Below are positions 1 to 64,000 of a stretch of DNA of 64,000 nt, in pieces. The first letter of the stretch is position 1; each line of letters starts with the position of its first letter. Under the pieces are notes generated by a model. That model worked only from the letters and a program-made list of their open reading frames with translations. It was not told where the DNA came from and did not search any database. The stretch spans positions 1-64,000 of the forward strand of contig CAISJV010000044.1 in the NCBI GenBank assembly GCA_903885795.1, read 5' to 3'. The DNA is from an uncultured delta proteobacterium. GTDB lineage: Bacteria; Desulfobacterota; Syntrophia; Syntrophales; UBA8958. Position numbers and translations under genes: made by a program.

Positions 1-150
1 CTATGAGAAAGAGCTAAAAAGCCAGCGTCGCTACGCTCCGACCAGGGGTGGCGGAATCAACCGGAACACCCTGGCGCTTTGCATCGGAACAGGGTGGCGG
101 CTTCCTTCGTAATCGACTGGCGGCTTCAGCGGAATACCCATAAAGCTTTA
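1..150 (+). mobile_element. possible insertion-sequence end with truncated coding tail
   Basis: The window opens inside an open frame that continues from the left edge and stops at 110-112; its last residues include RRYAPTRGGGINRN. The frame runs through and is followed by imperfect copies of a TGGCGG...CGGAAT motif (near 50, 94 and 119). Such GC-rich, TGGCGG-containing ends recall IS21-type elements, but that is recollection of a family look and not a match I can verify. No complete transposase or flanking target duplication is visible here. Confidence 0.35.
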
Positions 151-166
151 ACCACATCCCCTGACT

Positions 167-206
167 AAGCCCCTGTATGAATCTTAATTCAGGGGCTTTT
201 TCTTTT
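167..206 (+). terminator. intrinsic terminator
   Basis: A 9-bp perfect stem (AAGCCCCTG at 167-175 and CAGGGGCTT at 190-198) is followed by a T-rich tail interrupted by one C (197-207). It closes whatever lies to the left and insulates the downstream genes. Confidence 0.75.
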
Positions 207-309
207 TGACCTCAGCCGTTGTTTCCAGTATGCTCTCCGCCAGATTTTGCCCGTAAAAAAATCATAAGACCAATGAATGTGGGTAGCAACTCGTATTTGA
301 GGAGGCAAA

Positions 310-1149
310 ATGGATTGCAAAATTGCCAAGGCGATTCATTCGAAATACCATCCTGTGGCGCTTATCTGGTCTGACGTGAAACCAGAAGCAGCCATGCAAT
401 TTCAGGAAAGAAAGTGGGGCTGCGTCATGTGGTTGATGGCCAATGCAGCCAAAGGAAAATCATCTGCCTGTGACATCAAGACATTCGGTTGCGTTGGAGC
501 TGGTGTTGGTCTGGGGTTCGGCAATCAATATAAGAATTTTCCGGGAGGTGAAAATGGATTTTGCCATTTTCTGTCCTCTGGAAACGCTACTCGTGAAGGA
601 GGAATGGCAGTAGCTGAACAGATAAAACCCTTCATGAGGCCGGAAGCGTATGACAATTTTCTCCATGGTGAAAGATATATCAAGACTCCAAAGCTAGTGG
701 AGAGGTTTATTGAATGCCTTCCCATGATGGAGATTCCAACCAACTATGTTGTATTCAAACCGCTTCAGGATGTGAACCTCTCATCAGAAAAACCACAAAC
801 AGTTATTTTCTTCGCAGATCCTGATCAACTTTCTGCGCTAACCGTTCTGGCCAATTATGGTCGAGGCTCCAATGAGAACGTTATTATTCCTTATGCTGCT
901 GGTTGTCAGACCATAGGTATCTATCCCTACCGAGAAGCAATATCAGAGAATCCAAGAGCAGTTGTTGGCCTTACGGACATATCGGCAAGAGTCTATATCC
1001 GAAAACAGCTTGGAGATAATTTGATGAGCTTTGCGGTTCCTCTATCACTATATGAGGAGATGGAGCAGAATGTGTCAGGATCATTCCTTGAAAGGCACTC
1101 ATGGAAGGATGTTGTGGATGGGCAGCGGAAAGATATGTCTGTAAAGTAA
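310..1149 (+). CDS. DUF169 family protein
   Basis: A 279-residue protein with the features I associate with DUF169: an N-terminal 'PVALIW' strand, a Gly/Cys-rich centre (CDIKTFGCVGAGVGLGFG, about residues 56-73), and a C-terminal half with VIFFADPDQL and the alternating Cys/Gly segment IPYAAGCQT. Members are cytoplasmic and of unknown biochemical role, often found in anaerobes near redox genes. The ATG at 310 follows a GAGGAGGC ribosome-binding site. The neighbours are small accessory genes, so no pathway is implied. The gene is more AT-rich than the core genes after 8 kb. Confidence 0.75.
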   Translation: MDCKIAKAIHSKYHPVALIWSDVKPEAAMQFQERKWGCVMWLMANAAKGKSSACDIKTFGCVGAGVGLGFGNQYKNFPGGENGFCHFLSSGNATREGGMAVAEQIKPFMRPEAYDNFLHGERYIKTPKLVERFIECLPMMEIPTNYVVFKPLQDVNLSSEKPQTVIFFADPDQLSALTVLANYGRGSNENVIIPYAAGCQTIGIYPYREAISENPRAVVGLTDISARVYIRKQLGDNLMSFAVPLSLYEEMEQNVSGSFLERHSWKDVVDGQRKDMSVK

Positions 1150-1161
1150 AAAGGTGACAAT

Positions 1162-1233
1162 ATGCCCTATGTAATACTGGGCGATACAGGACTGGAGATT
1201 TCTGAACTCGGATTACTGGCCCAGATGTCATAG
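1162..1233 (+). pseudogene. 5' stub of an aldo/keto reductase gene
   Basis: A 23-codon frame with a reasonable ribosome-binding site (AAAAAGGTGAC) encodes MPYVILGDTGLEISELGLL and then stops. This is the standard N-terminal strand and first helix of aldo/keto reductases (family pattern MxYRxLGxTGLxVSxLGLG). The catalytic Asp/Tyr/Lys/His part is absent, because the sequence moves straight into the next gene. I read it as a deletion remnant; a real 23-residue peptide cannot be excluded. Confidence 0.55.
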
Positions 1234-1256
1234 GCATTTATAAAAGAGGTCATCAA

Positions 1257-1679
1257 ATGAATTTGAGAATACAGGAAAATTGTGAAAACATTGATTGGAA
1301 TCAAATCATGTATTATCTGAAAATGGTGGGCATGGGTTATCATAAACCGGAGTCGCATCAAAAGGCTTTTCTGAATAGCTTCTCCGTTGTGTTTATTTTC
1401 GACCATGAACAGCTTATTGGTTTTGGGAGAGCCATTTCTGATGGTGCATATCAAGCAGCTATCTATGATGTCGTAGTTGTTCCTACGTATCAGAAACGCG
1501 GTATCGGAAGATTAATCATGGAAAGAATCCTTAGGAAAATTTCAAATTGCAATATAATACTCTACGCTAACCTTGGCCGGGAGGAATTTTATACGAAGAT
1601 GGACTTTCGCTTGATGAAGACTGCGATGGCAAAGTTTCTGCTTCCTGAGATTATGCAGGAAAAGGGATTCGTTCAATAG
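1257..1679 (+). CDS. GNAT family N-acetyltransferase
   Basis: A 140-residue single-domain acetyltransferase. The acetyl-CoA binding motif A is clear: beta-4 YDVVVVPTYQ followed by the pyrophosphate loop QKRGIGRLIM (about residues 79-89). A C-terminal GREEFYTKMDFRLM segment corresponds to the usual Y-x-x-x-G/D-F motif. The substrate cannot be read from the sequence. The gene sits alone behind the aldo/keto reductase stub. Confidence 0.85.
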   Translation: MNLRIQENCENIDWNQIMYYLKMVGMGYHKPESHQKAFLNSFSVVFIFDHEQLIGFGRAISDGAYQAAIYDVVVVPTYQKRGIGRLIMERILRKISNCNIILYANLGREEFYTKMDFRLMKTAMAKFLLPEIMQEKGFVQ

Positions 1680-1737
1680 AAGTAAATGGCTCAGTCAACG
1701 ACATGCAAAGCAAAACAGTCAAAATTCGGAGGCGATA

Positions 1738-2334
1738 ATGATGAAAAGAATCGTAATAACCTTTTTCATGTGCCTGCTTATGGCAGGATTGGTTTATGCG
1801 AAGGAGGATGTCAAGATGAAGGATACGTTTTCAGTAATTCATGCAAGGAAAAGCGTCAGGAATTTTACAGGTGCAACAGTAAGCAAATCTGACCTTGATA
1901 AAATCCTCAAGGCGGGAATGGCAGCTCCGACAGCAGTTAATATGCAACCGTGGTCATTTGTCGCCATTACCGAAAGAAAAATACTGGATGATCTTGATGC
2001 GGGTCTTCCATATGCAAAGATGCTGACCAAGGCAGGTGCGGCAATCATAGTCTGTACCGAGCCTGATAAGGCATACGAGAAGAGTAAGGACATGGCAATA
2101 ATTGATGCAGCGCTCGCAGGTGAAAATATCCTGCTTGCCATTGAGGCCCTTGATCTTGGCGGCGTATGGACAGCTGCATATCCATATCCGGACAGGATGA
2201 AGCATGTAAAAACGGTTCTCAAAATACCTGAGGAAGTTATTCCTTTGAATGTCATTGCCATAGGTGTTCTTGCTGGACAAGATAAACCGAAAGACAAATA
2301 CAAGAAGGAAAATATTCACTGGGAGAAATGGTGA
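1738..2334 (+). CDS. exported nitroreductase-family flavoprotein
   Basis: A 198-residue nitroreductase-fold protein (FMN-dependent NAD(P)H oxidoreductase family). After a hydrophobic leader ending near VYAK (residues 1-22), the first helix carries the family signature HARKSVRNFTG, and APTAVNMQPWSFVAI is the typical FMN-contacting loop. The C-terminal GVWTAAYPYPDR and IAIGVLAGQDKPK segments match the conserved end. A GGAGGC box precedes ATG 1738; ATG 1741 is an alternative start. The signal peptide is unusual for this mostly cytoplasmic family and suggests export of a flavoenzyme in an anaerobe. The electron donor and substrate are unknown. Confidence 0.85.
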   Translation: MMKRIVITFFMCLLMAGLVYAKEDVKMKDTFSVIHARKSVRNFTGATVSKSDLDKILKAGMAAPTAVNMQPWSFVAITERKILDDLDAGLPYAKMLTKAGAAIIVCTEPDKAYEKSKDMAIIDAALAGENILLAIEALDLGGVWTAAYPYPDRMKHVKTVLKIPEEVIPLNVIAIGVLAGQDKPKDKYKKENIHWEKW

Positions 2335-2418
2335 TTCTGTCATTTTGTAGTATGACCGGCTTTGATGATACGATAATTCTGGATGGGTCTTCATAAAAAT
2401 TAGAGGTGGGAGGTTATC

Positions 2419-2997
2419 ATGAAAAAATCATTGGGTGCTAAAACGATTATATATCCGACTCCTGTGCTAATTGTAGGAACATATGATGCGGCGGGGAAAC
2501 CCAATGTGATGACCGCTGCATGGGGCAGCATCTGCTGTTCCAGCCCTCCATGCGTCGCCGTTGCTTTGAGAAAAGCTACCTACACTCATGGCAATATTGT
2601 TCTTCAAGGAGGTTTTACAATTAGCATACCCTCTGAACAACATGTCAGCTATGCCGATTATCTTGGCATGGTCTCAGGAAAGAAAACCGATAAATTTGCC
2701 GCCACCGCTCTGACGCCCATAAAAAGCAACCTGGTCAACGCCCCATATATCAAAGAATTCCCTTTTGTTTTGGAATGCAAACTGATTCAACAGATTGAAC
2801 TTGGATTACATACGCAGTTCATCGGAGAAATTCTGGATATCAAGGCCGATAAAGGGGTTCTTGATCAGAATGGACAGTTGGATATTGAAAAAGTTAAGCC
2901 TATTTTGTACGCTCCGGAAGCCAATAGATATTTTGGCATCGGCACATTTCTGGGAAACGCATTTTCTATTGGTCAGAATGTAAAAAAGAAATCATAG
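2419..2997 (+). CDS. flavin reductase domain protein
   Basis: A 192-residue protein of the FMN-binding flavin reductase-like family. It has the N-terminal PVLIVGTYDAAGKPNVMT strand-turn-strand, the WGSICCSSPPCVAVAL segment, and the phosphate-binding TISIPSEQHV region. In anaerobes such proteins bind FMN and may act as electron carriers or NAD(P)H:flavin reductases. A GGTGGGAGG site precedes ATG 2419. It follows the nitroreductase on the same strand, so a shared flavin-redox role is plausible. Confidence 0.85.
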   Translation: MKKSLGAKTIIYPTPVLIVGTYDAAGKPNVMTAAWGSICCSSPPCVAVALRKATYTHGNIVLQGGFTISIPSEQHVSYADYLGMVSGKKTDKFAATALTPIKSNLVNAPYIKEFPFVLECKLIQQIELGLHTQFIGEILDIKADKGVLDQNGQLDIEKVKPILYAPEANRYFGIGTFLGNAFSIGQNVKKKS

Positions 2998-3007
2998 TGC
3001 ATTGTCA

Positions 3008-3493
3008 ATGATCATAAAAGTTTCTGAATATATCCCAGGTCTTCTTGGCAGGATAACTGAACTGCATGGCAAGTATTACCATCAACACTGGAACTTTGAT
3101 CTCTTTTTCGAATCCAAAGTGGCCATTGAACTTGCAGATTTTCTGAATCACTTCAATCCTGCAAATGATGGACTATGGATTGCCAGAATTGATGACCAGA
3201 TCGTCGGCTCTATTGCCATAAGCGGGCGTGATGCCGATACGGTTGGGGCAAGACTGCGCTGGCTTATCGTTGCACCGAAATGCCAAGGACAAGGATTAGG
3301 GAAACTGCTGATGCGTGAAGCTATCGATTTTTGCACATGCGCCCGTTTCAAGCGAATATATCTGACGACATTCGCTGGGCTTGATGCTGCTCGCCATTTA
3401 TACGAGAAAGAAGGATTTCGTTTACTAACCGAGCAAAGAGATAATCATTGGGGAAGGTTTGTATCAGAGCATACCTTCGAACTATTGTTGTGA
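3008..3493 (+). CDS. GNAT family N-acetyltransferase
   Basis: A 161-residue GNAT. Motif A is LRWLIVAPKCQGQGLGKLLM (about residues 86-105), with the Q/R-x-x-G-x-G/A pyrophosphate loop, and the C-terminal LYEKEGFRL is canonical. I chose ATG 3008; a TTG at 3002 is in frame but has no better ribosome-binding site. The layout resembles the acetyltransferase half of MarR-GNAT fusion proteins, but no helix-turn-helix is present. Substrate unknown. Confidence 0.85.
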   Translation: MIIKVSEYIPGLLGRITELHGKYYHQHWNFDLFFESKVAIELADFLNHFNPANDGLWIARIDDQIVGSIAISGRDADTVGARLRWLIVAPKCQGQGLGKLLMREAIDFCTCARFKRIYLTTFAGLDAARHLYEKEGFRLLTEQRDNHWGRFVSEHTFELLL

Positions 3494-3601
3494 TGATGGA
3501 GTCAAAAAAACTTATGAGCAAAGAGCTTAAGAAAAAAGACCGGCACGATATCTTCAGAAATTCTGCGACCCACGATGTTGATATTCTTGAGATCAGATAG
3601 G

Positions 3602-3952
3602 TTAGAAGGGGATCTCTTCATCAGGCGCTTGACCTTCCTTGAATCCACGACCATCTGTTTTGATGAACTCGATATTGTTGGCGATGACCTGAAAGCTGCT
3701 GCGGTTCTGTCCATCATCTGTGATCCATTTATGCCGATCGGGGTATCCGACAACGGCAATTCTGGCCCCTTTATGGAGATAGATAGATGCGATCTCCGCC
3801 AATTTCTGGAAACAGACCACCTTGATCCAGCCGGTCTTTTTCTTGGAAGATTGAAAAGCAATCTTAAAGGATGTGATGGGAGTGCCCTCAGGATTGTAGA
3901 ATACTTCGGGATCTGCGCCAAGGTTGCCTGTCAGGGTACAATTGTTTATCAT
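3602..3952 (-). CDS. ssb: single-stranded DNA-binding protein
   Basis: A 116-residue OB-fold SSB: INNCTLTGNLGADPEVFY at the start, then WIKVVCFQKLAEIASIYLHKG, and a C-terminal acidic tip DEEIPF that recruits repair and replication proteins. It is shorter than typical chromosomal SSBs (about 150-180 residues), with almost no linker between the OB domain and the tip. This resembles SSBs of mobile elements or secondary copies. It is divergent from the small Cys-rich gene at 4124 across a long AT palindrome. A second, longer chromosomal ssb probably exists outside the window (inference). Confidence 0.85.
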   Translation of the reverse strand: MINNCTLTGNLGADPEVFYNPEGTPITSFKIAFQSSKKKTGWIKVVCFQKLAEIASIYLHKGARIAVVGYPDRHKWITDDGQNRSSFQVIANNIEFIKTDGRGFKEGQAPDEEIPF

Positions 3953-4059
3953 GGTTGATTCTCCTTTCTTGATATGGTTTTGAAAAACATTGGTTTGAAT
4001 ACGGCTGACTACGGATTAAGATGGTATGAGTTTATCCCTCCTTTTGTGATAAATTGTTT

Positions 4060-4085
4060 GTATATATATTAATTAATATATATAC
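4060..4085. promoter_or_regulatory. perfect 26-bp AT palindrome between divergent genes
   Basis: The half-site GTATATATATTAA (4060-4072) is followed immediately by its exact reverse complement (4073-4085). It lies between ssb (reading left) and the small Cys-rich gene (reading right). A perfect 13+13 palindrome with no spacer suits a dimeric repressor operator or a cruciform. No regulator is encoded next to it. Confidence 0.5.
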
Positions 4086-4123
4086 TTGCCGTGCTTATAC
4101 TGAAAATGAAGGGGTTTATTGGC

Positions 4124-4342
4124 ATGAATAAGTCTGATCTCCCTTCACAGGTAGGACTGAAGAGGCAGGGGACCGAGATAAACTGCTTTTCCTGTCAGCA
4201 TTTCTATATTACCCATGATCTGGGTTTTTCTTATGGATGCCGATCTGCAGGTTTCAAGTCATGGTTGCTGCCCTCAATAGAAGTGTGCATGAAATCTGGA
4301 ATGGATTGCCTCATGTTTGATATGAAAGATAAAACTCGATGA
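4124..4342 (+). CDS. small Cys-rich protein, unknown function
   Basis: A 72-residue protein with regularly placed cysteines: CFSCQHFYITHD, then YGCRSAGFKS, then VCMKSGMDC. The C-x2-C ... C ... C-x6-C pattern with an F/Y-x-I-T-x-D segment recurs in short proteins of anaerobic proteobacteria that are sometimes labelled as glycosylase-like; I recognise the shape but not a function. It probably binds zinc or an iron-sulfur cluster (inference). ATG 4124 is preferred over GTG 4091 because AAGGGG lies about 10 bases upstream. Confidence 0.6.
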   Translation: MNKSDLPSQVGLKRQGTEINCFSCQHFYITHDLGFSYGCRSAGFKSWLLPSIEVCMKSGMDCLMFDMKDKTR

Positions 4343-4417
4343 CATTCTGTCTGTAATGGTAATGGTGAAAGATAAAGCATATTCAAACACTCGGTCATAT
4401 TCTCAAAAGGGATAGTC

Positions 4418-4585
4418 ATGCCTAAGAAGAAACTTGTAGAAATAATCAAAGGATTGTTAAAGGCAGATATGGATATGCTTTTTCTCCATCAATTGGATGA
4501 AGAGGAGCTCAGGACTCTGGCTGATTCCATCAAGGAAAGGGTTGATGAGTTAAAGGGAAGATTAAAGCCGTTACAACGAAAATAA
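4418..4585 (+). CDS. 55-residue charged helical protein upstream of HU
   Basis: A short frame with an AAAAGGG ribosome-binding site 5-6 bases before the ATG encodes 55 residues: MPKKKLVEIIKGLL, then a charged segment (HQLDEEELRTLADSIKERVDELKG) that should form one or two amphipathic helices. It ends 17 bases before the HU gene and could be co-transcribed with it. No family is recognised. The coherent helix pattern and spacing support translation, but nothing more can be said. Confidence 0.5.
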   Translation: MPKKKLVEIIKGLLKADMDMLFLHQLDEEELRTLADSIKERVDELKGRLKPLQRK

Positions 4586-4602
4586 ACATTTGGAGCTAAC
4601 CC

Positions 4603-4878
4603 ATGAATAAATCTGATTTGATCGAAGCGCTGGCAAAGAAAGAAAACCTGACGGAAAAGCAGGCCGTGGACGTTGTCAATTTGATGTTTAAAGGGTTTGT
4701 GAATGAACTAAAGGCTGGCGGCGGGATTGAAATCAGGGGGTTTGGGAGTTTCTCTGTAAGGGATTATGAAGCCTATAAGGGACGGAATCCTAAGACAGGA
4801 AAGGTTGTGCAGGTGAAAACGAAAAGATTGCCATTCTTCAAGGTTGGAAGGGAATTAAAGAAGAGGGTGGATGGATAA
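4603..4878 (+). CDS. HU/IHF-family DNA-binding protein
   Basis: A 91-residue histone-like protein. It starts MNKSDLIEALAKKENLTEKQAVDVV, has the beta-arm signature GFGSFSVRDYEAYKGRNPKTGK (residues 48-69) with the DNA-intercalating 'RNPKTG' tip, and ends FFKVGRELKKRV. It bends DNA as a dimer. HU and IHF subunits are not distinguishable with confidence here. Its place next to a short SSB in an AT-rich accessory region fits a mobile-element-associated copy. Confidence 0.92.
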   Translation: MNKSDLIEALAKKENLTEKQAVDVVNLMFKGFVNELKAGGGIEIRGFGSFSVRDYEAYKGRNPKTGKVVQVKTKRLPFFKVGRELKKRVDG

Positions 4879-4890
4879 GGAGGATGCCTA

Positions 4891-5232
4891 ATGAGTGCTA
4901 ACGATAAGTGTGCTTTGGTCAATAACAATTATGATCTACTTGAAATTATGAAGACGACAGATCATGTCATCGCCCTTTTTTACGCCTCCTGGTGTCCTTT
5001 TTGTGTAAGGTTCCTGCCGATATTTAAAAAGCATGCCGAAGGTAATGGACAAAGCTTTGCCCTTGTGCAGGACGATCAGGAAACAATAGCAGATCAATAT
5101 TCAGTGAAAGGCTATCCGACCGTGCTTTTCTTTGAAAAAGGGGTCATTTCAAAAAGACTGGATGGGGTATTGGGAGTCGGTTTGGACGAAAAACAACTGG
5201 TAGAATTCATTAGCTTGTGTCCGTTACGATAA
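4891..5232 (+). CDS. thioredoxin-like protein
   Basis: A 113-residue thioredoxin fold with the redox motif WCPFC in FYASWCPFCVRF (residues 29-40), the cis-proline region KGYPTVLFF and a C-terminal GLDEKQLVEFI helix. The CPFC active site differs from the usual CGPC and is expected to shift the redox potential. There is no signal peptide, so it should act in the cytoplasm. AAGGAGGATG precedes ATG 4891, 12 bases after the HU gene, suggesting co-transcription. Confidence 0.85.
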   Translation: MSANDKCALVNNNYDLLEIMKTTDHVIALFYASWCPFCVRFLPIFKKHAEGNGQSFALVQDDQETIADQYSVKGYPTVLFFEKGVISKRLDGVLGVGLDEKQLVEFISLCPLR

Positions 5233-5409
5233 CGAGCATCAAAAATGAAACTATCATTGTTGTTCTTTTCAGTCATAATTGTGATATGCAGAGCACTGAT
5301 GGTCGGATGAGGGGACTCTCTTATGGTTGGGAATAACAATGGAAACTTTATTGGGCAAGTGATGGAACAGACGGGAGACAATCCCAAGACAAAAAAGGAG
5401 GTATTGTTT

Positions 5410-5847
5410 ATGAAGAAGGCGTTGAGTCTAGGTATTATGGTTCTGATAATGTGTTTTTTGATCTCCGATCCTGCCTTCAGTCAGGGTAGTCCGGATGCTA
5501 CCATCAGGTTCTCACAGGGTCAGGTTGCTGTTGGCATCGGCTATAGTTGGGGAGATGGAGTCTTAACCTTTCAGGGGAAAGAGTATCCTTTCACAATTCG
5601 TGGGCTATCTGTGGTTGATGTGGGTATCAGCAAAGCAAATGCAAATGGCGAAGTGTTCAAATTGAAAAATGTCAAAGACTTTAACGGGACCTACACCACC
5701 GCCTCAGGTGAGGCTACTTTAGCAGGAGGTGCCGGCGTAATTACGATGAAGAATCAGAACGGAGTTACAATTAAACTTTCTGCCCTCACAACAGGTGTCA
5801 ATTTCAAACTTGCTCTTGAAGGTGTCAAGTTGACACTGACAAAATAA
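5410..5847 (+). CDS. secreted small beta-rich protein, unknown function
   Basis: A 145-residue protein with a clear signal peptide (MKKALSLGIMVLIMCFLI...AFSQG, cleavage near residue 24). The mature part is rich in Gly, Thr and Val and alternates short strands (QVAVGIGYSWGDGVLTFQGKEYPF; then a GGAGVITMKNQNGVTIKL pattern), suggesting a small beta-barrel or beta-sandwich in the periplasm or outer membrane. ATG 5410 is chosen because AAAAAGGAGG lies just upstream; the frame is open from 5323. I recognise no named family with certainty. Confidence 0.7.
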   Translation: MKKALSLGIMVLIMCFLISDPAFSQGSPDATIRFSQGQVAVGIGYSWGDGVLTFQGKEYPFTIRGLSVVDVGISKANANGEVFKLKNVKDFNGTYTTASGEATLAGGAGVITMKNQNGVTIKLSALTTGVNFKLALEGVKLTLTK

Positions 5848-5877
5848 TTCATTTTTACAGAAAATAAACGATCCACC

Positions 5878-5906
5878 AGGCCTTCATCGATTTGGAGGCC
5901 TTTTTT
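5878..5906 (+). terminator. intrinsic terminator
   Basis: AGGCCT(T) at 5878-5884 pairs with (G)AGGCCT at 5895-5901 and is followed by six T. The stem is short (6 bp plus a G-T pair), but it sits right after the secreted-protein gene, where a terminator is expected. Confidence 0.6.
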
Positions 5907-6029
5907 ATTCTCAAGATTAGCCTCTTCGAAATATCGTCTGCCGACCTCCGGACAACCCCTCTATATTTTCCATCTATATGATGGCTTTTCTACTTGATCC
6001 CTGATACGTAGATTTGCAATATTCTATGC

Positions 6030-6073
6030 CCGACAGGGAGTAGCAAAGTTTCGCATAGTCTGCGATCTGTCGG
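6030..6073 (+). ncRNA. structured 5' leader, unassigned
   Basis: An outer 7-bp stem (CCGACAG at 6030-6036 with CTGTCGG at 6067-6073) encloses an inner hairpin (TCGCA / TGCGA at 6051-6055 and 6061-6065, loop TAGTC) and a purine-rich strand GGGAGTAGCAAAG. It ends about 30 bases before the ATG of the Lys-rich gene, placing it in the leader. I do not recognise the fold as a known riboswitch class. Confidence 0.35.
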
Positions 6074-6105
6074 AGAAAAAAGGGGATAAAAGTAGGAGGG
6101 GATAC

Positions 6106-6432
6106 ATGGGATTAAAGCAGAAGCAGGCACAAATCGGACAAAAGGAATCTTTCGAACGAAGGTTGAAAAATCGGCTGTCTCTCCTGTCAGAAGAGGGGAT
6201 TGAATCTCGTAAGATTGATAAAGATTCGCTCATAAAAAAATTGCGGGCAAATGTTACGGCCATAAACACCAGACTGAAGGCAATTGATGCCAGCGAAAAG
6301 AAGAATGAAGAACTGGCAAGGATGAAGCTGGAAAAGGCCGATACTTCCCGGAAAGAGTCGGAAGGAACAAAAGAGAAGAAGGCAAAGGAATCCCCTGTTG
6401 AGGTTAAAGAAAAAAAGAAAAAGAAATCATAG
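6106..6432 (+). CDS. Lys/Glu-rich coiled-coil protein
   Basis: A 108-residue highly charged protein. It is predicted to be almost entirely helical, with Leu/Ile spaced as in a coiled coil (KLRANVTAINTRLKAIDASEKKNEELARMKLEKA) and a basic tail of repeated lysines. There is no signal peptide or membrane segment. A strong GGAGGGG site precedes ATG 6106. Homologues of such low-complexity proteins are hard to define; no function is proposed. Confidence 0.6.
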   Translation: MGLKQKQAQIGQKESFERRLKNRLSLLSEEGIESRKIDKDSLIKKLRANVTAINTRLKAIDASEKKNEELARMKLEKADTSRKESEGTKEKKAKESPVEVKEKKKKKS

Positions 6433-6503
6433 ATTTTTAGCTCATATTTAACCAGAATTGAATTAACGAGGCAGACATTAGTTGACGCAAAGGGAGGTCT
6501 CTC

Positions 6504-6884
6504 ATGCAAAACCCTCAGCTTTCACAAGAAGCAGCAAATCAATTCACATCAAGTATCGCAAAAGATATAATATTTTGCATAATAACCTGCTTTATCTATA
6601 ATGTGTTCTGGCAGGCAAGGGAAATGCGCGCAATCAATTATCTCCTTGGTGAAGAAAGATACAGCTTTGTAAAATGGGCTCTACTGACATTGATTACCTG
6701 TGGCATCTATCATATCTATTTCCAGTACATATTTGCGAGATCTATTATGGAAACCCAGACGAAGCACGGTATTATGGTATCGGCTAATATTGATGCCATG
6801 AGTGTATTTCTTACCATTTTCGGCTTATCCATCGTAGCTGATGCTATTCAACAGAAAGAAATAAACAAATTCTTCGGGAAGTAA
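6504..6884 (+). CDS. DUF4234 membrane protein
   Basis: A 126-residue protein with two or three hydrophobic segments (IIFCIITCFIYNVFW; FVKWALLTLITCGIYHIYF; VFLTIFGLSIVADAI). The 'CGIYHIYF' pattern around short transmembrane hairpins is typical of DUF4234 integral membrane proteins. GGGAGGTCTC precedes the ATG. The next gene starts 4 bases after its stop, so the two are probably translated together. Confidence 0.75.
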   Translation: MQNPQLSQEAANQFTSSIAKDIIFCIITCFIYNVFWQAREMRAINYLLGEERYSFVKWALLTLITCGIYHIYFQYIFARSIMETQTKHGIMVSANIDAMSVFLTIFGLSIVADAIQQKEINKFFGK

Positions 6885-6888
6885 TTCT

Positions 6889-7299
6889 ATGGAAATGTAT
6901 CTTATCCCCAGGAAAGTGTCTCTTGCATTCCTGGGGCTATTATTATTTCTCGTGTTCCTTCATCATACGTCGATCATCGCCGTTGGAAGCCTTGTTCATC
7001 GAATCCCTATTTTCTGTCCTTTCAAGGTGATAACTGGTATTCCTTGTCCAGGCTGTGGAATGACAAGGGCTATGACTTCCTTGATACAGGGAGACTTCAT
7101 AAATGCGGCGCTGCTTAACCCATTCTCTTTTTTCCTCATATTCATGCTAATCATAAGCGCCATTCCACGGTCATATATTGCCCGCCAGAGTCATCGGACC
7201 ACAACCCTAATGCATTTCTTTTTCATATTTATCGCCATACTTGTTACCGTCTATTGGATTGGGGGCAGGGTTTTTCAGGTAATAACTTTGATCACCTGA
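6889..7299 (+). CDS. DUF2752 membrane protein
   Basis: A 136-residue protein with the hallmark of DUF2752: CPFKVITGIPCPGCGMTRA (residues 44-62), with C-P-G-C-G-M-T-R. It has hydrophobic helices at residues 9-24, 79-96 and 110-130. Families with this motif are inner-membrane proteins of unknown biochemistry; the cysteine pair may bind a metal or be redox active (inference). It follows the DUF4234 gene by 4 bases, a pairing seen in other genomes to my recollection. Confidence 0.8.
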   Translation: MEMYLIPRKVSLAFLGLLLFLVFLHHTSIIAVGSLVHRIPIFCPFKVITGIPCPGCGMTRAMTSLIQGDFINAALLNPFSFFLIFMLIISAIPRSYIARQSHRTTTLMHFFFIFIAILVTVYWIGGRVFQVITLIT

Positions 7300-7488
7300 T
7301 TCTGGTTATTGCTGATAAGATCTGCGGGATATTGACTATTCTCAACAAAGTAAAATTTCCATCATCTTCGATCAGCCTCCTTATCTTTCTTTGAGCTTAG
7401 TAGCCCCGGCTTTATCAAGCCTGGAGATGATATCTTTTCTGGTTATCGGTATTTCCGGATCGAAGACAAAGTCAATATAATAGCCCAT
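7292..7488 (-). pseudogene. frameshifted small gene remnant
   Basis: Reading left from ATG 7488, the frame gives MGYYIDFVFDPEIPITRKD..., about 35 residues to a stop at 7381-7383. In the adjacent frame the reading continues as RKIRRLIEDDGNFTLLRIVNI... to a stop at 7292-7294. One base change in the AAAGAAAGATAAGG run would join both into about 65 residues. It is either a decayed gene or a sequencing frameshift. No family is recognised. Confidence 0.35.
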
Positions 7489-7567
7489 GACTGATCTTCC
7501 TTAAGGCAGACAACCGATATTTTTCTGGAAATATAACAAACTGCGTGATCGTTTGTTTGTTATTGCG

Positions 7568-7777
7568 TCAGCTCTTAGATGGAGCCGAGAGCGAATCGAT
7601 GTAAGCTGCATCGATGAGGTCTCGTTTGTCGATGCAAAGTTGGCTCTTCAGTTTTTCTGCAATGACGATCCCTTCTTCCGTCGTCTGATTCTCTTTCAGC
7701 ATGACCTCCAATTCCATGAAGTGGCCCAATCATTCAACATAATCAATATGTATTCTCGTATTTTCATAGAGATATAG
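7568..7777 (-). pseudogene. remnant of class IV adenylate cyclase (CYTH) gene
   Basis: The minus-strand frame reads YENTRIHIDYVE, then an in-frame TGA (7730-7732), then LGHFMELEVML and EEGIVIAEKLKSQLCIDKRDLIDAAYIDSL before the natural stop. This matches the C-terminal half of bacterial class IV adenylate cyclase/CYTH proteins (family pattern R-x-H-x-D-x-V-E-G-L-G-x-F-x-E-L-E). The internal TGA sits where a conserved Gly codon (GGA) is expected. The N-terminal ExExK half is missing. It is a nonsense-mutated 3' remnant. Confidence 0.7.
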
Positions 7778-7867
7778 CTAGAGATGGTCGGGATTGTTTG
7801 GACAGGAAACAGGGTTTTACAAGTGGGAAGTTGCTCCTGGTTAAGGTGGGGTGAATCTTTGGTATAA

Positions 7868-8077
7868 ATCAAAGACCAGCTTGGACATCATAGCATTAAA
7901 GTCACCGTCGATATTTATGGACACCTTGTTCTAGGGCCAATAGATCGACAGTTGACAGAATTGATGATGAGGCACCCTATGGGCACCCGAAAAGGAAAAG
8001 GTCCTCACCATGTCAGGCTAAGCCATTGTTATTATTTGGTAGTCCCACGGGGAGTTGAACCCCGGCTTCCGGCGTGA
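7868..8077 (+). pseudogene. C-terminal remnant of a tyrosine integrase
   Basis: The frame encodes IKDQLGHHSIKVTVDIYGHLV, the C-terminal catalytic box of phage-type tyrosine recombinases: the LGHHS histidine and the nucleophilic Tyr in D-I-Y-G-H. The domain is cut at 7865-7867 by a stop, and the N-terminal and Arg-bearing parts are gone. The frame then runs on into the 3' half of the tRNA-Glu gene, ending at 8075-8077. The position next to a tRNA is classical for an integrase and its attachment site. Confidence 0.75.
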
Positions 8078-8111
8078 GAGGCCAGCGTCCTAACCACTAG
8101 ACGATGGGACC
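8037..8111 (-). tRNA. tRNA-Glu (anticodon CTC)
   Basis: The minus strand folds as a complete tRNA of 75 bases with an encoded CCA (8037-8039). The acceptor stem is GGTCCCA/TGGGACT, the T arm contains GGTTCAACTCC, and the anticodon loop CTCTCAC holds CTC, reading GAG (Glu). The gene lies downstream of gltX on the same strand, an apt pairing of tRNA and synthetase. An integrase remnant abuts its 3' end, so the 3' half may have served as an attachment site. Confidence 0.95.
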
Positions 8112-8167
8112 ATGGTTGCGAGAGGAGGAGTATCTATTCAATAATCTTGCAATTGTCAAGGTGAAAA

Positions 8168-9586
8168 TCAGGCTGTGCCGCTATTGGAGATAAACTCCAC
8201 CGCCTTTTCAAGTCTTCTGACCACCCGCTCCTTGCCGAGGGTGATCATGACATCATCGATCCCGGGGCTGACCGTCTTACCCGTCAGGGCCACGCGCAGG
8301 GGCTGGGCAATGATCTTGAGCTTCACACCTCTCTCTTCGGTGAATCGACGCAGAAATTGCTCTATCCCCGTCTTTGAGTAATCAGCGTATTGGGGCAACT
8401 CCCGAATGATTGCATGAAGATGCTCCGCGACCTCCGGCGTAAGAAATTTTCCAGCCGCCTCGGGGTCGTATGTCACCTCGTCAGCAAAGTAAAACTGCCC
8501 GCTATCGGCCATTTCTACCAGGGTCTTGGATCTGCTCCGCAAGTCATCTACGGCATGGTTAAGGAAGTCCGGGTCTGTCACATCGAGTTCTTTGGCAGTC
8601 CAGAAAGGCTTTACACACTCCACAAGCTGCTCCAGGGAATATTCTTTTATATAGTGGGCATTCAACCAGAGGAGCTTTTCGGGATTAAATATCGCCGCCG
8701 ATTTGCCAACGGTATTCAGGTCGAAGAGATCAACCAGCTCGGCCATGGAAAATATTTCCTGGTCCCCGTGGGACCATCCCAGCCGGACCAGATAATTCAC
8801 CAGGGCTTCGGGAAGGTATCCCATGTCCTTGTAAGCCATCACCGACGTGGCCCCATGACGTTTACTCAATCTTGCCTTGTCGGACCCCAGGATCATCGGT
8901 ACATGCCCGAAATGGGGCACCTCGTAACCGAGGGCCTCGTAGAGGAGAATCTGGCGGGGCGTGTTGTTGACATGGTCGTCCCCGCGGAGAACATGGGTTA
9001 TTCCCATCTGGGCGTCATCCACAACCACGGCGAAATTGTAAGTGGGGTAGCTGTCGGCCCTTTCGATCACGAGATCGTCAAGCTCGTCATTGCTGAAGGT
9101 AATCGTCCCTTTAATTATATCATTGACAACGGTCACCCCGTAATCGGGACAGCGGAAACGGACAACTGAATCGGACGTTCTCGCCCTTCCCTTTTCGCGG
9201 CAGGCGCCGTCGTACTTGGGTTTTCTGCCCGTCTGGAGGGCAACTTTTCTCTTTTCCTCGAGTTCCTCGGGAGAACAGGTACAGTAATAGGCTTTTTTTT
9301 CATCAATAAGTTTCTCAACCAACTCACGGTGGATATCGACTCGCTGGGCTTGATAAAAGGGCCCCTCGTCCCATCCCAGACCAAGCCAGGTCATGGCGTC
9401 AAGAATCGCCTTGGTAGATTCCTCGGTGGACCTTATCTGGTCCGTATCCTCAATGCGGAGGATGAACTTACCTTGGTAATGACGGGCATAGAGCCAATTG
9501 AACAGGGCGGTCCTTGCCCCCCCGACATGGAGATACCCCGTTGGCGATGGGGCAAATCTTGTCCTGATTTCTTTATGTTGATCCAT
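8168..9586 (-). CDS. gltX: glutamyl-tRNA synthetase
   Basis: About 472 residues, class I synthetase. The HIGH-type motif is in [14 protein letters not shown] (residues 10-23) and the KMSKS-type motif is [10 protein letters not shown] (about residue 240). A CTCSPEEL segment near residue 110 retains part of the zinc-binding site. The length is standard. ATG 9586 is preferred; GTG 9592 is in frame. It charges tRNA-Glu; whether it is discriminating or also charges tRNA-Gln depends on the presence of gatCAB or glnS elsewhere. tRNA-Glu follows 57 bases downstream on the same strand. Confidence 0.97.
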
Positions 9587-9669
9587 AATCACCCGCTTCT
9601 GAATAAATTGATGTTGTCTTATAGGTTTGGCCGTCGATGTTTGTCAAGTCAGATTTCAAGAAATTATTC

Positions 9670-9693
9670 TTGACATCGCGATGGTTTTATAAT
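9670..9693 (+). promoter_or_regulatory. promoter-like boxes before yceD
   Basis: A perfect TTGACA (9670-9675) and a perfect TATAAT (9688-9693) lie upstream of yceD, but the gap between them is only 12 bases, too short for a standard sigma-70 promoter (15-19). One box is therefore probably used with a poorer partner. Confidence 0.4.
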
Positions 9694-9786
9694 CTAATCC
9701 CCCACTTTATTGAACCTTATTATTTGACGATTATAGAACCCAAAAGTTGTTCTCGAAGTTGATATGAACGGAATGAAGCAATAGCA

Positions 9787-10320
9787 ATGAAGATCAATAT
9801 AAACAACATCCCCGAGGAGGGGCTGGACATCCAGACAACCAAGGACCGGAATTGGCTTCAGTCAATCTTTGGCGACGTGGGTGAGAGTGATTTTACGCTG
9901 GACGAAATTCACATAACATGTAACATAAGAAAATTACAACAATCCGTTTTTCTGAATGGCGCCATTGAAACCGTCATCCATATGACCTGCTCAAGGTGCC
10001 TGGAGACGGCCATGCTGCCTGTTAGTGCTTCTTTTCGTTATACCCTCGTGCCGGCCAAGGCTGAGGAGAGCCGGGAAGAGATAGAGCTAAGTGAAGAAGA
10101 CCTGGAATACGGGTACTATGAAGGGGAAATCGTGGATTGCGATCCCCTGATTTATGAGCAAATCGTCCTCCAGATACCTATTAAGGTTCTCTGTATGGAA
10201 GATTGTCGGGGTTTGTGCCCCGACTGTGGGACCAATCTTAACCTCGAGGCGTGCAACTGTGCATCGGACCGCGTCGACGAGAGATTGGCCGTTTTGAAAA
10301 AGCTGAAACTGACGTCGTGA
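9787..10320 (+). CDS. yceD: YceD/DUF177 family protein
   Basis: A 177-residue DUF177 protein. It has the two conserved Cys pairs: MTCSRCLETAMLPV near residue 80 and CMEDCRGLCPDCGTNLNLEACNC near the end, which suggest a bound metal. YceD-family proteins are linked to 23S rRNA accumulation and are nearly always encoded directly upstream of rpmF, as here (28 bases apart). Transcription probably continues through rpmF. Confidence 0.9.
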   Translation: MKININNIPEEGLDIQTTKDRNWLQSIFGDVGESDFTLDEIHITCNIRKLQQSVFLNGAIETVIHMTCSRCLETAMLPVSASFRYTLVPAKAEESREEIELSEEDLEYGYYEGEIVDCDPLIYEQIVLQIPIKVLCMEDCRGLCPDCGTNLNLEACNCASDRVDERLAVLKKLKLTS

Positions 10321-10348
10321 ATAAACATTATTTAAGAGGATAACAACC

Positions 10349-10534
10349 ATGCCAAACCCAGTAAAAAGACATTCCCGAACGAGGAGAAACAAGAGAAGAT
10401 CCCATGATTTTCTGAGCTCACCGGCCATCTCCCTTTGTCCCCAGTGTGGCGAGAATAAAATGCCCCATCGTGCCTGTGCCAAGTGCGGCACTTACAAGGG
10501 CCGAGAAATAGTTTCCCTCGTGAAAACAGCTTAA
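10349..10534 (+). CDS. rpmF: 50S ribosomal protein L32
   Basis: A 61-residue L32 of the zinc-binding type: MPNPVKRHSRTRRNKRRSHD at the N-terminus, then the Cys motifs CPQCGENKMPHRACAKCG with four cysteines. AAGAGGATAAC precedes ATG 10349. In many proteobacteria rpmF is followed by plsX, fabH, fabD, fabG and acpP; here the next gene is acpP, about 350 bases further on. Confidence 0.96.
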   Translation: MPNPVKRHSRTRRNKRRSHDFLSSPAISLCPQCGENKMPHRACAKCGTYKGREIVSLVKTA

Positions 10535-10587
10535 TTTCAGCACCGGCCGACAGCGTTTGCACTGCCGCCAAGAGTGGCATTTTAGGA

Positions 10588-10618
10588 TTGACAAATTCCC
10601 CGGCCGGGGAATTTTAAT
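10588..10618 (+). promoter_or_regulatory. 22-bp perfect palindrome overlapping a promoter-like site
   Basis: AAATTCCCCGG (10593-10603) is followed at once by its exact reverse complement (10604-10614). TTGACA at 10588-10593 and TTTAAT at 10613-10618 flank it as -35 and -10 candidates (19-base gap). As RNA it could also form a GC-rich hairpin followed by TTTTAAT, terminating rpmF. It may therefore be an operator for the acpP-fabF operon, a terminator for rpmF, or both. The rest of the 10535-10882 gap holds one weak 22-codon frame (10669) and nothing else recognisable. Confidence 0.5.
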
Positions 10619-10882
10619 CGCGCAATATTTGTATCAATGCCGTGGCGCCGGGATTGATCGAAAGGAATATGGCGGTTGATTTTCCGGTAGACATCAAAAC
10701 GGTGTTGGAAAAGGAAATTCCACTGGCAAGAATTTAAGCCTCTTAAGGATGTGCCTGGAGATTGGTCGACTTTCTTGCTTCGCGAGAAGCCGCTTACATT
10801 ATAGGTCAAGTCATCCGCTTTAATAGCGGGTTAAATGTGTAATCAGAACCATCATCAATTAAATATTCAGGAGGAAAAGGAT

Positions 10883-11119
10883 ATGACGCTTGAGGCAAAG
10901 GTCATTGATCTCATCATGGAACAATTGGGAGTAACCCGGGAAGAGTGTGTTCCAGAGGCATCATTTGTCGATGATCTCGGGGCGGACTCCCTGGACATCG
11001 TCGAACTCATTATGGAAATGGAGGAGAATTTCGGCATTCAGATCTCCGATGATGAATTGGATAAGATTCGCACCATACAGGATGTTATTGATTTCCTGAA
11101 AACCAAAGGGGTCAAGTAG
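10883..11119 (+). CDS. acpP: acyl carrier protein
   Basis: A 78-residue ACP. The phosphopantetheine-attachment Ser lies in [11 protein letters not shown] (DSL motif, about residue 37), and helices II and III are typical and acidic ([19 protein letters not shown]). The start is ATG 10883 with AGGAGGAAAAGG upstream; an open frame from 10835 is not needed. It carries growing acyl chains in the cytoplasm for the adjacent FabF. Confidence 0.97.
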
Positions 11120-11145
11120 TATCGTTCATTCACGGGAGTCGATCA

Positions 11146-12390
11146 TTGAAAAGACGAGTACTTATCACTGGCCTTGGGGCGTTGACCCCCGTTGGCAATT
11201 CCGTCCGGGAAGCTTGGGAGGGAATCTGTTCCGGACGTTCCGGCATCGGGCCAATAACAAAGTTTGACTGTTCCGCTCACGAAACAAAGATAGCTGGTGA
11301 AATCAAGAACTTCGACCCTCTTATCCATGTAAATAAAAAAGAGCTGCGAAGATACGACGATTTCATCGTCTATGCCCTGGCTGCCGCCGATATGGCCATG
11401 CAGGACGCTGCGCTGAGCATTGGGGCCGAACAGGCCGAACGCGCCGGAGTCATCATCGGCTCGGCAATCGGAGGCCTTCCCACGCTCGAAAAGGAGAAGG
11501 AAAACATCCTCCGGGCCGGTCCCCGGAGAATCTCTCCTTTTGCGATCCCCGCCGCCCTGGCCAATCTGGCCGCCGGCCATGTATCCATCCGTTACAACCT
11601 TAAAGGACCTATCAACTGCCCCGTCACCGCCTGCGCTTCCGGCACTTATGCCATCGGGGACGCCTTCCGGATGATTGCCTGGGATTATGCAGATGTCATG
11701 GTGGCGGGCGGCGTTGAGGCTGTGGTCTGTCCCTTGGCCGTGGGCGCTTTCAATGCTATGCGGGCGCTTTCCAAACGTAATGATGAACCTGAAAAGGCCA
11801 GCCGGCCCTTTGACACCGACAGAGACGGTTTTGTCCTATCCGAGGGATGTGGCCTCGTAATCCTTGAGGAATATCATCATGCCCTGAACCGGGGGGCAAA
11901 AGTTTACGCCGAACTCGCAGGCTACGGCATCACCAGCGACGCCTTTCACATGGCAGCCCCCCCTCCCGGTCACGAAGGGGCGGTCCGCTGCATGAACGCT
12001 GCCTTGCGTGACGCAGCAATGGGACCGGAGGTTATCGATTACGTCAACGCCCATGGTACCTCGACGCCCCTTAATGACATCTATGAAGCCGAGGCAATTC
12101 ACACGGTTTTCGGGAACCATGTTTCCCGTCTCCTGGTAAGTTCCACCAAATCCATGACCGGACACATGCTGGGCGGCGCCGGGGGCGTGGAAACGGTCTT
12201 TGCCGCGATGGCCATCGAGGAAAGCATTGTCCCGCCGACGATCAATCTCCATAAGCCCGACCCGGCAGCGGGGGCGCTGGATTTTGTTCCCAATACGGCC
12301 AGGAAAAAGGACGTCCGGACGGTTATGTCCAACACTTTCGGCTTCGGCGGCGTCAATGCCGTCTTAATCTTGAAAAAGTTTGAGCCGTGA
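11146..12390 (+). CDS. fabF: beta-ketoacyl-ACP synthase II
   Basis: 414 residues, thiolase fold. The catalytic triad is visible: Cys in VTACASGTYAIGDA (about residue 164), His in NAHGTSTPLND and His in MTGHMLGGAGGVE, plus the C-terminal NTFGFGGVNAVLIL. It condenses malonyl-ACP with acyl-ACP. The start is TTG 11146 with GGGAGTCG upstream. It sits 26 bases after acpP and overlaps rpiB by one base (TGATG), so the genes are co-transcribed. Confidence 0.96.
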   Translation: MKRRVLITGLGALTPVGNSVREAWEGICSGRSGIGPITKFDCSAHETKIAGEIKNFDPLIHVNKKELRRYDDFIVYALAAADMAMQDAALSIGAEQAERAGVIIGSAIGGLPTLEKEKENILRAGPRRISPFAIPAALANLAAGHVSIRYNLKGPINCPVTACASGTYAIGDAFRMIAWDYADVMVAGGVEAVVCPLAVGAFNAMRALSKRNDEPEKASRPFDTDRDGFVLSEGCGLVILEEYHHALNRGAKVYAELAGYGITSDAFHMAAPPPGHEGAVRCMNAALRDAAMGPEVIDYVNAHGTSTPLNDIYEAEAIHTVFGNHVSRLLVSSTKSMTGHMLGGAGGVETVFAAMAIEESIVPPTINLHKPDPAAGALDFVPNTARKKDVRTVMSNTFGFGGVNAVLILKKFEP

Positions 12391-12845
12391 TGGGAAAAAT
12401 AATTATTGCCGCTGACCACGCCGGTTTCCCTTTGAAAGAAGAGGTAAAATCATTCCTTTCCCGCCAGGGATGGATCGTGATAGACGAGGGGACCGGCGAT
12501 GAAAGTCCGGTTGACTATGCCGATTATGCCGCTGCCGTGGCAGGAGGGATCTCCTCCGGCCGATATGACCGGGGCATCCTTGTCTGTGGCTCCGGCGCCG
12601 GGATGTCAATTGTCGCCAACAAATTCCCGGGAGTCCGGGCAACCCTCAGCCTGAACGAGGAGATGGCCGCCTTGAGCCGCCAGCATAACGACAGTAATAT
12701 CCTCGTACTTGCCGGAAGAATGACTAGCAGTGACGCGGCCTTGAAGATTGTTACGACATGGTTGCAAACCCCCTTTGAGGGGGGGCGTCATCAGCGCCGC
12801 ATAGACAAGATAAGGGCAATCGAACAAAAATTGATGAAAAATTAA
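12390..12845 (+). CDS. rpiB: ribose-5-phosphate isomerase B
   Basis: 151 residues of the RpiB/LacAB family: IIIAADHAGFPLKEEV at the N-terminus (phosphate and substrate His), GILVCGSGAGMSIVANKFPGVRA with the catalytic Cys, and SRQHNDSNILVLAGR. It interconverts ribose 5-phosphate and ribulose 5-phosphate in the non-oxidative pentose phosphate pathway. The ATG overlaps the fabF stop by one base, and glyA follows by 21 bases; an rpiB-glyA-dCMP deaminase-nrdR order is common in this group of bacteria. Confidence 0.95.
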   Translation: MGKIIIAADHAGFPLKEEVKSFLSRQGWIVIDEGTGDESPVDYADYAAAVAGGISSGRYDRGILVCGSGAGMSIVANKFPGVRATLSLNEEMAALSRQHNDSNILVLAGRMTSSDAALKIVTTWLQTPFEGGRHQRRIDKIRAIEQKLMKN

Positions 12846-12866
12846 GGACGTACATGAGGAGGATTC

Positions 12867-14129
12867 ATGACATCATTATTTAAGACCGATCCACAGGTTG
12901 CGAAGGCCATCTGGGAAGAAACGGGCAGGCAGGCCGGTAAACTGGAAATGATTGCTTCGGAGAACTTCGTTAGCGAAGCGGTCCTCGAAGCCCAGGGATC
13001 CATCATGACAAATAAATATGCCGAGGGTTACCCGGGCAAACGCTATTACGGGGGATGTGAATATGTTGATGTCGTGGAAACTCTGGCCATCGAACGCTGC
13101 AAAAAGCTCTTCGGCGCCGACCATGTAAACGTCCAGCCCCATTCAGGAACCCAAGCCAATATGGCAGTATATTTTGCCGTTCTTCAGCCGGGAGACACGG
13201 TCCTCGGCATGAACCTCTCCCACGGAGGACATCTTTCCCATGGCAGTCCGGCCAATTTCTCCGGACGGCTTTACAATGTCGTGGCCTACGGCGTCTCCCG
13301 GGAGAGTGAAACTATCGACTTCAACGAAGTTGAATCCCAGGCAAAAAAACACAAACCCAAATTGATCGTCGTGGGGGCCAGCGCCTACCCGCGGACCATC
13401 GATTTTATTAAATTCAGAGAAATTGCCGATATGGTCGGGGCAGAAATCATGGCCGACATCGCCCATGTCGCCGGTCTTGTGGCCACGGGACTTCATCCTT
13501 CCCCCGTCCCCGTCTGCGAATTTGTAACCTCGACGACCCACAAGACCCTCCGAGGCCCCCGGGGAGGTCTGATCATGTGCAAACAGGATCGAGCCGCCGC
13601 CATCAACAGCCGTGTCTTTCCGGGAATGCAGGGCGGCCCGCTGATGCACATCATCGCCGCTAAGGCCGTCGCCTTCCAGGAGGCCCTGTCGGCAGATTTC
13701 AAGAACTATCAGACGCAAATCGTCAAGAACGCCAACGCCCTGGCGGAAGCACTTGTCAGGGAGGGCTTCCGCCTTGTTTCCGGAGGCACGGACAATCACC
13801 TGATGCTCGTGGATCTTACGGACAAAGGCATTACCGGCAAAGACGCCCAGGAGGTCCTTGATCTGGCGGGCATAACGGTCAACAAGAACGGTATCCCCTT
13901 TGATACCCAGGGACCTCAGATCACCAGCGGTATCCGCCTGGGAACCCCGGCCCTCACCACGAGAGGCATGAAGGAAGAGCAGATGAAGATCATCGCTGGC
14001 TTTATCGCCAGTATTCTCAAGGACATCAAGAGCGAAGAAAAGATACGGGAAATCCGCAGCAGCGTACAGGACCTCTGCGGGCAGTTTCCTCTTTACAAAG
14101 AACGATTACAGGGAGCCCCTTTTAAATAA
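12867..14129 (+). CDS. glyA: serine hydroxymethyltransferase
   Basis: 420 residues, PLP-dependent fold type I. Substrate-binding [14 protein letters not shown] lies near the start, the aldimine Lys is in [15 protein letters not shown] (about residue 229), and [11 protein letters not shown] carries the PLP Asp/His. It converts serine plus tetrahydrofolate to glycine plus methylene-tetrahydrofolate, feeding thymidylate and purine synthesis; the next gene, a dCMP deaminase, fits that need. A GAGGAGG site precedes the ATG. Confidence 0.97.
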
Positions 14130-14138
14130 GGCACTGAT

Positions 14139-14600
14139 ATGGTAGAAGAGCCTGAGATTCCGGGACGGCCATCGTGGAATGAATATTTTATGAGCATTGC
14201 GGGCCTGGTGGCCAAACGTTCAAGCTGCATCCGCAGGCAAGTCGGCGCCGTCCTAGTACGGGACCGGCGCGTCCTGTCCACAGGATACAATGGCGCTCCG
14301 ACGGGACTCAAGCACTGTCTCGATCTGGGATGCCTTCGCAAACAGCATAATATCCCCTCGGGGGAGCGCCATGAACTCTGTCGCGGCTTGCACGCCGAGC
14401 AGAACGCAATCATTCAGGCGGCCCTCCACGGGGTCAGCGTCAAGGATTCTGTTCTTTACTGCACCAATCATCCCTGTATCATCTGCGCAAAAATGATCAT
14501 TAACGCCGGCATCCGCTCCGTGCTGATCCAGGATGGTTATCGCGACGCCATGGCAGAGGAGATCCTCCAGGAGGCGGGAGTAGAGGTGCATCTGACATGA
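14139..14600 (+). CDS. dCMP/cytidine deaminase family protein
   Basis: 153 residues of the zinc-dependent deaminase superfamily. The metal site is complete: [11 protein letters not shown] (HAE, about residue 85) and [11 protein letters not shown] (PCxxC). An N-terminal [14 protein letters not shown] and an insert with CLDLGCLR are as in dCMP deaminases (ComEB type), which make dUMP for thymidylate synthesis. It overlaps nrdR by 4 bases (ATGA), giving translational coupling to the dNTP-synthesis repressor. Confidence 0.9.
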
Positions 14601-15061
14601 AATGCCCCTTTTGCCATAACGGTGAGAACCGCGTGATTGACTCCCGAATCAGCAAGGACGGTAGCGCCATTCGGCGGCGGCGCGAATGCCTGGCATGCAA
14701 CAAGCGCTTCACCACCTACGAGGTGGTCGAGGACGTTCTGCCCATGGTTGTCAAGAAGGACGGGCGGAGGGAACCCTTCGATCGGATGAAGATTCGTAAT
14801 GGTCTGATCAAGGCCCTGGAGAAAAGACCGATCAGTATAGATGAGATTGATAGCGTTGTGGATCAAGTAGAGCGTGCATGTCAGGAAAGTCTGGGCAAGG
14901 AGGTCCCTTCATCCATGATCGGGGAGAAGGTCATGGAAGAGCTGCAGAGACTCGATGCAGTGGCCTATGTCAGGTTCGCGTCTGTTTATCGACAATTCCG
15001 GGACGTCAACGATTTCCTTGATGAACTCAAAGATTTGCTGAACGTAAAAAAGGATGGCTGA
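14597..15061 (+). CDS. nrdR: transcriptional repressor NrdR
   Basis: 154 residues. An N-terminal zinc ribbon [17 protein letters not shown] with a second pair in [12 protein letters not shown] is followed by an ATP-cone domain ([20 protein letters not shown], from about residue 50). NrdR senses ATP/dATP and represses ribonucleotide reductase operons at NrdR boxes. Those targets are outside the window. It is coupled to the dCMP deaminase gene and followed 8 bases later by ribE. Confidence 0.96.
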
Positions 15062-15069
15062 TTTCATTT

Positions 15070-15717
15070 ATGTTTACCGGCATTATCCAGGCTAAGGGAA
15101 CATTGGCCCAATTGGTCAGACAGGGGGAAGAATCCCTGTTAACCTTCACTACCGATCTTCCCCTCGATGACGTCAAGACCGGAGACAGCATCGCCGTAAA
15201 TGGGGTCTGCCTTACGGTAACACAGAAAAAAACGAAAGGTTTTTCCGCTGATGTCTCTGCCGAAACCCTGGCCAAGACCAATCTGGGGCTACTTAAGAAC
15301 GGCGATTACGTGAACATCGAAAAGGCCTTGCGTCTTATGGACTTTCTGGGCGGTCACCTTGTTTTGGGGCATGTGGATGGTCTCGGCAAGATCACGGAGA
15401 AGACCGTCCGGACAAAGTCCGTGCTCTTCACATTTGAAGTTCCGGACCAACTCACTAAATATATTGTAGAAAAAGGATCCATTGCCGTCGACGGGATCAG
15501 TTTAACGGTCAATCGTTGTGTGCGGAATCAATTCCATGTTAATATGATTCCGCATACTGCCCAGGGGACAACTCTGGGTTTTAAAAGGGTATCGGAACCG
15601 GTGAATATTGAGACTGATATCATTGGTAAGCACATAGAAAAACTAATATTTAGCAATCGCGGCAGCAACTCGCAGGTGGATTGGAAGTTGTTGGCGGAAC
15701 ACGGTTTTCTGAGGTGA
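15070..15717 (+). CDS. ribE: riboflavin synthase alpha chain
   Basis: 215 residues with two tandem lumazine-binding barrels. Each begins with the family pattern: MFTGIIQAKGTL (residue 1) and the second near GHVDGLGKITE (about residue 99). VNGVCLTVT and VDGISLTVN are the paired repeat motifs. It dismutates 6,7-dimethyl-8-ribityllumazine to riboflavin. It forms an operon with ribBA and ribH downstream; no room exists for an FMN riboswitch between nrdR and ribE (8 bases). Confidence 0.96.
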   Translation: MFTGIIQAKGTLAQLVRQGEESLLTFTTDLPLDDVKTGDSIAVNGVCLTVTQKKTKGFSADVSAETLAKTNLGLLKNGDYVNIEKALRLMDFLGGHLVLGHVDGLGKITEKTVRTKSVLFTFEVPDQLTKYIVEKGSIAVDGISLTVNRCVRNQFHVNMIPHTAQGTTLGFKRVSEPVNIETDIIGKHIEKLIFSNRGSNSQVDWKLLAEHGFLR

Positions 15718-15720
15718 AAA

Positions 15721-16917
15721 ATGGGTGTAAGTACAATAAGTGAAGCCATCGAAGACATTCGCAATGGTAAGATGATCATCCTCGTTGATGACGAGGACCG
15801 GGAAAACGAGGGCGATCTTTACATGGCCGCCGAATTTGTAACCCCCGAGGCCATTAATTTCATGGCCAGGTATGGACGGGGACTGATTTGCCTGACCATG
15901 ACGGAAGAACATGCCGATCGCCTTAATCTGATGCCCATGGCGAGGGACAACCGCTCCCGCTTTGGCACAGCTTTCACCATATCCATTGAGGCCAAGAAGG
16001 GTGTAACCACGGGTATTTCGGCATTTGATCGCGCCACCACCATTCGCGCCGCTGTGGCCGATGGCGCCAAGGCCGATGACTTGGTCAGTCCCGGACACAT
16101 CTTCCCTATCCGGGCTAAAAAGGGCGGTGTTCTGGTAAGAACCGGGCAAACAGAAGGGTCCGTTGATCTGGCTCGCATAGCCGGGCTCAAGGCGGCCGGC
16201 GTCATCTGCGAAGTCATGAAAGACGACGGCACCATGGCCCGCATGCCCGATCTGGAGATTTTTGCTAAGGAACACGATCTGAAAATTGCGACTATTGCCG
16301 ACCTCATCGATTTCCGTATGCAGCATGAGTCCATGATTCGCCGTGCTGCCACCGCCAACATTCCGACACGTTTTGGAGGGATGTTCACCGTAACGGTTTA
16401 TGAAAACGACGTGGACGATATGCAGCATGTCGCCCTGGTAAAGGGGGATATCAAGCCGGAAGATGAAGTTCTCGTCCGTGTCCATTCCGAGTGCTTTACG
16501 GGGGATGTCATTGGGTCGGAACGTTGCGATTGTGGCGATCAGCTTCACCAAGCCATGGAGATGGTGGGAGCCGAAGGAAAAGGCGTGATCGTGTATATGC
16601 GTCAGGAAGGGAGAGGCATAGGCTTCGTAAACAAGATCAAGGCTTATGCCCTCCAGGAAGAAGGAAAGGATACCGTTGAGGCCAATATTGAGCTCGGCTT
16701 TAAGGCCGATCTGAGAGATTATGGACTCGGCGCTCAGATCCTGGCCGATCAAGGGGTCCGGAAAATGAGGCTGATGACCAACAATCCCAAGAAAATAGTG
16801 GGTCTTGAAGGCTACGGCATAACCATTACCGGTCGGGTGCCCATTGTCATCGAACCGGATGAGAACAATATTCGTTACTTAACGACCAAAAAAGCAAAAA
16901 TGGGTCATTTGATATAA
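15721..16917 (+). CDS. ribBA: bifunctional DHBP synthase / GTP cyclohydrolase II
   Basis: 398 residues with two fused domains. The N-terminal RibB half has VDDEDRENEGDLYMAAE (acidic loop, about residues 22-38). The C-terminal RibA half has the zinc site CFTGDVIGSERCDCGDQL (about residues 258-275) and the GTP-binding VYMRQEGRGIGF. It supplies both precursors of lumazine. It starts 3 bases after ribE. Confidence 0.97.
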   Translation: MGVSTISEAIEDIRNGKMIILVDDEDRENEGDLYMAAEFVTPEAINFMARYGRGLICLTMTEEHADRLNLMPMARDNRSRFGTAFTISIEAKKGVTTGISAFDRATTIRAAVADGAKADDLVSPGHIFPIRAKKGGVLVRTGQTEGSVDLARIAGLKAAGVICEVMKDDGTMARMPDLEIFAKEHDLKIATIADLIDFRMQHESMIRRAATANIPTRFGGMFTVTVYENDVDDMQHVALVKGDIKPEDEVLVRVHSECFTGDVIGSERCDCGDQLHQAMEMVGAEGKGVIVYMRQEGRGIGFVNKIKAYALQEEGKDTVEANIELGFKADLRDYGLGAQILADQGVRKMRLMTNNPKKIVGLEGYGITITGRVPIVIEPDENNIRYLTTKKAKMGHLI

Positions 16918-16947
16918 ATTTGTCACTAATGGAGATGGAGGCTGAGC

Positions 16948-17412
16948 ATGCCAAAAGTTATCGAAGGAAAAATTATTGCCAAGGGGATGAAGTTTGCTAT
17001 TGCAGCAAGCCGATTCAACGATTTTATCTCCAGCAGACTCATCGACGGGGCCTTTGATGCCCTGACAAGGGCTGGTGCGGATGAAAAAGACATTCAGCTC
17101 TTCAAGGTTCCCGGGGCCTTTGAACTGCCTATCACTGCGAAAAAACTTGCAAAAAGCGGCCGTTACGATGCCGTCATCTGTGTAGGAGCTGTCATTCGCG
17201 GGGCGACGCCCCACTTCGAATACGTCAGCGCCGAGGTGTCCAAGGGAATAGCCAGCGTTGGGCTCGAAACCGAGATTCCTGTTTCCTTTGGCGTATTGAC
17301 GACGGACACGATTGAACAGGCCATTGAACGGGCAGGCACCAAGGCGGGCAACAAAGGCTGGGATGCCGCCATGGCCGCCATCGAAATGGTCGATCTTTTC
17401 AGAAAGATCTAA
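16948..17412 (+). CDS. ribH: 6,7-dimethyl-8-ribityllumazine synthase
   Basis: 154 residues. Characteristic segments are [20 protein letters not shown], the [16 protein letters not shown] loop and [16 protein letters not shown] with the catalytic His region. It condenses the RibA- and RibB-derived precursors in an icosahedral or pentameric shell. GGAGATGGAGG lies upstream. nusB follows 8 bases after the stop, the standard ribH-nusB order. Confidence 0.97.
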
Positions 17413-17420
17413 GACAGGCC

Positions 17421-17867
17421 ATGCAACAAAGAAGAAAGGCGCGGGAATTTGCCTTGCAGGTCCTGTACGGAATGGATCTTCAGGACCGGAATGTCTCTGA
17501 AATCCTGGATTTTTTTTGGTCAATTCTGGAAAATCACGAAGATTTGGGGAAGCAGCTTCCCCGGGATGAAGGGTCAAAGCAGTTCGCCCTTCATCTCGTG
17601 CAAGGGACCTGGGAAAACATCGAGCAGATTGACGGCATTATCCGAAACTACTCGGAACATTGGTCCATCGAGCGGATGTCGAGGGTGGACAGGAGCATCC
17701 TCAGAATGGCTGTGTTTGAACTTCTTTTCTGTGAAGATATCCCCCCGAAAGTCTCTCTGAACGAGGCCATCGATCTGGGGAAAATATACGGATCTGAAAA
17801 TTCCGGGGCCTTTATCAATGGCATCCTCGACGCGCTTTATTTGGATAAACTGGCAAAAAACCCTTGA
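17421..17867 (+). CDS. nusB: transcription antitermination factor NusB
   Basis: 148 residues, all-helical RNA-binding protein: RRKAREFALQVLYGMDL at the start, WSIERMSRVDRSILRMAVFELL in the middle and PPKVSLNEAIDLGKIYGSENSGAFINGILDAL at the end. It binds boxA of rRNA leaders with NusE. The gene ends where the metK leader begins: a TTGACA box overlaps its stop codon (17864-17869). Confidence 0.96.
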   Translation: MQQRRKAREFALQVLYGMDLQDRNVSEILDFFWSILENHEDLGKQLPRDEGSKQFALHLVQGTWENIEQIDGIIRNYSEHWSIERMSRVDRSILRMAVFELLFCEDIPPKVSLNEAIDLGKIYGSENSGAFINGILDALYLDKLAKNP

Positions 17868-17891
17868 CAATGTGTTTTTGTATGATAGAAG
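17864..17891 (+). promoter_or_regulatory. metK: candidate metK promoter
   Basis: TTGACA (17864-17869) overlaps the nusB stop. TATGAT (17881-17886) is a good -10 box but only 11 bases away; TAGAAG (17886-17891) gives a 16-base gap with a weaker match. Either way transcription would begin just before the aptamer at 17899. Confidence 0.4.
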
Positions 17892-17898
17892 ACCGGAC

Positions 17899-17950
17899 AC
17901 AGCGGTGATTTAAAGTAAATTGCTCCGCTCTATAAATGTGCTAAAGCACT
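17899..17950 (+). promoter_or_regulatory. metK: SAM-II-like riboswitch aptamer
   Basis: The leader contains the SAM-II signature in order: the P1 strand AGCGG (17901-17905), the conserved loop GTGATTT directly after it, a TTGC strand, the closing CCGCT (17925-17929), then TATAAATG and GCTAAAG (17940-17946) for the pseudoknot side. SAM-II aptamers bind S-adenosylmethionine and sit before methionine and SAM synthesis genes. Placement directly before metK supports feedback control by its product. A terminator follows, suggesting transcriptional rather than purely translational control. Confidence 0.8.
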
Positions 17951-17965
17951 GATGGTGATCGAATT

Positions 17966-17995
17966 TAACCCGTGCTTGCGCATGGGTTTTTTTTT
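17966..17995 (+). terminator. metK: leader terminator between SAM-II aptamer and metK
   Basis: ACCCGTGC (17968-17975) pairs with GCATGGGT (17980-17987; one G-T pair) around the tetraloop TTGC, followed by nine T (17987-17995). AA before the stem can extend it. It lies 34 bases before the metK ATG, so ligand-dependent attenuation is the natural reading. GCAC at 17946-17949, part of the aptamer side, could pair with GTGC at 17972-17975 as a competing structure. Confidence 0.8.
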
Positions 17996-18028
17996 GACGG
18001 TAACTTATTCGTGAAAGGGAGACAAAAT

Positions 18029-19204
18029 ATGCAGATTTCTTCGGAAAGCGTCAAGATTGGTCATCCGGATGTTGTGGCGGACATCATTGCCGCTAATGTC
18101 ATTGCGGCAATCCTGGATGAGGAAAAAAAATTGGGTATGGACCTCAGCAACATGCCTCATTGCGGTATTGAGGTATTCCTTGGCAAAGGGATCTGCCTCG
18201 TCGGGGGTGAAGTCAGGACCAGGGTTTACGCAGACATCGATAAAATCGCACGGGATTCAGTTCTGGATATTGGCTACAACCACGCCGCCGTTGGTCTCAA
18301 TGGTCACCTCATGGGAGTTCTCAACGCCATTATCCCACAATCCCCCGATATTAACATCGGTACGAGCATGGAACTGAACAAGTGTAAAGAAATAGGCGCC
18401 GGAGATCAGGGGATCATGTATGGTTTTGCCTGCGATGAAACGCCGGAACTACTCCCTCTGCCCTATGTCCTTTCAAGTAGACTCATGCGAGCTTTTGAAG
18501 ACTGCCAGGATCCGATCTTTGCCCCTGACGGCAAGGGACAGGTGTCCATAGATTACGATGAGAAAACTGGCAAGCCGAAACGCCTGGTCAAGATCCTCAT
18601 GTCCAATGCCATTGACTATCGCTACGTCAAGGGAAGCAAAAACACTGTCAAAGAACGGGCCAAAAAGATTGCCTTTGAATGCCTCAAGGACTGGGTCGAC
18701 AAGAAGACGGAATTTCTCTTCAACCCGACGGGAGAATGGAATGCCCTCAATTCCTGCAGCGCTGCCGACTCCGGGGTAACGGGGCGCAAGCTGGTTGTCC
18801 AGTTCTATGGCGGTTATCCGGGCGCACAGCTCGGAGGTGGTTCGGTCGTAAATAAATCCCCGGAAAAGGTCGACTGTTCTGCCGCCTTCGGAGCCCGTTA
18901 TGTGGCCAAGAATATCGTCGCCGCCGGTCTGGCTTCAAAATGCGCTGTCCAGTTGGCATACGCCATCGGTATCGCCAGACCTTTTTCTATTTATGTCAAC
19001 ACCTTTGGAACTGGCGTCATTCCGGACGGCAAATTGGAGAAAATCATTGAAAATAATTTTGACCTGACCCCCGGAGGAATGATCACCCGTTTTGGACTCC
19101 TGAGTAGTAATGTCTACAGGTGCATACCGAAAACATTATTCATGGACGGTTATAAGTGGGAGAAGACGGATTTAATCAAACAACTAAAAAAGGCGGCAGC
19201 ATAA
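18029..19204 (+). CDS. metK: S-adenosylmethionine synthetase (divergent)
   Basis: 391 residues starting MQISSESVKIGHPDV, with AAAGGGAG before the ATG. The bacterial MetK landmarks are present: the ATP-binding loop GAGDQGIMYG, TGRKLVVQFYGG, KSPEKVDCSAAFGARYVAKN and C-terminal WEKTD. Two positions differ from the usual consensus: the N-terminal HPDK is HPDV, and the glycine loop GGGAFSGKD is GGGSVVNKS. The overall fold is intact, so it is probably an active but divergent clade. It makes SAM from methionine and ATP, and its leader carries a SAM aptamer. Confidence 0.93.
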   Translation: MQISSESVKIGHPDVVADIIAANVIAAILDEEKKLGMDLSNMPHCGIEVFLGKGICLVGGEVRTRVYADIDKIARDSVLDIGYNHAAVGLNGHLMGVLNAIIPQSPDINIGTSMELNKCKEIGAGDQGIMYGFACDETPELLPLPYVLSSRLMRAFEDCQDPIFAPDGKGQVSIDYDEKTGKPKRLVKILMSNAIDYRYVKGSKNTVKERAKKIAFECLKDWVDKKTEFLFNPTGEWNALNSCSAADSGVTGRKLVVQFYGGYPGAQLGGGSVVNKSPEKVDCSAAFGARYVAKNIVAAGLASKCAVQLAYAIGIARPFSIYVNTFGTGVIPDGKLEKIIENNFDLTPGGMITRFGLLSSNVYRCIPKTLFMDGYKWEKTDLIKQLKKAAA

Positions 19205-19231
19205 CCAAACAAATCTAACGGCTTACTCCTG

Positions 19232-19279
19232 AAGGGGCTTCGGACTCCGGGTTAATCCCGGCACCGTGGCCCCTTTTTA
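19232..19279 (+). terminator. intrinsic terminator after metK
   Basis: AAGGGGC (19232-19238) pairs with GCCCCTT (19269-19275). Inside, CGG/CCG and CCGGG (19247-19251)/CCCGG (19257-19261) continue the stem around a TTAAT loop, and the outer arm runs into TTTTT. It closes metK before leuS. Confidence 0.85.
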
Positions 19280-19347
19280 TGTTGTTCCTTATTGAAATCA
19301 TTCTTCTCCTGTGTTACGGAAAAGAAAAACCATTCCGGGAGTAGTCT

Positions 19348-21933
19348 ATGAACGCTAAATACACCCCTCAGCAGATTGAAGAGAAGTGGCAGCGGCACTG
19401 GGAAACAGGCAAGACCTTCTCGGTAAAGGAAGACACGCAAAAGAAAAAGTACTACCTCTTGGAAATGTTTCCCTATCCTTCCGGGAAAATCCATATCGGA
19501 CATGTCCGTAATTATACCATCGGCGATGTAGTTGCCCGCTACAAGCGGATGCGAGGATTCAATGTCCTCCATCCCATGGGCTGGGATTCTTTCGGCATGC
19601 CGGCGGAAAATGCTGCCATTGCCCACGGCATCCATCCTTCCGTCTGGACGAATGAAAATATCGCCCACATGAAAAAACAGCTCAAACGCATGGGATTCAG
19701 TTACGACTGGGACCGGGAAATCTCCACGTGCGAGCCAGAGTATTATCGGTGGGAACAGCTTTTTTTCCTATGGATGTACGAGAAAGACCTTGTTTACAAA
19801 AAAACTTCCATGGTCAATTGGTGTCCCGACTGTCAGACCGTCCTGGCGAACGAACAGGTAGAGGCAGGACTCTGCTGGCGCTGCTCAAGCGAAGTCTCCC
19901 CCAGAGAGCTGGATCAGTGGTTTTTCCGAATCACCGCTTATGTGGAAGAACTGCTGGAACACTGTGATCGTCTTCCCGGCTGGCCGGACCGGGTCCTCAC
20001 CATGCAGAGGAACTGGATCGGGAAGAGCCACGGCTGTGAACTTTCCTTTCCCATGGCGGACGGCAAGGGGGACATAAAGGTTTTCACGACCCGCCAGGAT
20101 ACAATTTTCGGCGCCACCTTCATGCTCATCGCCGCCGAACACCCCATGGTGATGGAGCTTGTCAAAGGAAAAGAACGGGAAGATGAGGTCAGTCAATGGG
20201 TAGACAAGATCAAGAAACACGACAAGGTTATGAGGACCTCCGATTACTACGAGAAAGAAGGTATTTTTCTTGATACTTATTGTCTCAATCCCGTTACAAA
20301 AAACAAGATGCCCATTTATGCAGCCAATTTTGTCCTCGCCGATTATGGCACCGGCTGCGTCATGGCGGTGCCAACCCATGATCAACGGGACTTTGAATTC
20401 GCCAAAAAATACAATCTTCCCTTGATTGTTGTCATTCAGCCGCCTAAAAAGGCCCTGAATGTCCATACCATGACCGAGGCCTACGTGGAAGAAGGCATCC
20501 TCGTCAATTCCGGCCCCTTCAATGGCATGGAAAACATGAAGGCCCTGGATAAGATTGTCGAATATCTTGAATCACTGGGCCGGGGCAAGAAGACTATCCA
20601 GTACCGCCTGCGGGACTGGGGAATATCCAGACAGCGATACTGGGGCGCCCCCATTCCGGTAGTTTACTGTGAGAAGTGCGGGGCCCTGCCGGTTTCCGAG
20701 CGTGACCTGCCCGTTATTTTACCCAGGGATGTAGAGCTGACCGGTGAAGGCGGATCGCCCCTGGCAAAACATGAATCCTTCATAAAAACCTCCTGCCCCA
20801 ATTGTAACGGCCCGGCGCGCAGGGAAACAGACACCATGGATACCTTTGTCGAATCATCTTGGTACTTTGACAAATTCTGCTGCGCAAACTTCAATGACAA
20901 ACCAGGACTGGACCGGAAGGCGCTTGATTACTGGATGCCCGTGGACCAGTACATCGGAGGCATCGAACACGCCATCCTCCATCTTTTGTATTCGAGGTTT
21001 TTCACAAAGGTACTGCGTGATTTTGGAGTCATCGGCGTCGATGAACCTTTTACCAACCTCCTGACCCAGGGCATGGTATGCAAGGAAACGATGAAATGCC
21101 GTCAGCATGGTTATCTTTATCCAGAAGAGGTCAAGGAAGGCCGGTGTACTCATTGTCAGGAGGAGATTGTTGTCGGTAAGACGGAAAAAATGTCCAAATC
21201 CATAAAGAATGTTGTCGATCCGGATTATCTGATCGAACGCTACGGCGCCGATACCGCCAGGATCTTCTGCCTCTTCGCCTCCCCTCCGGAGAAAGACCTG
21301 GAATGGAGCGACCAGGGGGTGGAAGGCTCCTATCGCTTCCTCAACCGAACATGGCGTATCGTCATGGATTATCTGGATGACATCAAGGAAATTGTCCCCT
21401 TTGACGGCGGCACTGTTCTCGACGGTGACTTGAAAAACCTGCGCCGAAAAACACACCAGACCATTCGCAGAGTCACCAGAGATATCGATGATCGATTCCA
21501 CTTCAACACGGCCATCAGCGCAGTCATGGAGCTTGTCAATGCCCTTTATCAGGTTCCCCGGCCCGCCAAAGATGATCTGGTCGCCCTGTCGGTGATCAGG
21601 GAAACGGTTGATTCTCTGCTTTTATTGCTGGCGCCCACGGTCCCCCATTTTTCCGAGGAACTATGGGAAATGATGGGAAACAAGATCAATACCGCCGACT
21701 CATCATGGCCGGAATATGATCCCACCGTGGTCACTGAGGAGGAAATAACCATCGTCATCCAGATAAATGGTAAGGTAAGAGGCCGGATTACCGTACCCAT
21801 CGATGAGGAGGAGGAGTCAATCAAATCGCTGGCAAGAGCCGATGAAAAGATTGTCAAGCTGATCGAGGGGAAGACAGTCCTCAAAGAGATTTACGTACCC
21901 AGAAAATTACTGAATATTGTCGTCGAGGGATAA
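19348..21933 (+). CDS. leuS: leucyl-tRNA synthetase
   Basis: 861 residues, class I synthetase of normal bacterial length. HIGH motif: [18 protein letters not shown] (about residue 42). KMSKS motif: [14 protein letters not shown]. The CP1 editing domain carries [12 protein letters not shown] and [18 protein letters not shown]. Zn-like Cys pairs (CPDC, CWRC and CEKC) are present. It aminoacylates tRNA-Leu. No T-box leader is apparent in the 70 bases after the metK terminator. Confidence 0.98.
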
Positions 21934-21934
21934 G

Positions 21935-22462
21935 ATGAAAATCGGTATCCCTATTCCCCGGATTATCGTCGTCCTAACCATGATCCTTATTCTGAGCGGC
22001 TGCGGATACGGTTTCTCACCGGGGGGAGAGTATATTGATCCGGAGGTCCGGAAGGTATTCATCGAACCTTTCGCCAACCGGACAAGCCAAGCCAACCTGG
22101 AAGACACCATCCGCCTGGCCATCACCAACTGGTTCGTCAGGGGAAAACGGTTTCAGATCGTCGATAACGAGGCTCAGGCCGACGCCATTTTCCGGGGCGC
22201 GGTCAAAAGTCTCTCGACTGCTCCCCTCTCCTACCGGACAACAAATCTGGCCGCAGAAGAACGGATGACGTTAACGCTGGAACTATCATTTGAGGATAGG
22301 AGGACAAAGAAAGCTATCTGGAAGGACGGTAATTTTTCCGGCTCTCAGGATTACCCGGTAGCCAATGTCAACGACACGGAAACCGCTCGTCAAAACGCCC
22401 TCACAAAGCTATCCAGGGATACCGCTGAGAGGGCGTATCGCATGATGATGTCTGGCTTCTGA
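21935..22462 (+). CDS. lptE: LPS-assembly lipoprotein LptE
   Basis: 175 residues with a lipoprotein signal (IILILSGCGYGFSP type; lipobox LSGC near residue 20). The mature domain follows the LptE pattern: VRKVFIEPFANRTSQANLEDTI, FQIVDNEAQADAIFRGAV, and a C-terminal AYRMMMSGF. LptE plugs the LptD barrel in the outer membrane to insert LPS, so the organism is diderm. It starts one base after the leuS stop; leuS-lptE is a common pair. It ends one base before the convergent rpsT. Confidence 0.9.
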   Translation: MKIGIPIPRIIVVLTMILILSGCGYGFSPGGEYIDPEVRKVFIEPFANRTSQANLEDTIRLAITNWFVRGKRFQIVDNEAQADAIFRGAVKSLSTAPLSYRTTNLAAEERMTLTLELSFEDRRTKKAIWKDGNFSGSQDYPVANVNDTETARQNALTKLSRDTAERAYRMMMSGF

Positions 22463-22744
22463 TCAGGCTGCGGATGCGGCGGTCTGAAGGGCGTTCACTT
22501 TCCTTGTTAGCCGGGAAATCTTGCGGGAAGCGTTCCTCTTGTGGAAGATGCCTTTGGCGGCAGCCTTGCTGATTTTGGGAATCACGGCAATGAGAGCAGC
22601 CTTGGCTCCATCCTGTTCCTTCTTCTCGACTGCCTTGACGATGGATTTAATTTCTGTTTTTACGCTGGAACGAACAGACGCATTTAGCAGACGCCGTTTT
22701 TCGCTCTGCTTCATTCTCTTAATCGCTGACTTATGGTTGGCCAA
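22463..22744 (-). CDS. rpsT: 30S ribosomal protein S20
   Basis: 93 residues, Lys/Ala-rich helical bundle: ANHKSAIKRMKQSEKRRLLN at the N-terminus and GIFHKRNASRKISRLTRKVN near the end. I place the start at TTG 22744, giving the standard MANHKSA N-terminus, because AAGGAGGAAG lies 6 bases upstream; the frame opens further up but those residues are not S20-like. TTG starts are known for rpsT in other bacteria. Its stop is adjacent to the lptE stop. Confidence 0.95.
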   Translation of the reverse strand: MANHKSAIKRMKQSEKRRLLNASVRSSVKTEIKSIVKAVEKKEQDGAKAALIAVIPKISKAAAKGIFHKRNASRKISRLTRKVNALQTAASAA

Positions 22745-22784
22745 AAAACTTCCTCCTTCATCCTTATTCAATCAAGGGGATCCT

Positions 22785-22811
22785 TTTATATAAATTGCCA
22801 ACTTCTGTCAA
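22785..22811 (-). promoter_or_regulatory. rpsT: rpsT promoter
   Basis: Reading leftwards, TTGACA (22811-22806) and TATAAA (22790-22785) are separated by 15 bases, about 40 bases before the rpsT start. Both boxes are near consensus, as expected for a ribosomal protein gene. Confidence 0.6.
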
Positions 22812-22839
22812 GAATAAATTGCGAAAGACCAAGGGTTAA

Positions 22840-23817
22840 ATGAAAACAGGTCATGATGTAGACATAATTGAGGTTGGTCCCCGGGATGGCCTTCAGAACG
22901 TAGAGGCTTTTGTGGAAACGGCGCAGAAGGTTTCTCTCATCCGGCGCCTTGCTGCCAGCGGTCTGAAGGAAATTCAAGCCGGCGCTTTTGTCAGCCCCCG
23001 GGCGATTCCCCAGTTCCGGGACATGAAAGAGGTTATGGCGGGAATAATAGCCTTGCCAAATGTAAGGTTTTCCACCCTTGTTCCCAATGCTCGGGGGGCC
23101 CGTGAAGCTTTCAAAAGCGGTGTTGAAAAGTTGATCTTCTTCTTTTCCCTGAGCGAATCTCACAATCTCAACAATGTCCACCAGACAAAGGACGCGTCCT
23201 TCAAAGGACTGGAATTGCTCCAAAATAACTTGGCCGCCGAGACACCCGCCGAACTTTGCGTTGCCTTGGCTACAGTTTTCGGTTGTCCCTTTGAAGGATA
23301 CATGACTACCGACTATATCCTTAAAGATATTGAAAAGATCGCCAATATGGGCATCAAAGAGATAACCCTCTGTGATACTGTCGGTTTCGGTAATCCCAGG
23401 CAGGTGGAAGAAATTACGGTCGCCTGTCTGGAGAGTTTCCCGGAAGTCACCTTTGCCGTTCATTTCCACAACACCAGAGGATTGGGCCTCGCCAACGCCC
23501 TACGGGCTTATGACACCGGCATCAGGAGGTTTGACGCCGCCGTGGGGGGATTGGGCGGCTGTCCCTTCGCCCCCGGCGCTTCCGGAAATATCGCCACTGA
23601 AGATTTGGTATTCATGTTCAATGAAATGGGGATACCGACCGGAATCAACCTAGACGTCCTTCTGAAAGTCTCCACCTTCTTGAAGGAGATTTTGCCCGGA
23701 ATAGTTTTATCCAGTGCGGTTTACCATGCGGGATTGCCGAAGACGCAGACATCCGGCCCGGAATGCAGCGCACCGGAAGTAAATCCCCCCTGTCCCGCTC
23801 ATCAGGAATGGTCTTGA
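22840..23817 (+). CDS. hydroxymethylglutaryl-CoA lyase family protein
   Basis: 325 residues, DRE-TIM metallolyase. Motifs: EVGPRDGLQN (Asp/Arg of the active site), HFHNTRGLGLAN (metal-binding His pair), and the HMG-CoA-lyase loop GGLGGCPFAPGASGNIATED with its catalytic Cys. It splits HMG-CoA to acetyl-CoA and acetoacetate (end of leucine breakdown) or acts on a related 3-hydroxyacyl-CoA. No acyl-CoA dehydrogenase or carboxylase is adjacent, so the pathway is open. It is divergent from rpsT. Confidence 0.9.
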   Translation: MKTGHDVDIIEVGPRDGLQNVEAFVETAQKVSLIRRLAASGLKEIQAGAFVSPRAIPQFRDMKEVMAGIIALPNVRFSTLVPNARGAREAFKSGVEKLIFFFSLSESHNLNNVHQTKDASFKGLELLQNNLAAETPAELCVALATVFGCPFEGYMTTDYILKDIEKIANMGIKEITLCDTVGFGNPRQVEEITVACLESFPEVTFAVHFHNTRGLGLANALRAYDTGIRRFDAAVGGLGGCPFAPGASGNIATEDLVFMFNEMGIPTGINLDVLLKVSTFLKEILPGIVLSSAVYHAGLPKTQTSGPECSAPEVNPPCPAHQEWS

Positions 23818-23906
23818 CAGACAATGGAATGGCCCTTTCGACTATTATTTATTATTTGCGGGGTAATGTTTAAAATCACGTAATATCAACAATATACAGG
23901 AGAGAA

Positions 23907-24443
23907 ATGATGCTTAATCGAGAAAAGGCGTTACTTGCAGTTATTGACATCCAGGGGAATCTCTATCTTGCTATGGATAATAAGGAATTTCTTCTGGTAA
24001 ATACGGCAAAACTGATTAAGGGAATAAATATCCTCGATATTCCAATAATTTTGACAGAGCAAGTCAAGATCGGGCCGACGATCCCCGAACTTGCCGACCT
24101 AATGCCCGATGTGAAACCGATAATCAAGAACAGCTTCAGTTGCTGCGGCGATCCACAATTCCTGGAGGCCCTGGTTGCTTCGGGGAAAAAACAGGTCCTC
24201 GTCTGCGGCATCGAAGCCCACGTGTGCGCCTATCAGACATCCATGGACCTGATGGAGCGGGGATTCGAGGTTTACGTAGTCGCCGACGCCGTTTCATCCC
24301 GCACGTCGGGCAACCGGGAAATCGGCATTCAGAAACTACTCGCCTCCGGTGCCATTCTGACGAGCACCGAGATGGCCCTCTTTGAGCTCCTGAAGACGGC
24401 GACAGATCCGAGGGCAAAAGATTTATTCCGGATTATAAAATAG
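23907..24443 (+). CDS. isochorismatase-family cysteine hydrolase
   Basis: 178 residues. The family triad is visible: Asp in LLAVIDIQGNLY (residue 14), Lys in KPIIKNSFSC and the nucleophilic Cys in LVCGIEAHVCAYQTSMDL (about residue 114), preceded by a non-prolyl cis-peptide. Members include nicotinamidases and YcaC-like hydrolases; the substrate is not predictable. AGGAGAG precedes tandem ATGs. It is convergent with the peroxiredoxin gene, 14 bases between stops. Confidence 0.88.
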   Translation: MMLNREKALLAVIDIQGNLYLAMDNKEFLLVNTAKLIKGINILDIPIILTEQVKIGPTIPELADLMPDVKPIIKNSFSCCGDPQFLEALVASGKKQVLVCGIEAHVCAYQTSMDLMERGFEVYVVADAVSSRTSGNREIGIQKLLASGAILTSTEMALFELLKTATDPRAKDLFRIIK

Positions 24444-24457
24444 CCGTCCAAGCCCTG

Positions 24458-25066
24458 CTATTTCAGCTTCTCCAACTCCGTGATCAGCACTTCCAGGGAC
24501 GGACGCTGGTTAATATCGTGGACGTCGATGTAGCGGATGATTCCTTTTTTATCGATAATAAATATGGCCCGTTCGGAGACGCCGTCGGTCCGCAGAATAC
24601 CGTATTGCTGCGCTGCTTTTCCATGAGGATAGAAATCCGACAAAACGGGAAACCAGAGCTTCCCCATCTGGTTGGTCCAGGAGAAGAGAGTCGGGATGTT
24701 ATCCACGGTGATGCCTAAAAGCACGGCATTATGGGCGTCAAACATATCCCGGACAATGTTATATCCCGGCCACTGGTCCGAACAGACAGGGGTCCAGGCA
24801 GCGGGCACAAAGGACAGGACAACATTTTTCTTGCCCCGATACTGGCTGAGGGTGATCTTTCCACCCGTTACGGCAGTCAGGGTGAAATCCGGGGCAAGCT
24901 GCCCCACTTTTACTTCCAATTTGCTGTCTGTGGGCTGCAGCGTACCGGGATTGTAAATATTTTCTTTATAAGCATCGGAAATAGCCCAGGCGGAAGTGGC
25001 TATCGCCAAGGTTAAGATGATGGCGCAGCAGGAAATTAAAAATCTGGAACTTGCTCGTTTCTTCAT
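24458..25066 (-). CDS. exported peroxiredoxin (AhpC/TSA family)
   Basis: 202 residues with a signal peptide (hydrophobic segment ending near TSAWA, residues 1-28). The thioredoxin-fold domain has the peroxidatic Cys in FVPAAWTPVCSDQWPGYN and the active-site-supporting FIIDKKGIIRYIDVHDI. No obvious resolving Cys is seen, suggesting a 1-Cys type. It would reduce peroxides in the periplasm. The neighbouring TlpA-like protein on the same strand may be its reductant (inference). Confidence 0.87.
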   Translation of the reverse strand: MKKRASSRFLISCCAIILTLAIATSAWAISDAYKENIYNPGTLQPTDSKLEVKVGQLAPDFTLTAVTGGKITLSQYRGKKNVVLSFVPAAWTPVCSDQWPGYNIVRDMFDAHNAVLLGITVDNIPTLFSWTNQMGKLWFPVLSDFYPHGKAAQQYGILRTDGVSERAIFIIDKKGIIRYIDVHDINQRPSLEVLITELEKLK

Positions 25067-25094
25067 GGTCTTCCTCCAGGAGTGGAAATGGGAT

Positions 25095-25616
25095 TTACTT
25101 TATCCCCGACAGACGCACCATCTCGGCCAGGAAGGCATCGACGTCGCCCAATTCACCCAACTTTGAATAAAAAATACGATGGGAGCCGTCGGGATTGATC
25201 TTCACCGCGATGAAGTAAGGCGTCCGTGGCTCACCTAACTTCTTGTGAATTACAAAATCTCCGTCAGAATACAGGGGGAAACTAATACTGTATCTTTTCC
25301 TGAAAACATCCACTTCATAAGATGAGTTGCCCACGCCGATGCCTACCAATCTTACCTTGCCCTTCAGGTTCTGATTTGCCTGAATCTTATCATAGAGCTT
25401 ATTGACATTAGGAGCTTCCCGCTGGCAATAGGGGCAGTACATGCTGAATATTTCAATAATGACCACCCCATCCTTCGGTTTGGGCAGACTGAAGCCGGGG
25501 CTTAAATCGGGAAGGACGCTTCCTGCGGCCGGCAAAGACGCGGCCGTGCTCACCGAACTTCCCAAGAGAATCATGAGCATCAGCATTATCGAGGTTCCGT
25601 ATTTTATCTTTATCAT
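25095..25616 (-). CDS. exported TlpA-like thioredoxin-fold protein
   Basis: 173 residues from ATG 25616 (AGGAGGCAGGAAG upstream). The signal peptide spans about residues 1-27. The redox motif is CPYC in EIFSMYCPYCQREAPN, and VGIGVGNSSYEVDVF matches TlpA/ResA-type helices. It probably transfers electrons to periplasmic partners, here plausibly the peroxiredoxin 28 bases downstream. Cytochrome c maturation is another possibility for this family, but no ccm genes are in view. Confidence 0.85.
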   Translation of the reverse strand: MIKIKYGTSIMLMLMILLGSSVSTAASLPAAGSVLPDLSPGFSLPKPKDGVVIIEIFSMYCPYCQREAPNVNKLYDKIQANQNLKGKVRLVGIGVGNSSYEVDVFRKRYSISFPLYSDGDFVIHKKLGEPRTPYFIAVKINPDGSHRIFYSKLGELGDVDAFLAEMVRLSGIK

Positions 25617-25730
25617 CTTCCTGCCTCCTCTTATCATATTTACTGAAGTCAAGTTATTCCATTAACCTTTTGTGCCCTATATTAACCACTCTTTGGTGAT
25701 TGGCAACTATGAATCCGTATCTATACAGAT

Positions 25731-25764
25731 AAAAAAAGGGACCTGCTCATTCGGAACAGGTCCC
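25731..25764 (-). terminator. intrinsic terminator of the formate dehydrogenase operon
   Basis: On the minus strand GGGACCTG (25764-25757) pairs with CAGGTCCC (25745-25738) around an 11-base loop, followed by a seven-T run. It lies 30 bases after the gamma-subunit stop. Confidence 0.9.
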
Positions 25765-25794
25765 CTGGTGTTTCAGATCTTCATTACGCGCCTG

Positions 25795-26463
25795 TTAGTG
25801 GTGTCCCTTTGCCGATGGCTTTTCTGCTCCATAGACAACCAGTGTCCCGTGCTCTTCCATCTCCTTGAGCCACTTGGGGTGCTGCTTCTTCAGCCACGCC
25901 CTGCTCACCCAGCCGGTAAGCATGGCATCCAAAGATCCCGGAGAACCGATCGTTCCCAGGTACAGATGGACGAAAAAGAAGGCGAAGATAACCACAAACC
26001 CCAAGGCGTGGAGAACATACATCAGCCGCACGATCAGCGGGGGAAAGCTCAGGGGGAACCACATCATCAGACCCGTCAGGAACATGATGACCCCAAATCC
26101 CGCCACAACCAGAAAGAACATCTTCTGGCCCGGATTGTACTTACCCGTTTCGGGAACCTTGTCCACATGCCAAAGATAGCCGCCGGCGCACCTGATCCAT
26201 GCCAGATCTTCGGGCATGGAAAAAATCCCTGCTTCTTTCCACCACATACGGATGGTGAAATACAGGGCCACGCCAAAGAAAACGCCCGTGAAGTTATGCA
26301 CATACTTCAGGGACTTGAGGCCTCCCATCATGTCGCCGATAAAATTAAAGGATTGATACATCATCCCCAACCCGGTGATGCACAACGCGATGCAGGACAG
26401 GGCCAGACTCCAGTGGACAATCCTCTCAAAACCGTCTGTTGCTTGAATTAATCCCTTTCTCAT
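25795..26463 (-). CDS. formate dehydrogenase gamma subunit (cytochrome b)
   Basis: 222 residues with four hydrophobic helices and heme-ligand histidines: RIVHWSLALSCIALCITGL, KYVHNFTGVFFGVALYF and HALGFVVIFAFFFVHLYLG. This is the diheme FdnI/FdoI type that takes electrons from the iron-sulfur subunit to menaquinone at the membrane. It starts 3 bases after the beta-subunit stop, so translation is coupled. Confidence 0.92.
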   Translation of the reverse strand: MRKGLIQATDGFERIVHWSLALSCIALCITGLGMMYQSFNFIGDMMGGLKSLKYVHNFTGVFFGVALYFTIRMWWKEAGIFSMPEDLAWIRCAGGYLWHVDKVPETGKYNPGQKMFFLVVAGFGVIMFLTGLMMWFPLSFPPLIVRLMYVLHALGFVVIFAFFFVHLYLGTIGSPGSLDAMLTGWVSRAWLKKQHPKWLKEMEEHGTLVVYGAEKPSAKGHH

Positions 26464-26466
26464 GGC

Positions 26467-27255
26467 TTATTCACCTCCCTTTTCTTCTTTGCCGGGCTCA
26501 TCGGGCAGCTTTGGTCCATGCAGGATGTAATGAAGGAACGACCCCGCCAACACGCCGCCAGCAGCCAGTAAACTTAAAGGCTTCAGCATGTCCTTCCAGA
26601 CAATGAGGGAGAATGGCACGCAGGGCTTGTCGGGCAGGGCGTCATAAACTCTTGGTTTTTCTGTCAGCACATAAATTACATGTGTTCCGCCGACGAACTT
26701 GTCGCCATAGACGTTGGCATCGCCCCCCAACTCCTTGGCCCGGGCATATGCCTTTTTGATCATGGCGTTCTTGTCACCGAAGGTAATGGCCCCCGTCGGG
26801 CAGGCCTTGGCACAGGCGGGAATCAAATCCGCCTCGATGCGGCTCAGGCACAGATCGCACTTATAGATCTTGTCCGTGACCCGGTCGTATCTGGGAATCT
26901 CAAAGGGACATGCGGAAACGCATTCCTTGCAGCCGATGCAGAGACTGTTGGTGACAGCCACCGTGCCAAAGTCTGTATAGTGGAGCGCCCCGCTGGGACA
27001 AACCTTCACACAGGCCGCATTGGTACAGTGCATACAGCCGTCTTTTCTGAAGAGCCACTTGACTTTGTCTTTCTCGGCAATTTCCTGAAACCGGATCAGG
27101 GTCCATGTGTTCGACTGCAGGTCGGGGGGATTCTGATAGGTTCCATAATTCTCGGTCTGTTTTGCCGGCTGCTGATTCCACTGTTTACAAGCCAATTGGC
27201 AGCTCCGGCAACCCGTACATTTCGAAACATCGATTAGTTTTGTTATTTCAGCCAT
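26467..27255 (-). CDS. formate dehydrogenase beta subunit (4Fe-4S)
   Basis: 262 residues with ferredoxin-type clusters: CTGCRSCQLACKQWN (about residue 13), CMHCTNAACVKVCPSG, CIGCKECVSACPFEIPRY and CDLCLSRIEADLIPACAKACPTGA, the four-cluster arrangement of FdnH. One C-terminal hydrophobic helix (LSLLAAGGVLAGSFLHYIL) anchors it in the membrane. It wires the catalytic subunit to the cytochrome b. It lies 14 bases after fdnG. Confidence 0.95.
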   Translation of the reverse strand: MAEITKLIDVSKCTGCRSCQLACKQWNQQPAKQTENYGTYQNPPDLQSNTWTLIRFQEIAEKDKVKWLFRKDGCMHCTNAACVKVCPSGALHYTDFGTVAVTNSLCIGCKECVSACPFEIPRYDRVTDKIYKCDLCLSRIEADLIPACAKACPTGAITFGDKNAMIKKAYARAKELGGDANVYGDKFVGGTHVIYVLTEKPRVYDALPDKPCVPFSLIVWKDMLKPLSLLAAGGVLAGSFLHYILHGPKLPDEPGKEEKGGE

Positions 27256-27269
27256 AATCTCTCACCCCC

Positions 27270-30200
27270 TCACTTCTTGATCACATTGACCATGAAGGCC
27301 TTGCTCTCAGGAATCATGGTATTGGCGTCGCCAATAGTTGACGTCAGCAGATTGGCTGCATCACCGTAGGTAAAGACCTCGGCCTTCTTGTCGCCCGGGC
27401 TGTATTTCCGGTCCTTTGTCGTGATCCAGCCGAAGTGCCAGGGAATGCCCACTTCGTGAATAGTGTTGCCGTCGATATTAAAGGGTTTGAACCGGTGGGT
27501 CACAATGGCCGTACATTCGACCTGACCCCGCGGTGACTTTACGATGGTCTTGTCGCCGTTCCGGATACCCTTTTCCCTAGCCAGTTCAACGCTCATTTCT
27601 ACAAACATCCCCGGCTGCATTTCCGCCAGCCACGGACACCAGCGTGTCAGAACGCCCGTCTGCCAATGCTCACTGACCCGGTAGGTCGAACAGACGAAGG
27701 GGAAACGGGGATCGCAACTGCCCACGCCGGAATAAACATCCAGATCGGATCCAACACCGGCTTTATCGAAGCGTTTGATCGCCGGGTTGTTCTTCTGGGG
27801 CGACATCATGTTTTTCTCCACGGGACACTCCAGTGGTTCATAGTGCTCCGGGAAAGGACCGTCGGCAAGACCGGGTCCGAAGAGACTGGCCACGCCATCC
27901 GGCTTCATGATGAAAGGCGGCCTTCCCGAACCGGGATCGCCGACACCGTCCGGCACATCGCCAACCCATTTAGTACCATCCCAGGTAATGACCGCCCGCT
28001 TGGGATCCCATGGTTTTCCGTTGAGATCCACCGACGCGCCATTATAAATAATCCGGCGGTTCACCGGCCACGACCATGCCCACTCGGGATACAGGCCGAT
28101 GCCGGTAGGATCACCTTTCCCTCGCCGTGCGGCCATGTTCACCGCACCGTAGGAGCCGCAATAGACCCAGCAGCCCGATGACGTCGAACCGTCATCCTGA
28201 AGCCAGGCAAAGGCGGGCACTGGTTCGCCCTTCTTAAATTCCTTGAACTCCCCTTTCTTGTTGGGGACCTCAACCTTTTTATCTTCCAGGAAGAAACCGT
28301 TGATTTCTTTGGCTACCGCATGGGGGTCATAATGAAAATGCCCATCGACGGTCTTGCGACCGTAGGGCCAGGTAAGTTTCATGAGGGGATCAGCAAAGGC
28401 GCCGGGCTGTTTTGCATACAGTCCTTTGACCTTAAATAAGATCTCACTCATAATATCTCCGTCGGGAAGAGCCACTCCCGGTGGATTGACGGCCTTGAAG
28501 CGCCACTGCTGCAACCTGCTGCTGTTGGCAATGCTTCCTTCCTTTTCGATGGAAGCGGCGCAGGGAAGCATGAAGACTTCCGTCTTGATCTTCGTGGGAT
28601 CCATACCGGGACCCCGCCAGAAGGAACCTGTTTCATTGTCAAAGAGGTTGACATTGACCATCCAGTCCAGTTTTCCCATCGCTGCCCGGACCTTGTTGGA
28701 ATGGGCGCCGCTACAGGCGGGGTTCATTCCCCAGGCAAAGAAGCCTGAGAACTTGCCCCTGTACATCTGGTCGAAGATTTGGAGCCAGGAGTAGTTGACT
28801 CCGTCGTCGAGTTTGGGCATCAAGGCATAGGCCTCTTCAAGCGAAGCGTTCATGCCGTACATGGAACGGAGGAAACTGGCCGAATACTTGGGAGTGTTTT
28901 TCCACCAGTTGAGGCTGTTCTTTTCCTTGGTGGTGGGGGTACGCTTCTCATTAAAGTCCTTCAGGGTCTTCATGGAAGCAGTGGGGGCGCCTATATAGCC
29001 CGGCCAGATGTGGAACAGCAGCCCATGGTCCGTGGAACCCTGGACATTGCCTTCGCCCCGCATGGCTGCAACGCCGCCGCCGGCAATGCCCATATTACCT
29101 AGGAGAAGCTGAATAATACACATCGTCCGGATGTTCTGGACGCCCACGGTATGCTGGGTCCAGCCCATGGCATAAAGTTCAACGCCGGCCCTGTCGGGCT
29201 TACCGGTGGAGGCATATTCTTTGTAGATCTCCAGTAATTTTTCCTTCGGCGTCCCGGTGATCCTGGTAACGAGCTCCGGAGTGTAGCGGGAATAATGCTT
29301 CTTCAAGAGCTGAAATACGCAGTTTGGGTCCTGGAGGGTCGGGTCTTTGGTGATGACCCCGTCCTTGCCGGTCTGATAGGACCAGGTGTCTTTGTTGTAT
29401 TTGCTGCCTTCCAGTCCGGAGAAGACGCCGTTGTTATCGCCGGGAAGCTTTAACGCCGGATTCACCAGGAAGGAGGCATTCGTGTAGTTCTTTACGTATT
29501 CATCAAAATGCAAATTGTTATCAAGGATATACTTGATCATACCGCCGAGGAAGGCGATATCAGTCCCTGACCGCAGGGGGGCATAAACATGGGATTTGGC
29601 CGCCGACTGGGTGAACCTGGGGTCCACACAGAGCAGTCTTGCCCCTCTTTTGTCTATGGCTTCCTGAATCCACTTGAAGGAAACAGGGTGATTGGATGCG
29701 GGGTTGCTTCCCATTATGAGGATCACATCCGCATTGCGGAAATCGACCCAGTGATTCGTCATTGCGCCACGTCCGAACGACTCTGCCAGAGCCGGTACAG
29801 TTGGGCTGTGTCAGATACGGGCCTGATGTTCAATGTAGACCAGGCCCAACCCCCTTAGAAATTTTTGATACGTGAAGCATTCTTCGAGATCCATGGCCGC
29901 GCTGCCAACGGAAGCAATCCCCTCTGTCCGATTGACAAGCTCGCCCTTCTCATTTGTGGCCTTGAAGCTTACATCGCGGCTTCTCTTGACATTTTCCGCA
30001 ATCTTCTCGAGGGCCCACTCCCAATCTACTTCCTTCCATTCAGTAGCGAACGGCGCTCTGTAGAGAGGCTTGCCCAAGCGGTTCTCGTTGACGGCCATCT
30101 GGTAGATGGAACCGCCCTTACTGCACAGCGATCCCCTGTTGATGGGGCTGTCCGGGTCGCCTTCCGTGTTGACAACCTTGCCTTGCCGGGTGGAGACAAT

Positions 30201-30368
30201 AATGCTGCAGCCGACAGAACAGTAAGGGCAGATCGTCGTGGTCTCTTTTGCATACTTGACCTTCAGGGGCTGAGCGTAGGCGGATACAGGCTTCAGGCTG
30301 ACGCCGAGGCCGGTGGTAGCCAGCACAGCACCGGAGATCTTCAAGAAACCTCTTCTGCTGACATCCAT
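27270..30368 (-). CDS. fdnG: selenocysteine formate dehydrogenase, catalytic subunit
   Basis: One reading frame of 1032 codons interrupted by a TGA at codon 186 that I read as selenocysteine. The start is ATG 30368 (AAAGGAGCG upstream), with a Tat signal SRRGFLKISG. Next is the 4Fe-4S site CPYCSVGC...GSLCSKGG, then HQARI-Sec-HSPTVPALAESFGRGAMTNH, the same arrangement as E. coli FdnG around its Sec. The rest is a molybdopterin (MGD) domain with NVQGSTDHGLLFHIWPGY. It oxidises formate in the periplasm using Mo or W. Downstream are the FeS and cytochrome b subunits; a structured leader lies upstream. Confidence 0.95.
29811..29813 (-). other. fdnG: in-frame UGA, selenocysteine codon
   Basis: The TGA replaces the Mo/W-ligand residue and is followed by codons for HSPTVPALAESFGRG, conserved in Sec-containing FDHs. 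Immediately after it the RNA can form a hairpin with a small loop (CCGGCTCTGG about 18 bases downstream), at the place of the bacterial SECIS. It requires SelA/SelB/SelC encoded elsewhere. Confidence 0.92.
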
Positions 30369-30397
30369 AAAAATGCGCTCCTTTCTTAGGTATTGAT

Positions 30398-30474
30398 TCA
30401 CATGGTTGCGTCCATCGACTCACCCTTTCCGAGCATGGGAGGCGGCGCCGTTTCCAGCAACGCCCAATGTCCAC
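30398..30474 (-). ncRNA. Moco-riboswitch-like leader of the FDH operon
   Basis: On the minus strand GTTGC near 30463 pairs with GCAAC near 30408, extended by ACAT/ATGT. Inside is a 4-bp stem GCTG/CGGC capped by a GAAA tetraloop. A CCTCCC strand then pairs with GGGTGAG, followed by GTCGATGGACGCAACC. A GNRA hairpin, CCTCCC and GGACGCA in this order is how I remember the Moco RNA motif. It ends about 30 bases before the start codon of an enzyme that consumes this cofactor. A covariance-model search is needed to confirm; the tungsten form of the cofactor is possible. Confidence 0.55.
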
Positions 30475-30623
30475 CCTTCATTGAGAAACTCTTTAGATAA
30501 AGTGGATCGGAGAGCAGGATGCACTTGGTCTTTCAAATAGGCCTGAAATAACCGACTCCCTATATATTTAATGCCTTGGAGTGTCAAGATTTATTTCTCC
30601 AGAAAACTAATGATTCCAGATAT

Positions 30624-30643
30624 TTATGTCATTGTTGACATAA
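30624..30643. promoter_or_regulatory. inverted repeat between FDH and nikR
   Basis: TTATGTC (30624-30630) and GACATAA (30637-30643) form a perfect 7-6-7 inverted repeat in the intergenic region shared by the divergent FDH operon and nikR. Its size and symmetry suit a dimeric regulator. Otherwise the 30475-30811 gap holds only a GTGTTAC heptamer at 30774-30780. Confidence 0.45.
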
Positions 30644-30811
30644 GAGGTTTTAAGCTGACCAATAAATAGGCAATCTATCCAGTATCGTTATGTTAAATGT
30701 TCAGTTTATGTTCTCTGGAATCACTGTCGTTGCCGGTTGACGTTGTGGCCATCATTGACATTTTTGCCCCTGTGTGTTACGCAGTGGCTAATAAATATAA
30801 CGGGAGGTCAC

Positions 30812-31228
30812 ATGTCCGCACTTGTCCGCTTTGGCGTTTCTCTTGACGGTGAACTGCTATCCAAATTCGACAGCCTCATCAAGGGGAAGAACTATACGAA
30901 CCGCTCCGAGGCCGTTCGCGACCTGATCCGCCAGGAACTCATCAGTAAGGAATGGGAAATGGGAGGAATAGTGGCCGGGGCGATCACCCTGATCTACGAC
31001 CATCATAAACGGGACGTCCTCGGCAAGGTGATCGACATTCAGCATGAGTATCAAAGCCTGATTATCTCCACCCAGCATATTCATCTCGATCATCACAACT
31101 GCCTGGAAATTATCGCTGTTCAAGGTCTCGCCGACGAGGTGAAAGGGCTTGCCGCAACTCTCAAATCTGTCAAGAGCGTTCGCCACAGTAGCCTGAACAT
31201 GGCAAGTACGGGCAGGGACATTATTTAA
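30812..31228 (+). CDS. nikR: nickel-responsive regulator NikR
   Basis: 138 residues. An N-terminal ribbon-helix-helix (LVRFGVSLDGELLSKFDSLI...NRSEAVRDLIRQ) is joined to an ACT-type domain. The high-affinity Ni ligands of the family are present: HHKRDV, then HIHLDHHNCLEII (His, His and Cys). It senses Ni(II) and represses nickel uptake. ATG 30812 has CGGGAGGTCAC upstream. It is convergent with, and overlaps by 8 bases, the nickel-transporter ATPase gene. Confidence 0.96.
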   Translation: MSALVRFGVSLDGELLSKFDSLIKGKNYTNRSEAVRDLIRQELISKEWEMGGIVAGAITLIYDHHKRDVLGKVIDIQHEYQSLIISTQHIHLDHHNCLEIIAVQGLADEVKGLAATLKSVKSVRHSSLNMASTGRDII

Positions 31229-31997
31229 GTTGGCAACTTAGAAGTATATTCCTATTACAAATCGGACACCCCTGCATGGAAAGAGGCTGCTCCAGATGGC
31301 ACTCCTCAAGCAAGGCGGTGTTGAGGAATATCTCTTCCGTTGGTCCGTCCGCAGCAATCATACCCCTGTGCAGGATGATGGTTCTTGGGCATAATTCAAG
31401 CACCATATCCAGGTCGTGGCTGGTAAAAATCTTTGTATGATGAAATTCTTTAAGGAGTTGCATCAGTTGTCTGCGACCGTAAGGGTCAAGTCCGCTGGTC
31501 GGCTCATCCATGACCAGGATGTCAGGCGACATGGCGAGCACGGTTGCTATTGCCACTCGTTTTTTTTCTCCCCCCGAAAGACGGTATGGAGGTTTTGTCC
31601 GGAGATGTGCGGCCCCTACTCTTTCCAGTGCGTCACCAACCCTTTGATCAACATCAGTACCCACAAGGCCAAGGTTTAGGGGGCCAAAGGCAACATCGTC
31701 ATATACCGTCGGCATGAAAAGTTGATCATCAGGATCCTGAAAAACCATGCCGACAGTCCGCCGTATCTCCGGAAGGGTACCTTTGGTCAGTGGAAAATCA
31801 CCAATGCGGATAGTCCCGGATGTGGCCGTCAAATAACCGTTCAGGTGCAACAGCAGGGTGGATTTTCCGGTGCCGTTGGCGCCGATGATCGCTACGGACT
31901 CGCCGTGGGTTATCCGGACTGACACACCACGCAGGGCCTCTGTCCCATCGGAATAGGTGTGGCAAAGATCGACGATATCAACGATATGGTGGCTCAC
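31221..31997 (-). CDS. nikO: ECF-type nickel/cobalt transporter ATPase
   Basis: 258 residues, ABC ATPase of the CbiO/NikO type: Walker A GANGTGKSTLLLHLNG (about residues 37-52), the Q-loop region VFQDPDDQLFM, signature LSGGEKKRVAIA and Walker B DILVMDEPTSGLD. It energises metal uptake with NikQ and NikMN. The adjacent NikR and the hydrogenase genes favour nickel over cobalt; sequence alone cannot decide. Its start overlaps the nikQ stop by 4 bases. Confidence 0.93.
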   Translation of the reverse strand: MSHHIVDIVDLCHTYSDGTEALRGVSVRITHGESVAIIGANGTGKSTLLLHLNGYLTATSGTIRIGDFPLTKGTLPEIRRTVGMVFQDPDDQLFMPTVYDDVAFGPLNLGLVGTDVDQRVGDALERVGAAHLRTKPPYRLSGGEKKRVAIATVLAMSPDILVMDEPTSGLDPYGRRQLMQLLKEFHHTKIFTSHDLDMVLELCPRTIILHRGMIAADGPTEEIFLNTALLEECHLEQPLSMQGCPICNRNILLSCQLK

Positions 31998-32806
31998 GAA
32001 AGCATTCTCATGACAATTGTCCCGATCAGTTGAGGGATGTTTTGAAGTCTTAAGGCGATAAAAATGGCGGACCAGACGATAACAAAAAAGAGTTCTCTCC
32101 CCCCGAATTGTTTTGGTTGTCCCGTGTGGAATTCACCGGTAAACCCCCGGGCCAGCATGGCCATGTGAATACGTTCCGCCCGTTGCCACGTTCTCAACAA
32201 GAGATGACTGATCAGGGAAGTGTATGATGCCAGGCTGAGCCCCTTTTCCCCAAAGGAACGGAGTTCCCGGGCCCGGGAAGCCCTTCCCCCTTCCTCTGTG
32301 AGAACGAATATATAGCGATAAAGGAAGAGGAGTTGAACGGCGAACACCTGAGGCATCCCCAATTGTTCGAGGGCTTTGCAGATGCCGGGAAAACCGGTCA
32401 GGCCGACCAGAATAATCGCTGCCCCGACGGTCAGGATGGACCGAACAACAACGGAAGCACAAGATATCCAACCTCCGGAAATACCGAACGGGCCAAGTTG
32501 AATCATGACCTGCTGGTCGAACAGGGGGTTAAATATGGCCACTGCCAATGCGAAGGGAAGAACAAAAACGATTTTCCCGGCCATATATCCGGCAGGTAGA
32601 TTGCCAAGAGCCATCATGACCGCCGGGTAGATGAAGAAGGGAAACAGTGCGGTCAGCTCATATTTGTTGAATGATACGACGGAAATGATAAAAACAAGTG
32701 TGACAATAACCTTGGCGCGGGCATCGAGACGATGAATTGCCGTCTCGCCGGTGGCAAGAAGATCAAGATTTTTAAAGTCACGAACCGCCCCATCGATGTA
32801 TCTCAT
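31994..32806 (-). CDS. nikQ: ECF nickel/cobalt transporter T component
   Basis: 270 residues from ATG 32806, placed one base after the NikMN stop. It is an integral membrane protein (CbiQ/NikQ) with hydrophobic segments around residues 40-150 and the two Ala-Arg-Gly coupling motifs: SRARELRSFG and MAMLARGFTG, which contact the ATPases. It links the substrate-binding NikMN to NikO. Confidence 0.92.
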   Translation of the reverse strand: MRYIDGAVRDFKNLDLLATGETAIHRLDARAKVIVTLVFIISVVSFNKYELTALFPFFIYPAVMMALGNLPAGYMAGKIVFVLPFALAVAIFNPLFDQQVMIQLGPFGISGGWISCASVVVRSILTVGAAIILVGLTGFPGICKALEQLGMPQVFAVQLLFLYRYIFVLTEEGGRASRARELRSFGEKGLSLASYTSLISHLLLRTWQRAERIHMAMLARGFTGEFHTGQPKQFGGRELFFVIVWSAIFIALRLQNIPQLIGTIVMRMLS

Positions 32807-32807
32807 A

Positions 32808-33884
32808 TCAGTCTGAATGAATACGTTTTTTAAGCAGAAAACCACTAAGGAAAGAAACTCCCAGGCTCAGCAATCCGCCGACGATACCGGCGACACTGGT
32901 GCCGAGTTTGTTCACTTCCGTTTTTTTATCTTCAGGTTTTGTCTCACCCATAATGGCGTGAGACGATTGATTTCCCACCGCTTCAGGCTTCACTTCCACC
33001 TGTTTTCGGAATGTGTAGTCCGGGAGGAAGGAAATCCTTTCCTGTAGGCTGGACAATGGTCCGTGTAGGCCCTCCTGGGCTCCTTTCAGCTCTTTCATCC
33101 CCGTCACCCTGGTTATGGACCACTCCAGCCCATCCGGATTTTCCGAAGCAAACAAGGAAACGATTCCCCCTGTTATCAAGGCCACGGCAAGAAATGCCAG
33201 GACAACATTTTTCACCGGATGATTGCCGATTGGACGAGCTTCCAGAGCGCTCTGAAGGATCTCCGGCCTGGCATTGTAGACAAATGACACAACCGCCGCG
33301 GTTACCAGACCCTCAACAATACCAATGGCCAGATGGATCGGCTGCATCAGAATGACGAAACTTGAAAAGGGGAGTGATGAAATCCCGGAAGAGACCGTCT
33401 CCAGCACCACTCCCAAGGCGCCCATTTGCATGCCGATCACCGCGGCCACCACCGAGGCAACCGACAGTTTCGCCGGAGTTGGTTTATGGCCAATGATCTT
33501 TTTATAGATAAAAGGATAGGCGATAAAGGCCGGGAAAAAGCCGAGGTTAAAGATGTTACATCCCAAAGCCAAAAGGCCGCCGTCGGCAAAAAAGAGCGCC
33601 TGCACCACCAGCACCGAGGAGATGGTAAGGAAAGCGGCATACGGTCCGAGGAGAATGGCTAAAATCAACCCTCCTCCCAAATGGCCACTGGAACCGGTTG
33701 CCGGAATAGTAAAATTTATCATCTGAGCTGCGAAGATGAAGGCGCCAAGCACGCCCATTAGCGGTATCTTGCGGTCGTCGAGTTCTTTGCGGACTTTGCT
33801 TGAACAGTAGGCAATGGTTCCGGCCGCAACGGCCCACATGGCAACGCCGACCGTAGGAGATAATAGCGCGTCCGACATATGCAT
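32808..33884 (-). CDS. nikMN: ECF nickel transporter substrate component, M-N fusion
   Basis: 358 residues. It begins MHMSDALLSPTVG; the N-terminal Met-His pair forms the metal site in CbiM/NikM, so no leader is cleaved. About six to seven membrane segments follow, including GGGLILAILLGPYAAF. From about residue 215 an N-type module follows with SENPDGLEWSI (the P-D-G-L-E motif of CbiN/NikN) and a final helix (GIVGGLLSLGVSFLSGFLL). M-N fusion plus a neighbouring NikR supports nickel specificity. Confidence 0.92.
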   Translation of the reverse strand: MHMSDALLSPTVGVAMWAVAAGTIAYCSSKVRKELDDRKIPLMGVLGAFIFAAQMINFTIPATGSSGHLGGGLILAILLGPYAAFLTISSVLVVQALFFADGGLLALGCNIFNLGFFPAFIAYPFIYKKIIGHKPTPAKLSVASVVAAVIGMQMGALGVVLETVSSGISSLPFSSFVILMQPIHLAIGIVEGLVTAAVVSFVYNARPEILQSALEARPIGNHPVKNVVLAFLAVALITGGIVSLFASENPDGLEWSITRVTGMKELKGAQEGLHGPLSSLQERISFLPDYTFRKQVEVKPEAVGNQSSHAIMGETKPEDKKTEVNKLGTSVAGIVGGLLSLGVSFLSGFLLKKRIHSD

Positions 33885-34107
33885 AATTAATTTCTTTTGC
33901 CTTCGCGAAGTGTTACTTTTTCCTATTTAATGCCACAGCGCGCATACTATTTTACCTTTCTGGTGTCAAGCGCTTTATTTATATTCTGGATATATACTCA
34001 ATAATACACACGATTCGCCATTTTAAATTCTTGGTGAAAGTTATAAACATCATTTGTGACACGAAGCAATAATTCATATTATTTCAGCTCCCTACGCCTT
34101 TTTTCCC

Positions 34108-34136
34108 TTGACAGCACAAATAAACTGACATATGTC
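34108..34136 (+). promoter_or_regulatory. candidate promoter with overlapping palindrome
   Basis: TTGACA (34108-34113) and TATGTC (34131-34136) are 17 bases apart; GACATATGTC, a perfect 10-bp palindrome, covers 34127-34136 and hence the -10 box. Apart from this promoter and a GTGTTAC heptamer at 33910-33916, nothing else is recognised in 33885-34285. Confidence 0.45.
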
Positions 34137-34285
34137 GCCGATGTCATCTGTCTGGTTTGGCATGTGGCAAGCCTGCCCTGTTGTGACAAGAGCGGCAGAT
34201 GTGCAGGCTGGAAACCGCGTTTGGTCCATTCCCAAACCGTATTCCCGAAAGATTTTTTAAAACTTAATTTTCCCGGACAGACAGT

Positions 34286-34726
34286 GTGAGTATTTACAGC
34301 TGCCAATTAAGGTTCGGGGCGAAAGCGATAACGAAGAGAACGATTGCTATGCTACGTAATATTCACATGGCCAATCCAAAATACAGGTCCAAAATAATGT
34401 GGTTGCGTAGGCGGATTGTTCATCAGATGTTGCCGATATTGTTGTTGTTCTTTGTCGTATCAGCGGCAACGGACGATCTCACAATAAAAAATGCCTTCTC
34501 GATCGCAACTCCCACCCTTAAACAGGCATTATGCAATGATGATCCGGGCGATTCCGAACGTCATGCCTGGAAGGCGCCCACATATTGGTCACTTACGGAA
34601 AATGAAGTTCTTTTGTCCCATCTTGCCATCAAAACATATCTTTATAAAACTGCGGGGATTTTTATTCCTTCCTCGCCGGCGATGTTCTTCCAACCCGACC
34701 GGGCACCCCCGGTCTTATTTCTATAG
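34286..34726 (+). CDS. hypothetical protein, possibly membrane-anchored
   Basis: A frame of up to 146 residues; GTG 34286 or ATG 34349 may be the start. A basic stretch (RSKIMWLRRRIVHQM) precedes a single hydrophobic segment LPILLLFFVVSAA, as in a signal anchor. The rest has no recognisable domain and ends in SSPAMFFQPDRAPPVLFL, a Pro-rich tail seen in some small exported proteins. It lies alone between the Ni transporter and the hydrogenase. 34727-35020 holds no further gene. Confidence 0.45.
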   Translation: MSIYSCQLRFGAKAITKRTIAMLRNIHMANPKYRSKIMWLRRRIVHQMLPILLLFFVVSAATDDLTIKNAFSIATPTLKQALCNDDPGDSERHAWKAPTYWSLTENEVLLSHLAIKTYLYKTAGIFIPSSPAMFFQPDRAPPVLFL

Positions 34727-35020
34727 CCTGTTCCTTCTTTTTTTGGCGATCCCTTTAAGAAGGTATTTCTCCGGGAATTAAAGACGTAAAACTAATCTGT
34801 GTACAAAGGCCACATTTACTGGAATTAAGGATCTCAGTTTTATGTTTTAGTTGCCGGAGCAATTAATGTTGACCGTTTCGATGGGTGCATGTTATACCTT
34901 ATGTGACATATGACAAAAAAGGCATGCACAGGATGTCAGAAAGCGTAACGATTTGATTACAACTGCCTCCTGCGGATAGCAGACGCGAGGGCAGAAAAGA
35001 TTAATATCTAAGGGGGTTTT

Positions 35021-36202
35021 ATGGGTCAAAATGCTGATTATCATAGTACCGTAAGTAAGCAATACCGGCAGCTCCTCAAACAATGCAAGGTCAATCTGGA
35101 CCGAAATGACCAGGAGCTGCCAGCAGCCGCGGAGGATTTCGGAGAACTCCTCAAAGAGCGGGGTGTTTCGAGGCGGGCGTTTATTAAGTGGACGTCCCTC
35201 ATGACGGGGGCGCTCATGCTGCCGCCCATCTTCAAACCGGCGCTGGCCAGGGCTGCAGAACAGTTCAGCCGGGTGCCGGTCGTGTGGCTCCACTTCGCCG
35301 AATGCACCGGTTGCAGCGAGGCTTTCTTGAGGACATCTTATCCCGGGGTCGCCGATATTCTCCTTGACACTATTTCTTTGGAATATCATGAGACGATCAT
35401 GGCCGCCGCCGGCGACCAGGCAGAAAAGTGTCTGGAACAATGTCTCCACGATTTCCCCGGTAAGTTTCTCTGCGTCATCGAAGGAGCCATCCCTTTAGGA
35501 AATAACGGTAAATATATGCGCCTTGGCCCGAAGGGCAAGACCGGCGTAGAGATCGCTAAGGAAGTGACCTCCAAGGCCGCCGCCACGATCTGCATCGGCA
35601 GTTGTTCTGCCTTCGGAAACATTCCGGCGGCAAAACCAAATCCGACGGACTGTGTGGGCGTCAGTAAGGCCATCGGTGTGCATACCATCAATATCGCCGG
35701 TTGTCCCCCCAATCCCGTCAACTTCATTGGCACGATCCTTCATTACCTCATGTTTCGCGACGTACCACCCCTCGACGGTCTTGGCAGGCCGGTGTGGGCA
35801 TATGGCAAGAGGATCCATGATTATTGTGAGCGCCGAGCCCATTATGACGGCGCCGAGTTTGTGCAGCAATGGGGTGATGAGGGGGCGAAACATGGCTGGT
35901 GCCTCTACAAGATGGGTTGCAAGGGCCCCTATACCTACGCTAACTGCAGCCAGGTACGTTTCAACGACGGGATTTCCTGGCCCATCATGGCCGGCCATGG
36001 CTGCATCGGTTGCACGGAACCGGGTTTCTGGGATACGATGGCGCCCCTAGAGAAACAGATCCACGAGGACACCTTCGGCGGTGGACAGGCTACCATCGAT
36101 ACTATCGGCACGACCCTGTTGGGCGTAACGGCTGCAGGTATTGCCGTTCATGCTGCTGCAACGGCTTGCCGGCACCGGGACAACAAATCGGAAACTAAGT
36201 AA
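35021..36202 (+). CDS. [NiFe] hydrogenase small subunit
   Basis: 393 residues. A Tat motif SRRAFIKWTSLMTGALML occurs about 50 residues in, so the N-terminal extension is longer than usual. Cluster ligands: FAECTGCSEAFLR (proximal), GSCSAFGNIPAAKPNPTDC, NIAGCPPNP, then HDYCERR...GWCLYKMGCKGPYTYANC and GHGCIGCTEPGFWD (medial and distal). A hydrophobic helix near the C-terminus (TTLLGVTAAGIAVHAAA) should anchor it in the membrane facing the periplasm. With the next two genes it forms a group 1 membrane-bound uptake hydrogenase. Confidence 0.95.
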   Translation: MGQNADYHSTVSKQYRQLLKQCKVNLDRNDQELPAAAEDFGELLKERGVSRRAFIKWTSLMTGALMLPPIFKPALARAAEQFSRVPVVWLHFAECTGCSEAFLRTSYPGVADILLDTISLEYHETIMAAAGDQAEKCLEQCLHDFPGKFLCVIEGAIPLGNNGKYMRLGPKGKTGVEIAKEVTSKAAATICIGSCSAFGNIPAAKPNPTDCVGVSKAIGVHTINIAGCPPNPVNFIGTILHYLMFRDVPPLDGLGRPVWAYGKRIHDYCERRAHYDGAEFVQQWGDEGAKHGWCLYKMGCKGPYTYANCSQVRFNDGISWPIMAGHGCIGCTEPGFWDTMAPLEKQIHEDTFGGGQATIDTIGTTLLGVTAAGIAVHAAATACRHRDNKSETK

Positions 36203-36222
36203 TCGGGACAGGAGGAATCCAT

Positions 36223-37893
36223 ATGGGGAAACGCATTATTATAGATCCCATCACGAGAATTGAGGGGCATCTCAGAATAGAAGTCGAAGTCGAAAATAAC
36301 GTGATCAAGGATGCCTGGAGCAGCATTACCCTCTGGAGGGGCATCGAGACCATTCTCAAGGGACGCGACCCCAGAGACGCAGGACTCATCGTCCAGCGGT
36401 TCTGCGGTGTCTGCACATATGTTCATTATGAAGCAAGCATCATGGCCTGCGAGGACGCCTTCAAGGTGAAACCGCCGCCCAATGCCCGCATCATCCGGAA
36501 CCTCATCGGCGGGGCACAGTACCTTTATGACCATGTCATGCATTTCTACCACCTCCACGGACTGGACTGGGTGGACATCGTCAGCGCCCTTTCCGCTGAT
36601 CCGAAGAAGGCCGTTGATCTGGCCCGTAGCGTTAATCCAGATCCGTACAACTGTTCGGAAACACAATACAAGGCCGTACAGCAGCGCCTGACTAAATTCG
36701 TCAAATCGGGCCGTATCGGCCCCTTTGCCAATGCCTACTGGGGCAATCCCTCCTACAAACTGCCTCCCGAGGCCAATCTGGTCGTTCTGTCTCACTACCT
36801 CGACGCCCTGCAGGTCTCCAAAATCGGCGCCCAGATGATGGCCATCTTCGGCGGCAAGAATCCTCACCCCCAGACCTTGGTCGTGGGCGGCGTGACCTCA
36901 GTCATGGATGCCCTGGACGCCTCGCGCATCGGGGCCTATCTATACCGGCTGAAGGAGTTGCGGGACTTTGTGGACCGGGCCTATATCCCCGATGTCCTCA
37001 TCGCCGCCAAGTACTATAAGGACGAAGGATTAGCCGGTGTCGGCGGCGGCGCGAAGAGCTTCCTGTCTTATGGTGGTTTCCCCCTGGACGAAAGCGACGG
37101 CGCCATGCTCTTCCCCAGAGGCATTGTAAAAGCAGGGAATCTTGCCAAGCCCCTTAAATTGGATGAGGCCAAGATCACCGAGGAAGCGACCCATTCCTGG
37201 TATAAAGGGTCGGAACCACAACACCCCTTCAAAGGCACAACGGATCCGGAATACACGGGTTATGATGCCACCGGGAACCTCAAAGGCAACGAGAAGTATA
37301 GTTGGTGCAAAGCGCCCCGCTATGACGGCCAGCCCTACGAGGTCGGTCCGCTGGCAAGACTCGTCGTGGCCTATGCCCAGGGTCACAAAGAAATCAAACC
37401 CCTCATCGACAACACCCTCAAGGCTACCGGCCTTCCTGCGACGGTCCTCTTTTCTACCCTCGGCAGGACGGCAGCCCGGGCACTCGAAACCGTTTACGTA
37501 GGCAACCATATCGAAGGCTGGGTGAATGAACTCGTCGCCAACATCAAGAAGGGCGACACCCGCACCTGGACCAAGTGCGACGTACCGAAGAGCGGCGAGG
37601 GCCGAGGCATGACGGAGCCCCCACGCGGCGCTCTGGGTCATTGGGTACGCATTGAAAACTCCGTGATCGCCAACTACCAGGCCGTAGTTCCTTCCACGTG
37701 GAACTGCTCGCCCCGGGACAAGGCAGGCCGGCGCGGCCCCTATGAAGAATCTCTGATCGGGACCAGGCTGGCCAAAGTGGATCAGCCCCTGGAAATCCTG
37801 CGGACCATTCACTCCTTCGATCCCTGCATGGCCTGCGCCGTTCACATCATCGATCCGCAGACCAACGAGATCAAGAAGTACAAGATCCTATAG
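36223..37893 (+). CDS. [NiFe] hydrogenase large subunit
   Basis: 556 residues. The four Ni ligands are present: RFCGVCTYVH near residue 62 (L1) and DPCMACAVH near the end (L2). A 15-residue tail after that His (IIDPQTNEIKKYKIL) is the peptide removed by the maturation endopeptidase encoded at 38663. The L2 site has Cys, not Sec. It is exported with the small subunit by the Tat system. AGGAGG precedes the ATG, 20 bases after the small-subunit gene. Confidence 0.97.
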   Translation: MGKRIIIDPITRIEGHLRIEVEVENNVIKDAWSSITLWRGIETILKGRDPRDAGLIVQRFCGVCTYVHYEASIMACEDAFKVKPPPNARIIRNLIGGAQYLYDHVMHFYHLHGLDWVDIVSALSADPKKAVDLARSVNPDPYNCSETQYKAVQQRLTKFVKSGRIGPFANAYWGNPSYKLPPEANLVVLSHYLDALQVSKIGAQMMAIFGGKNPHPQTLVVGGVTSVMDALDASRIGAYLYRLKELRDFVDRAYIPDVLIAAKYYKDEGLAGVGGGAKSFLSYGGFPLDESDGAMLFPRGIVKAGNLAKPLKLDEAKITEEATHSWYKGSEPQHPFKGTTDPEYTGYDATGNLKGNEKYSWCKAPRYDGQPYEVGPLARLVVAYAQGHKEIKPLIDNTLKATGLPATVLFSTLGRTAARALETVYVGNHIEGWVNELVANIKKGDTRTWTKCDVPKSGEGRGMTEPPRGALGHWVRIENSVIANYQAVVPSTWNCSPRDKAGRRGPYEESLIGTRLAKVDQPLEILRTIHSFDPCMACAVHIIDPQTNEIKKYKIL

Positions 37894-37908
37894 GAAAAGG
37901 AGGTTGTT

Positions 37909-38574
37909 ATGGAACATATCGTCCCGAAAAAAGAATGGACCGTCGCCATCAGGTATAATCACTGGCTCATGGCCGCGGCCATTTTTGTCCTGATCGCTTC
38001 GGGCTTGTATATCGCCTATCCGGTCAACTTATCGTTCAGCGATAAAATCACGGAGATGCATGATATCATCTTCTGGCACATCCTCACGGGGATATGCCTT
38101 ACCTTCCTCTTTGTATGGAGGGTGTATCTCATGTTTTTCTCCCGGTTCCACGCCGATTGGAAAGACTTTTTTGCCTGGATGAATATCAAAAACTCGCTTA
38201 AACAGGTCAAATTTTACCTCCTAATATCAAAGGAACCTCCCGAGCATACCCACCTGTACGGCCCGCTGCAATCCGTGGCCTACGGGGGCCTGCTCATCAT
38301 GGTAGCCCTGATTGTCCTGACAGGCCTTATTCTTACCGGGGCGGCGGGTTACAAGGCGGGCCTGACCGGCATCATGTACACTATGGTCCGACCCGTGGAG
38401 AGGTTGATGGGCGGCCTGGCCAGTGTCCGGCTAATTCATCATTTTCTTTCCTGGGGGTTTGTCCTGTTCATTATGGTCCATATGTATATGGCCTTCTGGT
38501 ACGACGTTATCTTCAAGGAAGGAACCGTTTCTTCCATGATCAGCGGCGTCGTGTTCCGGAAGGCGCACAAATAG
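37909..38574 (+). CDS. Ni/Fe-hydrogenase b-type cytochrome
   Basis: 221 residues with four membrane helices and heme-ligand His: YNHWLMAAAIFVLIASGLY, HDIIFWHILTGICLTFLF and IHHFLSWGFVLFIMVHMYMAF. HyaC-family diheme cytochrome b, passing electrons from hydrogenase to quinone. AAAAGGAGG precedes the ATG. A strong terminator follows, closing the structural operon. Confidence 0.94.
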   Translation: MEHIVPKKEWTVAIRYNHWLMAAAIFVLIASGLYIAYPVNLSFSDKITEMHDIIFWHILTGICLTFLFVWRVYLMFFSRFHADWKDFFAWMNIKNSLKQVKFYLLISKEPPEHTHLYGPLQSVAYGGLLIMVALIVLTGLILTGAAGYKAGLTGIMYTMVRPVERLMGGLASVRLIHHFLSWGFVLFIMVHMYMAFWYDVIFKEGTVSSMISGVVFRKAHK

Positions 38575-38617
38575 AAACAGCAAGGGCAATATAATATTTT
38601 GTTTTAATGTGTTACGT

Positions 38618-38654
38618 AAAGGGGGGAGAAGGAGGGTTCATCTCCCCCCTTTTT
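38618..38654 (+). terminator. intrinsic terminator between hydrogenase and maturation genes
   Basis: AAAGGGGGGAGA (38618-38629) and TCTCCCCCCTTT (38641-38652) form a perfect 12-bp stem with an 11-base loop and a T tail. It sits just 9 bases before the endopeptidase start, so maturation genes depend on read-through or on another promoter. Confidence 0.9.
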
Positions 38655-38662
38655 GCAATTAT

Positions 38663-39163
38663 ATGGGATCTGAACGGCATTATCTGACAATCATGGGCGT
38701 GGGCAACATCCTCCTTGCTGACGAGGGCTTCGGGGTTCATTTTGTCCGCCGCATAGAGGAAGAGTTTACCTTTCCCGACGGGGTGCGCCTCATCGACGGT
38801 GGCGTCCTGGCCAATACTCTTTTGGATGAAATCTGCTCCTGCGAGCACCTGATCGTCATCGACGCAATAAAGCTGACGGATGTTCCCGGATCTATCTACC
38901 GCTTTACCAGGGAAGAGCTTTTGACACGTCTGCCGCCCCCAACCTCGGCCCACGAGGTCGCTTTCCCCGACGTCCTCTTTAAGGCGGAACTGCTGGGTGA
39001 ACTTCCGGAAGTGACTTTTCTTTGCATCATCCCGCAACAATACGAAGAGATGAGCCTGGAGATGACCCCCATCATGACAGAAGGTCTTCCCATCATGGAG
39101 AGATTGCTATTACAGGAACTTGACCGCCTCAACATATCATGGCAGAAGAAAACTGATGCATGA
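38663..39163 (+). CDS. hydrogenase maturation endopeptidase
   Basis: About 166 residues of the HyaD/HybD/HoxM family: MGVGNILLADEGFGVHFVRRIEEEF with the conserved Glu/Asp that sense nickel, GGVLANTLLDEI and VIDAIKLTDVPGSI with the second Asp. It trims the C-terminal tail of the large subunit after Ni insertion. ATG 38663 is chosen; ATG 38693 is possible. The start codes for residues lying right after the terminator stem, a tight arrangement. Confidence 0.92.
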   Translation: MGSERHYLTIMGVGNILLADEGFGVHFVRRIEEEFTFPDGVRLIDGGVLANTLLDEICSCEHLIVIDAIKLTDVPGSIYRFTREELLTRLPPPTSAHEVAFPDVLFKAELLGELPEVTFLCIIPQQYEEMSLEMTPIMTEGLPIMERLLLQELDRLNISWQKKTDA

Positions 39164-39500
39164 ATTATCTCTCGTCCAGTCACTTCTTGAGATGGTGGAT
39201 GAATTAAGCTTAGAAAGAGGATTTCAACGCGTCAACGTTCTTCGCTTGTCTTTCGGGCGACTGGCTTGTGTCGATCCCCTGTCCCTTCAGTTTGCCTTTG
39301 ATGTCGAATCGCCGGGAACGAGGGCCGAAGGCTCCAAGCTGGTATTTGACATCCTGCCCGGAGCCCTGTACTGTTTTTCCTGTGAGGGAGAGCAGAAAAT
39401 GACTTCCCATGAACTCCGGTGTCCAGTCTGCAGTGGAACACAGGTTATCCTGACGGGAGGGACGGAAGAGTTGAAACTCATGGAAATGGAGGTTGATTAA
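39156..39500 (+). CDS. hypA: hydrogenase nickel incorporation protein HypA
   Basis: 114 residues: MHELSLVQSLLEMVDE with the Ni-binding His2, and a zinc ribbon CFSCEG...CPVCSG. With HypB it delivers nickel to the large subunit. ATG 39156 overlaps the endopeptidase gene by 8 bases. Confidence 0.95.
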   Translation: MHELSLVQSLLEMVDELSLERGFQRVNVLRLSFGRLACVDPLSLQFAFDVESPGTRAEGSKLVFDILPGALYCFSCEGEQKMTSHELRCPVCSGTQVILTGGTEELKLMEMEVD

Positions 39501-39508
39501 AAAATATT

Positions 39509-39739
39509 ATGTGCATCGGTTTTCCGGGAAAGATCATTTCCATCGATGAAGACAACATGGCAGTGATCGAAATCAGCGACGTCCGTCGGGACGTCTGCCT
39601 CGACATCGTCGATGAAGAGGTCAAAATCGGAGATTATGTCATCTGTCACGCCGGATACGCCATCCACCGGATCGACGAAGACCTTGCCAAGGATAAGCTC
39701 GAGTTTCTCCAGGAACTTGTGGATAATGAAATATATTGA
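39509..39739 (+). CDS. hypC: hydrogenase assembly chaperone HypC
   Basis: 76 residues: MCIGFPGKIISIDEDNMAVI with the essential N-terminal Cys2, then VGDYVICHAGYAIHRID-type sequence (here IGDYVICHAGYAIHRID). It forms the HypC-HypD complex carrying Fe(CN)2CO to the large subunit. It overlaps hypD by 14 bases. Confidence 0.95.
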   Translation: MCIGFPGKIISIDEDNMAVIEISDVRRDVCLDIVDEEVKIGDYVICHAGYAIHRIDEDLAKDKLEFLQELVDNEIY

Positions 39740-40835
39740 CGAATACCGTGATCCGCTGTTGGCCAGGAGACTGCTGCCAACCCTGGAGCGCCTGGCGGAA
39801 AGGATAGGCCGTCCCGTAACGATTATGGAGATCTGCGGCAGCCATACCTTCGCCATCGCCCGTTTCGGTCTCCGGGATTGCCTTCCGCAAAGTCTCCGTC
39901 TGATTTCCGGTCCCGGCTGTCCCGTCTGCGTGACCTCCGCCTCCGACATTGACGGCATTCTGTATTTGGCAAAGCAATATAAGGCAACCATAGCCACCTT
40001 CGGAGACATGTTGCGCGTACCGGGAACGGGAGGTGTGAGTCTCCAGCAGCTTCGGGCCGGTGGCGCCACGGTGGAAGTCATTTCCTCTGCCACGGATGCC
40101 ATGAAAATGGCGGAAGCTCAACCTGATCAGCAGTTTATTCTCTTGGGAATCGGCTTTGAAACAACGGCGCCTACCGTAGCCGCGACGGTTCTGACCTGTC
40201 GTCGTAAAGGTATCGCCAATCTCTCCATTTTCTCCGTCCACAAGACCATCCCCCAGGCCATCCGGACCCTCATAGACGATCCGGAATTGAACATTGACGG
40301 ATTCCTCTGCCCCGGCCATGTGAGCACCATTACCGGAGCCGGGATTTATGAACTGATTCCCAGGGCGCATCGTGCTGCCGTAATCACGGGCTTCGAGCCG
40401 GTAGATATCCTGGAAGGCCTGACCATGATCCTGCGGCAGCTTGCAGAGGGTCAATTTGAAGTTGCCGTTCAATATGGAAGAGGCGTCCAGCTTCAGGGGA
40501 ATTCCCGGGCAAGAGCTGTGATGAATGAGGTCTTTGAGGAAGTCGATGCCGAATGGCGGGGACTGGGTGTCATCCCGGGGAGCGGGCTGGCCCTCCGCGA
40601 TTCGTTTGCAGATTTCGACACCCGACGGCGATTCTCCATCCCCGTTCTGCCATCGGCCGAGGCCAAGGGTTGTGAGTGCGGAAGCATTCTCCGGGGCGTA
40701 AAATCACCTGATAAATGTCCCCTTTTCGGCAGGGTATGCCACCCCGCCAATCCCTTGGGACCTTGCATGGTCTCCGCAGAAGGAACCTGCGCCGCCTATT
40801 ACAAGTATTACGGAAAAAGTCAAACAAACGCATAA
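39726..40835 (+). CDS. hypD: hydrogenase maturation factor HypD
   Basis: 369 residues from ATG 39726. Motifs: IMEICGSHTFAIARFG (CGSHT, redox and Fe site), SGPGCPVCVTS, LGIGFETTAPTVA, and a C-terminal 4Fe-4S region with CECGSILRG, CPLFGRVCHP and GPCMVSAEGTCAAYY. It is the scaffold where the Fe(CN)2CO moiety is assembled with HypC. Confidence 0.96.
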   Translation: MKYIDEYRDPLLARRLLPTLERLAERIGRPVTIMEICGSHTFAIARFGLRDCLPQSLRLISGPGCPVCVTSASDIDGILYLAKQYKATIATFGDMLRVPGTGGVSLQQLRAGGATVEVISSATDAMKMAEAQPDQQFILLGIGFETTAPTVAATVLTCRRKGIANLSIFSVHKTIPQAIRTLIDDPELNIDGFLCPGHVSTITGAGIYELIPRAHRAAVITGFEPVDILEGLTMILRQLAEGQFEVAVQYGRGVQLQGNSRARAVMNEVFEEVDAEWRGLGVIPGSGLALRDSFADFDTRRRFSIPVLPSAEAKGCECGSILRGVKSPDKCPLFGRVCHPANPLGPCMVSAEGTCAAYYKYYGKSQTNA

Positions 40836-40849
40836 GGAGTCAAGGAATT

Positions 40850-41515
40850 ATGAGTACAAAAGTAACGGTAGTGAAAAATGTGCTGGACGCCAATGACCGC
40901 CTGGCAGCAGATAACAGGAAGCTTTTTGCGGAGAAGAAGATATTTGTAGTGAATCTGATGAGTTCCCCCGGTGCGGGCAAGACCACGCTCTTGGAGAGGA
41001 CGATCCAGGAGTTGCGGGGAACCTGGAAAATTGGCGTAATCGAAGGGGATATTCAGGATACCTACGATGCCGACCGCATTGCCGCCCTGGACATACCCGT
41101 TGTTCAGATAAATACGGGCGGAGCCTGCCACATCGACAGCAATATGGTTCGGGAAGCCCTGCCTGGCCTGAATATAGACAACATGGACCTGCTTTTTGTC
41201 GAAAATGTAGGAAATCTGGTCTGTCCCGCAGAGTTCGACATCGGCGAACAAATGAAGATAATGATCCTGAGCACGCCGGAGGGGGCCGATAAACCGGCGA
41301 AATACCCCCTCATGTTCCAGTCGTCGACGGCCTTGATCATCAACAAGACCGATTTGCTGCCCTATGTAAATTTCGATCTCGAAAAGGCCAAGCGGGATGC
41401 CCTGATCCTCAATCCGAAACTGCTGATCTTTGAAGTATCCTGTAAAACAGGCGCCGGCCTCGAGGTTTGGACCCGGTGGTTAAACGAACAGATCAGGGTC
41501 TTTTCAGGAAGATGA
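40850..41515 (+). CDS. hypB: hydrogenase nickel incorporation GTPase HypB
   Basis: 221 residues. Walker A SSPGAGKTTLLERT, switch EGDIQDTYDADR, the G-domain metal site NTGGACHIDSNMV (Cys-His) and the guanine-binding NKTDLLPYV. The N-terminal His-rich and CxxCGC nickel-binding stretches of some HypBs are missing, so it should not store Ni and relies on HypA and the uptake system. AAGGAGTCAAGG precedes the ATG; the stop overlaps hypF. Confidence 0.95.
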   Translation: MSTKVTVVKNVLDANDRLAADNRKLFAEKKIFVVNLMSSPGAGKTTLLERTIQELRGTWKIGVIEGDIQDTYDADRIAALDIPVVQINTGGACHIDSNMVREALPGLNIDNMDLLFVENVGNLVCPAEFDIGEQMKIMILSTPEGADKPAKYPLMFQSSTALIINKTDLLPYVNFDLEKAKRDALILNPKLLIFEVSCKTGAGLEVWTRWLNEQIRVFSGR

Positions 41516-43839
41516 TTCGGCGCAAGCGCTACCGCTTCCTCGGGATTGTTCAGGGAGTCGGCTTTCGCCCCTTTCTTTATCGTCTTGCCACGGAGCGCGG
41601 TCTTGCGGGGTGGGTCCAGAACCGTCATGACGGCGTGCTGGCCGAGGTTGAAGGGCCAGAGGATGCGGTGAACCGCTTTCCTGAAGAAGTGGCCGCCCAT
41701 CTTCCCCCAATGGCCCGGATCGCCCGCTGGGAAGGAGAGGATGTGATCCCCTGTGGCGAGCAGGTATTTCGTATCATCCCAAGCGCCGACCAGGGAGAGG
41801 GAACGGTCCAGATCGCCCCCGATGCAGCCACTTGTCCGGATTGTCTAAGGGAACTCTTCGATTACCGGAACCGCCGTTACCACTACCCGTTCATCAACTG
41901 TACCAACTGCGGCCCCCGCCTGACCATTATCAATGATATCCCTTACGACCGGATTCATACCTCCATGGCCTCCTTTCCTCTTTGCCCCGACTGCGCCGCC
42001 GAGTACGGGGACCCGGCGGACCGCCGCTTTCACGCCGAACCGAACGCCTGTCCGGTTTGCGGACCAATGGTCTCTTTTCTGGACGAACAGGGGGAAAGCC
42101 TTGATTGTATTGATCCCGTTGCGGAGGCGGTTGCCCGTCTGAAGGCAGGACAGGTCCTGGCGATGAAAGGCTTGGGCGGTTTCCATCTAGCCGTCGATGC
42201 AACAAACAACGCGGCCGTCCGGCGCCTCCGTTCCCGGAAATACAGGGAAGAGAAGCCCCTTGCCATTATGGTCCGGGATATGGAGACGATTACATCCCTG
42301 GCTGAAATCAACGATACGGAAAAAGAACTTCTGACGGCGCCGGAGCGGCCTATCGTCCTCGTGCGCAGACTTGAGGAGGCGTGCATCGCTCGTGAGGTGG
42401 CCCCCGGATCGCCAAATCTGGGCGTCATGCTTCCCTATACCCCTTTGCATCACCTGATCATGAAAGATCAATTTGCGGCCCTCGTAATGACCAGCGCCAA
42501 TCAAACGGATGAACCCATCTGCATAGAAAACGGCGAGGCCGTCCGGCGCCTGCAAGGCATTGCCGACGGATTCCTTGTTCACAACCGGGACATTCTGGTA
42601 CGCTGTGATGATTCCATCGCCCTAGTTGCCAACCATGTTCCCCAAGTCCTCCGGCGCGCTCGTGGTTTCGTTCCCCGGCCGATTTTTCTGCACCGGTCCT
42701 TTCCACCCGTCCTGGCCATGGGCGCCCATCTTAAATCAACTATCTGCATCCTGAAGGATAACACAGCCTTTCTCAGCCCCCACATCGGCGATCTGGAAAC
42801 GCCTCAGGCGCGCGATTTTTTCGACGCCTCCATTCCCCTCATGGAGCGGATTACGGAATGCCGACCAGAGATTGCGGCCTGCGACCTCCATCCGGCTTTT
42901 TATTCCACCCGGTCGGCCCGGCAGCGGGGTGGCGTGGTGATACCGGTTCAGCATCATCACGCCCACATCGTCAGTTGCATGGCCGAGCACGGTCTATCGG
43001 GAGACATCATCGGTCTGAGCATGGACGGTACGGGTTACGGGGCCGACGGCCAGATCTGGGGAGGAGAATTTTTCGTCGCCGATGAAAGAGACTTCACACG
43101 GATGGGACATTTCGACTATTTCCCCCTTCCCGGTGGAGACAAGGCCATCCGGGAACCCTGGCGGACGGCGGTGGGCATGCTGCAACAGGCTTACGGGACA
43201 AAATGGCCATCCGTGGCTACCGCCCTGGCGTTACTGCCGGAGTCATGTCCAGCCGACGTTCTTGAGGGAATGATAAACGGAGGCCTGCAAACTCCCCGGT
43301 GTTCCAGCCTGGGAAGAATTTTCGACGGCGTTGCCGCGATGCTCAATGTGAGGCGTCGGGTAACCTTCGAAGGACAGGCCGCTATGGAGCTGGAAAATCT
43401 GGCCTCAGGGCTCTCAGGCAGTATCCTCCCGTATGTTATCAAGAGGGACGAGGAACAACCCTTCCGCCTTGATACGGCCATGTTCGTTCAGGCGATTGTG
43501 GAAGGCATCCTTTCCGGTCGCGACCACCGGAATTTGGCCGCGGACTTTCATGTAACCATTGTCCAGGCCATGGTGGAAATGACAGGATTGATCAGAGAGA
43601 AAACCGGCAACCTGGACCGGGTGGTATTGAGCGGCGGTTGTTTCCAGAATCGTCTGCTCCTGGAAGGTTGCGTTGCCACTCTAAAAGAGCGGCAATTTGA
43701 TGTCTTTTTCCATCAACTGGTTCCCACCAACGATGGTGGTATCAGCTTAGGTCAGGCCGTCTGCGCCGGAGCTGTGTTCCAAACCGGGGGTGGCATGGTC
43801 GAAATTACCGGCAGGAACGGTGTCCGCCAGGTCGGTTGA
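41512..43839 (+). CDS. hypF: carbamoyltransferase HypF
   Basis: 775 residues, full length. Domains in order: acylphosphatase-like (LGIVQGVGFRPFLYRLA, residues 9-25), two zinc fingers (CPDCLRELFDY...CTNCGPR and CPDCAAEYGDP...CPVCGP), a YrdC-like domain (MKGLGGFHLAVDATN) and a Kae1-like carbamoyltransferase (HHHAHIVSCMAEHG; SGGCFQNRLLLEG). It transfers carbamoyl from carbamoyl phosphate to the HypE cysteine for cyanide synthesis. It overlaps hypB by 4 bases. Confidence 0.97.
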   Translation: MIRRKRYRFLGIVQGVGFRPFLYRLATERGLAGWVQNRHDGVLAEVEGPEDAVNRFPEEVAAHLPPMARIARWEGEDVIPCGEQVFRIIPSADQGEGTVQIAPDAATCPDCLRELFDYRNRRYHYPFINCTNCGPRLTIINDIPYDRIHTSMASFPLCPDCAAEYGDPADRRFHAEPNACPVCGPMVSFLDEQGESLDCIDPVAEAVARLKAGQVLAMKGLGGFHLAVDATNNAAVRRLRSRKYREEKPLAIMVRDMETITSLAEINDTEKELLTAPERPIVLVRRLEEACIAREVAPGSPNLGVMLPYTPLHHLIMKDQFAALVMTSANQTDEPICIENGEAVRRLQGIADGFLVHNRDILVRCDDSIALVANHVPQVLRRARGFVPRPIFLHRSFPPVLAMGAHLKSTICILKDNTAFLSPHIGDLETPQARDFFDASIPLMERITECRPEIAACDLHPAFYSTRSARQRGGVVIPVQHHHAHIVSCMAEHGLSGDIIGLSMDGTGYGADGQIWGGEFFVADERDFTRMGHFDYFPLPGGDKAIREPWRTAVGMLQQAYGTKWPSVATALALLPESCPADVLEGMINGGLQTPRCSSLGRIFDGVAAMLNVRRRVTFEGQAAMELENLASGLSGSILPYVIKRDEEQPFRLDTAMFVQAIVEGILSGRDHRNLAADFHVTIVQAMVEMTGLIREKTGNLDRVVLSGGCFQNRLLLEGCVATLKERQFDVFFHQLVPTNDGGISLGQAVCAGAVFQTGGGMVEITGRNGVRQVG

Positions 43840-43996
43840 TCGCGCCGATCTCCGGAATTGATCCGGAAATAGAAGATTAATGTTCACAATCCAGTATTTC
43901 CAGGACGTACCGGACCCCGGCCTTCGCCGTTGTTACGGCGATAGCCGGTTTTCGCTAACATGCCATATTTAGAACATTCAATAAAGGAGTTTCCAT

Positions 43997-45007
43997 ATGC
44001 AATACGATCATATCCTTCTTGAACACGGCAGCGGGGGCCTCCTTTCCCACGAGCTTGTCCGAAACCTTTTCCTGCCCCTTTTTCGCAACGAACATTTATC
44101 TCGCATGGAAGATGCGGCAACCTTTTCCGTAGGCTCCCAGAGGTTTTGCCTGACCACGGATTCCTACGTCGTTCATCCCCTTTTTTTCCCGGGCGGCGAT
44201 ATTGGTTCCCTTGCCGTTCACGGCACGGTCAATGACATAGCCATGTCCGGTGGCCGGCCCCTCTTTCTTTCCGCAGGATTTATTATCGAAGAGGGATTTC
44301 CCTATGGAGAATTGCAGACTATCTGCCGGTCCATGGCCACGGCGGCGGAGCGCGCGGGCGTAGAGATTGTGACGGGAGACACAAAGGTCGTCCCCAAAGG
44401 TACAGCCGACGGACTTTTTATCAACACCTCCGGAATCGGGATCATCGAGTATGCCGCCACCCCGGGAGTGGCCTGTATCCGACCGGGGGATGTGATAATC
44501 GTAAATGGACCGGTGGGCGATCATGGCGCTGCCATCCTCCAGGCCCGACAATCACTAGGTTTCAAGAGTGCCGTCATTTCAGATTCTGCGCCCCTGAATG
44601 GCCTCGTGGCCGGCATTCTGGAAGCTAATCCTCACGTTCATTGTCTCCGCGATGCCACCCGAGGTGGCTTGGGGGGGATACTTGCAGAGATGGCGGAGCA
44701 GTCCGGACTCGTTTTCATCCTGGATGAGGCGCAGATACCCATCCATGAGGACGTCCGGGCGATTTGTGAGATCCTGGGCCTGGACCCCTTGTATTTGGCC
44801 AATGAAGGCAAAATGGTCCTCTTCTGTCCGGAGACAGAGGCGAAAAACATTCTGGCCGTGATGAAGAATCATCCCTACGGTCGGGAAGGGGCGCTCATCG
44901 GCCAGGTGAAAGAAGGGAAACGGGGCCGCTTGATCCTTCAAACCGCTATCGGCGGTTCCCGGGAAATAGACCTGCCCACGGGAGAATTAGTGCCGAGGAT
45001 TTGCTGA
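43997..45007 (+). CDS. hypE: hydrogenase expression/formation protein HypE
   Basis: 336 residues of the PurM/AIRS fold: LEHGSGGLLSHELV (ATP loop), VHGTVNDIAMSGGRP, TGDTKVVPKG and the Arg-bearing DATRGGLGG. It ends PRIC, the C-terminal Cys that is carbamoylated by HypF and dehydrated to thiocyanate. A 157-base gap with a CGCCGT/ACGGCG hairpin (43926-43941) separates it from hypF. The 45008-45268 gap holds one doubtful 72-codon frame. Confidence 0.96.
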   Translation: MQYDHILLEHGSGGLLSHELVRNLFLPLFRNEHLSRMEDAATFSVGSQRFCLTTDSYVVHPLFFPGGDIGSLAVHGTVNDIAMSGGRPLFLSAGFIIEEGFPYGELQTICRSMATAAERAGVEIVTGDTKVVPKGTADGLFINTSGIGIIEYAATPGVACIRPGDVIIVNGPVGDHGAAILQARQSLGFKSAVISDSAPLNGLVAGILEANPHVHCLRDATRGGLGGILAEMAEQSGLVFILDEAQIPIHEDVRAICEILGLDPLYLANEGKMVLFCPETEAKNILAVMKNHPYGREGALIGQVKEGKRGRLILQTAIGGSREIDLPTGELVPRIC

Positions 45008-45268
45008 AATTATACTCTTTGCTGTTTCTCGTTAATCCACAGTCAAGACATGGTTGATATGTTGGATGCTTACCTTATCCAGACCGAGGAACCCCGCCCA
45101 TGGCCGTTTCTCCTCTTTAATGATTAGCCTTGCATTATTCCGCAGTTTGATACAGGTATTGTGCAATGTCAAATACATGCATGCGGTGGCGGACAGCGAC
45201 CTCGGCATCCATAACCGGCAAAGGCATCGCAAGAAAGACTTAAAGAAAAAGAAGAAAGAGGTCTTGAC

Positions 45269-46414
45269 ATGAAAATTTTCGGAGCAACCAAACTCGCCGA
45301 GACGGTCATTCAGACGGAATTGTGCAGCGGCTGCGGCGCCTGCATCGATCTTTGCCCCTATTTTCGCTCCTACCGGGGGAAGACGGCCTACCTTTTTCCC
45401 TGCACCAGGGAAGAGGGGCGCTGTTTTGCCTATTGTCCCAAAGTGGAGGTGGACCCGGACGGCCTTTCCCGATTTCTCTTTGCTAAACCTTATGACGGCC
45501 ATCCCCTGGGAAACTGGCGGAGCATCCATGTAGCCCGAGCCGGCGCCCGGGTGAAAAGACAACCCTTCCAGTCCGGGGGCACCGTCTCCGCCCTGATGTA
45601 TTTCTCCCTCCGCAGCGGTTGCATCCGGGGCGCCATCCTCACGGGCCGGAAAGGGCTCCTGCCCGTCCCCCAATTAGTCACCCGTCCGGCGGGGGTATGG
45701 CGGCACAGCCTCTCCAAATATACCGCCGCCCCCACCCTGGCGGCCCTGAACCGGGCCATTGCCGCAGGACACGAGGCCTTGGGCGTTGTCGCCACCCCCT
45801 GCCAGGCCACGGCGATCGCCCAGATGCGGATGAATCCCCTGCAAAATCGGTCCTTTCGGGACCACACGGCGCTGGTAATCGGCCTCTTTTGCACCTGGGC
45901 CCTCGATTTCCGTAAATTCGAGGCCTTCCTGGCGGAGAGAGTTCCCCTCAAGGACATTGTCAAGATTGATATCCCGCCGCCCCCGGCGTCGGTGCTGGAA
46001 GTTTATCTCCAGGAAGAGAAACGGGAGTTTCCCCTCGACGAGATCCGCCTCCTAGTCCCGGATACCTGCGGCTACTGCCTCGACATGACCTCCGAGTTTG
46101 CCGACGTATCGGTAGGCGTTCTGGAGGGGCATCCCGAACTGAATACCCTTATTGTCCGGACGGAACGGGGCGAAGAGATCGTCCGGGAAGCCCAGCGGCA
46201 GGAATACATCATCCTTGATGATATGCCCGTGGAAAACCGGGAACACCTGGAGTGGGCGGCGGGGAACAAGAAACAGCGCGGCCTCCGCCGCTGTATGGAG
46301 ACGGGGAGACTGAACGGGGAAGCGGGCACGGCCTGCCTCCGACTGACAGGGGAAGTAACGGACAGGATCTTGAAGAATGGAAGGAACGGAAAGGAGTCGC
46401 CATGTCATACCTGA
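45269..46414 (+). CDS. FrhB-like F420/flavin-dependent oxidoreductase subunit
   Basis: 381 residues of the coenzyme F420 hydrogenase/dehydrogenase beta-subunit family. An N-terminal ferredoxin-like set CSGCGACIDLCPYFR and a following CTREEGRCFAYCP are present; the core has GGTVSALMYFSLRSG and VVATPCQATAIAQMR, then PDTCGYCLDMTSEFADVSVG with a C-x2-C pair, the family's FAD/FeS domain. In bacteria such subunits usually move electrons between ferredoxin, flavin and a partner enzyme. Its last 13 bases overlap iorA, so it is probably part of the IorAB complex or its electron acceptor. Confidence 0.85.
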   Translation: MKIFGATKLAETVIQTELCSGCGACIDLCPYFRSYRGKTAYLFPCTREEGRCFAYCPKVEVDPDGLSRFLFAKPYDGHPLGNWRSIHVARAGARVKRQPFQSGGTVSALMYFSLRSGCIRGAILTGRKGLLPVPQLVTRPAGVWRHSLSKYTAAPTLAALNRAIAAGHEALGVVATPCQATAIAQMRMNPLQNRSFRDHTALVIGLFCTWALDFRKFEAFLAERVPLKDIVKIDIPPPPASVLEVYLQEEKREFPLDEIRLLVPDTCGYCLDMTSEFADVSVGVLEGHPELNTLIVRTERGEEIVREAQRQEYIILDDMPVENREHLEWAAGNKKQRGLRRCMETGRLNGEAGTACLRLTGEVTDRILKNGRNGKESPCHT

Positions 46415-48348
46415 TTGATGAAGGCAAAAATGCCTCGCATCTCCTCATGGGCAACGAGGCCATCGTCCGGGGAGCCCTGGAGGCGGGGATCAACGTCGCC
46501 GCCGGTTATCCCGGCACCCCTTCCTCGGAGATCATCGAGTGCTTTTCCCAGGTGGCCAAAGAGCGCAACCTGTACGTAGAATGGTCGACCAATGAAAAAG
46601 TGGCCGTAGAGGTGGCGGCGGCAGCCTCTTTCGCCGGCCTCCGTTCCCTGTGCGTAATGAAGCAAAACGGCGTCAATGTGGCCTCCGACTTCCTCCTCCA
46701 CTTAGCCAGTTCGGGAACCCGGGGGGGCATGATCCTCGTTACCTGCGACGATCCCGGCGCCCTCTCCAGCGTCAACGAGGGAGAATCGCGGCTCTTTGCC
46801 CAACTCCTGGAAATCCCCCTTTTAGAGCCGGGAGACTTTCAAGAGGCCAAAGACATCATCCCCTGGGCCTTCGACCTTTCCGAAAAGATCCGAAACATCG
46901 TCATGGTGCGAAGCGTCACCCGCCTGTCCCATGCAAGCGGCAACGTCCATTTCGGCCCCCTCCCCACCAGGGTGGCCAAAGCGGAGTTTCGCAACAGCGG
47001 TCCGCTCCTCGACCCGGAAACGGGACCGATGATCGCCATGATCGTGGGAGCCCCGGAAGCCCAGCATGGCCCCCAGCAGGAAAAGATGAAACGGGCGGCG
47101 GAGATCTTCGAGACCTGCCCCTTCAACACCTATACGGGCCCCGCAACCCCGGAACTTCTCATCATCACCAGCAGCGCCTGTTCCCTCTACAGCCAGGAGG
47201 CCGTGAGCATCCTGGGCCTGGGGGAGAGGGTGGGGATACTCAAGCTGGCCACGACCTGGCCCCTTCCCCAACGGCTGCTGAAAAAGCACCTCGCCGCCAC
47301 GCCGAAGATCCTCTTTGTCGAAGAGGTCGCCCCCACCCTGGAGGACCACGTCAAGGTCGTCGCAGCCGAATCCGGAGCGGAGATCGGCGTCAAGACATTT
47401 TTCGGCAAGAAGTCCGGCCATCTGCCCTCCCTGGGAGAACTAAATCCCGACCTCGTCCTTATGGCCCTGTCCCGTATATTTGCCGTCCCCTATGAGGGGG
47501 CGCCGGCTGATTTTTCCGCAGCCGTCAAGGCCTTGGCGGCACGATACGCCCCGCCCCGGGGGATGACCTTCTGTCCCGGCTGCCCCCACCGAGCCTCCTA
47601 CTGGTCCATCAATAACGCCCTGAAGCTGGACGGCCGGGGTGGCTTCGTCTGCGGGGATATCGGCTGCTATGTTATGGGGACCATGGCCGCCGGTTTCAAC
47701 ACCTGCAAGACCCTCCATGCCATGGGTTCGGGGAGCGGCATCGCCAGCGGTTTCGGCAAGCTCAAACAGTTCGGCGTGGACCAGCCCGTCCTGTCTGTGT
47801 GTGGCGACTCCACCTTCTTCCATGCCGCCATGCCGGCCCTGGCCAACGCCATCCACCAGCGGTCTCCCTTTACAATGCTCCTTATGGACAACCGGGGCAC
47901 GGCCATGACGGGATTTCAGCCCCATCCCGGTTCGCCGACGAACGTCCTGGGCGAGGCAACACCGGCCCTGGACATGGAAAAGATCTGCCGGGCCATGGGG
48001 GCAAAGGTGGAGGTGAGCGATCCCTTCGACCTGGAAAAGACGCGGCAAAAGCTGAACCACCTCATGGAATACGCCGATGGAGCCAAGGTACTTATTCTCC
48101 GCCGGGCCTGTGCGCTGAGCCCCGAACGACGGGGGAAGAAAGAGTATGAGGTCACGGTGGACGAATCACGCTGCCGGGGGGAGGACTGCGGCTGCAACAG
48201 GATCTGCACCCGGATCTTCGGCTGTCCGGGTCTTATCTGGGACGGGGAGAAAAAGGTCAGCCGCATCGACGAAATCATCTGCGTCGGCTGCGGGGTATGC
48301 GCCGACATCTGCCCTGCCGGGGCCATTCTCAGAAAGGAGGTTGCCTGA
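46402..48348 (+). CDS. iorA: indolepyruvate ferredoxin oxidoreductase alpha subunit
   Basis: 648 residues from ATG 46402 (AAGGAGTCGCC upstream). An N-terminal pyrimidine-binding domain (GYPGTPSSEIIECF) is followed by a C-terminal TPP domain (FCPGCPHRASYWSIN; CGDSTFFHAAMPALANA; MDNRGTAMTGFQ) and ends with two ferredoxin-like motifs (CRGEDCGCNRICTRIFGCPG and CVGCGVCADICPAGAI). It oxidatively decarboxylates aryl pyruvates to aryl-acetyl-CoA, reducing ferredoxin, or runs in reverse. Confidence 0.95.
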   Translation: MSYLIDEGKNASHLLMGNEAIVRGALEAGINVAAGYPGTPSSEIIECFSQVAKERNLYVEWSTNEKVAVEVAAAASFAGLRSLCVMKQNGVNVASDFLLHLASSGTRGGMILVTCDDPGALSSVNEGESRLFAQLLEIPLLEPGDFQEAKDIIPWAFDLSEKIRNIVMVRSVTRLSHASGNVHFGPLPTRVAKAEFRNSGPLLDPETGPMIAMIVGAPEAQHGPQQEKMKRAAEIFETCPFNTYTGPATPELLIITSSACSLYSQEAVSILGLGERVGILKLATTWPLPQRLLKKHLAATPKILFVEEVAPTLEDHVKVVAAESGAEIGVKTFFGKKSGHLPSLGELNPDLVLMALSRIFAVPYEGAPADFSAAVKALAARYAPPRGMTFCPGCPHRASYWSINNALKLDGRGGFVCGDIGCYVMGTMAAGFNTCKTLHAMGSGSGIASGFGKLKQFGVDQPVLSVCGDSTFFHAAMPALANAIHQRSPFTMLLMDNRGTAMTGFQPHPGSPTNVLGEATPALDMEKICRAMGAKVEVSDPFDLEKTRQKLNHLMEYADGAKVLILRRACALSPERRGKKEYEVTVDESRCRGEDCGCNRICTRIFGCPGLIWDGEKKVSRIDEIICVGCGVCADICPAGAILRKEVA

Positions 48349-48350
48349 TC

Positions 48351-48965
48351 ATGTCCGATGTCAAACTCGCAAAAGATCCTTACAATGTTATCATCACCGG
48401 CGTCGGCGGCCAGGGGAACGTCCTGGTCGCCCGGCTCCTGGGAGGAATGCTGGCCAAAAAGGGCTTTCTCGTCGCTATCGGGGAGACCTTCGGGGCGTCC
48501 CAGCGGGGCGGCTCCGTCATGAGTCACCTGCGGATTTCCCGCCTGGCCGTGGCCAGTCCCCAGATCCCCCGCGGCCGGGCGGATGTCATCGTCTCCCTCG
48601 AACCGGCGGAGGCCCTCCGGGTCCTGGCTCTCTACGGCAATCCCGGCACCATGCTTCTGACCAACAGCCACCCCATCTATCCCGTGGGGGTCATCAAAGG
48701 GGAACTGGTCTATCCGCCCGTGGCGGAAATGGAGGCCGCCATTACACAGATTCTCCCCACCGCGTACTTTATCGACGCCACCGCCCGGGCCTTGGCGCTG
48801 GGTAATTCCATCCTGGTAAATATCGTCATGCTCGGCGCCCTGGGCCGCCTGAACGTCGTCCCTTTCAACCGGGAGGACTTCCAGGAGGCAATTGCCTTAC
48901 GATTGGCGACAGGACAACTGGCAATCAATCTCAAGGCTTTTGACGAGGGTTACGGGATGGTTTAG
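48351..48965 (+). CDS. iorB: indolepyruvate ferredoxin oxidoreductase beta subunit
   Basis: 204 residues, gamma-domain of 2-oxoacid oxidoreductases: NVIITGVGGQGNVLVARLLGGML, GETFGASQRGGSVMSHLRIS and NSILVNIVMLGALGRLN. It pairs with IorA. AAAGGAGG lies inside the end of iorA; the genes are 2 bases apart. It is the last gene of the frhB-iorA-iorB operon. Confidence 0.95.
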   Translation: MSDVKLAKDPYNVIITGVGGQGNVLVARLLGGMLAKKGFLVAIGETFGASQRGGSVMSHLRISRLAVASPQIPRGRADVIVSLEPAEALRVLALYGNPGTMLLTNSHPIYPVGVIKGELVYPPVAEMEAAITQILPTAYFIDATARALALGNSILVNIVMLGALGRLNVVPFNREDFQEAIALRLATGQLAINLKAFDEGYGMV

Positions 48966-48986
48966 ACTAAGTTTTCGACATGAGGA

Positions 48987-49193
48987 ATGGGTTTGGAAGT
49001 TATGGAATGATTCATCTTGTACTATAACGGCGGGTGCGTCACCGGCAAGAAATTCATTACCGCGTGCGATGATGTTAAACACAGAGGAAAGCTGACTTGG
49101 GATGAGAAAAAGATAGCGCCGCCGTCTAAACTATCCGGTAATGAAACTCTTATGACGATAATGCCTAAAATAAGGATGAAAATCAAGGACTAA
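48987..49193 (+). pseudogene. small gene with an internal UGA, unknown
   Basis: From ATG 48987 (ATGAGGA upstream) the frame reads MGLEVME, then TGA (49008-49010), then FILYYNGGCVTGKKFITACD and KHRGKLTWDEKKIAPPSKLS to a stop at 49191-49193, 68 codons in all. The post-stop part has protein-like composition. It may be a nonsense-mutated gene (TGA for a Trp TGG), a protein starting at TTG 49017 (58 residues), or a recoded UGA. No convincing SECIS is seen. No family is recognised. Confidence 0.35.
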
Positions 49194-49291
49194 CACCATC
49201 CTCACCCCTGCCCTCCCCTTGAATGGGATGGAGCTTTGAGTTGCGGCCTTTCCCCTTGCAGGGGTGGGAGGCATAAGGGAAGCACCTGTTG

Positions 49292-49328
49292 TAGCCTCTC
49301 TCCCCCAAAGTGAGGGAGAAAGAGGCTA
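49292..49328. repeat. imperfect palindromic repeat between convergent genes
   Basis: TAGCCTCTCTCCC (49292-49304) pairs with the sequence GGGAGAAAGAGGCTA (49314-49328), with a 2-base bulge. No T tract follows on either strand, so it is not a normal intrinsic terminator; it resembles short dispersed palindromes rich in CCCTC. 49194-49291 before it is noncoding and rich in CCCCT/AGGGG tracts. Confidence 0.45.
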
Positions 49329-49347
49329 AATTCCTATGGCGAAGCCG

Positions 49348-51426
49348 TCATATCTTGGAAATCCGGCAGCCGATGTTCTTGATATTCGGCGTCCCGTATT
49401 CCTTGCCCAGCTTCCCGATGGAAGTGAGGATATTGAAGTTGGATTTCTCCCAATCGAACTGCTTCTCCGGATCTCCTTCGGGGAACCACCAACCGATAGA
49501 GGCATTGACGACCTGGGGCGCTACGATATCTGATACGACGGCCTTCTGGACGATGGCGCCGTATTTGGTTTCGATGCGGACATCGTCGCCGTTTTTGATG
49601 CCGAACCGGGCGGCGGTGTCGGGATGAATCTCAATAAAGGGATCAGGTTCCCTTTCCCGCACCTTCTTGACCCAGCGATACGAGGAGATGAGGTAGTTAG
49701 GACTCTTGGAGCTGATGAGAATCAGCGGATAATCGGGATCTTCCGCTTCGGGAAGTCCCTCGTAGGCGGGCATGGCGGGGAGTTTGAATTTCTCCGCCGT
49801 GCTGAGGCGCAGTTCCACCTTGCCCGTCGGCGTCCGGAAACCCTTTTCCTCATAAAGTTTGAAGCGGTCGGGCCCTTTCAAATATCCTTTTTCACAGAAC
49901 TGCTTGTACGTGAGGCCGCTTGGCTGCAGGAGGTCCTCCAGAAACTCCTCATGATCCGCCTTCCAGAGTTCGGGGGGGCTCATGAGCTTGCCCAGCTCGT
50001 TCATGATTTTTATGTCCGGCCAGCACTCGGGAGGGGGTTCGACGATTTTGGGCCGCGCCAGGACCATGCCGTGCCCGATGCCGTAGTGACCGATATCGTT
50101 CATCTCGAACTGGTGCGCCACCGGGAAAACGATGTCGGCCATGGCTGCGGTCGGCGTCATGAACAGGTCGGCAACAGCCATGAAATCGAGCTTTTGAAAG
50201 GCTTCATAGGTCTTGCGACTGTCCGCCCAGGCCACCATGGGATTGGTGCACATGGCGTAGTATCCTTTGACGGGATAGGGGACCTCCTCCAGGATCGCCC
50301 GGCGGAAGAAGGCGGGGGCGATGGTCATCAGGCGGGGAATCACGCCGTAATGGCGGCTGATCATTTCCTTGGCTTTGTCGGGAATGAGATCGGCCCGGAC
50401 AAAGGGTCCCAGACCCATGATCTTGGGATCGTAGGCGTTCACATTGCCGCCCGCCACCTCGAGGTTCCCGCAGATGGCCATGAGGCACAGGAGGCCGCGG
50501 ATGACATGAAAGGCATTCACGTCGTGCTCAATGGGATTGCCCCACTGGATGGCCGCCGGCTTGGCGGCGGCGTATTTGCGTGCCGCCGCGCGAATCTGAT
50601 CCGCCGGGACCCAGGTAATTTCGGCTACCTTTTCCGGCGGATAATCTTTTACCTGCCGGGCGAGATCCTCAAAACCGTAGGTCCATTTTTCGACGAATTC
50701 CTTGTCGTAGAGCCCTTCTTCAATGACAACATTCAGCATGCCCAAAACGAGGGCGTGGGCCGTGCCGGGCCGCAGGCGCAGCCACAACCCGGCCTTTTTA
50801 ACCAGTTCGATATTGCGGGGATCGACGACAATGAGCTCCGTGCCGTTTTTCAACTGCTCATCGAGGTTGCTGCGGATCTGGCCCTCTTCGTTGGTGTCGG
50901 TGATATTGCTGGCAAAGAGCATGACCAGTTTCGTGGGATTATGGAGATCCGCCACGGGGTAGAACCCGCAGGTATGAACCCCGGTGATTTCCCGGGGGGC
51001 ATGACAGATGTCCTGAGAGGCGATGACATTGGGGGAGCCGAAAAGATTGGCCAGACGAATCAAAATGAAATGTTCGAGCCCCTTGGGCATCCCGACGCCG
51101 AAGGCGACACCCCTGGCCCCGTATTTCTCTTTGATCCCGTTGAGGCGGTCCGCAGTTTCCTGCAAGGCTTCCTCCCAGGAAAGGCGCTGCCACTTCCCCG
51201 CCCCTCTTTCCCCTACCCTCTTTAAGGGGTACTGGAGACGATCGGGATGATTAAGCCGTTCGGCGGAAAGCCTGCCCTTGGGGCATGTATAGCCCTTGTT
51301 CAGATAGCCATCCGGATCTCCTTTGATCTTTGTTATCTTACCATCCTCAACTCCGACCAGGAGGGCGCAACCGCCGTGATCCCAACGTGAACAGTGGGTC
51401 TTGAACCATTTAATGTCTTCAGCCAT
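49348..51426 (-). CDS. cytoplasmic molybdopterin oxidoreductase (DMSO reductase family)
   Basis: 692 residues from ATG 51426. There is no Tat signal, so it acts in the cytoplasm. N-terminal 4Fe-4S ligands lie in THCSRWDHGGC and GYTCPKGR. The residue expected to bind Mo/W is Cys in SQDICHAPREITGVH. The MGD-binding regions include FASNITDTNEEGQ, VDPRNIELVKKAG and the C-terminal molydopterin-binding barrel. Related enzymes include acetylene hydratase, thiosulfate/polysulfide reductases and FDH-like proteins. No beta or membrane subunit is adjacent, so substrate and partner are unknown. It converges with the iorB operon. Confidence 0.88.
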   Translation of the reverse strand: MAEDIKWFKTHCSRWDHGGCALLVGVEDGKITKIKGDPDGYLNKGYTCPKGRLSAERLNHPDRLQYPLKRVGERGAGKWQRLSWEEALQETADRLNGIKEKYGARGVAFGVGMPKGLEHFILIRLANLFGSPNVIASQDICHAPREITGVHTCGFYPVADLHNPTKLVMLFASNITDTNEEGQIRSNLDEQLKNGTELIVVDPRNIELVKKAGLWLRLRPGTAHALVLGMLNVVIEEGLYDKEFVEKWTYGFEDLARQVKDYPPEKVAEITWVPADQIRAAARKYAAAKPAAIQWGNPIEHDVNAFHVIRGLLCLMAICGNLEVAGGNVNAYDPKIMGLGPFVRADLIPDKAKEMISRHYGVIPRLMTIAPAFFRRAILEEVPYPVKGYYAMCTNPMVAWADSRKTYEAFQKLDFMAVADLFMTPTAAMADIVFPVAHQFEMNDIGHYGIGHGMVLARPKIVEPPPECWPDIKIMNELGKLMSPPELWKADHEEFLEDLLQPSGLTYKQFCEKGYLKGPDRFKLYEEKGFRTPTGKVELRLSTAEKFKLPAMPAYEGLPEAEDPDYPLILISSKSPNYLISSYRWVKKVREREPDPFIEIHPDTAARFGIKNGDDVRIETKYGAIVQKAVVSDIVAPQVVNASIGWWFPEGDPEKQFDWEKSNFNILTSIGKLGKEYGTPNIKNIGCRISKI

Positions 51427-51715
51427 AACTAAATCCTTTCCCTCGGCAGTTTGCCTGTCACAAATATTCTTCCTACCCCCTCCGCTTATCTTGTCAATTT
51501 TTCCACAGCAAGCGGGGGAAATATGCCTATCAGCGATTGAATTTGTTCTGCATCCCCCTATACCGGATAACATCTCAGAAGTAAATAATGCCTAATTTAA
51601 CATATGCAGAAACCGTCATGCCCAGCAGCAACAACAGCCATCACTGATAGCATTGCTCGTGAGCAGATCTATTTTTTTATGAACTCAGAAGAAAGGTAAG
51701 TTGAGACAAGAAAGA

Positions 51716-51748
51716 AATGGCGCCGCCGTTTTATCCGGTGGCGCCATT
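51716..51748. repeat. 13-bp stem hairpin beside formate dehydrogenase remnant
   Basis: AATGGCGCC plus GCCG (51716-51728) pairs with CGGT plus GGCGCCATT (51736-51748) around a 7-base loop. On the minus strand the stem is followed by TTTCTTTC, so it may be the old terminator of the gene decayed next to it. Confidence 0.5.
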
Positions 51749-51762
51749 ATTAAACCATTCGT

Positions 51763-51852
51763 TTAAGAAAAGCTTATGACGACCGAGTAACCAGGAAGGA
51801 TATTGTAGAGGATGGCGTGATCCGTCGAACCCTGGACGTTGGGCCAAAGGGA
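51763..51852 (-). pseudogene. fragment of a formate dehydrogenase catalytic gene
   Basis: The minus-strand frame encodes PNVQGSTDHAILYNILPGYS before a stop at 51763-51765. It aligns with NVQGSTDHGLLFHIWPGY of the intact FDH at 27-30 kb, but differs enough to come from another paralogue. Nothing of the rest of that gene remains in 51427-52063, which otherwise holds only the hairpin and no open frame I can support. Confidence 0.7.
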
Positions 51853-52063
51853 ATGGGCATTTTCATGTCTTCACGTCATTCCGGTGGAAACCGGAATCCA
51901 GTTTCTTCAGTAATCTACACTTTAGCTGGGCATCAGTTTTACAGGTGTGATGAGTTTTCGTGATCACATTAAAGATCTCACTTTGACTTTATCCGGTCTT
52001 GCCATGTATAAAGAGTCATCAGGTGGTATCTTCGACGTCGCAGAAAGAACCGTCAGGAGAAAT

Positions 52064-52789
52064 ATGCGCGTTTACATCGGTTTTGACGACACGGACATTC
52101 TAGATTCGGAATTCGGCACGGGCAAGGTGGCCCGCCGTTATGAAAGGCTGCTCCCCGCAGGCTGCCAGGTCTGGGGGGTTGTCCGCCAGCAGCTTTTGGT
52201 GGATCCCCGTATCCCCTACACCTCCCACAACAGTTCGGCCTGCGTCGTGGTGGAATTGGCCGATCCTTCCCTGGCGCCATGCCTTTTGCCATTGGCGATC
52301 GAGCACCTGGAAAGATCATCCGCCCAGGGCAGCGATCCAGGGCTATGTTTCGTATGTGAAGGAGACCAGTCCCTCGCGGCCTTGATAACCTTCGGCCGGT
52401 TCTGCACGGAAAAGATCATGACTCAGACCGACGCCCGGCAGGCCGCTGGCGGCAGCCATCTTTCCGGTCACGGCGGGACGAATGACGGGATCATCGGCGC
52501 GGCGGCGGCCGTGGGCCTTACCGCCTCGGGATGGAACGGGCGCTTTATCGAGTTTGCCAACCTGCGGGATTTTTCTGATCCGTTGTCCGTCGGGAAGTTG
52601 GCCGATAACGGAATCCGGGCCGTTTCTCTGGATCGGGATGCGATCTGCCCTGCCCCAGATGATCTGGTCACAACGAAAGGATGGCTCCGGCCCCGGTTGT
52701 GGGGGCACGAGGTGGTCCTCCCCGTGATGCCGACGGGGCCGGGCCGGTGGGAAAGCATGGGAGAGAAACGAAAGAAGGACAAACCGTAA
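52064..52789 (+). CDS. TiaS-like nucleotide-binding protein
   Basis: 241 residues from ATG 52064 (AGGAGAAAT upstream). It opens MRVYIGFDDTDILDS, matching the G-I/F-D-D-T-D motif of archaeal tRNA-Ile2 agmatinylcytidine synthetase (TiaS), and has GSHLSGHGGTNDGIIGAAAAVGL, the second conserved block. The C-terminal OB-fold and zinc ribbon of TiaS are missing. Bacteria use TilS for that tRNA, so another role is likely. The next genes encode an unknown small protein and a molybdenum-storage homologue with tight spacing, suggesting a link to molybdate or tungstate handling. Confidence 0.75.
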   Translation: MRVYIGFDDTDILDSEFGTGKVARRYERLLPAGCQVWGVVRQQLLVDPRIPYTSHNSSACVVVELADPSLAPCLLPLAIEHLERSSAQGSDPGLCFVCEGDQSLAALITFGRFCTEKIMTQTDARQAAGGSHLSGHGGTNDGIIGAAAAVGLTASGWNGRFIEFANLRDFSDPLSVGKLADNGIRAVSLDRDAICPAPDDLVTTKGWLRPRLWGHEVVLPVMPTGPGRWESMGEKRKKDKP

Positions 52790-52807
52790 ATTTTAGGAGG
52801 TGTGATC

Positions 52808-53026
52808 ATGGCAGGAAAAATTTTTTATCGGGAACGCCGGAAGGTGGGAGAGAAAGAAAAGAAACCCCGTTTCAAGCTCGTCGCCGTCGCCGATGTGGAT
52901 CTGAAGTTCTACAGTGAGCACCTGCGCAAGAAGGAACTGGAAGAAATCGCCGCCACCGTGGGAGCAGAACTGGTACTCCTTAAAGCCCCCAAGGATAAAG
53001 ACGAAGAAGTCGAAATAAAAGAATAG
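52808..53026 (+). CDS. 72-residue protein of the storage operon, unknown
   Basis: Strong AGGAGGTGTGATC site before ATG 52808. The protein is highly charged: a basic N-terminus (FYRERRKVGEKEKKPRFK), a central strand LVAVADVDLKFYS and a helix HLRKKELEEIAATVGAELVLLK, then an acidic tail. No Cys or His clusters are seen. It lies 18 bases after the TiaS-like gene and 13 before the storage subunit, so it should be co-expressed with them. No family is recognised. Confidence 0.7.
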   Translation: MAGKIFYRERRKVGEKEKKPRFKLVAVADVDLKFYSEHLRKKELEEIAATVGAELVLLKAPKDKDEEVEIKE

Positions 53027-53039
53027 AGAGGCAAAATTT

Positions 53040-53870
53040 ATGGCCCTGTTAAGAGAGCGGGACGGACGCAGATTGCATGTGAAGAGCAAACTGATGGGAG
53101 AGAGCCTGGTCGGAAAGACCTTTCTGGAGGGTCTCACCATTGCGCCGCAGCAGCGGTTGTTTCCCGACGTGAATGTTGTCAAGATCGGGGGGCAATCAAT
53201 CTGTGATCGGGGGGTAAAGGCCTTACCCGCCCTCGTCAAGGAAATCGCCGCTTGTAAAAAGGACCACAAGATGCTGCTGACAACAGGCGGCGGCACCCGG
53301 AGCCGCCATATCTACTCCATCGGTCTGGAACTGGGCATGCCCACCGGCATCATCGCCAAGTTCGGAAGTTCCGTCTCCGAACAGAACGCCCTGCTGGTCT
53401 CCACCCTGTTATCCTCCTTTGGGGGCATCAAGATCGGCCACGATGAGGTAATCAAACTATCTACCTACTTCGCGCAGGATTGCCTCCCCGTCATGCACGG
53501 CATGCCCCCCTACGATTATTTCGCCCTCCCCACCTCCAAATCGCGTCTTCCCGTCCACCGGACCGATGTGGGAACCCTGATTCTGGCCAATCTTATCGGC
53601 GCCAAGAGCTGTATCCTTATCAAAGATGAACAGGGGTTATATACGGACGATCCAAAGAAAAATGCCAAGGCGACCTTCATTCCCGAGATCAGCGTTGCGG
53701 ACCTTCTGGCGAAGGACCTTGACGACCTGATCATCGAGCGCCCCTGTCTGGAGATCCTACAGAACAGCGAAGTAATCGACCGGATCCAGATCATCAACGG
53801 TCTGGAGGCGGGGAACCTAACCAAGGCCCTGCGGGGCGAACATGTTGGGACGATCATCTATAGAAAATGA
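53040..53870 (+). CDS. molybdenum storage protein-like subunit
   Basis: 276 residues, amino-acid-kinase fold, matching the MoSto beta/alpha subunits of Azotobacter as I remember them: VNVVKIGGQSICDRG (ATP site), MLLTTGGGTRSRHIYSIGLELGMPTG, KFGSSVSEQNALLVSTLL, GMPPYDYFALPTSKSRLPVHRTDVGT and a C-terminal VIDRIQIINGLEAGNLTKALRGEHVGTII. MoSto stores over a hundred Mo or W atoms as polyoxometalate clusters, loading driven by ATP. Uridylate kinase is the main alternative, but the GEHVGTII end is storage-protein-like. Only one subunit gene is seen, so a homo-oligomer is implied. Confidence 0.8.
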   Translation: MALLRERDGRRLHVKSKLMGESLVGKTFLEGLTIAPQQRLFPDVNVVKIGGQSICDRGVKALPALVKEIAACKKDHKMLLTTGGGTRSRHIYSIGLELGMPTGIIAKFGSSVSEQNALLVSTLLSSFGGIKIGHDEVIKLSTYFAQDCLPVMHGMPPYDYFALPTSKSRLPVHRTDVGTLILANLIGAKSCILIKDEQGLYTDDPKKNAKATFIPEISVADLLAKDLDDLIIERPCLEILQNSEVIDRIQIINGLEAGNLTKALRGEHVGTIIYRK

Positions 53871-53893
53871 CACTCCCTTCAGGAAGGAAATAA

Positions 53894-54520
53894 TTATCCT
53901 TCGAAAACATTCCATGAGCAGTTCACCATGGGGGTAAGACCTTTCCCCTGCATGATGACGTCCAGATGGGTGAGGCTGAGGGCCGAAACGTCCAGTTCGT
54001 GATCGTTCAGATCGCTCACCCGGTTGAGGGTGACAAGGTAGCGCTGGCATTTATCACAACTGAAGGCCGCTTCCTGGGTCCTGTTTTCCACATAGAAAAA
54101 GTCCATCCCCTCCTGGGCCTCGTGCTCACAATAAGGACAGATCACCCGGCTGAAGAGCCAGTCATGACCGCACTGGGAACAGTGGAGCCAGCGGCGGGTT
54201 ATCTTCTCCTCGATCAGGGCGATCGTGGGAAAGGCGCCACAGACGGGGCAGTAGCCCTTCTTCCATTCGGCGTCGATCAGCGCTACGGCATCGGGACGCC
54301 GCTTTTCCAGAACCATTCTCGTCAACTGATTAAGAAGGAGGGCGATGCCTTGGGGGCTTGCCGGAAGGTCGGCGGACCAGAGTTTGATGATATCCTCGCC
54401 ATGATCGGGAAAGGTCCTGAAATAATCATATATATCCAGTCCACCTTTGCGTCCGGCTTTTTCAAGACGGTCCATGTCCTCCCGGAGACTGGGGAAACCT
54501 TCCTTTAAGGCGCTGGTCAT
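53894..54520 (-). CDS. fdhE: formate dehydrogenase accessory protein FdhE
   Basis: About 208 residues from ATG 54520; the frame is open further up. Four Cys pairs in FdhE order: GYCPVCGAFPTIALI, HCSQCGHDWLFSRVICPYCEHE and FSCDKCQRYLVTL, forming two rubredoxin-like metal sites. FdhE is needed for active formate dehydrogenase. It is shorter at the N-terminus than the E. coli protein. It is divergent from modA, linking FDH maturation to molybdate uptake. Confidence 0.88.
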   Translation of the reverse strand: MTSALKEGFPSLREDMDRLEKAGRKGGLDIYDYFRTFPDHGEDIIKLWSADLPASPQGIALLLNQLTRMVLEKRRPDAVALIDAEWKKGYCPVCGAFPTIALIEEKITRRWLHCSQCGHDWLFSRVICPYCEHEAQEGMDFFYVENRTQEAAFSCDKCQRYLVTLNRVSDLNDHELDVSALSLTHLDVIMQGKGLTPMVNCSWNVFEG

Positions 54521-54592
54521 TACGGATTTATTTTGTTTCCCCTCTATATGATGGAAAAGAATCGTGGCAAGCGACGTATGACATATGGGGGG

Positions 54593-54641
54593 TTGACTTT
54601 CTCGCCGTTTTTTTGTATTAAGCCAAAAGTAACATATGTTA
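54593..54641 (+). promoter_or_regulatory. modA: modA promoter with palindromic operator
   Basis: TTGACT (54593-54598) and TATTAA (54616-54621) are spaced by exactly 17 bases. TAACATATGTTA, a perfect 12-bp palindrome, covers 54630-54641, which is about +2 to +13. That is a classic repressor position, and the ModE-like regulator gene is 2.8 kb downstream. The palindrome does not obviously match the E. coli ModE site. Confidence 0.6.
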
Positions 54642-54657
54642 AACGAGGTATAAGTCA

Positions 54658-55398
54658 TTGATATGCAATCTTTGCACAGTTGTACTTGTTTTTTTTCTTT
54701 TCATCTCTCCTGTTTCCGCCCAGGATAAACTTCATGTTGCCGTGGCGGCGAATTTTATTTCCACCTTCCAGGAATTGACCCAGTTGTTTGAAAAACAAAC
54801 GGGGATATCCCTAGAGGCAACCTATGCCTCCACCGGTCAACTCTACACCCAGATTGTGAACGGCGCCCCCTACGACCTCTTTCTTTCCGCCGACCGGGAA
54901 AAACCGGACCTCCTCCATCAGGGGGGACGGGCGGACGTTCCTTTTGTCTATGCCTCGGGACAGGCGGTCCTCTGGACGAACCGGAAAGATCTGTGTACTC
55001 TCAAGAACTGGCGGGAGGTCATGGCCTTTCCCGGTCTGAAGAAAATAGCCGTCGCCAACCCGAAAACCGCCCCCTACGGCGCGGCGGCAATGGAGGCACT
55101 TAATAAAACCGGCGTCATAGAGAATGTTCAAGGGAAGCTTGTTTACGCCCAGAATATCGCCCAGGCCTTCCAATATGCCGCCACGGGCAGCGTGGATGCG
55201 GGGTTCTGCGCCTTGTCCGCCACTACATCGGCGGAAGGCCGGAAGGGGTGTTTTTTCTCCGTCGATAATGCCCCACCCATCGTCCAGGGGGCCTGCCTCC
55301 TGAAAAGGACTGCCCATCGTGAAGCGGCGGAAAGGTTTGCCGTTTTTCTGGCTTCGCCGGGGGCGGTCGCGATCAAAAAGAAGTACGGGTACAGGTAA
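54658..55398 (+). CDS. modA: molybdate ABC transporter substrate-binding protein
   Basis: 246 residues, TTG start (no in-frame ATG; GAGG lies 12 bases upstream). Signal peptide of about 22 residues (ending PVSAQ). Mature protein: LHVAVAANFISTFQELTQLFEKQTG, TYASTGQLYTQIVNGAPYDLFLSAD (oxyanion-binding Ser) and KTAPYGAAAMEAL. It binds molybdate or tungstate in the periplasm; the residues do not separate ModA from WtpA/TupA by eye, but the length and neighbours favour ModA. Confidence 0.92.
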   Translation: MICNLCTVVLVFFLFISPVSAQDKLHVAVAANFISTFQELTQLFEKQTGISLEATYASTGQLYTQIVNGAPYDLFLSADREKPDLLHQGGRADVPFVYASGQAVLWTNRKDLCTLKNWREVMAFPGLKKIAVANPKTAPYGAAAMEALNKTGVIENVQGKLVYAQNIAQAFQYAATGSVDAGFCALSATTSAEGRKGCFFSVDNAPPIVQGACLLKRTAHREAAERFAVFLASPGAVAIKKKYGYR

Positions 55399-55401
55399 AA
55401 T

Positions 55402-56058
55402 ATGGACTGGACAGCACTTTTTCTCTCACTGAAACTCGCCTTGGTCGCCACCACGATCCTGATGATCGTCACGGCACCCCTGGCCTGCCTCATGGCTTAC
55501 AGCCGCCTGCCGGGAAAGGCGTTCCTGGAGGCATTCATCAACCTGCCCCTGGCCATGCCACCCACGGTCGTCGGTTTTTATCTGCTAATCATGATGGGTC
55601 CCGAAGGCTGGCTCGGGGGCCTGTGGACGGGGGCGACAGGATCGCCGCTCCTCTTCACCTTTACCGGGATTGTCATCGCTTCTATCATCTACAGCATCCC
55701 CTTTGCCCTGCAACCGATGCGGGCGGCCTTTGAAAAGATCGACCCCCGGTTGATCGAAAGCGCCCGGATTCTCGGCCTTTCTCCGCTGGCAATTTTCACC
55801 CGGGTGATCATCCCCAACAGCCTCAACGGAATCGCCGCTTCGGCCATCCTCGTTTTTCTCCACACCCTGGGGGCCTTCGGCGTCATCCTCATGGTGGGGG
55901 GCAGTGTGCCGGGCCAGACCCGGGTGGCCTCCGTCGCTATTTACGAGGCCGTGGAGACCCTGCAATACGGCAACGCCGCCATGATGTCCCTGGCCCTGTT
56001 GCCGATCTGCTACATCTTTCTCCTCGTTGTCCACCGCCTGACGAGGAGCCCGTCATGA
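55402..56058 (+). CDS. modB: molybdate ABC transporter permease
   Basis: 218 residues with five to six membrane helices and the permease EAA-type loop (RAAFEKIDPRLIESARILGLSPLAIFTRVIIP) contacting ModC. LGAFGVILMVGGSVPGQTRVASVAIYEAVE is highly typical of ModB. It starts 3 bases after modA and overlaps modC by 4. Confidence 0.95.
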   Translation: MDWTALFLSLKLALVATTILMIVTAPLACLMAYSRLPGKAFLEAFINLPLAMPPTVVGFYLLIMMGPEGWLGGLWTGATGSPLLFTFTGIVIASIIYSIPFALQPMRAAFEKIDPRLIESARILGLSPLAIFTRVIIPNSLNGIAASAILVFLHTLGAFGVILMVGGSVPGQTRVASVAIYEAVETLQYGNAAMMSLALLPICYIFLLVVHRLTRSPS

Positions 56059-56774
56059 ATCTCCAGATTCGCATCCGCAAGCCCCTGCCCCATTTCGAGC
56101 TGTCCATCGACGTCAACTGCCCGGCGGAGACAATGACCGTTGTTATCGGTCCCTCCGGCGCCGGCAAGACGACCCTGATGCGCATCATCGCGGGACTGGA
56201 TAAACCTGCCGAGGGGTTTATACAATTCGGCGACGAGGTCTGGCTAGACACCAAGCGGCGGATTTTCCTGCCGCCGCAGAAACGCCGTCTCGGCTATGTC
56301 TTCCAGGATTATCCCCTCTTTCCCCACTTGAGCATCCACGACAATGCCGCCTTTGCCACCGGCGCCAGGAAGAATGTCGTTCAGGAGCTGCTGGAGCGTT
56401 TCGGCATCCGGCACTTGCAGGATCGCAAGCCCGACTCTGTCTCGGGCGGGGAGCGCCAGCGGTGCGCAATCTGCCAGGCTCTGGCCAGGGAACCTCGGCT
56501 GCTCCTCCTCGACGAGCCCTTTTCCGCCCTCGATGTCTTCACCCGCCGGGATCTCCGGGATGAATTGCGCAATCTGAAAGAAGAGCTGCGCATACCCGTG
56601 ATTTATGTGACCCACGACGTCAACGAGGCCCTTTATTTAGCCGATGATCTCTTGCCCATTGTCGAGGGCCGGGTGGACCGGGAATGGATGCAGCGTTCCC
56701 TTATGCGGGTGGACGACGCAAAATCCGAACGAACCAAGGCGGTTCGGGAACCGCGGCTGTCCCTTGCCTATTAA
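56055..56774 (+). CDS. modC: molybdate ABC transporter ATPase
   Basis: 239 residues. Walker A GPSGAGKTTLMRIIAG, signature VSGGERQRCAICQALA, Walker B LLLLDEPFSALD and switch HDVNEA. The C-terminal Mop/TOBE domain found in most ModC proteins (about 350 residues) is missing, so this transporter may lack direct feedback inhibition by bound molybdate, and control may rest on the regulator and storage protein instead. Confidence 0.93.
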   Translation: MNLQIRIRKPLPHFELSIDVNCPAETMTVVIGPSGAGKTTLMRIIAGLDKPAEGFIQFGDEVWLDTKRRIFLPPQKRRLGYVFQDYPLFPHLSIHDNAAFATGARKNVVQELLERFGIRHLQDRKPDSVSGGERQRCAICQALAREPRLLLLDEPFSALDVFTRRDLRDELRNLKEELRIPVIYVTHDVNEALYLADDLLPIVEGRVDREWMQRSLMRVDDAKSERTKAVREPRLSLAY

Positions 56775-56800
56775 AATGAATCAAAGGAGTTGTTTCGTTT

Positions 56801-57367
56801 ATGAAAATTGCTGCTTATTCCTATGACGAGTACGTTCATTTAGTAAAATCATTTCACGGAAGCCTGGCCCCGGGGCTGATCATCGGGGGTTTTATCGTTG
56901 ATCTGGCCCTGAAAAACCTCCCCGAGGGGGAGTTCTTCGACGCCATCTGCGAAACCTCGGTCTGCCTGCCCGACGCCGTCCAATTGCTGACGCCCTGCAC
57001 GATCGGGAACGGCTGGTTGAAGATATTCGACGTCGGCCGTTTTGCCGTGACTTTATATGAAAAAGAAAAGGGAACGGGAATCAGGGTTTATCTCGATTCG
57101 GAAAAACTGAAGCCCTGGCCGGAATTCAACGCCTGGTATTTCAAACTGAAAAAGAAAAAGGAACAGGATTTCGAGCTTCTTATGAATCAGATCAAGGACG
57201 CCGGACCCTCGGTCCTCAGCATGCAGCCGGTTCGCGTAAAACCGGAGCTTACGGTCAAGCGGAGCCTGGGACCCACCGCTCCCTGTCCCGCCTGCGGCGA
57301 GTCCTATCCCTTAAGAGACGGAGCATCCTGCCTGAGCTGCCAGGGCCGCACACCCTATGTGGAATAA
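56801..57367 (+). CDS. FmdE-family protein
   Basis: 188 residues. The FmdE domain pattern is clear: KSFHGSLAPGLIIGGFIVDLAL at the N-terminus, ICETSVCLPDAVQLLTPCTIGNG (Cys region) and DVGRFAVTLYEKE. The C-terminus carries a zinc ribbon CPACGESYPLRDGASCLSC. FmdE is named from molybdenum formylmethanofuran dehydrogenase, but family members occur widely near Mo/W genes without known function. It follows modC by 26 bases with AAAGGAG upstream. Confidence 0.85.
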   Translation: MKIAAYSYDEYVHLVKSFHGSLAPGLIIGGFIVDLALKNLPEGEFFDAICETSVCLPDAVQLLTPCTIGNGWLKIFDVGRFAVTLYEKEKGTGIRVYLDSEKLKPWPEFNAWYFKLKKKKEQDFELLMNQIKDAGPSVLSMQPVRVKPELTVKRSLGPTAPCPACGESYPLRDGASCLSCQGRTPYVE

Positions 57368-57445
57368 AATGATTAAAATCAAAACCCTTGACTATTTGGT
57401 GGCCATTCATTAAATCTTCTTCGAGCGATAAAGAGGAGCCTGGAC

Positions 57446-57802
57446 ATGGAAATCAAGTATAAGATCTGGATCGAAAAAGAGGGGAAGGTCATTTTCGGAC
57501 ATGGCCGGGAAGAACTGTTCCAGGCCATTGACGATTGCCATAGCCTCAACGCGGCAGCAAAAAAGCTCGGCATGTCCTACCGCGCCGCCTGGGGACGCTT
57601 GCGGGCCTCGGAAGATCGCCTGGGCGTCAAACTTGTTGAAAGTGACACCGCAAAAAAAGGCATGACCCTGACCCCGACCGCCAAGGGCCTCCTGGAAAAA
57701 TTCCGGCGCCTGGAGAAGGACGCCGATGCCTACATTCAGAAGACAAGCCGCGAACTTTCCGCCCTCCTGGAGGGCGACGCCAAGCCTGGTGCCGACAATT
57801 AA
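57446..57802 (+). CDS. modE: ModE-like winged-helix regulator (DNA-binding part)
   Basis: 118 residues containing the LysR-type N-terminal winged helix of ModE: FGHGREELFQAIDDCHSLNAAAKKLGMSYRAAWGRLRASEDRLGVKLVE. The C-terminal molybdate-binding Mop domains of E. coli ModE are absent, so it cannot sense molybdate by that route; single-domain ModE proteins exist in other bacteria. It probably controls modABC and neighbours via the palindrome at 54630-54641 (inference). Confidence 0.85.
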   Translation: MEIKYKIWIEKEGKVIFGHGREELFQAIDDCHSLNAAAKKLGMSYRAAWGRLRASEDRLGVKLVESDTAKKGMTLTPTAKGLLEKFRRLEKDADAYIQKTSRELSALLEGDAKPGADN

Positions 57803-57832
57803 ATAATAGATACAAACAAATCAAAAGGTAAA

Positions 57833-58834
57833 ATGGAACTGAAGCCGGAAATACTGGTTCCCCGTTTGGGGGACTACCTGGTGGAGAAAAAACTGATTAC
57901 TGCGGCAAATCTCCGGGAGGCCCTCGCTCACCAGCAAATGGCCTTACAAAGGGAAGGGGTGAAGCTTTTTTTGGGACAGGCCCTTGTTTCCATGGGCGTT
58001 ATCGGCAAAGACAACCTTGACGCTGCTATTACGGAGCAGATTCTGGACTTGCGTCAGGCCTTGGAGGAGACAAACAGAGACCTCGAAAAGACCGTTCTGG
58101 AGCGTACGGCGGAACTTGCTCTAGCTCTCGATAAACTCGCAGAATTGAATAAAATGCAAATCCGGTTTGTATCAAACATATCCCACGAGTTGCGAACCCC
58201 CCTCTTCCATATTTCAGGTAATCTGGAACTGGTGTTGGATGAAGATATGGGACACCTGAACGCTGATCAGCAAGAAACCCTTGCCATCGTGCAACGGGCA
58301 GCCGAGCGGCTGGGCGACCTGATCGAAGACCTGATTCTCTTCACTGCTACCAAGGACAGACCCCTGAAACTGCATATGCAGGTCGTTCCCGTTTGTTCCA
58401 CCTGTGAAGCCGCCATGTCGCATTTACAGGAAATGGGCCGGAAGGCAGGAATCAATCTGAACCTGGATTGCCCCTCATTTAATGTCTCGGTCCTGGCAAA
58501 TCCCGACAGACTGTCATGGGTTATACGCCATCTTGCTGAAAACGCGATAAAATTCACGGATAAAGAAGGATCGGTAACCATCCGAACCTGTGAGGAAGGG
58601 ATTTATATCGTCTTTGCCGTTGATGACACGGGCATCGGCATCCCCCGGGAATGTTTCGAGGAAATCTTTGAACCCTTTCATCAGCTCGATGAGACCATTA
58701 GCCGGCGTTATGGCGGTATGGGGCTGGGACTTACCCTTGCCCGCAAGATCATCCAGGCCCACGGAACAGATATCTCTGTATCTTCAGAGGTCGGCAGGGG
58801 AAGTTCCTTTTCATTCCGTTTGCAAAAGGCATAA
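57833..58834 (+). CDS. orphan histidine kinase
   Basis: 333 residues without membrane segments. The N-terminal 80 residues resemble the small helical domain of type II secretion/pilus ATPases (LGDYLVEKKLITAANLREALAHQ; LGQALVSMGVIGKDNLDAAI). A coiled coil follows (EETNRDLEKTVLERTAELALALDKLAEL). The H-box is FVSNISHELRTPLFHISGN, and the ATPase has the N box (HLAENAIKFTDK), VDDTGIGIP and RRYGGMGLGLTLARKI. No response regulator is adjacent. It follows the ModE-like gene by 30 bases, so molybdate-linked signalling is conceivable. Confidence 0.9.
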   Translation: MELKPEILVPRLGDYLVEKKLITAANLREALAHQQMALQREGVKLFLGQALVSMGVIGKDNLDAAITEQILDLRQALEETNRDLEKTVLERTAELALALDKLAELNKMQIRFVSNISHELRTPLFHISGNLELVLDEDMGHLNADQQETLAIVQRAAERLGDLIEDLILFTATKDRPLKLHMQVVPVCSTCEAAMSHLQEMGRKAGINLNLDCPSFNVSVLANPDRLSWVIRHLAENAIKFTDKEGSVTIRTCEEGIYIVFAVDDTGIGIPRECFEEIFEPFHQLDETISRRYGGMGLGLTLARKIIQAHGTDISVSSEVGRGSSFSFRLQKA

Positions 58835-59014
58835 GATCAACGAAAACTTTCTTGCTCAAAGGAAAGCGCATGACCCTGAAGCTCCCCATGTAGAAAATAT
58901 CATTTGACTTTCTCACACACCTGTAATAGAAAAGCCGCCATATATCGTTTTCCTGCTGATCTGGGTCAAGCGACGATCAGGGCATTTTGTCTTCGATTTG
59001 TGGAACAAGGAAGG

Positions 59015-59046
59015 CCACCGTGCTCCGCAGAGTTCGGTGGTTTTTT
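59015..59046 (+). terminator. terminator-like hairpin in the leader of the RRM gene
   Basis: CCACCG (59015-59020) pairs with CGGTGG (59035-59040), followed by six T. It lies about 80 bases before the RRM start codon and 180 after the kinase, so it may be either the kinase-operon terminator or an attenuator in the RRM leader. Confidence 0.65.
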
Positions 59047-59126
59047 ATATGCAGCGCATGCTGACGGATGTTGGGCTCTGCCGGGCAAAGCAACCGGTCA
59101 GAACGGGAGAGAAGGAGGAACAAAAT

Positions 59127-59504
59127 ATGGTTAAAAAGCTTTACATAGGAAATCTGGCGGACGATGTCACTGAAGATGATTTGAGGGCCAACTTTGGCGA
59201 TATCGGTGAGATTGTATCACTGGTCATTATTCGGGACAAGATCACAGGAATGAGCAGAGGATTTGGATTTGTGGAGATGTCAACGGAGCAGCAGGCTGAG
59301 GAAGCCGTGCAAAAATTCAATGGCGGAGAGCTTCTCGGTCGCACTATCCGCGTGAACGAGGCTAAACCCAAAGGCGAGCAGGATGATCGGCCACGATCTC
59401 CCGGCAGTCCCGCCAGGAGACCTGGTGGCTTTAGCGGTCAGCCGCCTCGCAGTGGTTACGGTAATCGCGGTGGCGGCAGCGGTGGCGGCGGTCGGAAAGC
59501 TTAG
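59127..59504 (+). CDS. RRM RNA-binding protein
   Basis: 125 residues from ATG 59127 (AAGGAGGAAC upstream). One RRM: RNP2 KLYIGNLADDV (residues 4-14) and RNP1 SRGFGFVEM (about residues 43-51), then a Gly/Arg/Pro-rich tail (RRPGGFSGQPPRSGYGNRGGGSGGGG). Such short glycine-rich RRM proteins are cold-inducible RNA chaperones in cyanobacteria and some proteobacteria. The hairpin in its leader may contribute to regulation. Confidence 0.92.
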   Translation: MVKKLYIGNLADDVTEDDLRANFGDIGEIVSLVIIRDKITGMSRGFGFVEMSTEQQAEEAVQKFNGGELLGRTIRVNEAKPKGEQDDRPRSPGSPARRPGGFSGQPPRSGYGNRGGGSGGGGRKA

Positions 59505-59528
59505 ATCTTTCACAGAAGAAACAGGGTT

Positions 59529-59561
59529 TTCAGGAAAGGGGGAGTTATTCCCCACCTGAAA
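59529..59561. repeat. hairpin after the RRM gene
   Basis: TTTCAGG and CCTGAAA arms enclose GGGGA/TCCCC-type pairing around GTTAT. No T run follows on the + strand, so its role (RNA stabiliser or weak terminator) is unclear. The rest of 59562-59765 shows only a CCCCGGTGTCGGGG hairpin near 59677. Confidence 0.4.
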
Positions 59562-59765
59562 CACCCATGAAGTTCCTCGCTGGTGTAATCACTGTTTTTA
59601 TTCACAGTCATGCCTGAAGATCTCGCAAAAAATAATGAAATATTAAATGATTGACAAATTTGACATGGTCGGTTAATCCCCGGTGTCGGGGGCGTAAGGA
59701 ATCGGTCAATCCGAGTCGTTTTGATGACTCTTCAAAGACGCCATTTAGTCTCTTCATTTCACTAG

Positions 59766-62189
59766 GTGATTTTCTTGATCCTTATCCAGTCAACTGGGCC
59801 ATGTAGAATTCGGGACGTATTTTCTCTTCCATCTCGACGGAGGATTTTTTTTGCACTTTTACCTGTTCTTTTACCTGCGCTGATCTTTTTTTTCACAGGA
59901 AACAGTCACAGTGAAGAAATCAAGATAGATCAACGTCCCCGTATTGGTCTAGTCCTGAGCGGTGGGGGGGCCCGGGGGATCGCCCATATCGGCGTCCTGA
60001 AGGTCCTGGAAGACATGCGCGTGCCCATCGACTGTATCGCCGGAACAAGCATGGGGGCCATCGTTGGCGGCCTCTATGCGGCAGGCGCTTCTCCTGCCGA
60101 TCTTGAGAAGCTCGTCACCAGCATCCAATGGAATGATGCCTTTACGGACAAACTGACGGCCGACAAGCTCTCCTTCCGTCGCAAGGAGGATAGTCAGGCC
60201 TATAAGATAGATCTGAATCTCGGTATTAGGGACGGTCATTTAACCACGTCCAAGGGCCTTATCCAGGGGCAGAACCTGAATCAGCTCCTGAAAGAAATCC
60301 TTCTCCATACCTGGGACATTAAAGACTTCGACAAGCTCCATATTCCCTTTCGAGCCGTCGCTGCCGATATCGAAACAGGACAGGCAGTGGTTATCGGCAC
60401 CGGGAACCTTTCCGAAGCCATTCGGGCCAGTATGTCCATTCCCGGCATTTTCGCCCCCATGGAAATCAAGGGAAAGATGCTCGTTGACGGCGGCATTGCC
60501 AACAATCTCCCGGTTAATGTAGTCAGAAGCATGGGAGCGGATATCCTGATCGTCGTCGATATCGGGACGCCTCTCCGGACCAGGGAGGGGTTAAATTCCC
60601 CTACCAGTATCACGGCTCAGGTCATGACCATCCTTATTCAGAGAAATGTCCAGACCCAGTTGCAGTCTCTCAAACCTGACGATATCCTCATCCAGCCCCA
60701 GCTTGGCAATCTGGGGACCACCGACTTCTCAAAAATTTCCGAAGCCATGAACATCGGTCAGGATACGGCAAAAAAATTGGGCGACCGTCTGGCCAAATTG
60801 TCCGTACCCCCCGAGAAATTTCAGGTCTTTCTGGCCCGTCAGCGGCAGCAGCCGGTGGAACTGCCGAAAATTGACTACGTCAAAGTAGAAATAAAATCCC
60901 AGATGCTCCCCACGGGCGCCCGGCCACCGGCGGAAGGGAAGAATGCCGACGATATGGATCTGGATTTGAGCGCAAAGCTGAAGGAAATGACCGGTATCCC
61001 TGTAATAGGGGAAAACAGATCCAAGATTTCTCCCAAGGTTCTTGAGGCCCAGATAGAAACAAAGGCCGGGGGGAAACTTGACATGGAAACCATCAATCAA
61101 GACATCACCCGCCTCTATGGCCTTGATACCTTTGAGCGGGTCGATTTTCATCTCGAAAAGAAAGACGGCAAGACAGGCCTCATTTTTGATCCCGTGGAAA
61201 AATCCTGGGGCCCCACCTACGTGCGCTTCAGCCTGAGCCTGGCCGACGATTTTAAGGGGATTAACAGCTATACCATCGGGGGACGGATTACGAGGACAGA
61301 AATTAATGCCCTCGGCGCCGAATGGCGGAATCAATTGCAAATTGGCGATCTCCCCCGCGTATTCAGTGAATTCTACCAGCCGCTGGACTTTGGAACGCGC
61401 TATTTTGTTGCCCCCCGGGTTGACTACCGGGAGTGGAACGCCAATGTCTTCGCTCCTAACAGCGGGGATGTTATCTCCGAGTACCGGATAAAGGAACTGC
61501 TTGGCGGTCTGGATGTGGGGCGTCAGTTTGGAAACTGGGGAGAATTCCGACTCGGCCTCTTCCGGGGATACGGCGCTACCCGTCTCAACGTTGGCGATCC
61601 GTCTCTATGGCCAACGGAAAGTTTTAATGACGGCGGAATAACTTCGTCTTTCTCCTATAACACTCTGGACAACTTCAACTTCCCTCTCAAAGGGGCCGCC
61701 GGCGGGGCCAAGGTGATGTCCGGTGTTCCTGAGCTGGGGTCTGATAACAAATTTACGGGTGTTGATATCAGCGGAATGTTTGCGAAAACGTGGGGCAAGA
61801 TAACTGTTATCCCGAAGGTTTTCTACAGCGGTATCGTCGATGGGTCTGGAGAGATCCAGAATGCTTATACAATCGGTGGTTTCATGAACCTTTCCGGATA
61901 TAGACCCGAGGAACTGTCAGGTCAGCACGTAGGGCTTGCCGAAATTATTTGTTACCGGAACATGGGCAATGTTGGGCTGGGGGATTTCCACACGGCTCTT
62001 TATTTGGGCTTCTCCGCCGAAGCGGGCAACGCCTGGCAGAGCCGGAGCGACATAACCTTGAGTTCACTCATCTACGCAGGAAGCCTCTTCGTCGGGGCCA
62101 ACACCTTCATCGGTCCCGCTTACCTCGCTTACGGAGTGGCCGAAGGAGGTCATCAGACCTTGATCCTCTTCATTGGGCAACGGTTCTGA
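59766..62189 (+). CDS. patatin-like phospholipase with outer-membrane barrel
   Basis: 807 residues. A signal-like N-terminus (FFALLPVLLPALIFFFTG) is followed by a patatin domain: the oxyanion loop VLSGGGARGIAHIGVL, the nucleophile Ser in GTSMGAIVGG and the catalytic Asp in LVDGGIANNLPVN. A POTRA-like segment follows around residues 370-470 and then a C-terminal Omp85-type barrel (family ending ILFIGQRF). The layout matches PlpD/FplA-type proteins (type Vd secretion) that present a lipase domain. The start is uncertain (GTG 59766 or TTG 59775). The 3' end overlaps the convergent hydrolase gene by 20 bases. Confidence 0.92.
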   Translation: MIFLILIQSTGPCRIRDVFSLPSRRRIFFALLPVLLPALIFFFTGNSHSEEIKIDQRPRIGLVLSGGGARGIAHIGVLKVLEDMRVPIDCIAGTSMGAIVGGLYAAGASPADLEKLVTSIQWNDAFTDKLTADKLSFRRKEDSQAYKIDLNLGIRDGHLTTSKGLIQGQNLNQLLKEILLHTWDIKDFDKLHIPFRAVAADIETGQAVVIGTGNLSEAIRASMSIPGIFAPMEIKGKMLVDGGIANNLPVNVVRSMGADILIVVDIGTPLRTREGLNSPTSITAQVMTILIQRNVQTQLQSLKPDDILIQPQLGNLGTTDFSKISEAMNIGQDTAKKLGDRLAKLSVPPEKFQVFLARQRQQPVELPKIDYVKVEIKSQMLPTGARPPAEGKNADDMDLDLSAKLKEMTGIPVIGENRSKISPKVLEAQIETKAGGKLDMETINQDITRLYGLDTFERVDFHLEKKDGKTGLIFDPVEKSWGPTYVRFSLSLADDFKGINSYTIGGRITRTEINALGAEWRNQLQIGDLPRVFSEFYQPLDFGTRYFVAPRVDYREWNANVFAPNSGDVISEYRIKELLGGLDVGRQFGNWGEFRLGLFRGYGATRLNVGDPSLWPTESFNDGGITSSFSYNTLDNFNFPLKGAAGGAKVMSGVPELGSDNKFTGVDISGMFAKTWGKITVIPKVFYSGIVDGSGEIQNAYTIGGFMNLSGYRPEELSGQHVGLAEIICYRNMGNVGLGDFHTALYLGFSAEAGNAWQSRSDITLSSLIYAGSLFVGANTFIGPAYLAYGVAEGGHQTLILFIGQRF

Positions 62190-63438
62190 GAAACTGGTCG
62201 AGCTTTTCGATCATCCCGTCATATTTTGGATTGCAGGTCAAACGGCGGACCGTGAAAGCCTGCAAATTATTGCCGGAGATCTCGCCCCTCCATATTGAAT
62301 CATCCATCAGGCAGACCCTTCTCTTCTCCTGGTCATTCCGGTAATGTAGGCAGCTTTTGTAGCCGCCCTGGTTGCCGTAATGCCGGTCATCGCAGGGCAT
62401 CGGCAGGGCGACATGAGAAAAATCCAGCACCTTTTTATCGGCAAGAAAGCTGTTTTCATTGTAGATCTTGCTGCGAGACAGTTCCACCGTCTTTTGTGGA
62501 TTTTTCGCGTAGACGACCAGCACATTCCGGGGAGAAGGGGCGTATTTCTCTAGAACAAACATGGCCCGTTCCGGATCGATGGTAATATCCTCCCGCGACA
62601 GGGCGGCAAAGACGGGGGCCTCAATGCACCTGCCCTGATCGAGAAGGGCGTCGATCTCCTGCGTTAACAGGTAGATCTGATAAGCGGCATTAAGGGCAAA
62701 GGTTTCATACTTGACGTAATCCTCATCATCCTCAATATCGCCAGCCCAATCTTTGAACCCACTGAGCATTCCCGCCAAGGCAACTTTACTGTCCTTGACA
62801 GCCAGGGCGGGAGAAATCAGAATCAATCCTTTGATTTCCTTATTCTTCAAGCTTTCCAGTACACTCAGGGCGGCGCCGGTGGAAAATCCACCCAGAAAGA
62901 GATCAGTAACCTCCCCTTTCATCCCCCGGATACCGTATTGGACAGCCCGTATCCACTCCTGGTAGCGGATGTTAAGCAGGTCTCCGGGAACGGTACCGTG
63001 CCCGGGCAGGAGAATCGCCCGGACGAAAAAACCCTGTTTTTGAAGATGACGGGCGAGAGGCTGAAGCAGGTAAGGCGAATCGGAAAGGCCATGAATAAGC
63101 AGGATGCCCTGACCGTATTTTCCATCCTTTCCCCTCGGGAAATTTCCTTCATCAGGCCGCAGTTCAAAAGGCATGTTGGCCTGCAAGACCACTTCCCGGT
63201 TGTCGTCATGGATGTCCACCCGGGCCTTGATCATCATCTCCCGGGTCTCTTGAAGATATGTTGCAAAAGGGGTGTCTTCCGTAACGGCAAAGGTCGTGTT
63301 CAGACCGGAGGGCTGCAGGCGAGGGGAAGGGGTTGCGCAGCCCGTAAGCACAATTACTGCCACCAACATGAGCAGGAAAAAGCACAGATAAGAGTTTATC
63401 GAAGTATGCGCCTTTACGGCTGAATAATTAAAGATCAT
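62170..63438 (-). CDS. alpha/beta-hydrolase lipoprotein
   Basis: About 422 residues from ATG 63438 (AAGGAG 5 bases upstream). Lipobox LTGC after a hydrophobic stretch (residues 20-35). Alpha/beta-hydrolase core: GILLIHGLSDSPYLLQPLA (oxyanion HG), nucleophile in LFLGGFSTGAALSVLE, and late Asp/His (IDPERAM; DFSHVALPMP). The topology fits a carboxylesterase or monoacylglycerol-lipase-like enzyme on the membrane surface. Its tail overlaps the patatin gene in antisense; a shared lipid role is possible. Confidence 0.85.
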   Translation of the reverse strand: MIFNYSAVKAHTSINSYLCFFLLMLVAVIVLTGCATPSPRLQPSGLNTTFAVTEDTPFATYLQETREMMIKARVDIHDDNREVVLQANMPFELRPDEGNFPRGKDGKYGQGILLIHGLSDSPYLLQPLARHLQKQGFFVRAILLPGHGTVPGDLLNIRYQEWIRAVQYGIRGMKGEVTDLFLGGFSTGAALSVLESLKNKEIKGLILISPALAVKDSKVALAGMLSGFKDWAGDIEDDEDYVKYETFALNAAYQIYLLTQEIDALLDQGRCIEAPVFAALSREDITIDPERAMFVLEKYAPSPRNVLVVYAKNPQKTVELSRSKIYNENSFLADKKVLDFSHVALPMPCDDRHYGNQGGYKSCLHYRNDQEKRRVCLMDDSIWRGEISGNNLQAFTVRRLTCNPKYDGMIEKLDQFLRTVAQ

Positions 63439-63468
63439 ATTCACTCCTTGGGGAGATCTCTTAGGATT

Positions 63469-63870
63469 TTATCCCCTGATATCGATCAGTTCCTTTGACT
63501 CCTCCAGACGCTTGCCGACCAGATCCACCAGAGACTCGTCAAATCCAAGATGCCGGCCGAGAATAAGGGTCAAACCGGGATATTTTTTTGCTTCCGTCCG
63601 CATCATATCCGGCACGTCTTTGAGAAGATGGATCCCCAAGTGAAGAAAATAGGGCATGACGATGACCTTATCTGCCCCTTCCCTAACACATTTCTCAAGT
63701 ATTTCCGGGAAGTGCGGACCAAGTTCAGACATGTAACAGGTTTCGATCATCGCCCAGGGACGCTTTTCCTTCAACCGTTGAGCAACTTTTTCCATACCCT
63801 CCCCTGCCCCGGGAACCCGGCTTCCATGTCCCATAAGAATGATCGCTTCTTTACTATAATTATCTTTCAT
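63469..63870 (-). CDS. small CbiX-type sirohydrochlorin chelatase
   Basis: 133 residues from ATG 63870. Single-domain chelatase: IILMGHGSRVPGAGEGM with the metal-binding His, FPEILEKCVREGADKVIVMPYFLHLGIHLLKDVP with the second His pair, and a C-terminal GFDESLVDLV. CbiX-S/CfbA proteins insert Co (cobalamin) or Ni (F430) into sirohydrochlorin. Cobalt is more likely in a bacterium. It ends 30 bases after the hydrolase start, on the same strand. To the right (63871-64000) nothing further is supported. Confidence 0.88.
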   Translation of the reverse strand: MKDNYSKEAIILMGHGSRVPGAGEGMEKVAQRLKEKRPWAMIETCYMSELGPHFPEILEKCVREGADKVIVMPYFLHLGIHLLKDVPDMMRTEAKKYPGLTLILGRHLGFDESLVDLVGKRLEESKELIDIRG

Positions 63871-64000
63871 CCGTAAAAATACCCCTAAGTATTTGATTTC
63901 CTCAATCCAATCAGAAGTTATTCTCTTTCCGGGGAACTTGTTGTGCAGCCAGGGAGCACAAGGCGTGGATAACGCTAACCGCCAAGGTGCTTCCACCCCG

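Follow-up and report, generated by a model that had tools for sequence, protein, structure and literature searches.

The window, a 64,000-nucleotide stretch of a contig from an uncultured anaerobic bacterium of the Syntrophales, contains a forward-strand gene triplet (TiaSL, P74, and MosL) flanked by molybdate import genes. A sequence-only reading had described it as part of a molybdate/tungstate locus; all of the genes it named lie where it had placed them, and we checked their families against Pfam and NCBIfam. The features that concern us here are the following:

27270..30401, minus strand: selenocysteine formate dehydrogenase-N alpha subunit with an in-frame TGA (U197); TIGR01553, 1326 bits with the TGA read as a residue
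49348..51573, minus strand: molybdopterin oxidoreductase upstream of the triplet; Fdh-alpha and PhsA-type models, both below cut-off
52064..52789, plus strand: TiaSL (241 aa), a TiaS-type kinase-like domain standing alone; predicted structure and matches to TiaS structure and profile
52808..53026, plus strand: P74, 72-aa protein, partner of single-copy MosL; alignment A1, adjacency to MosL, and dN/dS
53040..53870, plus strand: MosL, molybdenum-storage-protein-like subunit, 276 aa; MosB/MosA matches, tree, and ligand comparison; Pfam AA_kinase, 2e-23
53894..54658, minus strand: FdhE-like formate dehydrogenase accessory protein; Pfam FdhE_central above cut-off, NCBIfam FdhE 2.7e-13, below cut-off
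54658..55398, plus strand: ModA, molybdate-binding protein; TIGR01256, 176 bits, above cut-off; Pfam SBP_bac_11
55402..56058, plus strand: ModB permease; TIGR02141, 207 bits, above cut-off; Pfam BPD_transp_1
56055..56774, plus strand: ModC ATPase without a TOBE/Mop domain; ABC_tran; TIGR02142 positions 1-221 of 353, below cut-off
56801..57367, plus strand: FmdE-family protein with a treble-clef zinc finger; PF02663 6e-38, PF23475 4e-14
57446..57802, plus strand: single-domain ModE-type HTH regulator, 118 aa; HTH_1 4e-13; TIGR00637 below cut-off
57833..58834, plus strand: histidine kinase; HisKA and HATPase_c, any part in the module being putative

The start codon of P74 is the ATG at 52808, which is preceded by AGGAGG. 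The proposal that the usual molybdate sensors are missing holds at the locus itself, where ModC has no TOBE domain and ModE is a single-domain protein, but fails for the genome as a whole: contig C32 encodes a second, Tup-type importer, comprising a TOBE-bearing ATPase, TupA, TupB, and an HTH-PBP regulator.

To assess whether the triplet is conserved beyond this genome, a check that the sequence-only reading had proposed, gene order was counted on 80 TiaSL loci (L027 to L106); the phylum-sample loci L001 to L026 were left out because several of them match genome-contig loci. Both P74 and MosL are present in 48 of the 80, 28 are TiaSL-only loci, and 4 that are cut by contig ends (L028, L054, L105, and L106) were assigned to neither class. 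The triplet is thus indeed conserved elsewhere, with its genes recurring in many families and in records from Actinomycetota and Acidobacteriota. P74 and MosL are adjacent and at most 176 bp apart in all 48 genome-contig loci holding both, and less than 260 bp apart in 19/19 phylum-sample genomes holding both, some of which are the same genomes as those of the loci. Among 297 genomes of the phylum, TiaSL occurs in 20 of the 21 that encode P74 (Fisher p 3.6e-26, kinship ignored). It lies on a different contig from P74 in 7 of these 20, in 4 of the 7 at least 7.5 kb inside its own contig, and in some genomes it is kilobases away.

MosL, which is present as a single copy, has an amino-acid-kinase fold (Pfam AA_kinase). 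Searches with it recovered MosB (2ogx_B, 5.5e-69, over residues 16-273) and MosA (1.7e-49), and the best UMP kinase at 1.4e-7. The sequence-only reading had recognized that a grouping of this gene with uridylate kinase would undo its assignment; by similarity it groups with MosA/MosB, and the genome encodes its own PyrH as a separate gene on C17, which scores 336 bits with the UMP kinase family model (cut-off, 243.9 bits), versus about 35 bits for MosL. Identity as a UMP kinase is ruled out on both counts. As the outgroup is one very long PyrH branch, the root of the MosL tree is unreliable, and only its unrooted grouping was used, with L093 on a long branch.

A passage of PMC4504029 gives Glu129 and His156 as the covalent Mo ligands of the storage protein MoSto; on the MosA sequence, we located both in the alpha subunit. 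Alignment showed that MosL lacks E129, H140, and H156 of MosA, having G133, Y143, and D159, respectively, in these columns (in its group of 32, G in 28/32, Y in 32/32, and D in 32/32), and that MosB likewise lacks all three. We take His140 to be the three-fold His of MosA. The conserved H134 (at MosA H130), H153 (at S150), and D159 (at H156) of MosL are candidate ligands. Given that the covalent metal ligands of MosA are absent, a storage role for MosL is one that we infer.

P74 matched no Pfam or NCBIfam family, and a plasmid search recovered no match to it. Its alignment A1 of 60 sequences shows invariant I5, F6, R8, R10, P20, R21, H38, and E43 and a basic N-terminal part, and dN/dS values of 0.034-0.044 against the three of five listed relatives with unsaturated dS indicate purifying selection. 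A profile search against the PDB gave a best E of 0.08, to a thermosome helix, and Foldseek and VIA-align gave no row above Z 3.9. The model has a moderate pLDDT of 72, and absence of a match there does not amount to a new fold. No P74 was found in those two-subunit MosL sets that were searched; P74 accompanies the single-copy MosL. Two-subunit MosL genes adjoin TupB or TupC homologs in L178 and L180 but not in L179.

TiaSL belongs to no Pfam family. Its predicted structure (pLDDT 93) nevertheless superposes on TiaS (4rvz; Z 20.3, 145 aligned residues, rmsd 2.0; 9.8e-10 by Foldseek), a profile search recovered TiaS in the PDB at 3e-7, and it carries the TiaS kinase-like domain fold with a DDTD motif. 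It is not the full-length enzyme, and it scores only 17.6 bits with the TiaS family model (cut-off, 600) and 15.8 bits with that of methanogenesis marker 11 (cut-off, 255.8). The pterin kinase HPPK, at Z 6-7 and within the common-fold range, was set aside as a relative, and Pyrococcus furiosus 3u02 was dropped as an ortholog, the title of that structure being TiaS.

A W/Mo importer gene was found in 24/48 MosL+P74 loci versus 1/28 TiaSL-only loci. Any of the Mo/W genes sought was present in 29 of the 48; they are absent in the other 19, many of which have short flanks. A selenocysteine formate dehydrogenase gene with the TGA codon adjoins the triplet in L027, L031, and L039 and TiaSL-P74 in L028. 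These arrangements make the proposal that the locus serves formate dehydrogenase suggestive, and the enzyme encoded at 27270-30401 a possible client. The tungsten-enzyme family AFOR_C occurs in 21/21 P74 genomes and 209/276 others and, being present in 230/297 in total, discriminates little. A nifH match above cut-off was found in 1/21 P74 genomes versus 68/276 others, with NifH-like matches below cut-off in three P74 genomes (G185, G209, and G274). A nitrogenase feeder in the source genome was rejected, as no nifH match was recovered at 1e-80.

Our best reading of this protein set is a new single-subunit MoSto variant with a small dedicated partner. Judging from homology, the conserved gene order, co-occurrence, the near absence of nifH above cut-off, and the links to Mo/W genes, we assign a probability of about 0.5 to the triplet being an ATP-using molybdate/tungstate buffering module. 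Metal would be supplied by ModABC at this locus and by Tup-type importers elsewhere. MosL would most likely assemble as a MoSto-like homo-oligomeric cage holding the oxyanion as a polyoxometalate, and P74 might do the job of the second, dissimilar subunit of two-subunit MoSto, helping to build, stabilize, or release the oxyanion cluster. TiaSL, as a kinase-type and presumably ATP-dependent enzyme, may function in loading or release or, alternatively, act on a ligand that brings the metal into the cell, with the selenocysteine formate dehydrogenase and other Mo/W enzymes as the probable consumers.

The three proteins could also form an ATP-driven delivery machine that selects W or Mo for cofactor insertion with little bulk storage, a possibility that we consider to be on balance unlikely. 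A distant P74 homolog (hhalign probability, 98%) lies directly 5' of moaA-moaC-MOSC-mog in G167, which ties P74 to Mo/W metabolism independently and suits such a role, as do the missing cluster ligands of MosL and the proximity of FmdE, FdhE-like, and oxidoreductase genes at this and some other loci; but the moa arrangement is a single case among the 21 P74 genomes of 297, with moa loci inspected in G167 only, and MosL resembles MoSto along its whole length.

TiaSL has wider associations. Fourteen of the 28 TiaSL-only loci carry a TonB receptor, 12 an ECF S component, and 7 an ABC gene of the exporter type, and a haloarchaeal TiaSL adjoins a BtuC/FecCD-type importer. Because such loci mostly adjoin TonB, ECF, or other transporter genes rather than Mo/W genes, TiaSL is not restricted to Mo/W. 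Of the 25 genomes behind them that were searched (all but those of L086, L089, and L090, the last two being cut by contig ends; three known positives, L093, L103, and L106, were added), 20 lack P74 and 18 lack MosL. In two P74/MosL genomes (G030 and G097), TiaSL stands apart from the pair inside TonB-ECF clusters, whereas L084 joins a TonB receptor, ECF genes, and TiaSL to TupA-TupA-TupB-TupC-P74-MosL. In G273, a TonB receptor, TiaSL, PadR, P74, and ECF genes are neighbors, and a search at 1e-20 yielded no MosL; hence, P74 does not act solely as a subunit of MosL. These four arrangements lend support to an unrecognized route for scarce W/Mo, unlikely as it is, in which a TonB receptor and ECF transporter would import chelated metal and TiaSL would act on it in an ATP-dependent manner, after which a one-subunit MosL cage together with P74 would store it and pass it to cofactor synthesis.

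The transporter genes at the TiaSL-only loci and beside the haloarchaeal TiaSL, together with the amino-acid-kinase fold of MosL, would fit MosL and TiaSL being successive small-molecule kinases that modify an organic ligand taken up by the cell (a cofactor or metal chelator), with only an indirect link to Mo/W. We doubt this, for Tup/Mod importers are frequent by P74/MosL, and MosL groups with MoSto and not with metabolite kinases. It is highly improbable that TiaSL, despite sharing the domain fold of TiaS, modifies tRNA and is otherwise unconnected with the operon in which it lies: a TilS match above cut-off implies that tRNA-Ile2 is already served in this genome, on which ground that role was rejected; TiaSL has 241 aa versus 420 in 4rvz, aligning mainly over its first ~155 residues; and it co-occurs with P74 even when apart from it. 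That a UMP kinase-like paralog and hypothetical genes came to lie by a mod operon through chance is barely credible, common as accidental gene neighborhoods are, because the cluster recurs across families and phyla, with the above co-occurrence of P74 and TiaSL, and P74 is under purifying selection.

If the buffering module is real, a one-gene MoSto branch with a 72-aa partner exists in syntrophs and sulfate reducers mostly without nifH, extending metal-cluster storage to anaerobic Mo/W enzymology (formate dehydrogenase and aldehyde oxidoreductases); it would also provide a first function for P74 and for a TiaS-type domain outside tRNA modification. With the known metal ligands absent in MosL, its storage mode is directly testable. 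In one open-licence PMC library, titles and abstract beginnings on MoSto, TiaS, and marker 11 mention no single-gene MoSto and no stand-alone bacterial TiaS domain.

Among known systems, the Tub/Mop tungstate/molybdate storage proteins resemble the triplet in proposed role but are built, according to a passage of PMC11980592, on the TOBE domain, which neither the triplet nor ModC contains. UMP kinase PyrH shares the amino-acid-kinase superfamily with MosL. The archaeal tRNA(Ile2) agmatinylcytidine synthetase TiaS shares with TiaSL the kinase-like domain fold and aligned DDTD and GIIGA-type stretches, but the remainder of TiaS is barely matched by the 241-aa protein. MoSto (MosA/MosB) of Azotobacter vinelandii has been studied there as a nitrogenase feeder and is, to our knowledge, the only ATP-loaded polyoxometalate store. 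It forms an (alpha-beta)3 cage that is loaded with polyoxomolybdate/tungstate by means of ATP. By sequence, MosL is nearer to MosA/MosB than to the remaining amino acid kinases, and in alignment with MosB it retains stretches of the KIGGQS, GGGTRSRH, and KDEQGLYTDDPK type. It differs in the three MosA ligand positions, in its pairing with P74 and TiaSL, in its occurrence mostly in genomes without nifH above cut-off, and in being one gene in place of alpha and beta subunits, which makes it a variant of MoSto rather than a strict member.

The TiaSL, P74, and MosL genes form a coherent, conserved module. The kinds and positions of genes listed in an earlier sequence-only reading of this locus are correct, and the features relevant here are as follows.

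Ending at 52789: TiaSL, a stand-alone TiaS-type kinase-like domain protein (241 aa)
52808 to 53026: P74, a protein without a known family, preceded by an AGGAGG box
53040 to 53870: MosL, a molybdenum-storage-protein-like subunit (276 aa), tightly packed with the preceding two genes
27270 to 30401, minus strand: alpha subunit of a selenocysteine-containing FDH-N, with an in-frame TGA read as selenocysteine

For P74, the 72-residue start is the better one, the rival 74-aa GTG start from a mechanical ORF list being unsupported by relatives. A scan of genome contigs for TiaSL confirmed 84 relatives, of which 80 were kept. The triplet is conserved: MosL and P74 are both present at 48 of these 80 loci, while 28 have neither and 4 are cut by contig ends. 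P74 and MosL lie within 176 bp of each other at all 48. The three genes are codirectional at 35 (including L084, where TiaSL is 4.4 kb off, and L093, with the order TiaSL-MosL-P74), MosL is convergent to codirectional TiaSL and P74 at 12, and TiaSL is in the opposed orientation at one (L103). Invariant residues number 8 in P74 (60 sequences), 29 in TiaSL (72 sequences), and 28 in MosL (55 sequences), and P74 gives dN/dS values between 0.034 and 0.044 for those three of five comparisons in which dS is unsaturated.

Across one set of 297 genomes from the phylum, used for all three genes (E thresholds of up to 1e-20 for MosL, 0.001 for P74, and 1e-10 for TiaSL), we recovered MosL in 23, P74 in 21, and TiaSL in 24. 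P74 and MosL occur together in 19 genomes and are adjacent (<260 bp) in all 19; P74 occurs without MosL in G167 and G273, and MosL without P74 in three genomes with tandem pairs (G011, G056, and G085) and one with a fragment (G285). TiaSL is present in 20 of the 21 P74 genomes and occurs without P74 in G184, G231, G262, and G282. Fisher tests for co-occurrence gave P values of 4e-24 and 4e-26, which ignore relatedness. From each of seven families listed with mixed P74 presence (f1, f2, f35, f37, f52, f57, and f92), a within-family pair can be drawn in which TiaSL tracks P74, f52 additionally including two genomes with TiaSL alone. TiaSL and P74 are on different contigs in 7 of the 20 genomes. 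In four of these (G030, G071, G097, and G224) TiaSL is separated from the nearest contig end by 7.5 kb or more, so the two genes are truly apart there, and in G160, G253, and G296 TiaSL is close to a contig end and linkage is readable either way (G253 has a MosL fragment at the end of the TiaSL contig). In G209 the distance is about 12 kb.

The neighborhoods of MosL and P74 suggest a link to Mo/W metabolism. Counting genes within the available stretch of each locus, we found W/Mo importer genes (TupA, ModA, or TupB/ModB) at 24 of the 48 loci with MosL and P74 versus 1 of the 28 TiaSL-only loci, and any Mo/W gene sought at 29 versus 2. The best single item tying P74 to Mo/W is a moa operon in G167 (L176:1720-4568), headed by a distant P74 homolog (98% probability in hhalign; search E value, 2.6e-11), which is immediately followed by the genes for MoaA (392 bits), MoaC, and two further proteins of MOSC and MogA/MoaB type; this genome has neither MosL (1e-20) nor TiaSL at the thresholds used. 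The FDH-N alpha gene of the window, which also uses TGA as its stop codon, is followed by genes for Fe-S and cytochrome b subunits. FDH genes with an in-frame TGA adjoin the triplet at L027, L031, and L039 and TiaSL-P74 at a contig end at L028. A DUF4213/DUF364 putative heavy-metal chelation gene lies near Mo/W importer or MosL loci (L031, L039, L048, and L056) and near the Tup cluster of the organism's own genome (L163:10369-11202), and a CbiX-type chelatase gene stands at the window end (63469 to 63996, minus strand).

The sequence-only reading had also held that the usual sensors are missing, with the storage protein perhaps serving as a buffer in their place. Neither ModC nor ModE at the locus has a TOBE domain; genome-wide, there is one PF03459 match, in the ATPase of a Tup cluster at C32 (TupA-TupA-TupB-TupC plus an HTH-PBP regulator), and such a substitution is thus not a required inference.

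That MosL is a uridylate kinase is contradicted by phmmer searches against PDB sequences, which favor MosB (2ogx_B; 5.5e-69) and MosA (1.7e-49) over the best UMP kinase (1.4e-7); a separate PyrH at C17 passes the family cutoff with 336 bits, MosL scoring 35 with the same model. The genome contains a single MosL match. This upholds the earlier assignment as a molybdenum-storage-like subunit. In a 60-row tree rooted on PyrH, whose root is untrustworthy and in which L093 is on a long branch, 10 two-subunit genes group together (100/96), coming from Azotobacter, Azospirillum, and the tandem pairs in G011, G056, and G085; a second group (100/100) consists of 16 MosL genes that are convergent to P74, and the MosL of the window falls among the remaining single-gene sequences. 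None of E129, H140 (which we take to be the three-fold histidine), and H156 of MosA is kept in the window MosL, which has G133, Y143, and D159 at these columns; in its group of 32, G133 is found in 28 and Y143 and D159 in all. H134 (at MosA H130) is kept in 30 of the 32 and in 15 of the 17 sequences that make up the other single-gene set, and H153 (at MosA S150) in 31 of the 32. E129 and H156 are described as covalent ligands of MosA (PMC4504029). Hence, homology to MoSto is firm, but the mode by which MosL would hold metal is not. Storage by the module is about as likely as not, the alternatives being roles in delivery or in modifying a ligand.

The AlphaFold2 model of TiaSL (pLDDT 93) matches TiaS with Z scores of 16 to 20, the next row reaching only 7.4; its DDTD motif (residues 8 to 11, each kept at ≥90%) and GIIGAAAAVG stretch align with TiaS. 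TilS is present in the organism's own genome. The 28 TiaSL-only loci include a TonB receptor at 14, an ECF S component at 12, an ECF T component at 11, and an exporter-type ABC gene at 7. The one receptor tested scored highest with a B12-receptor model, siderophore receptors being nearly tied, and the T component tested scored best with CbiQ; as all these scores are below cutoff, the imported ligand may be a corrinoid or other chelate. Six loci (L164, L165, L172, L173, L175, and L177) share a recurring set of a TonB receptor, two ABC ATPase stretches, a CbiQ-like T component, an unassigned S component, and TiaSL. TiaSL is flanked by a TonB-receptor-type gene and an exporter-fold ABC gene at L095, L098, L099, and L100 (families checked at L098) and accompanied by an ABC gene at L097 and L101; a haloarchaeal plasmid TiaSL match without a listed gene (L204:5773-9660) adjoins a BtuC/FecCD-type importer. 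These data are compatible, at their broadest, with TiaSL serving importers of ligands that are scarce and probably chelated, one branch working together with P74 and MosL for W/Mo.

The P74 model (pLDDT 72) comprises two strands, a short strand, a helix, and a strand, and fold searches with it gave no clear match. In the P74 of the window, residues 1 to 25 contain 10 K/R versus 3 D/E; polyanion binding would be a guess.

In the 25 genomes behind the TiaSL-only loci, P74 occurs elsewhere in 5, with MosL adjacent each time, and is lacking in 20; MosL occurs elsewhere in 7, those without P74 having a tandem pair (G306) or a copy truncated by the end of its contig (G307). Known positives searched alongside (L093, L103, and L106) each yielded P74 and MosL side by side. 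For Azospirillum the search covered plasmids, and P74 had no match on those that carry a pair of MosL-type sites (10 records). Together with the co-occurrence pattern, this indicates that, within the genomes and records searched, P74 pairs with single-copy MosL and not with two-subunit MoSto.

MoSto binds >100 Mo atoms, is ATP loaded, also accepts W, can supply Mo to nitrogenase cofactor synthesis, and is described as having no known homologs (PMC6448029). nifH exceeds the cutoff in 1 of 21 P74 genomes (G296) versus 68 of 276 others, three further P74 genomes (G185, G209, and G274) having weaker NifH-like matches below cutoff; at 1e-80 it has no match in the organism's own genome, G011, G056, or G085. 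In two of these, G011 (L178) and G085 (L180), two-subunit MoSto genes adjoin Tup-type importer genes. A 2025 paper on TOBE-type tungstate storage mentions the cage-like Mo store of some N2 fixers (PMC11980592), and in the open-license PMC papers searched by title and abstract start we found no description of a single-gene MoSto. E129, H140, and H156 are absent from MosB, as from MosL. The module represents a new MoSto variant, accompanied by two uncharacterized partners.
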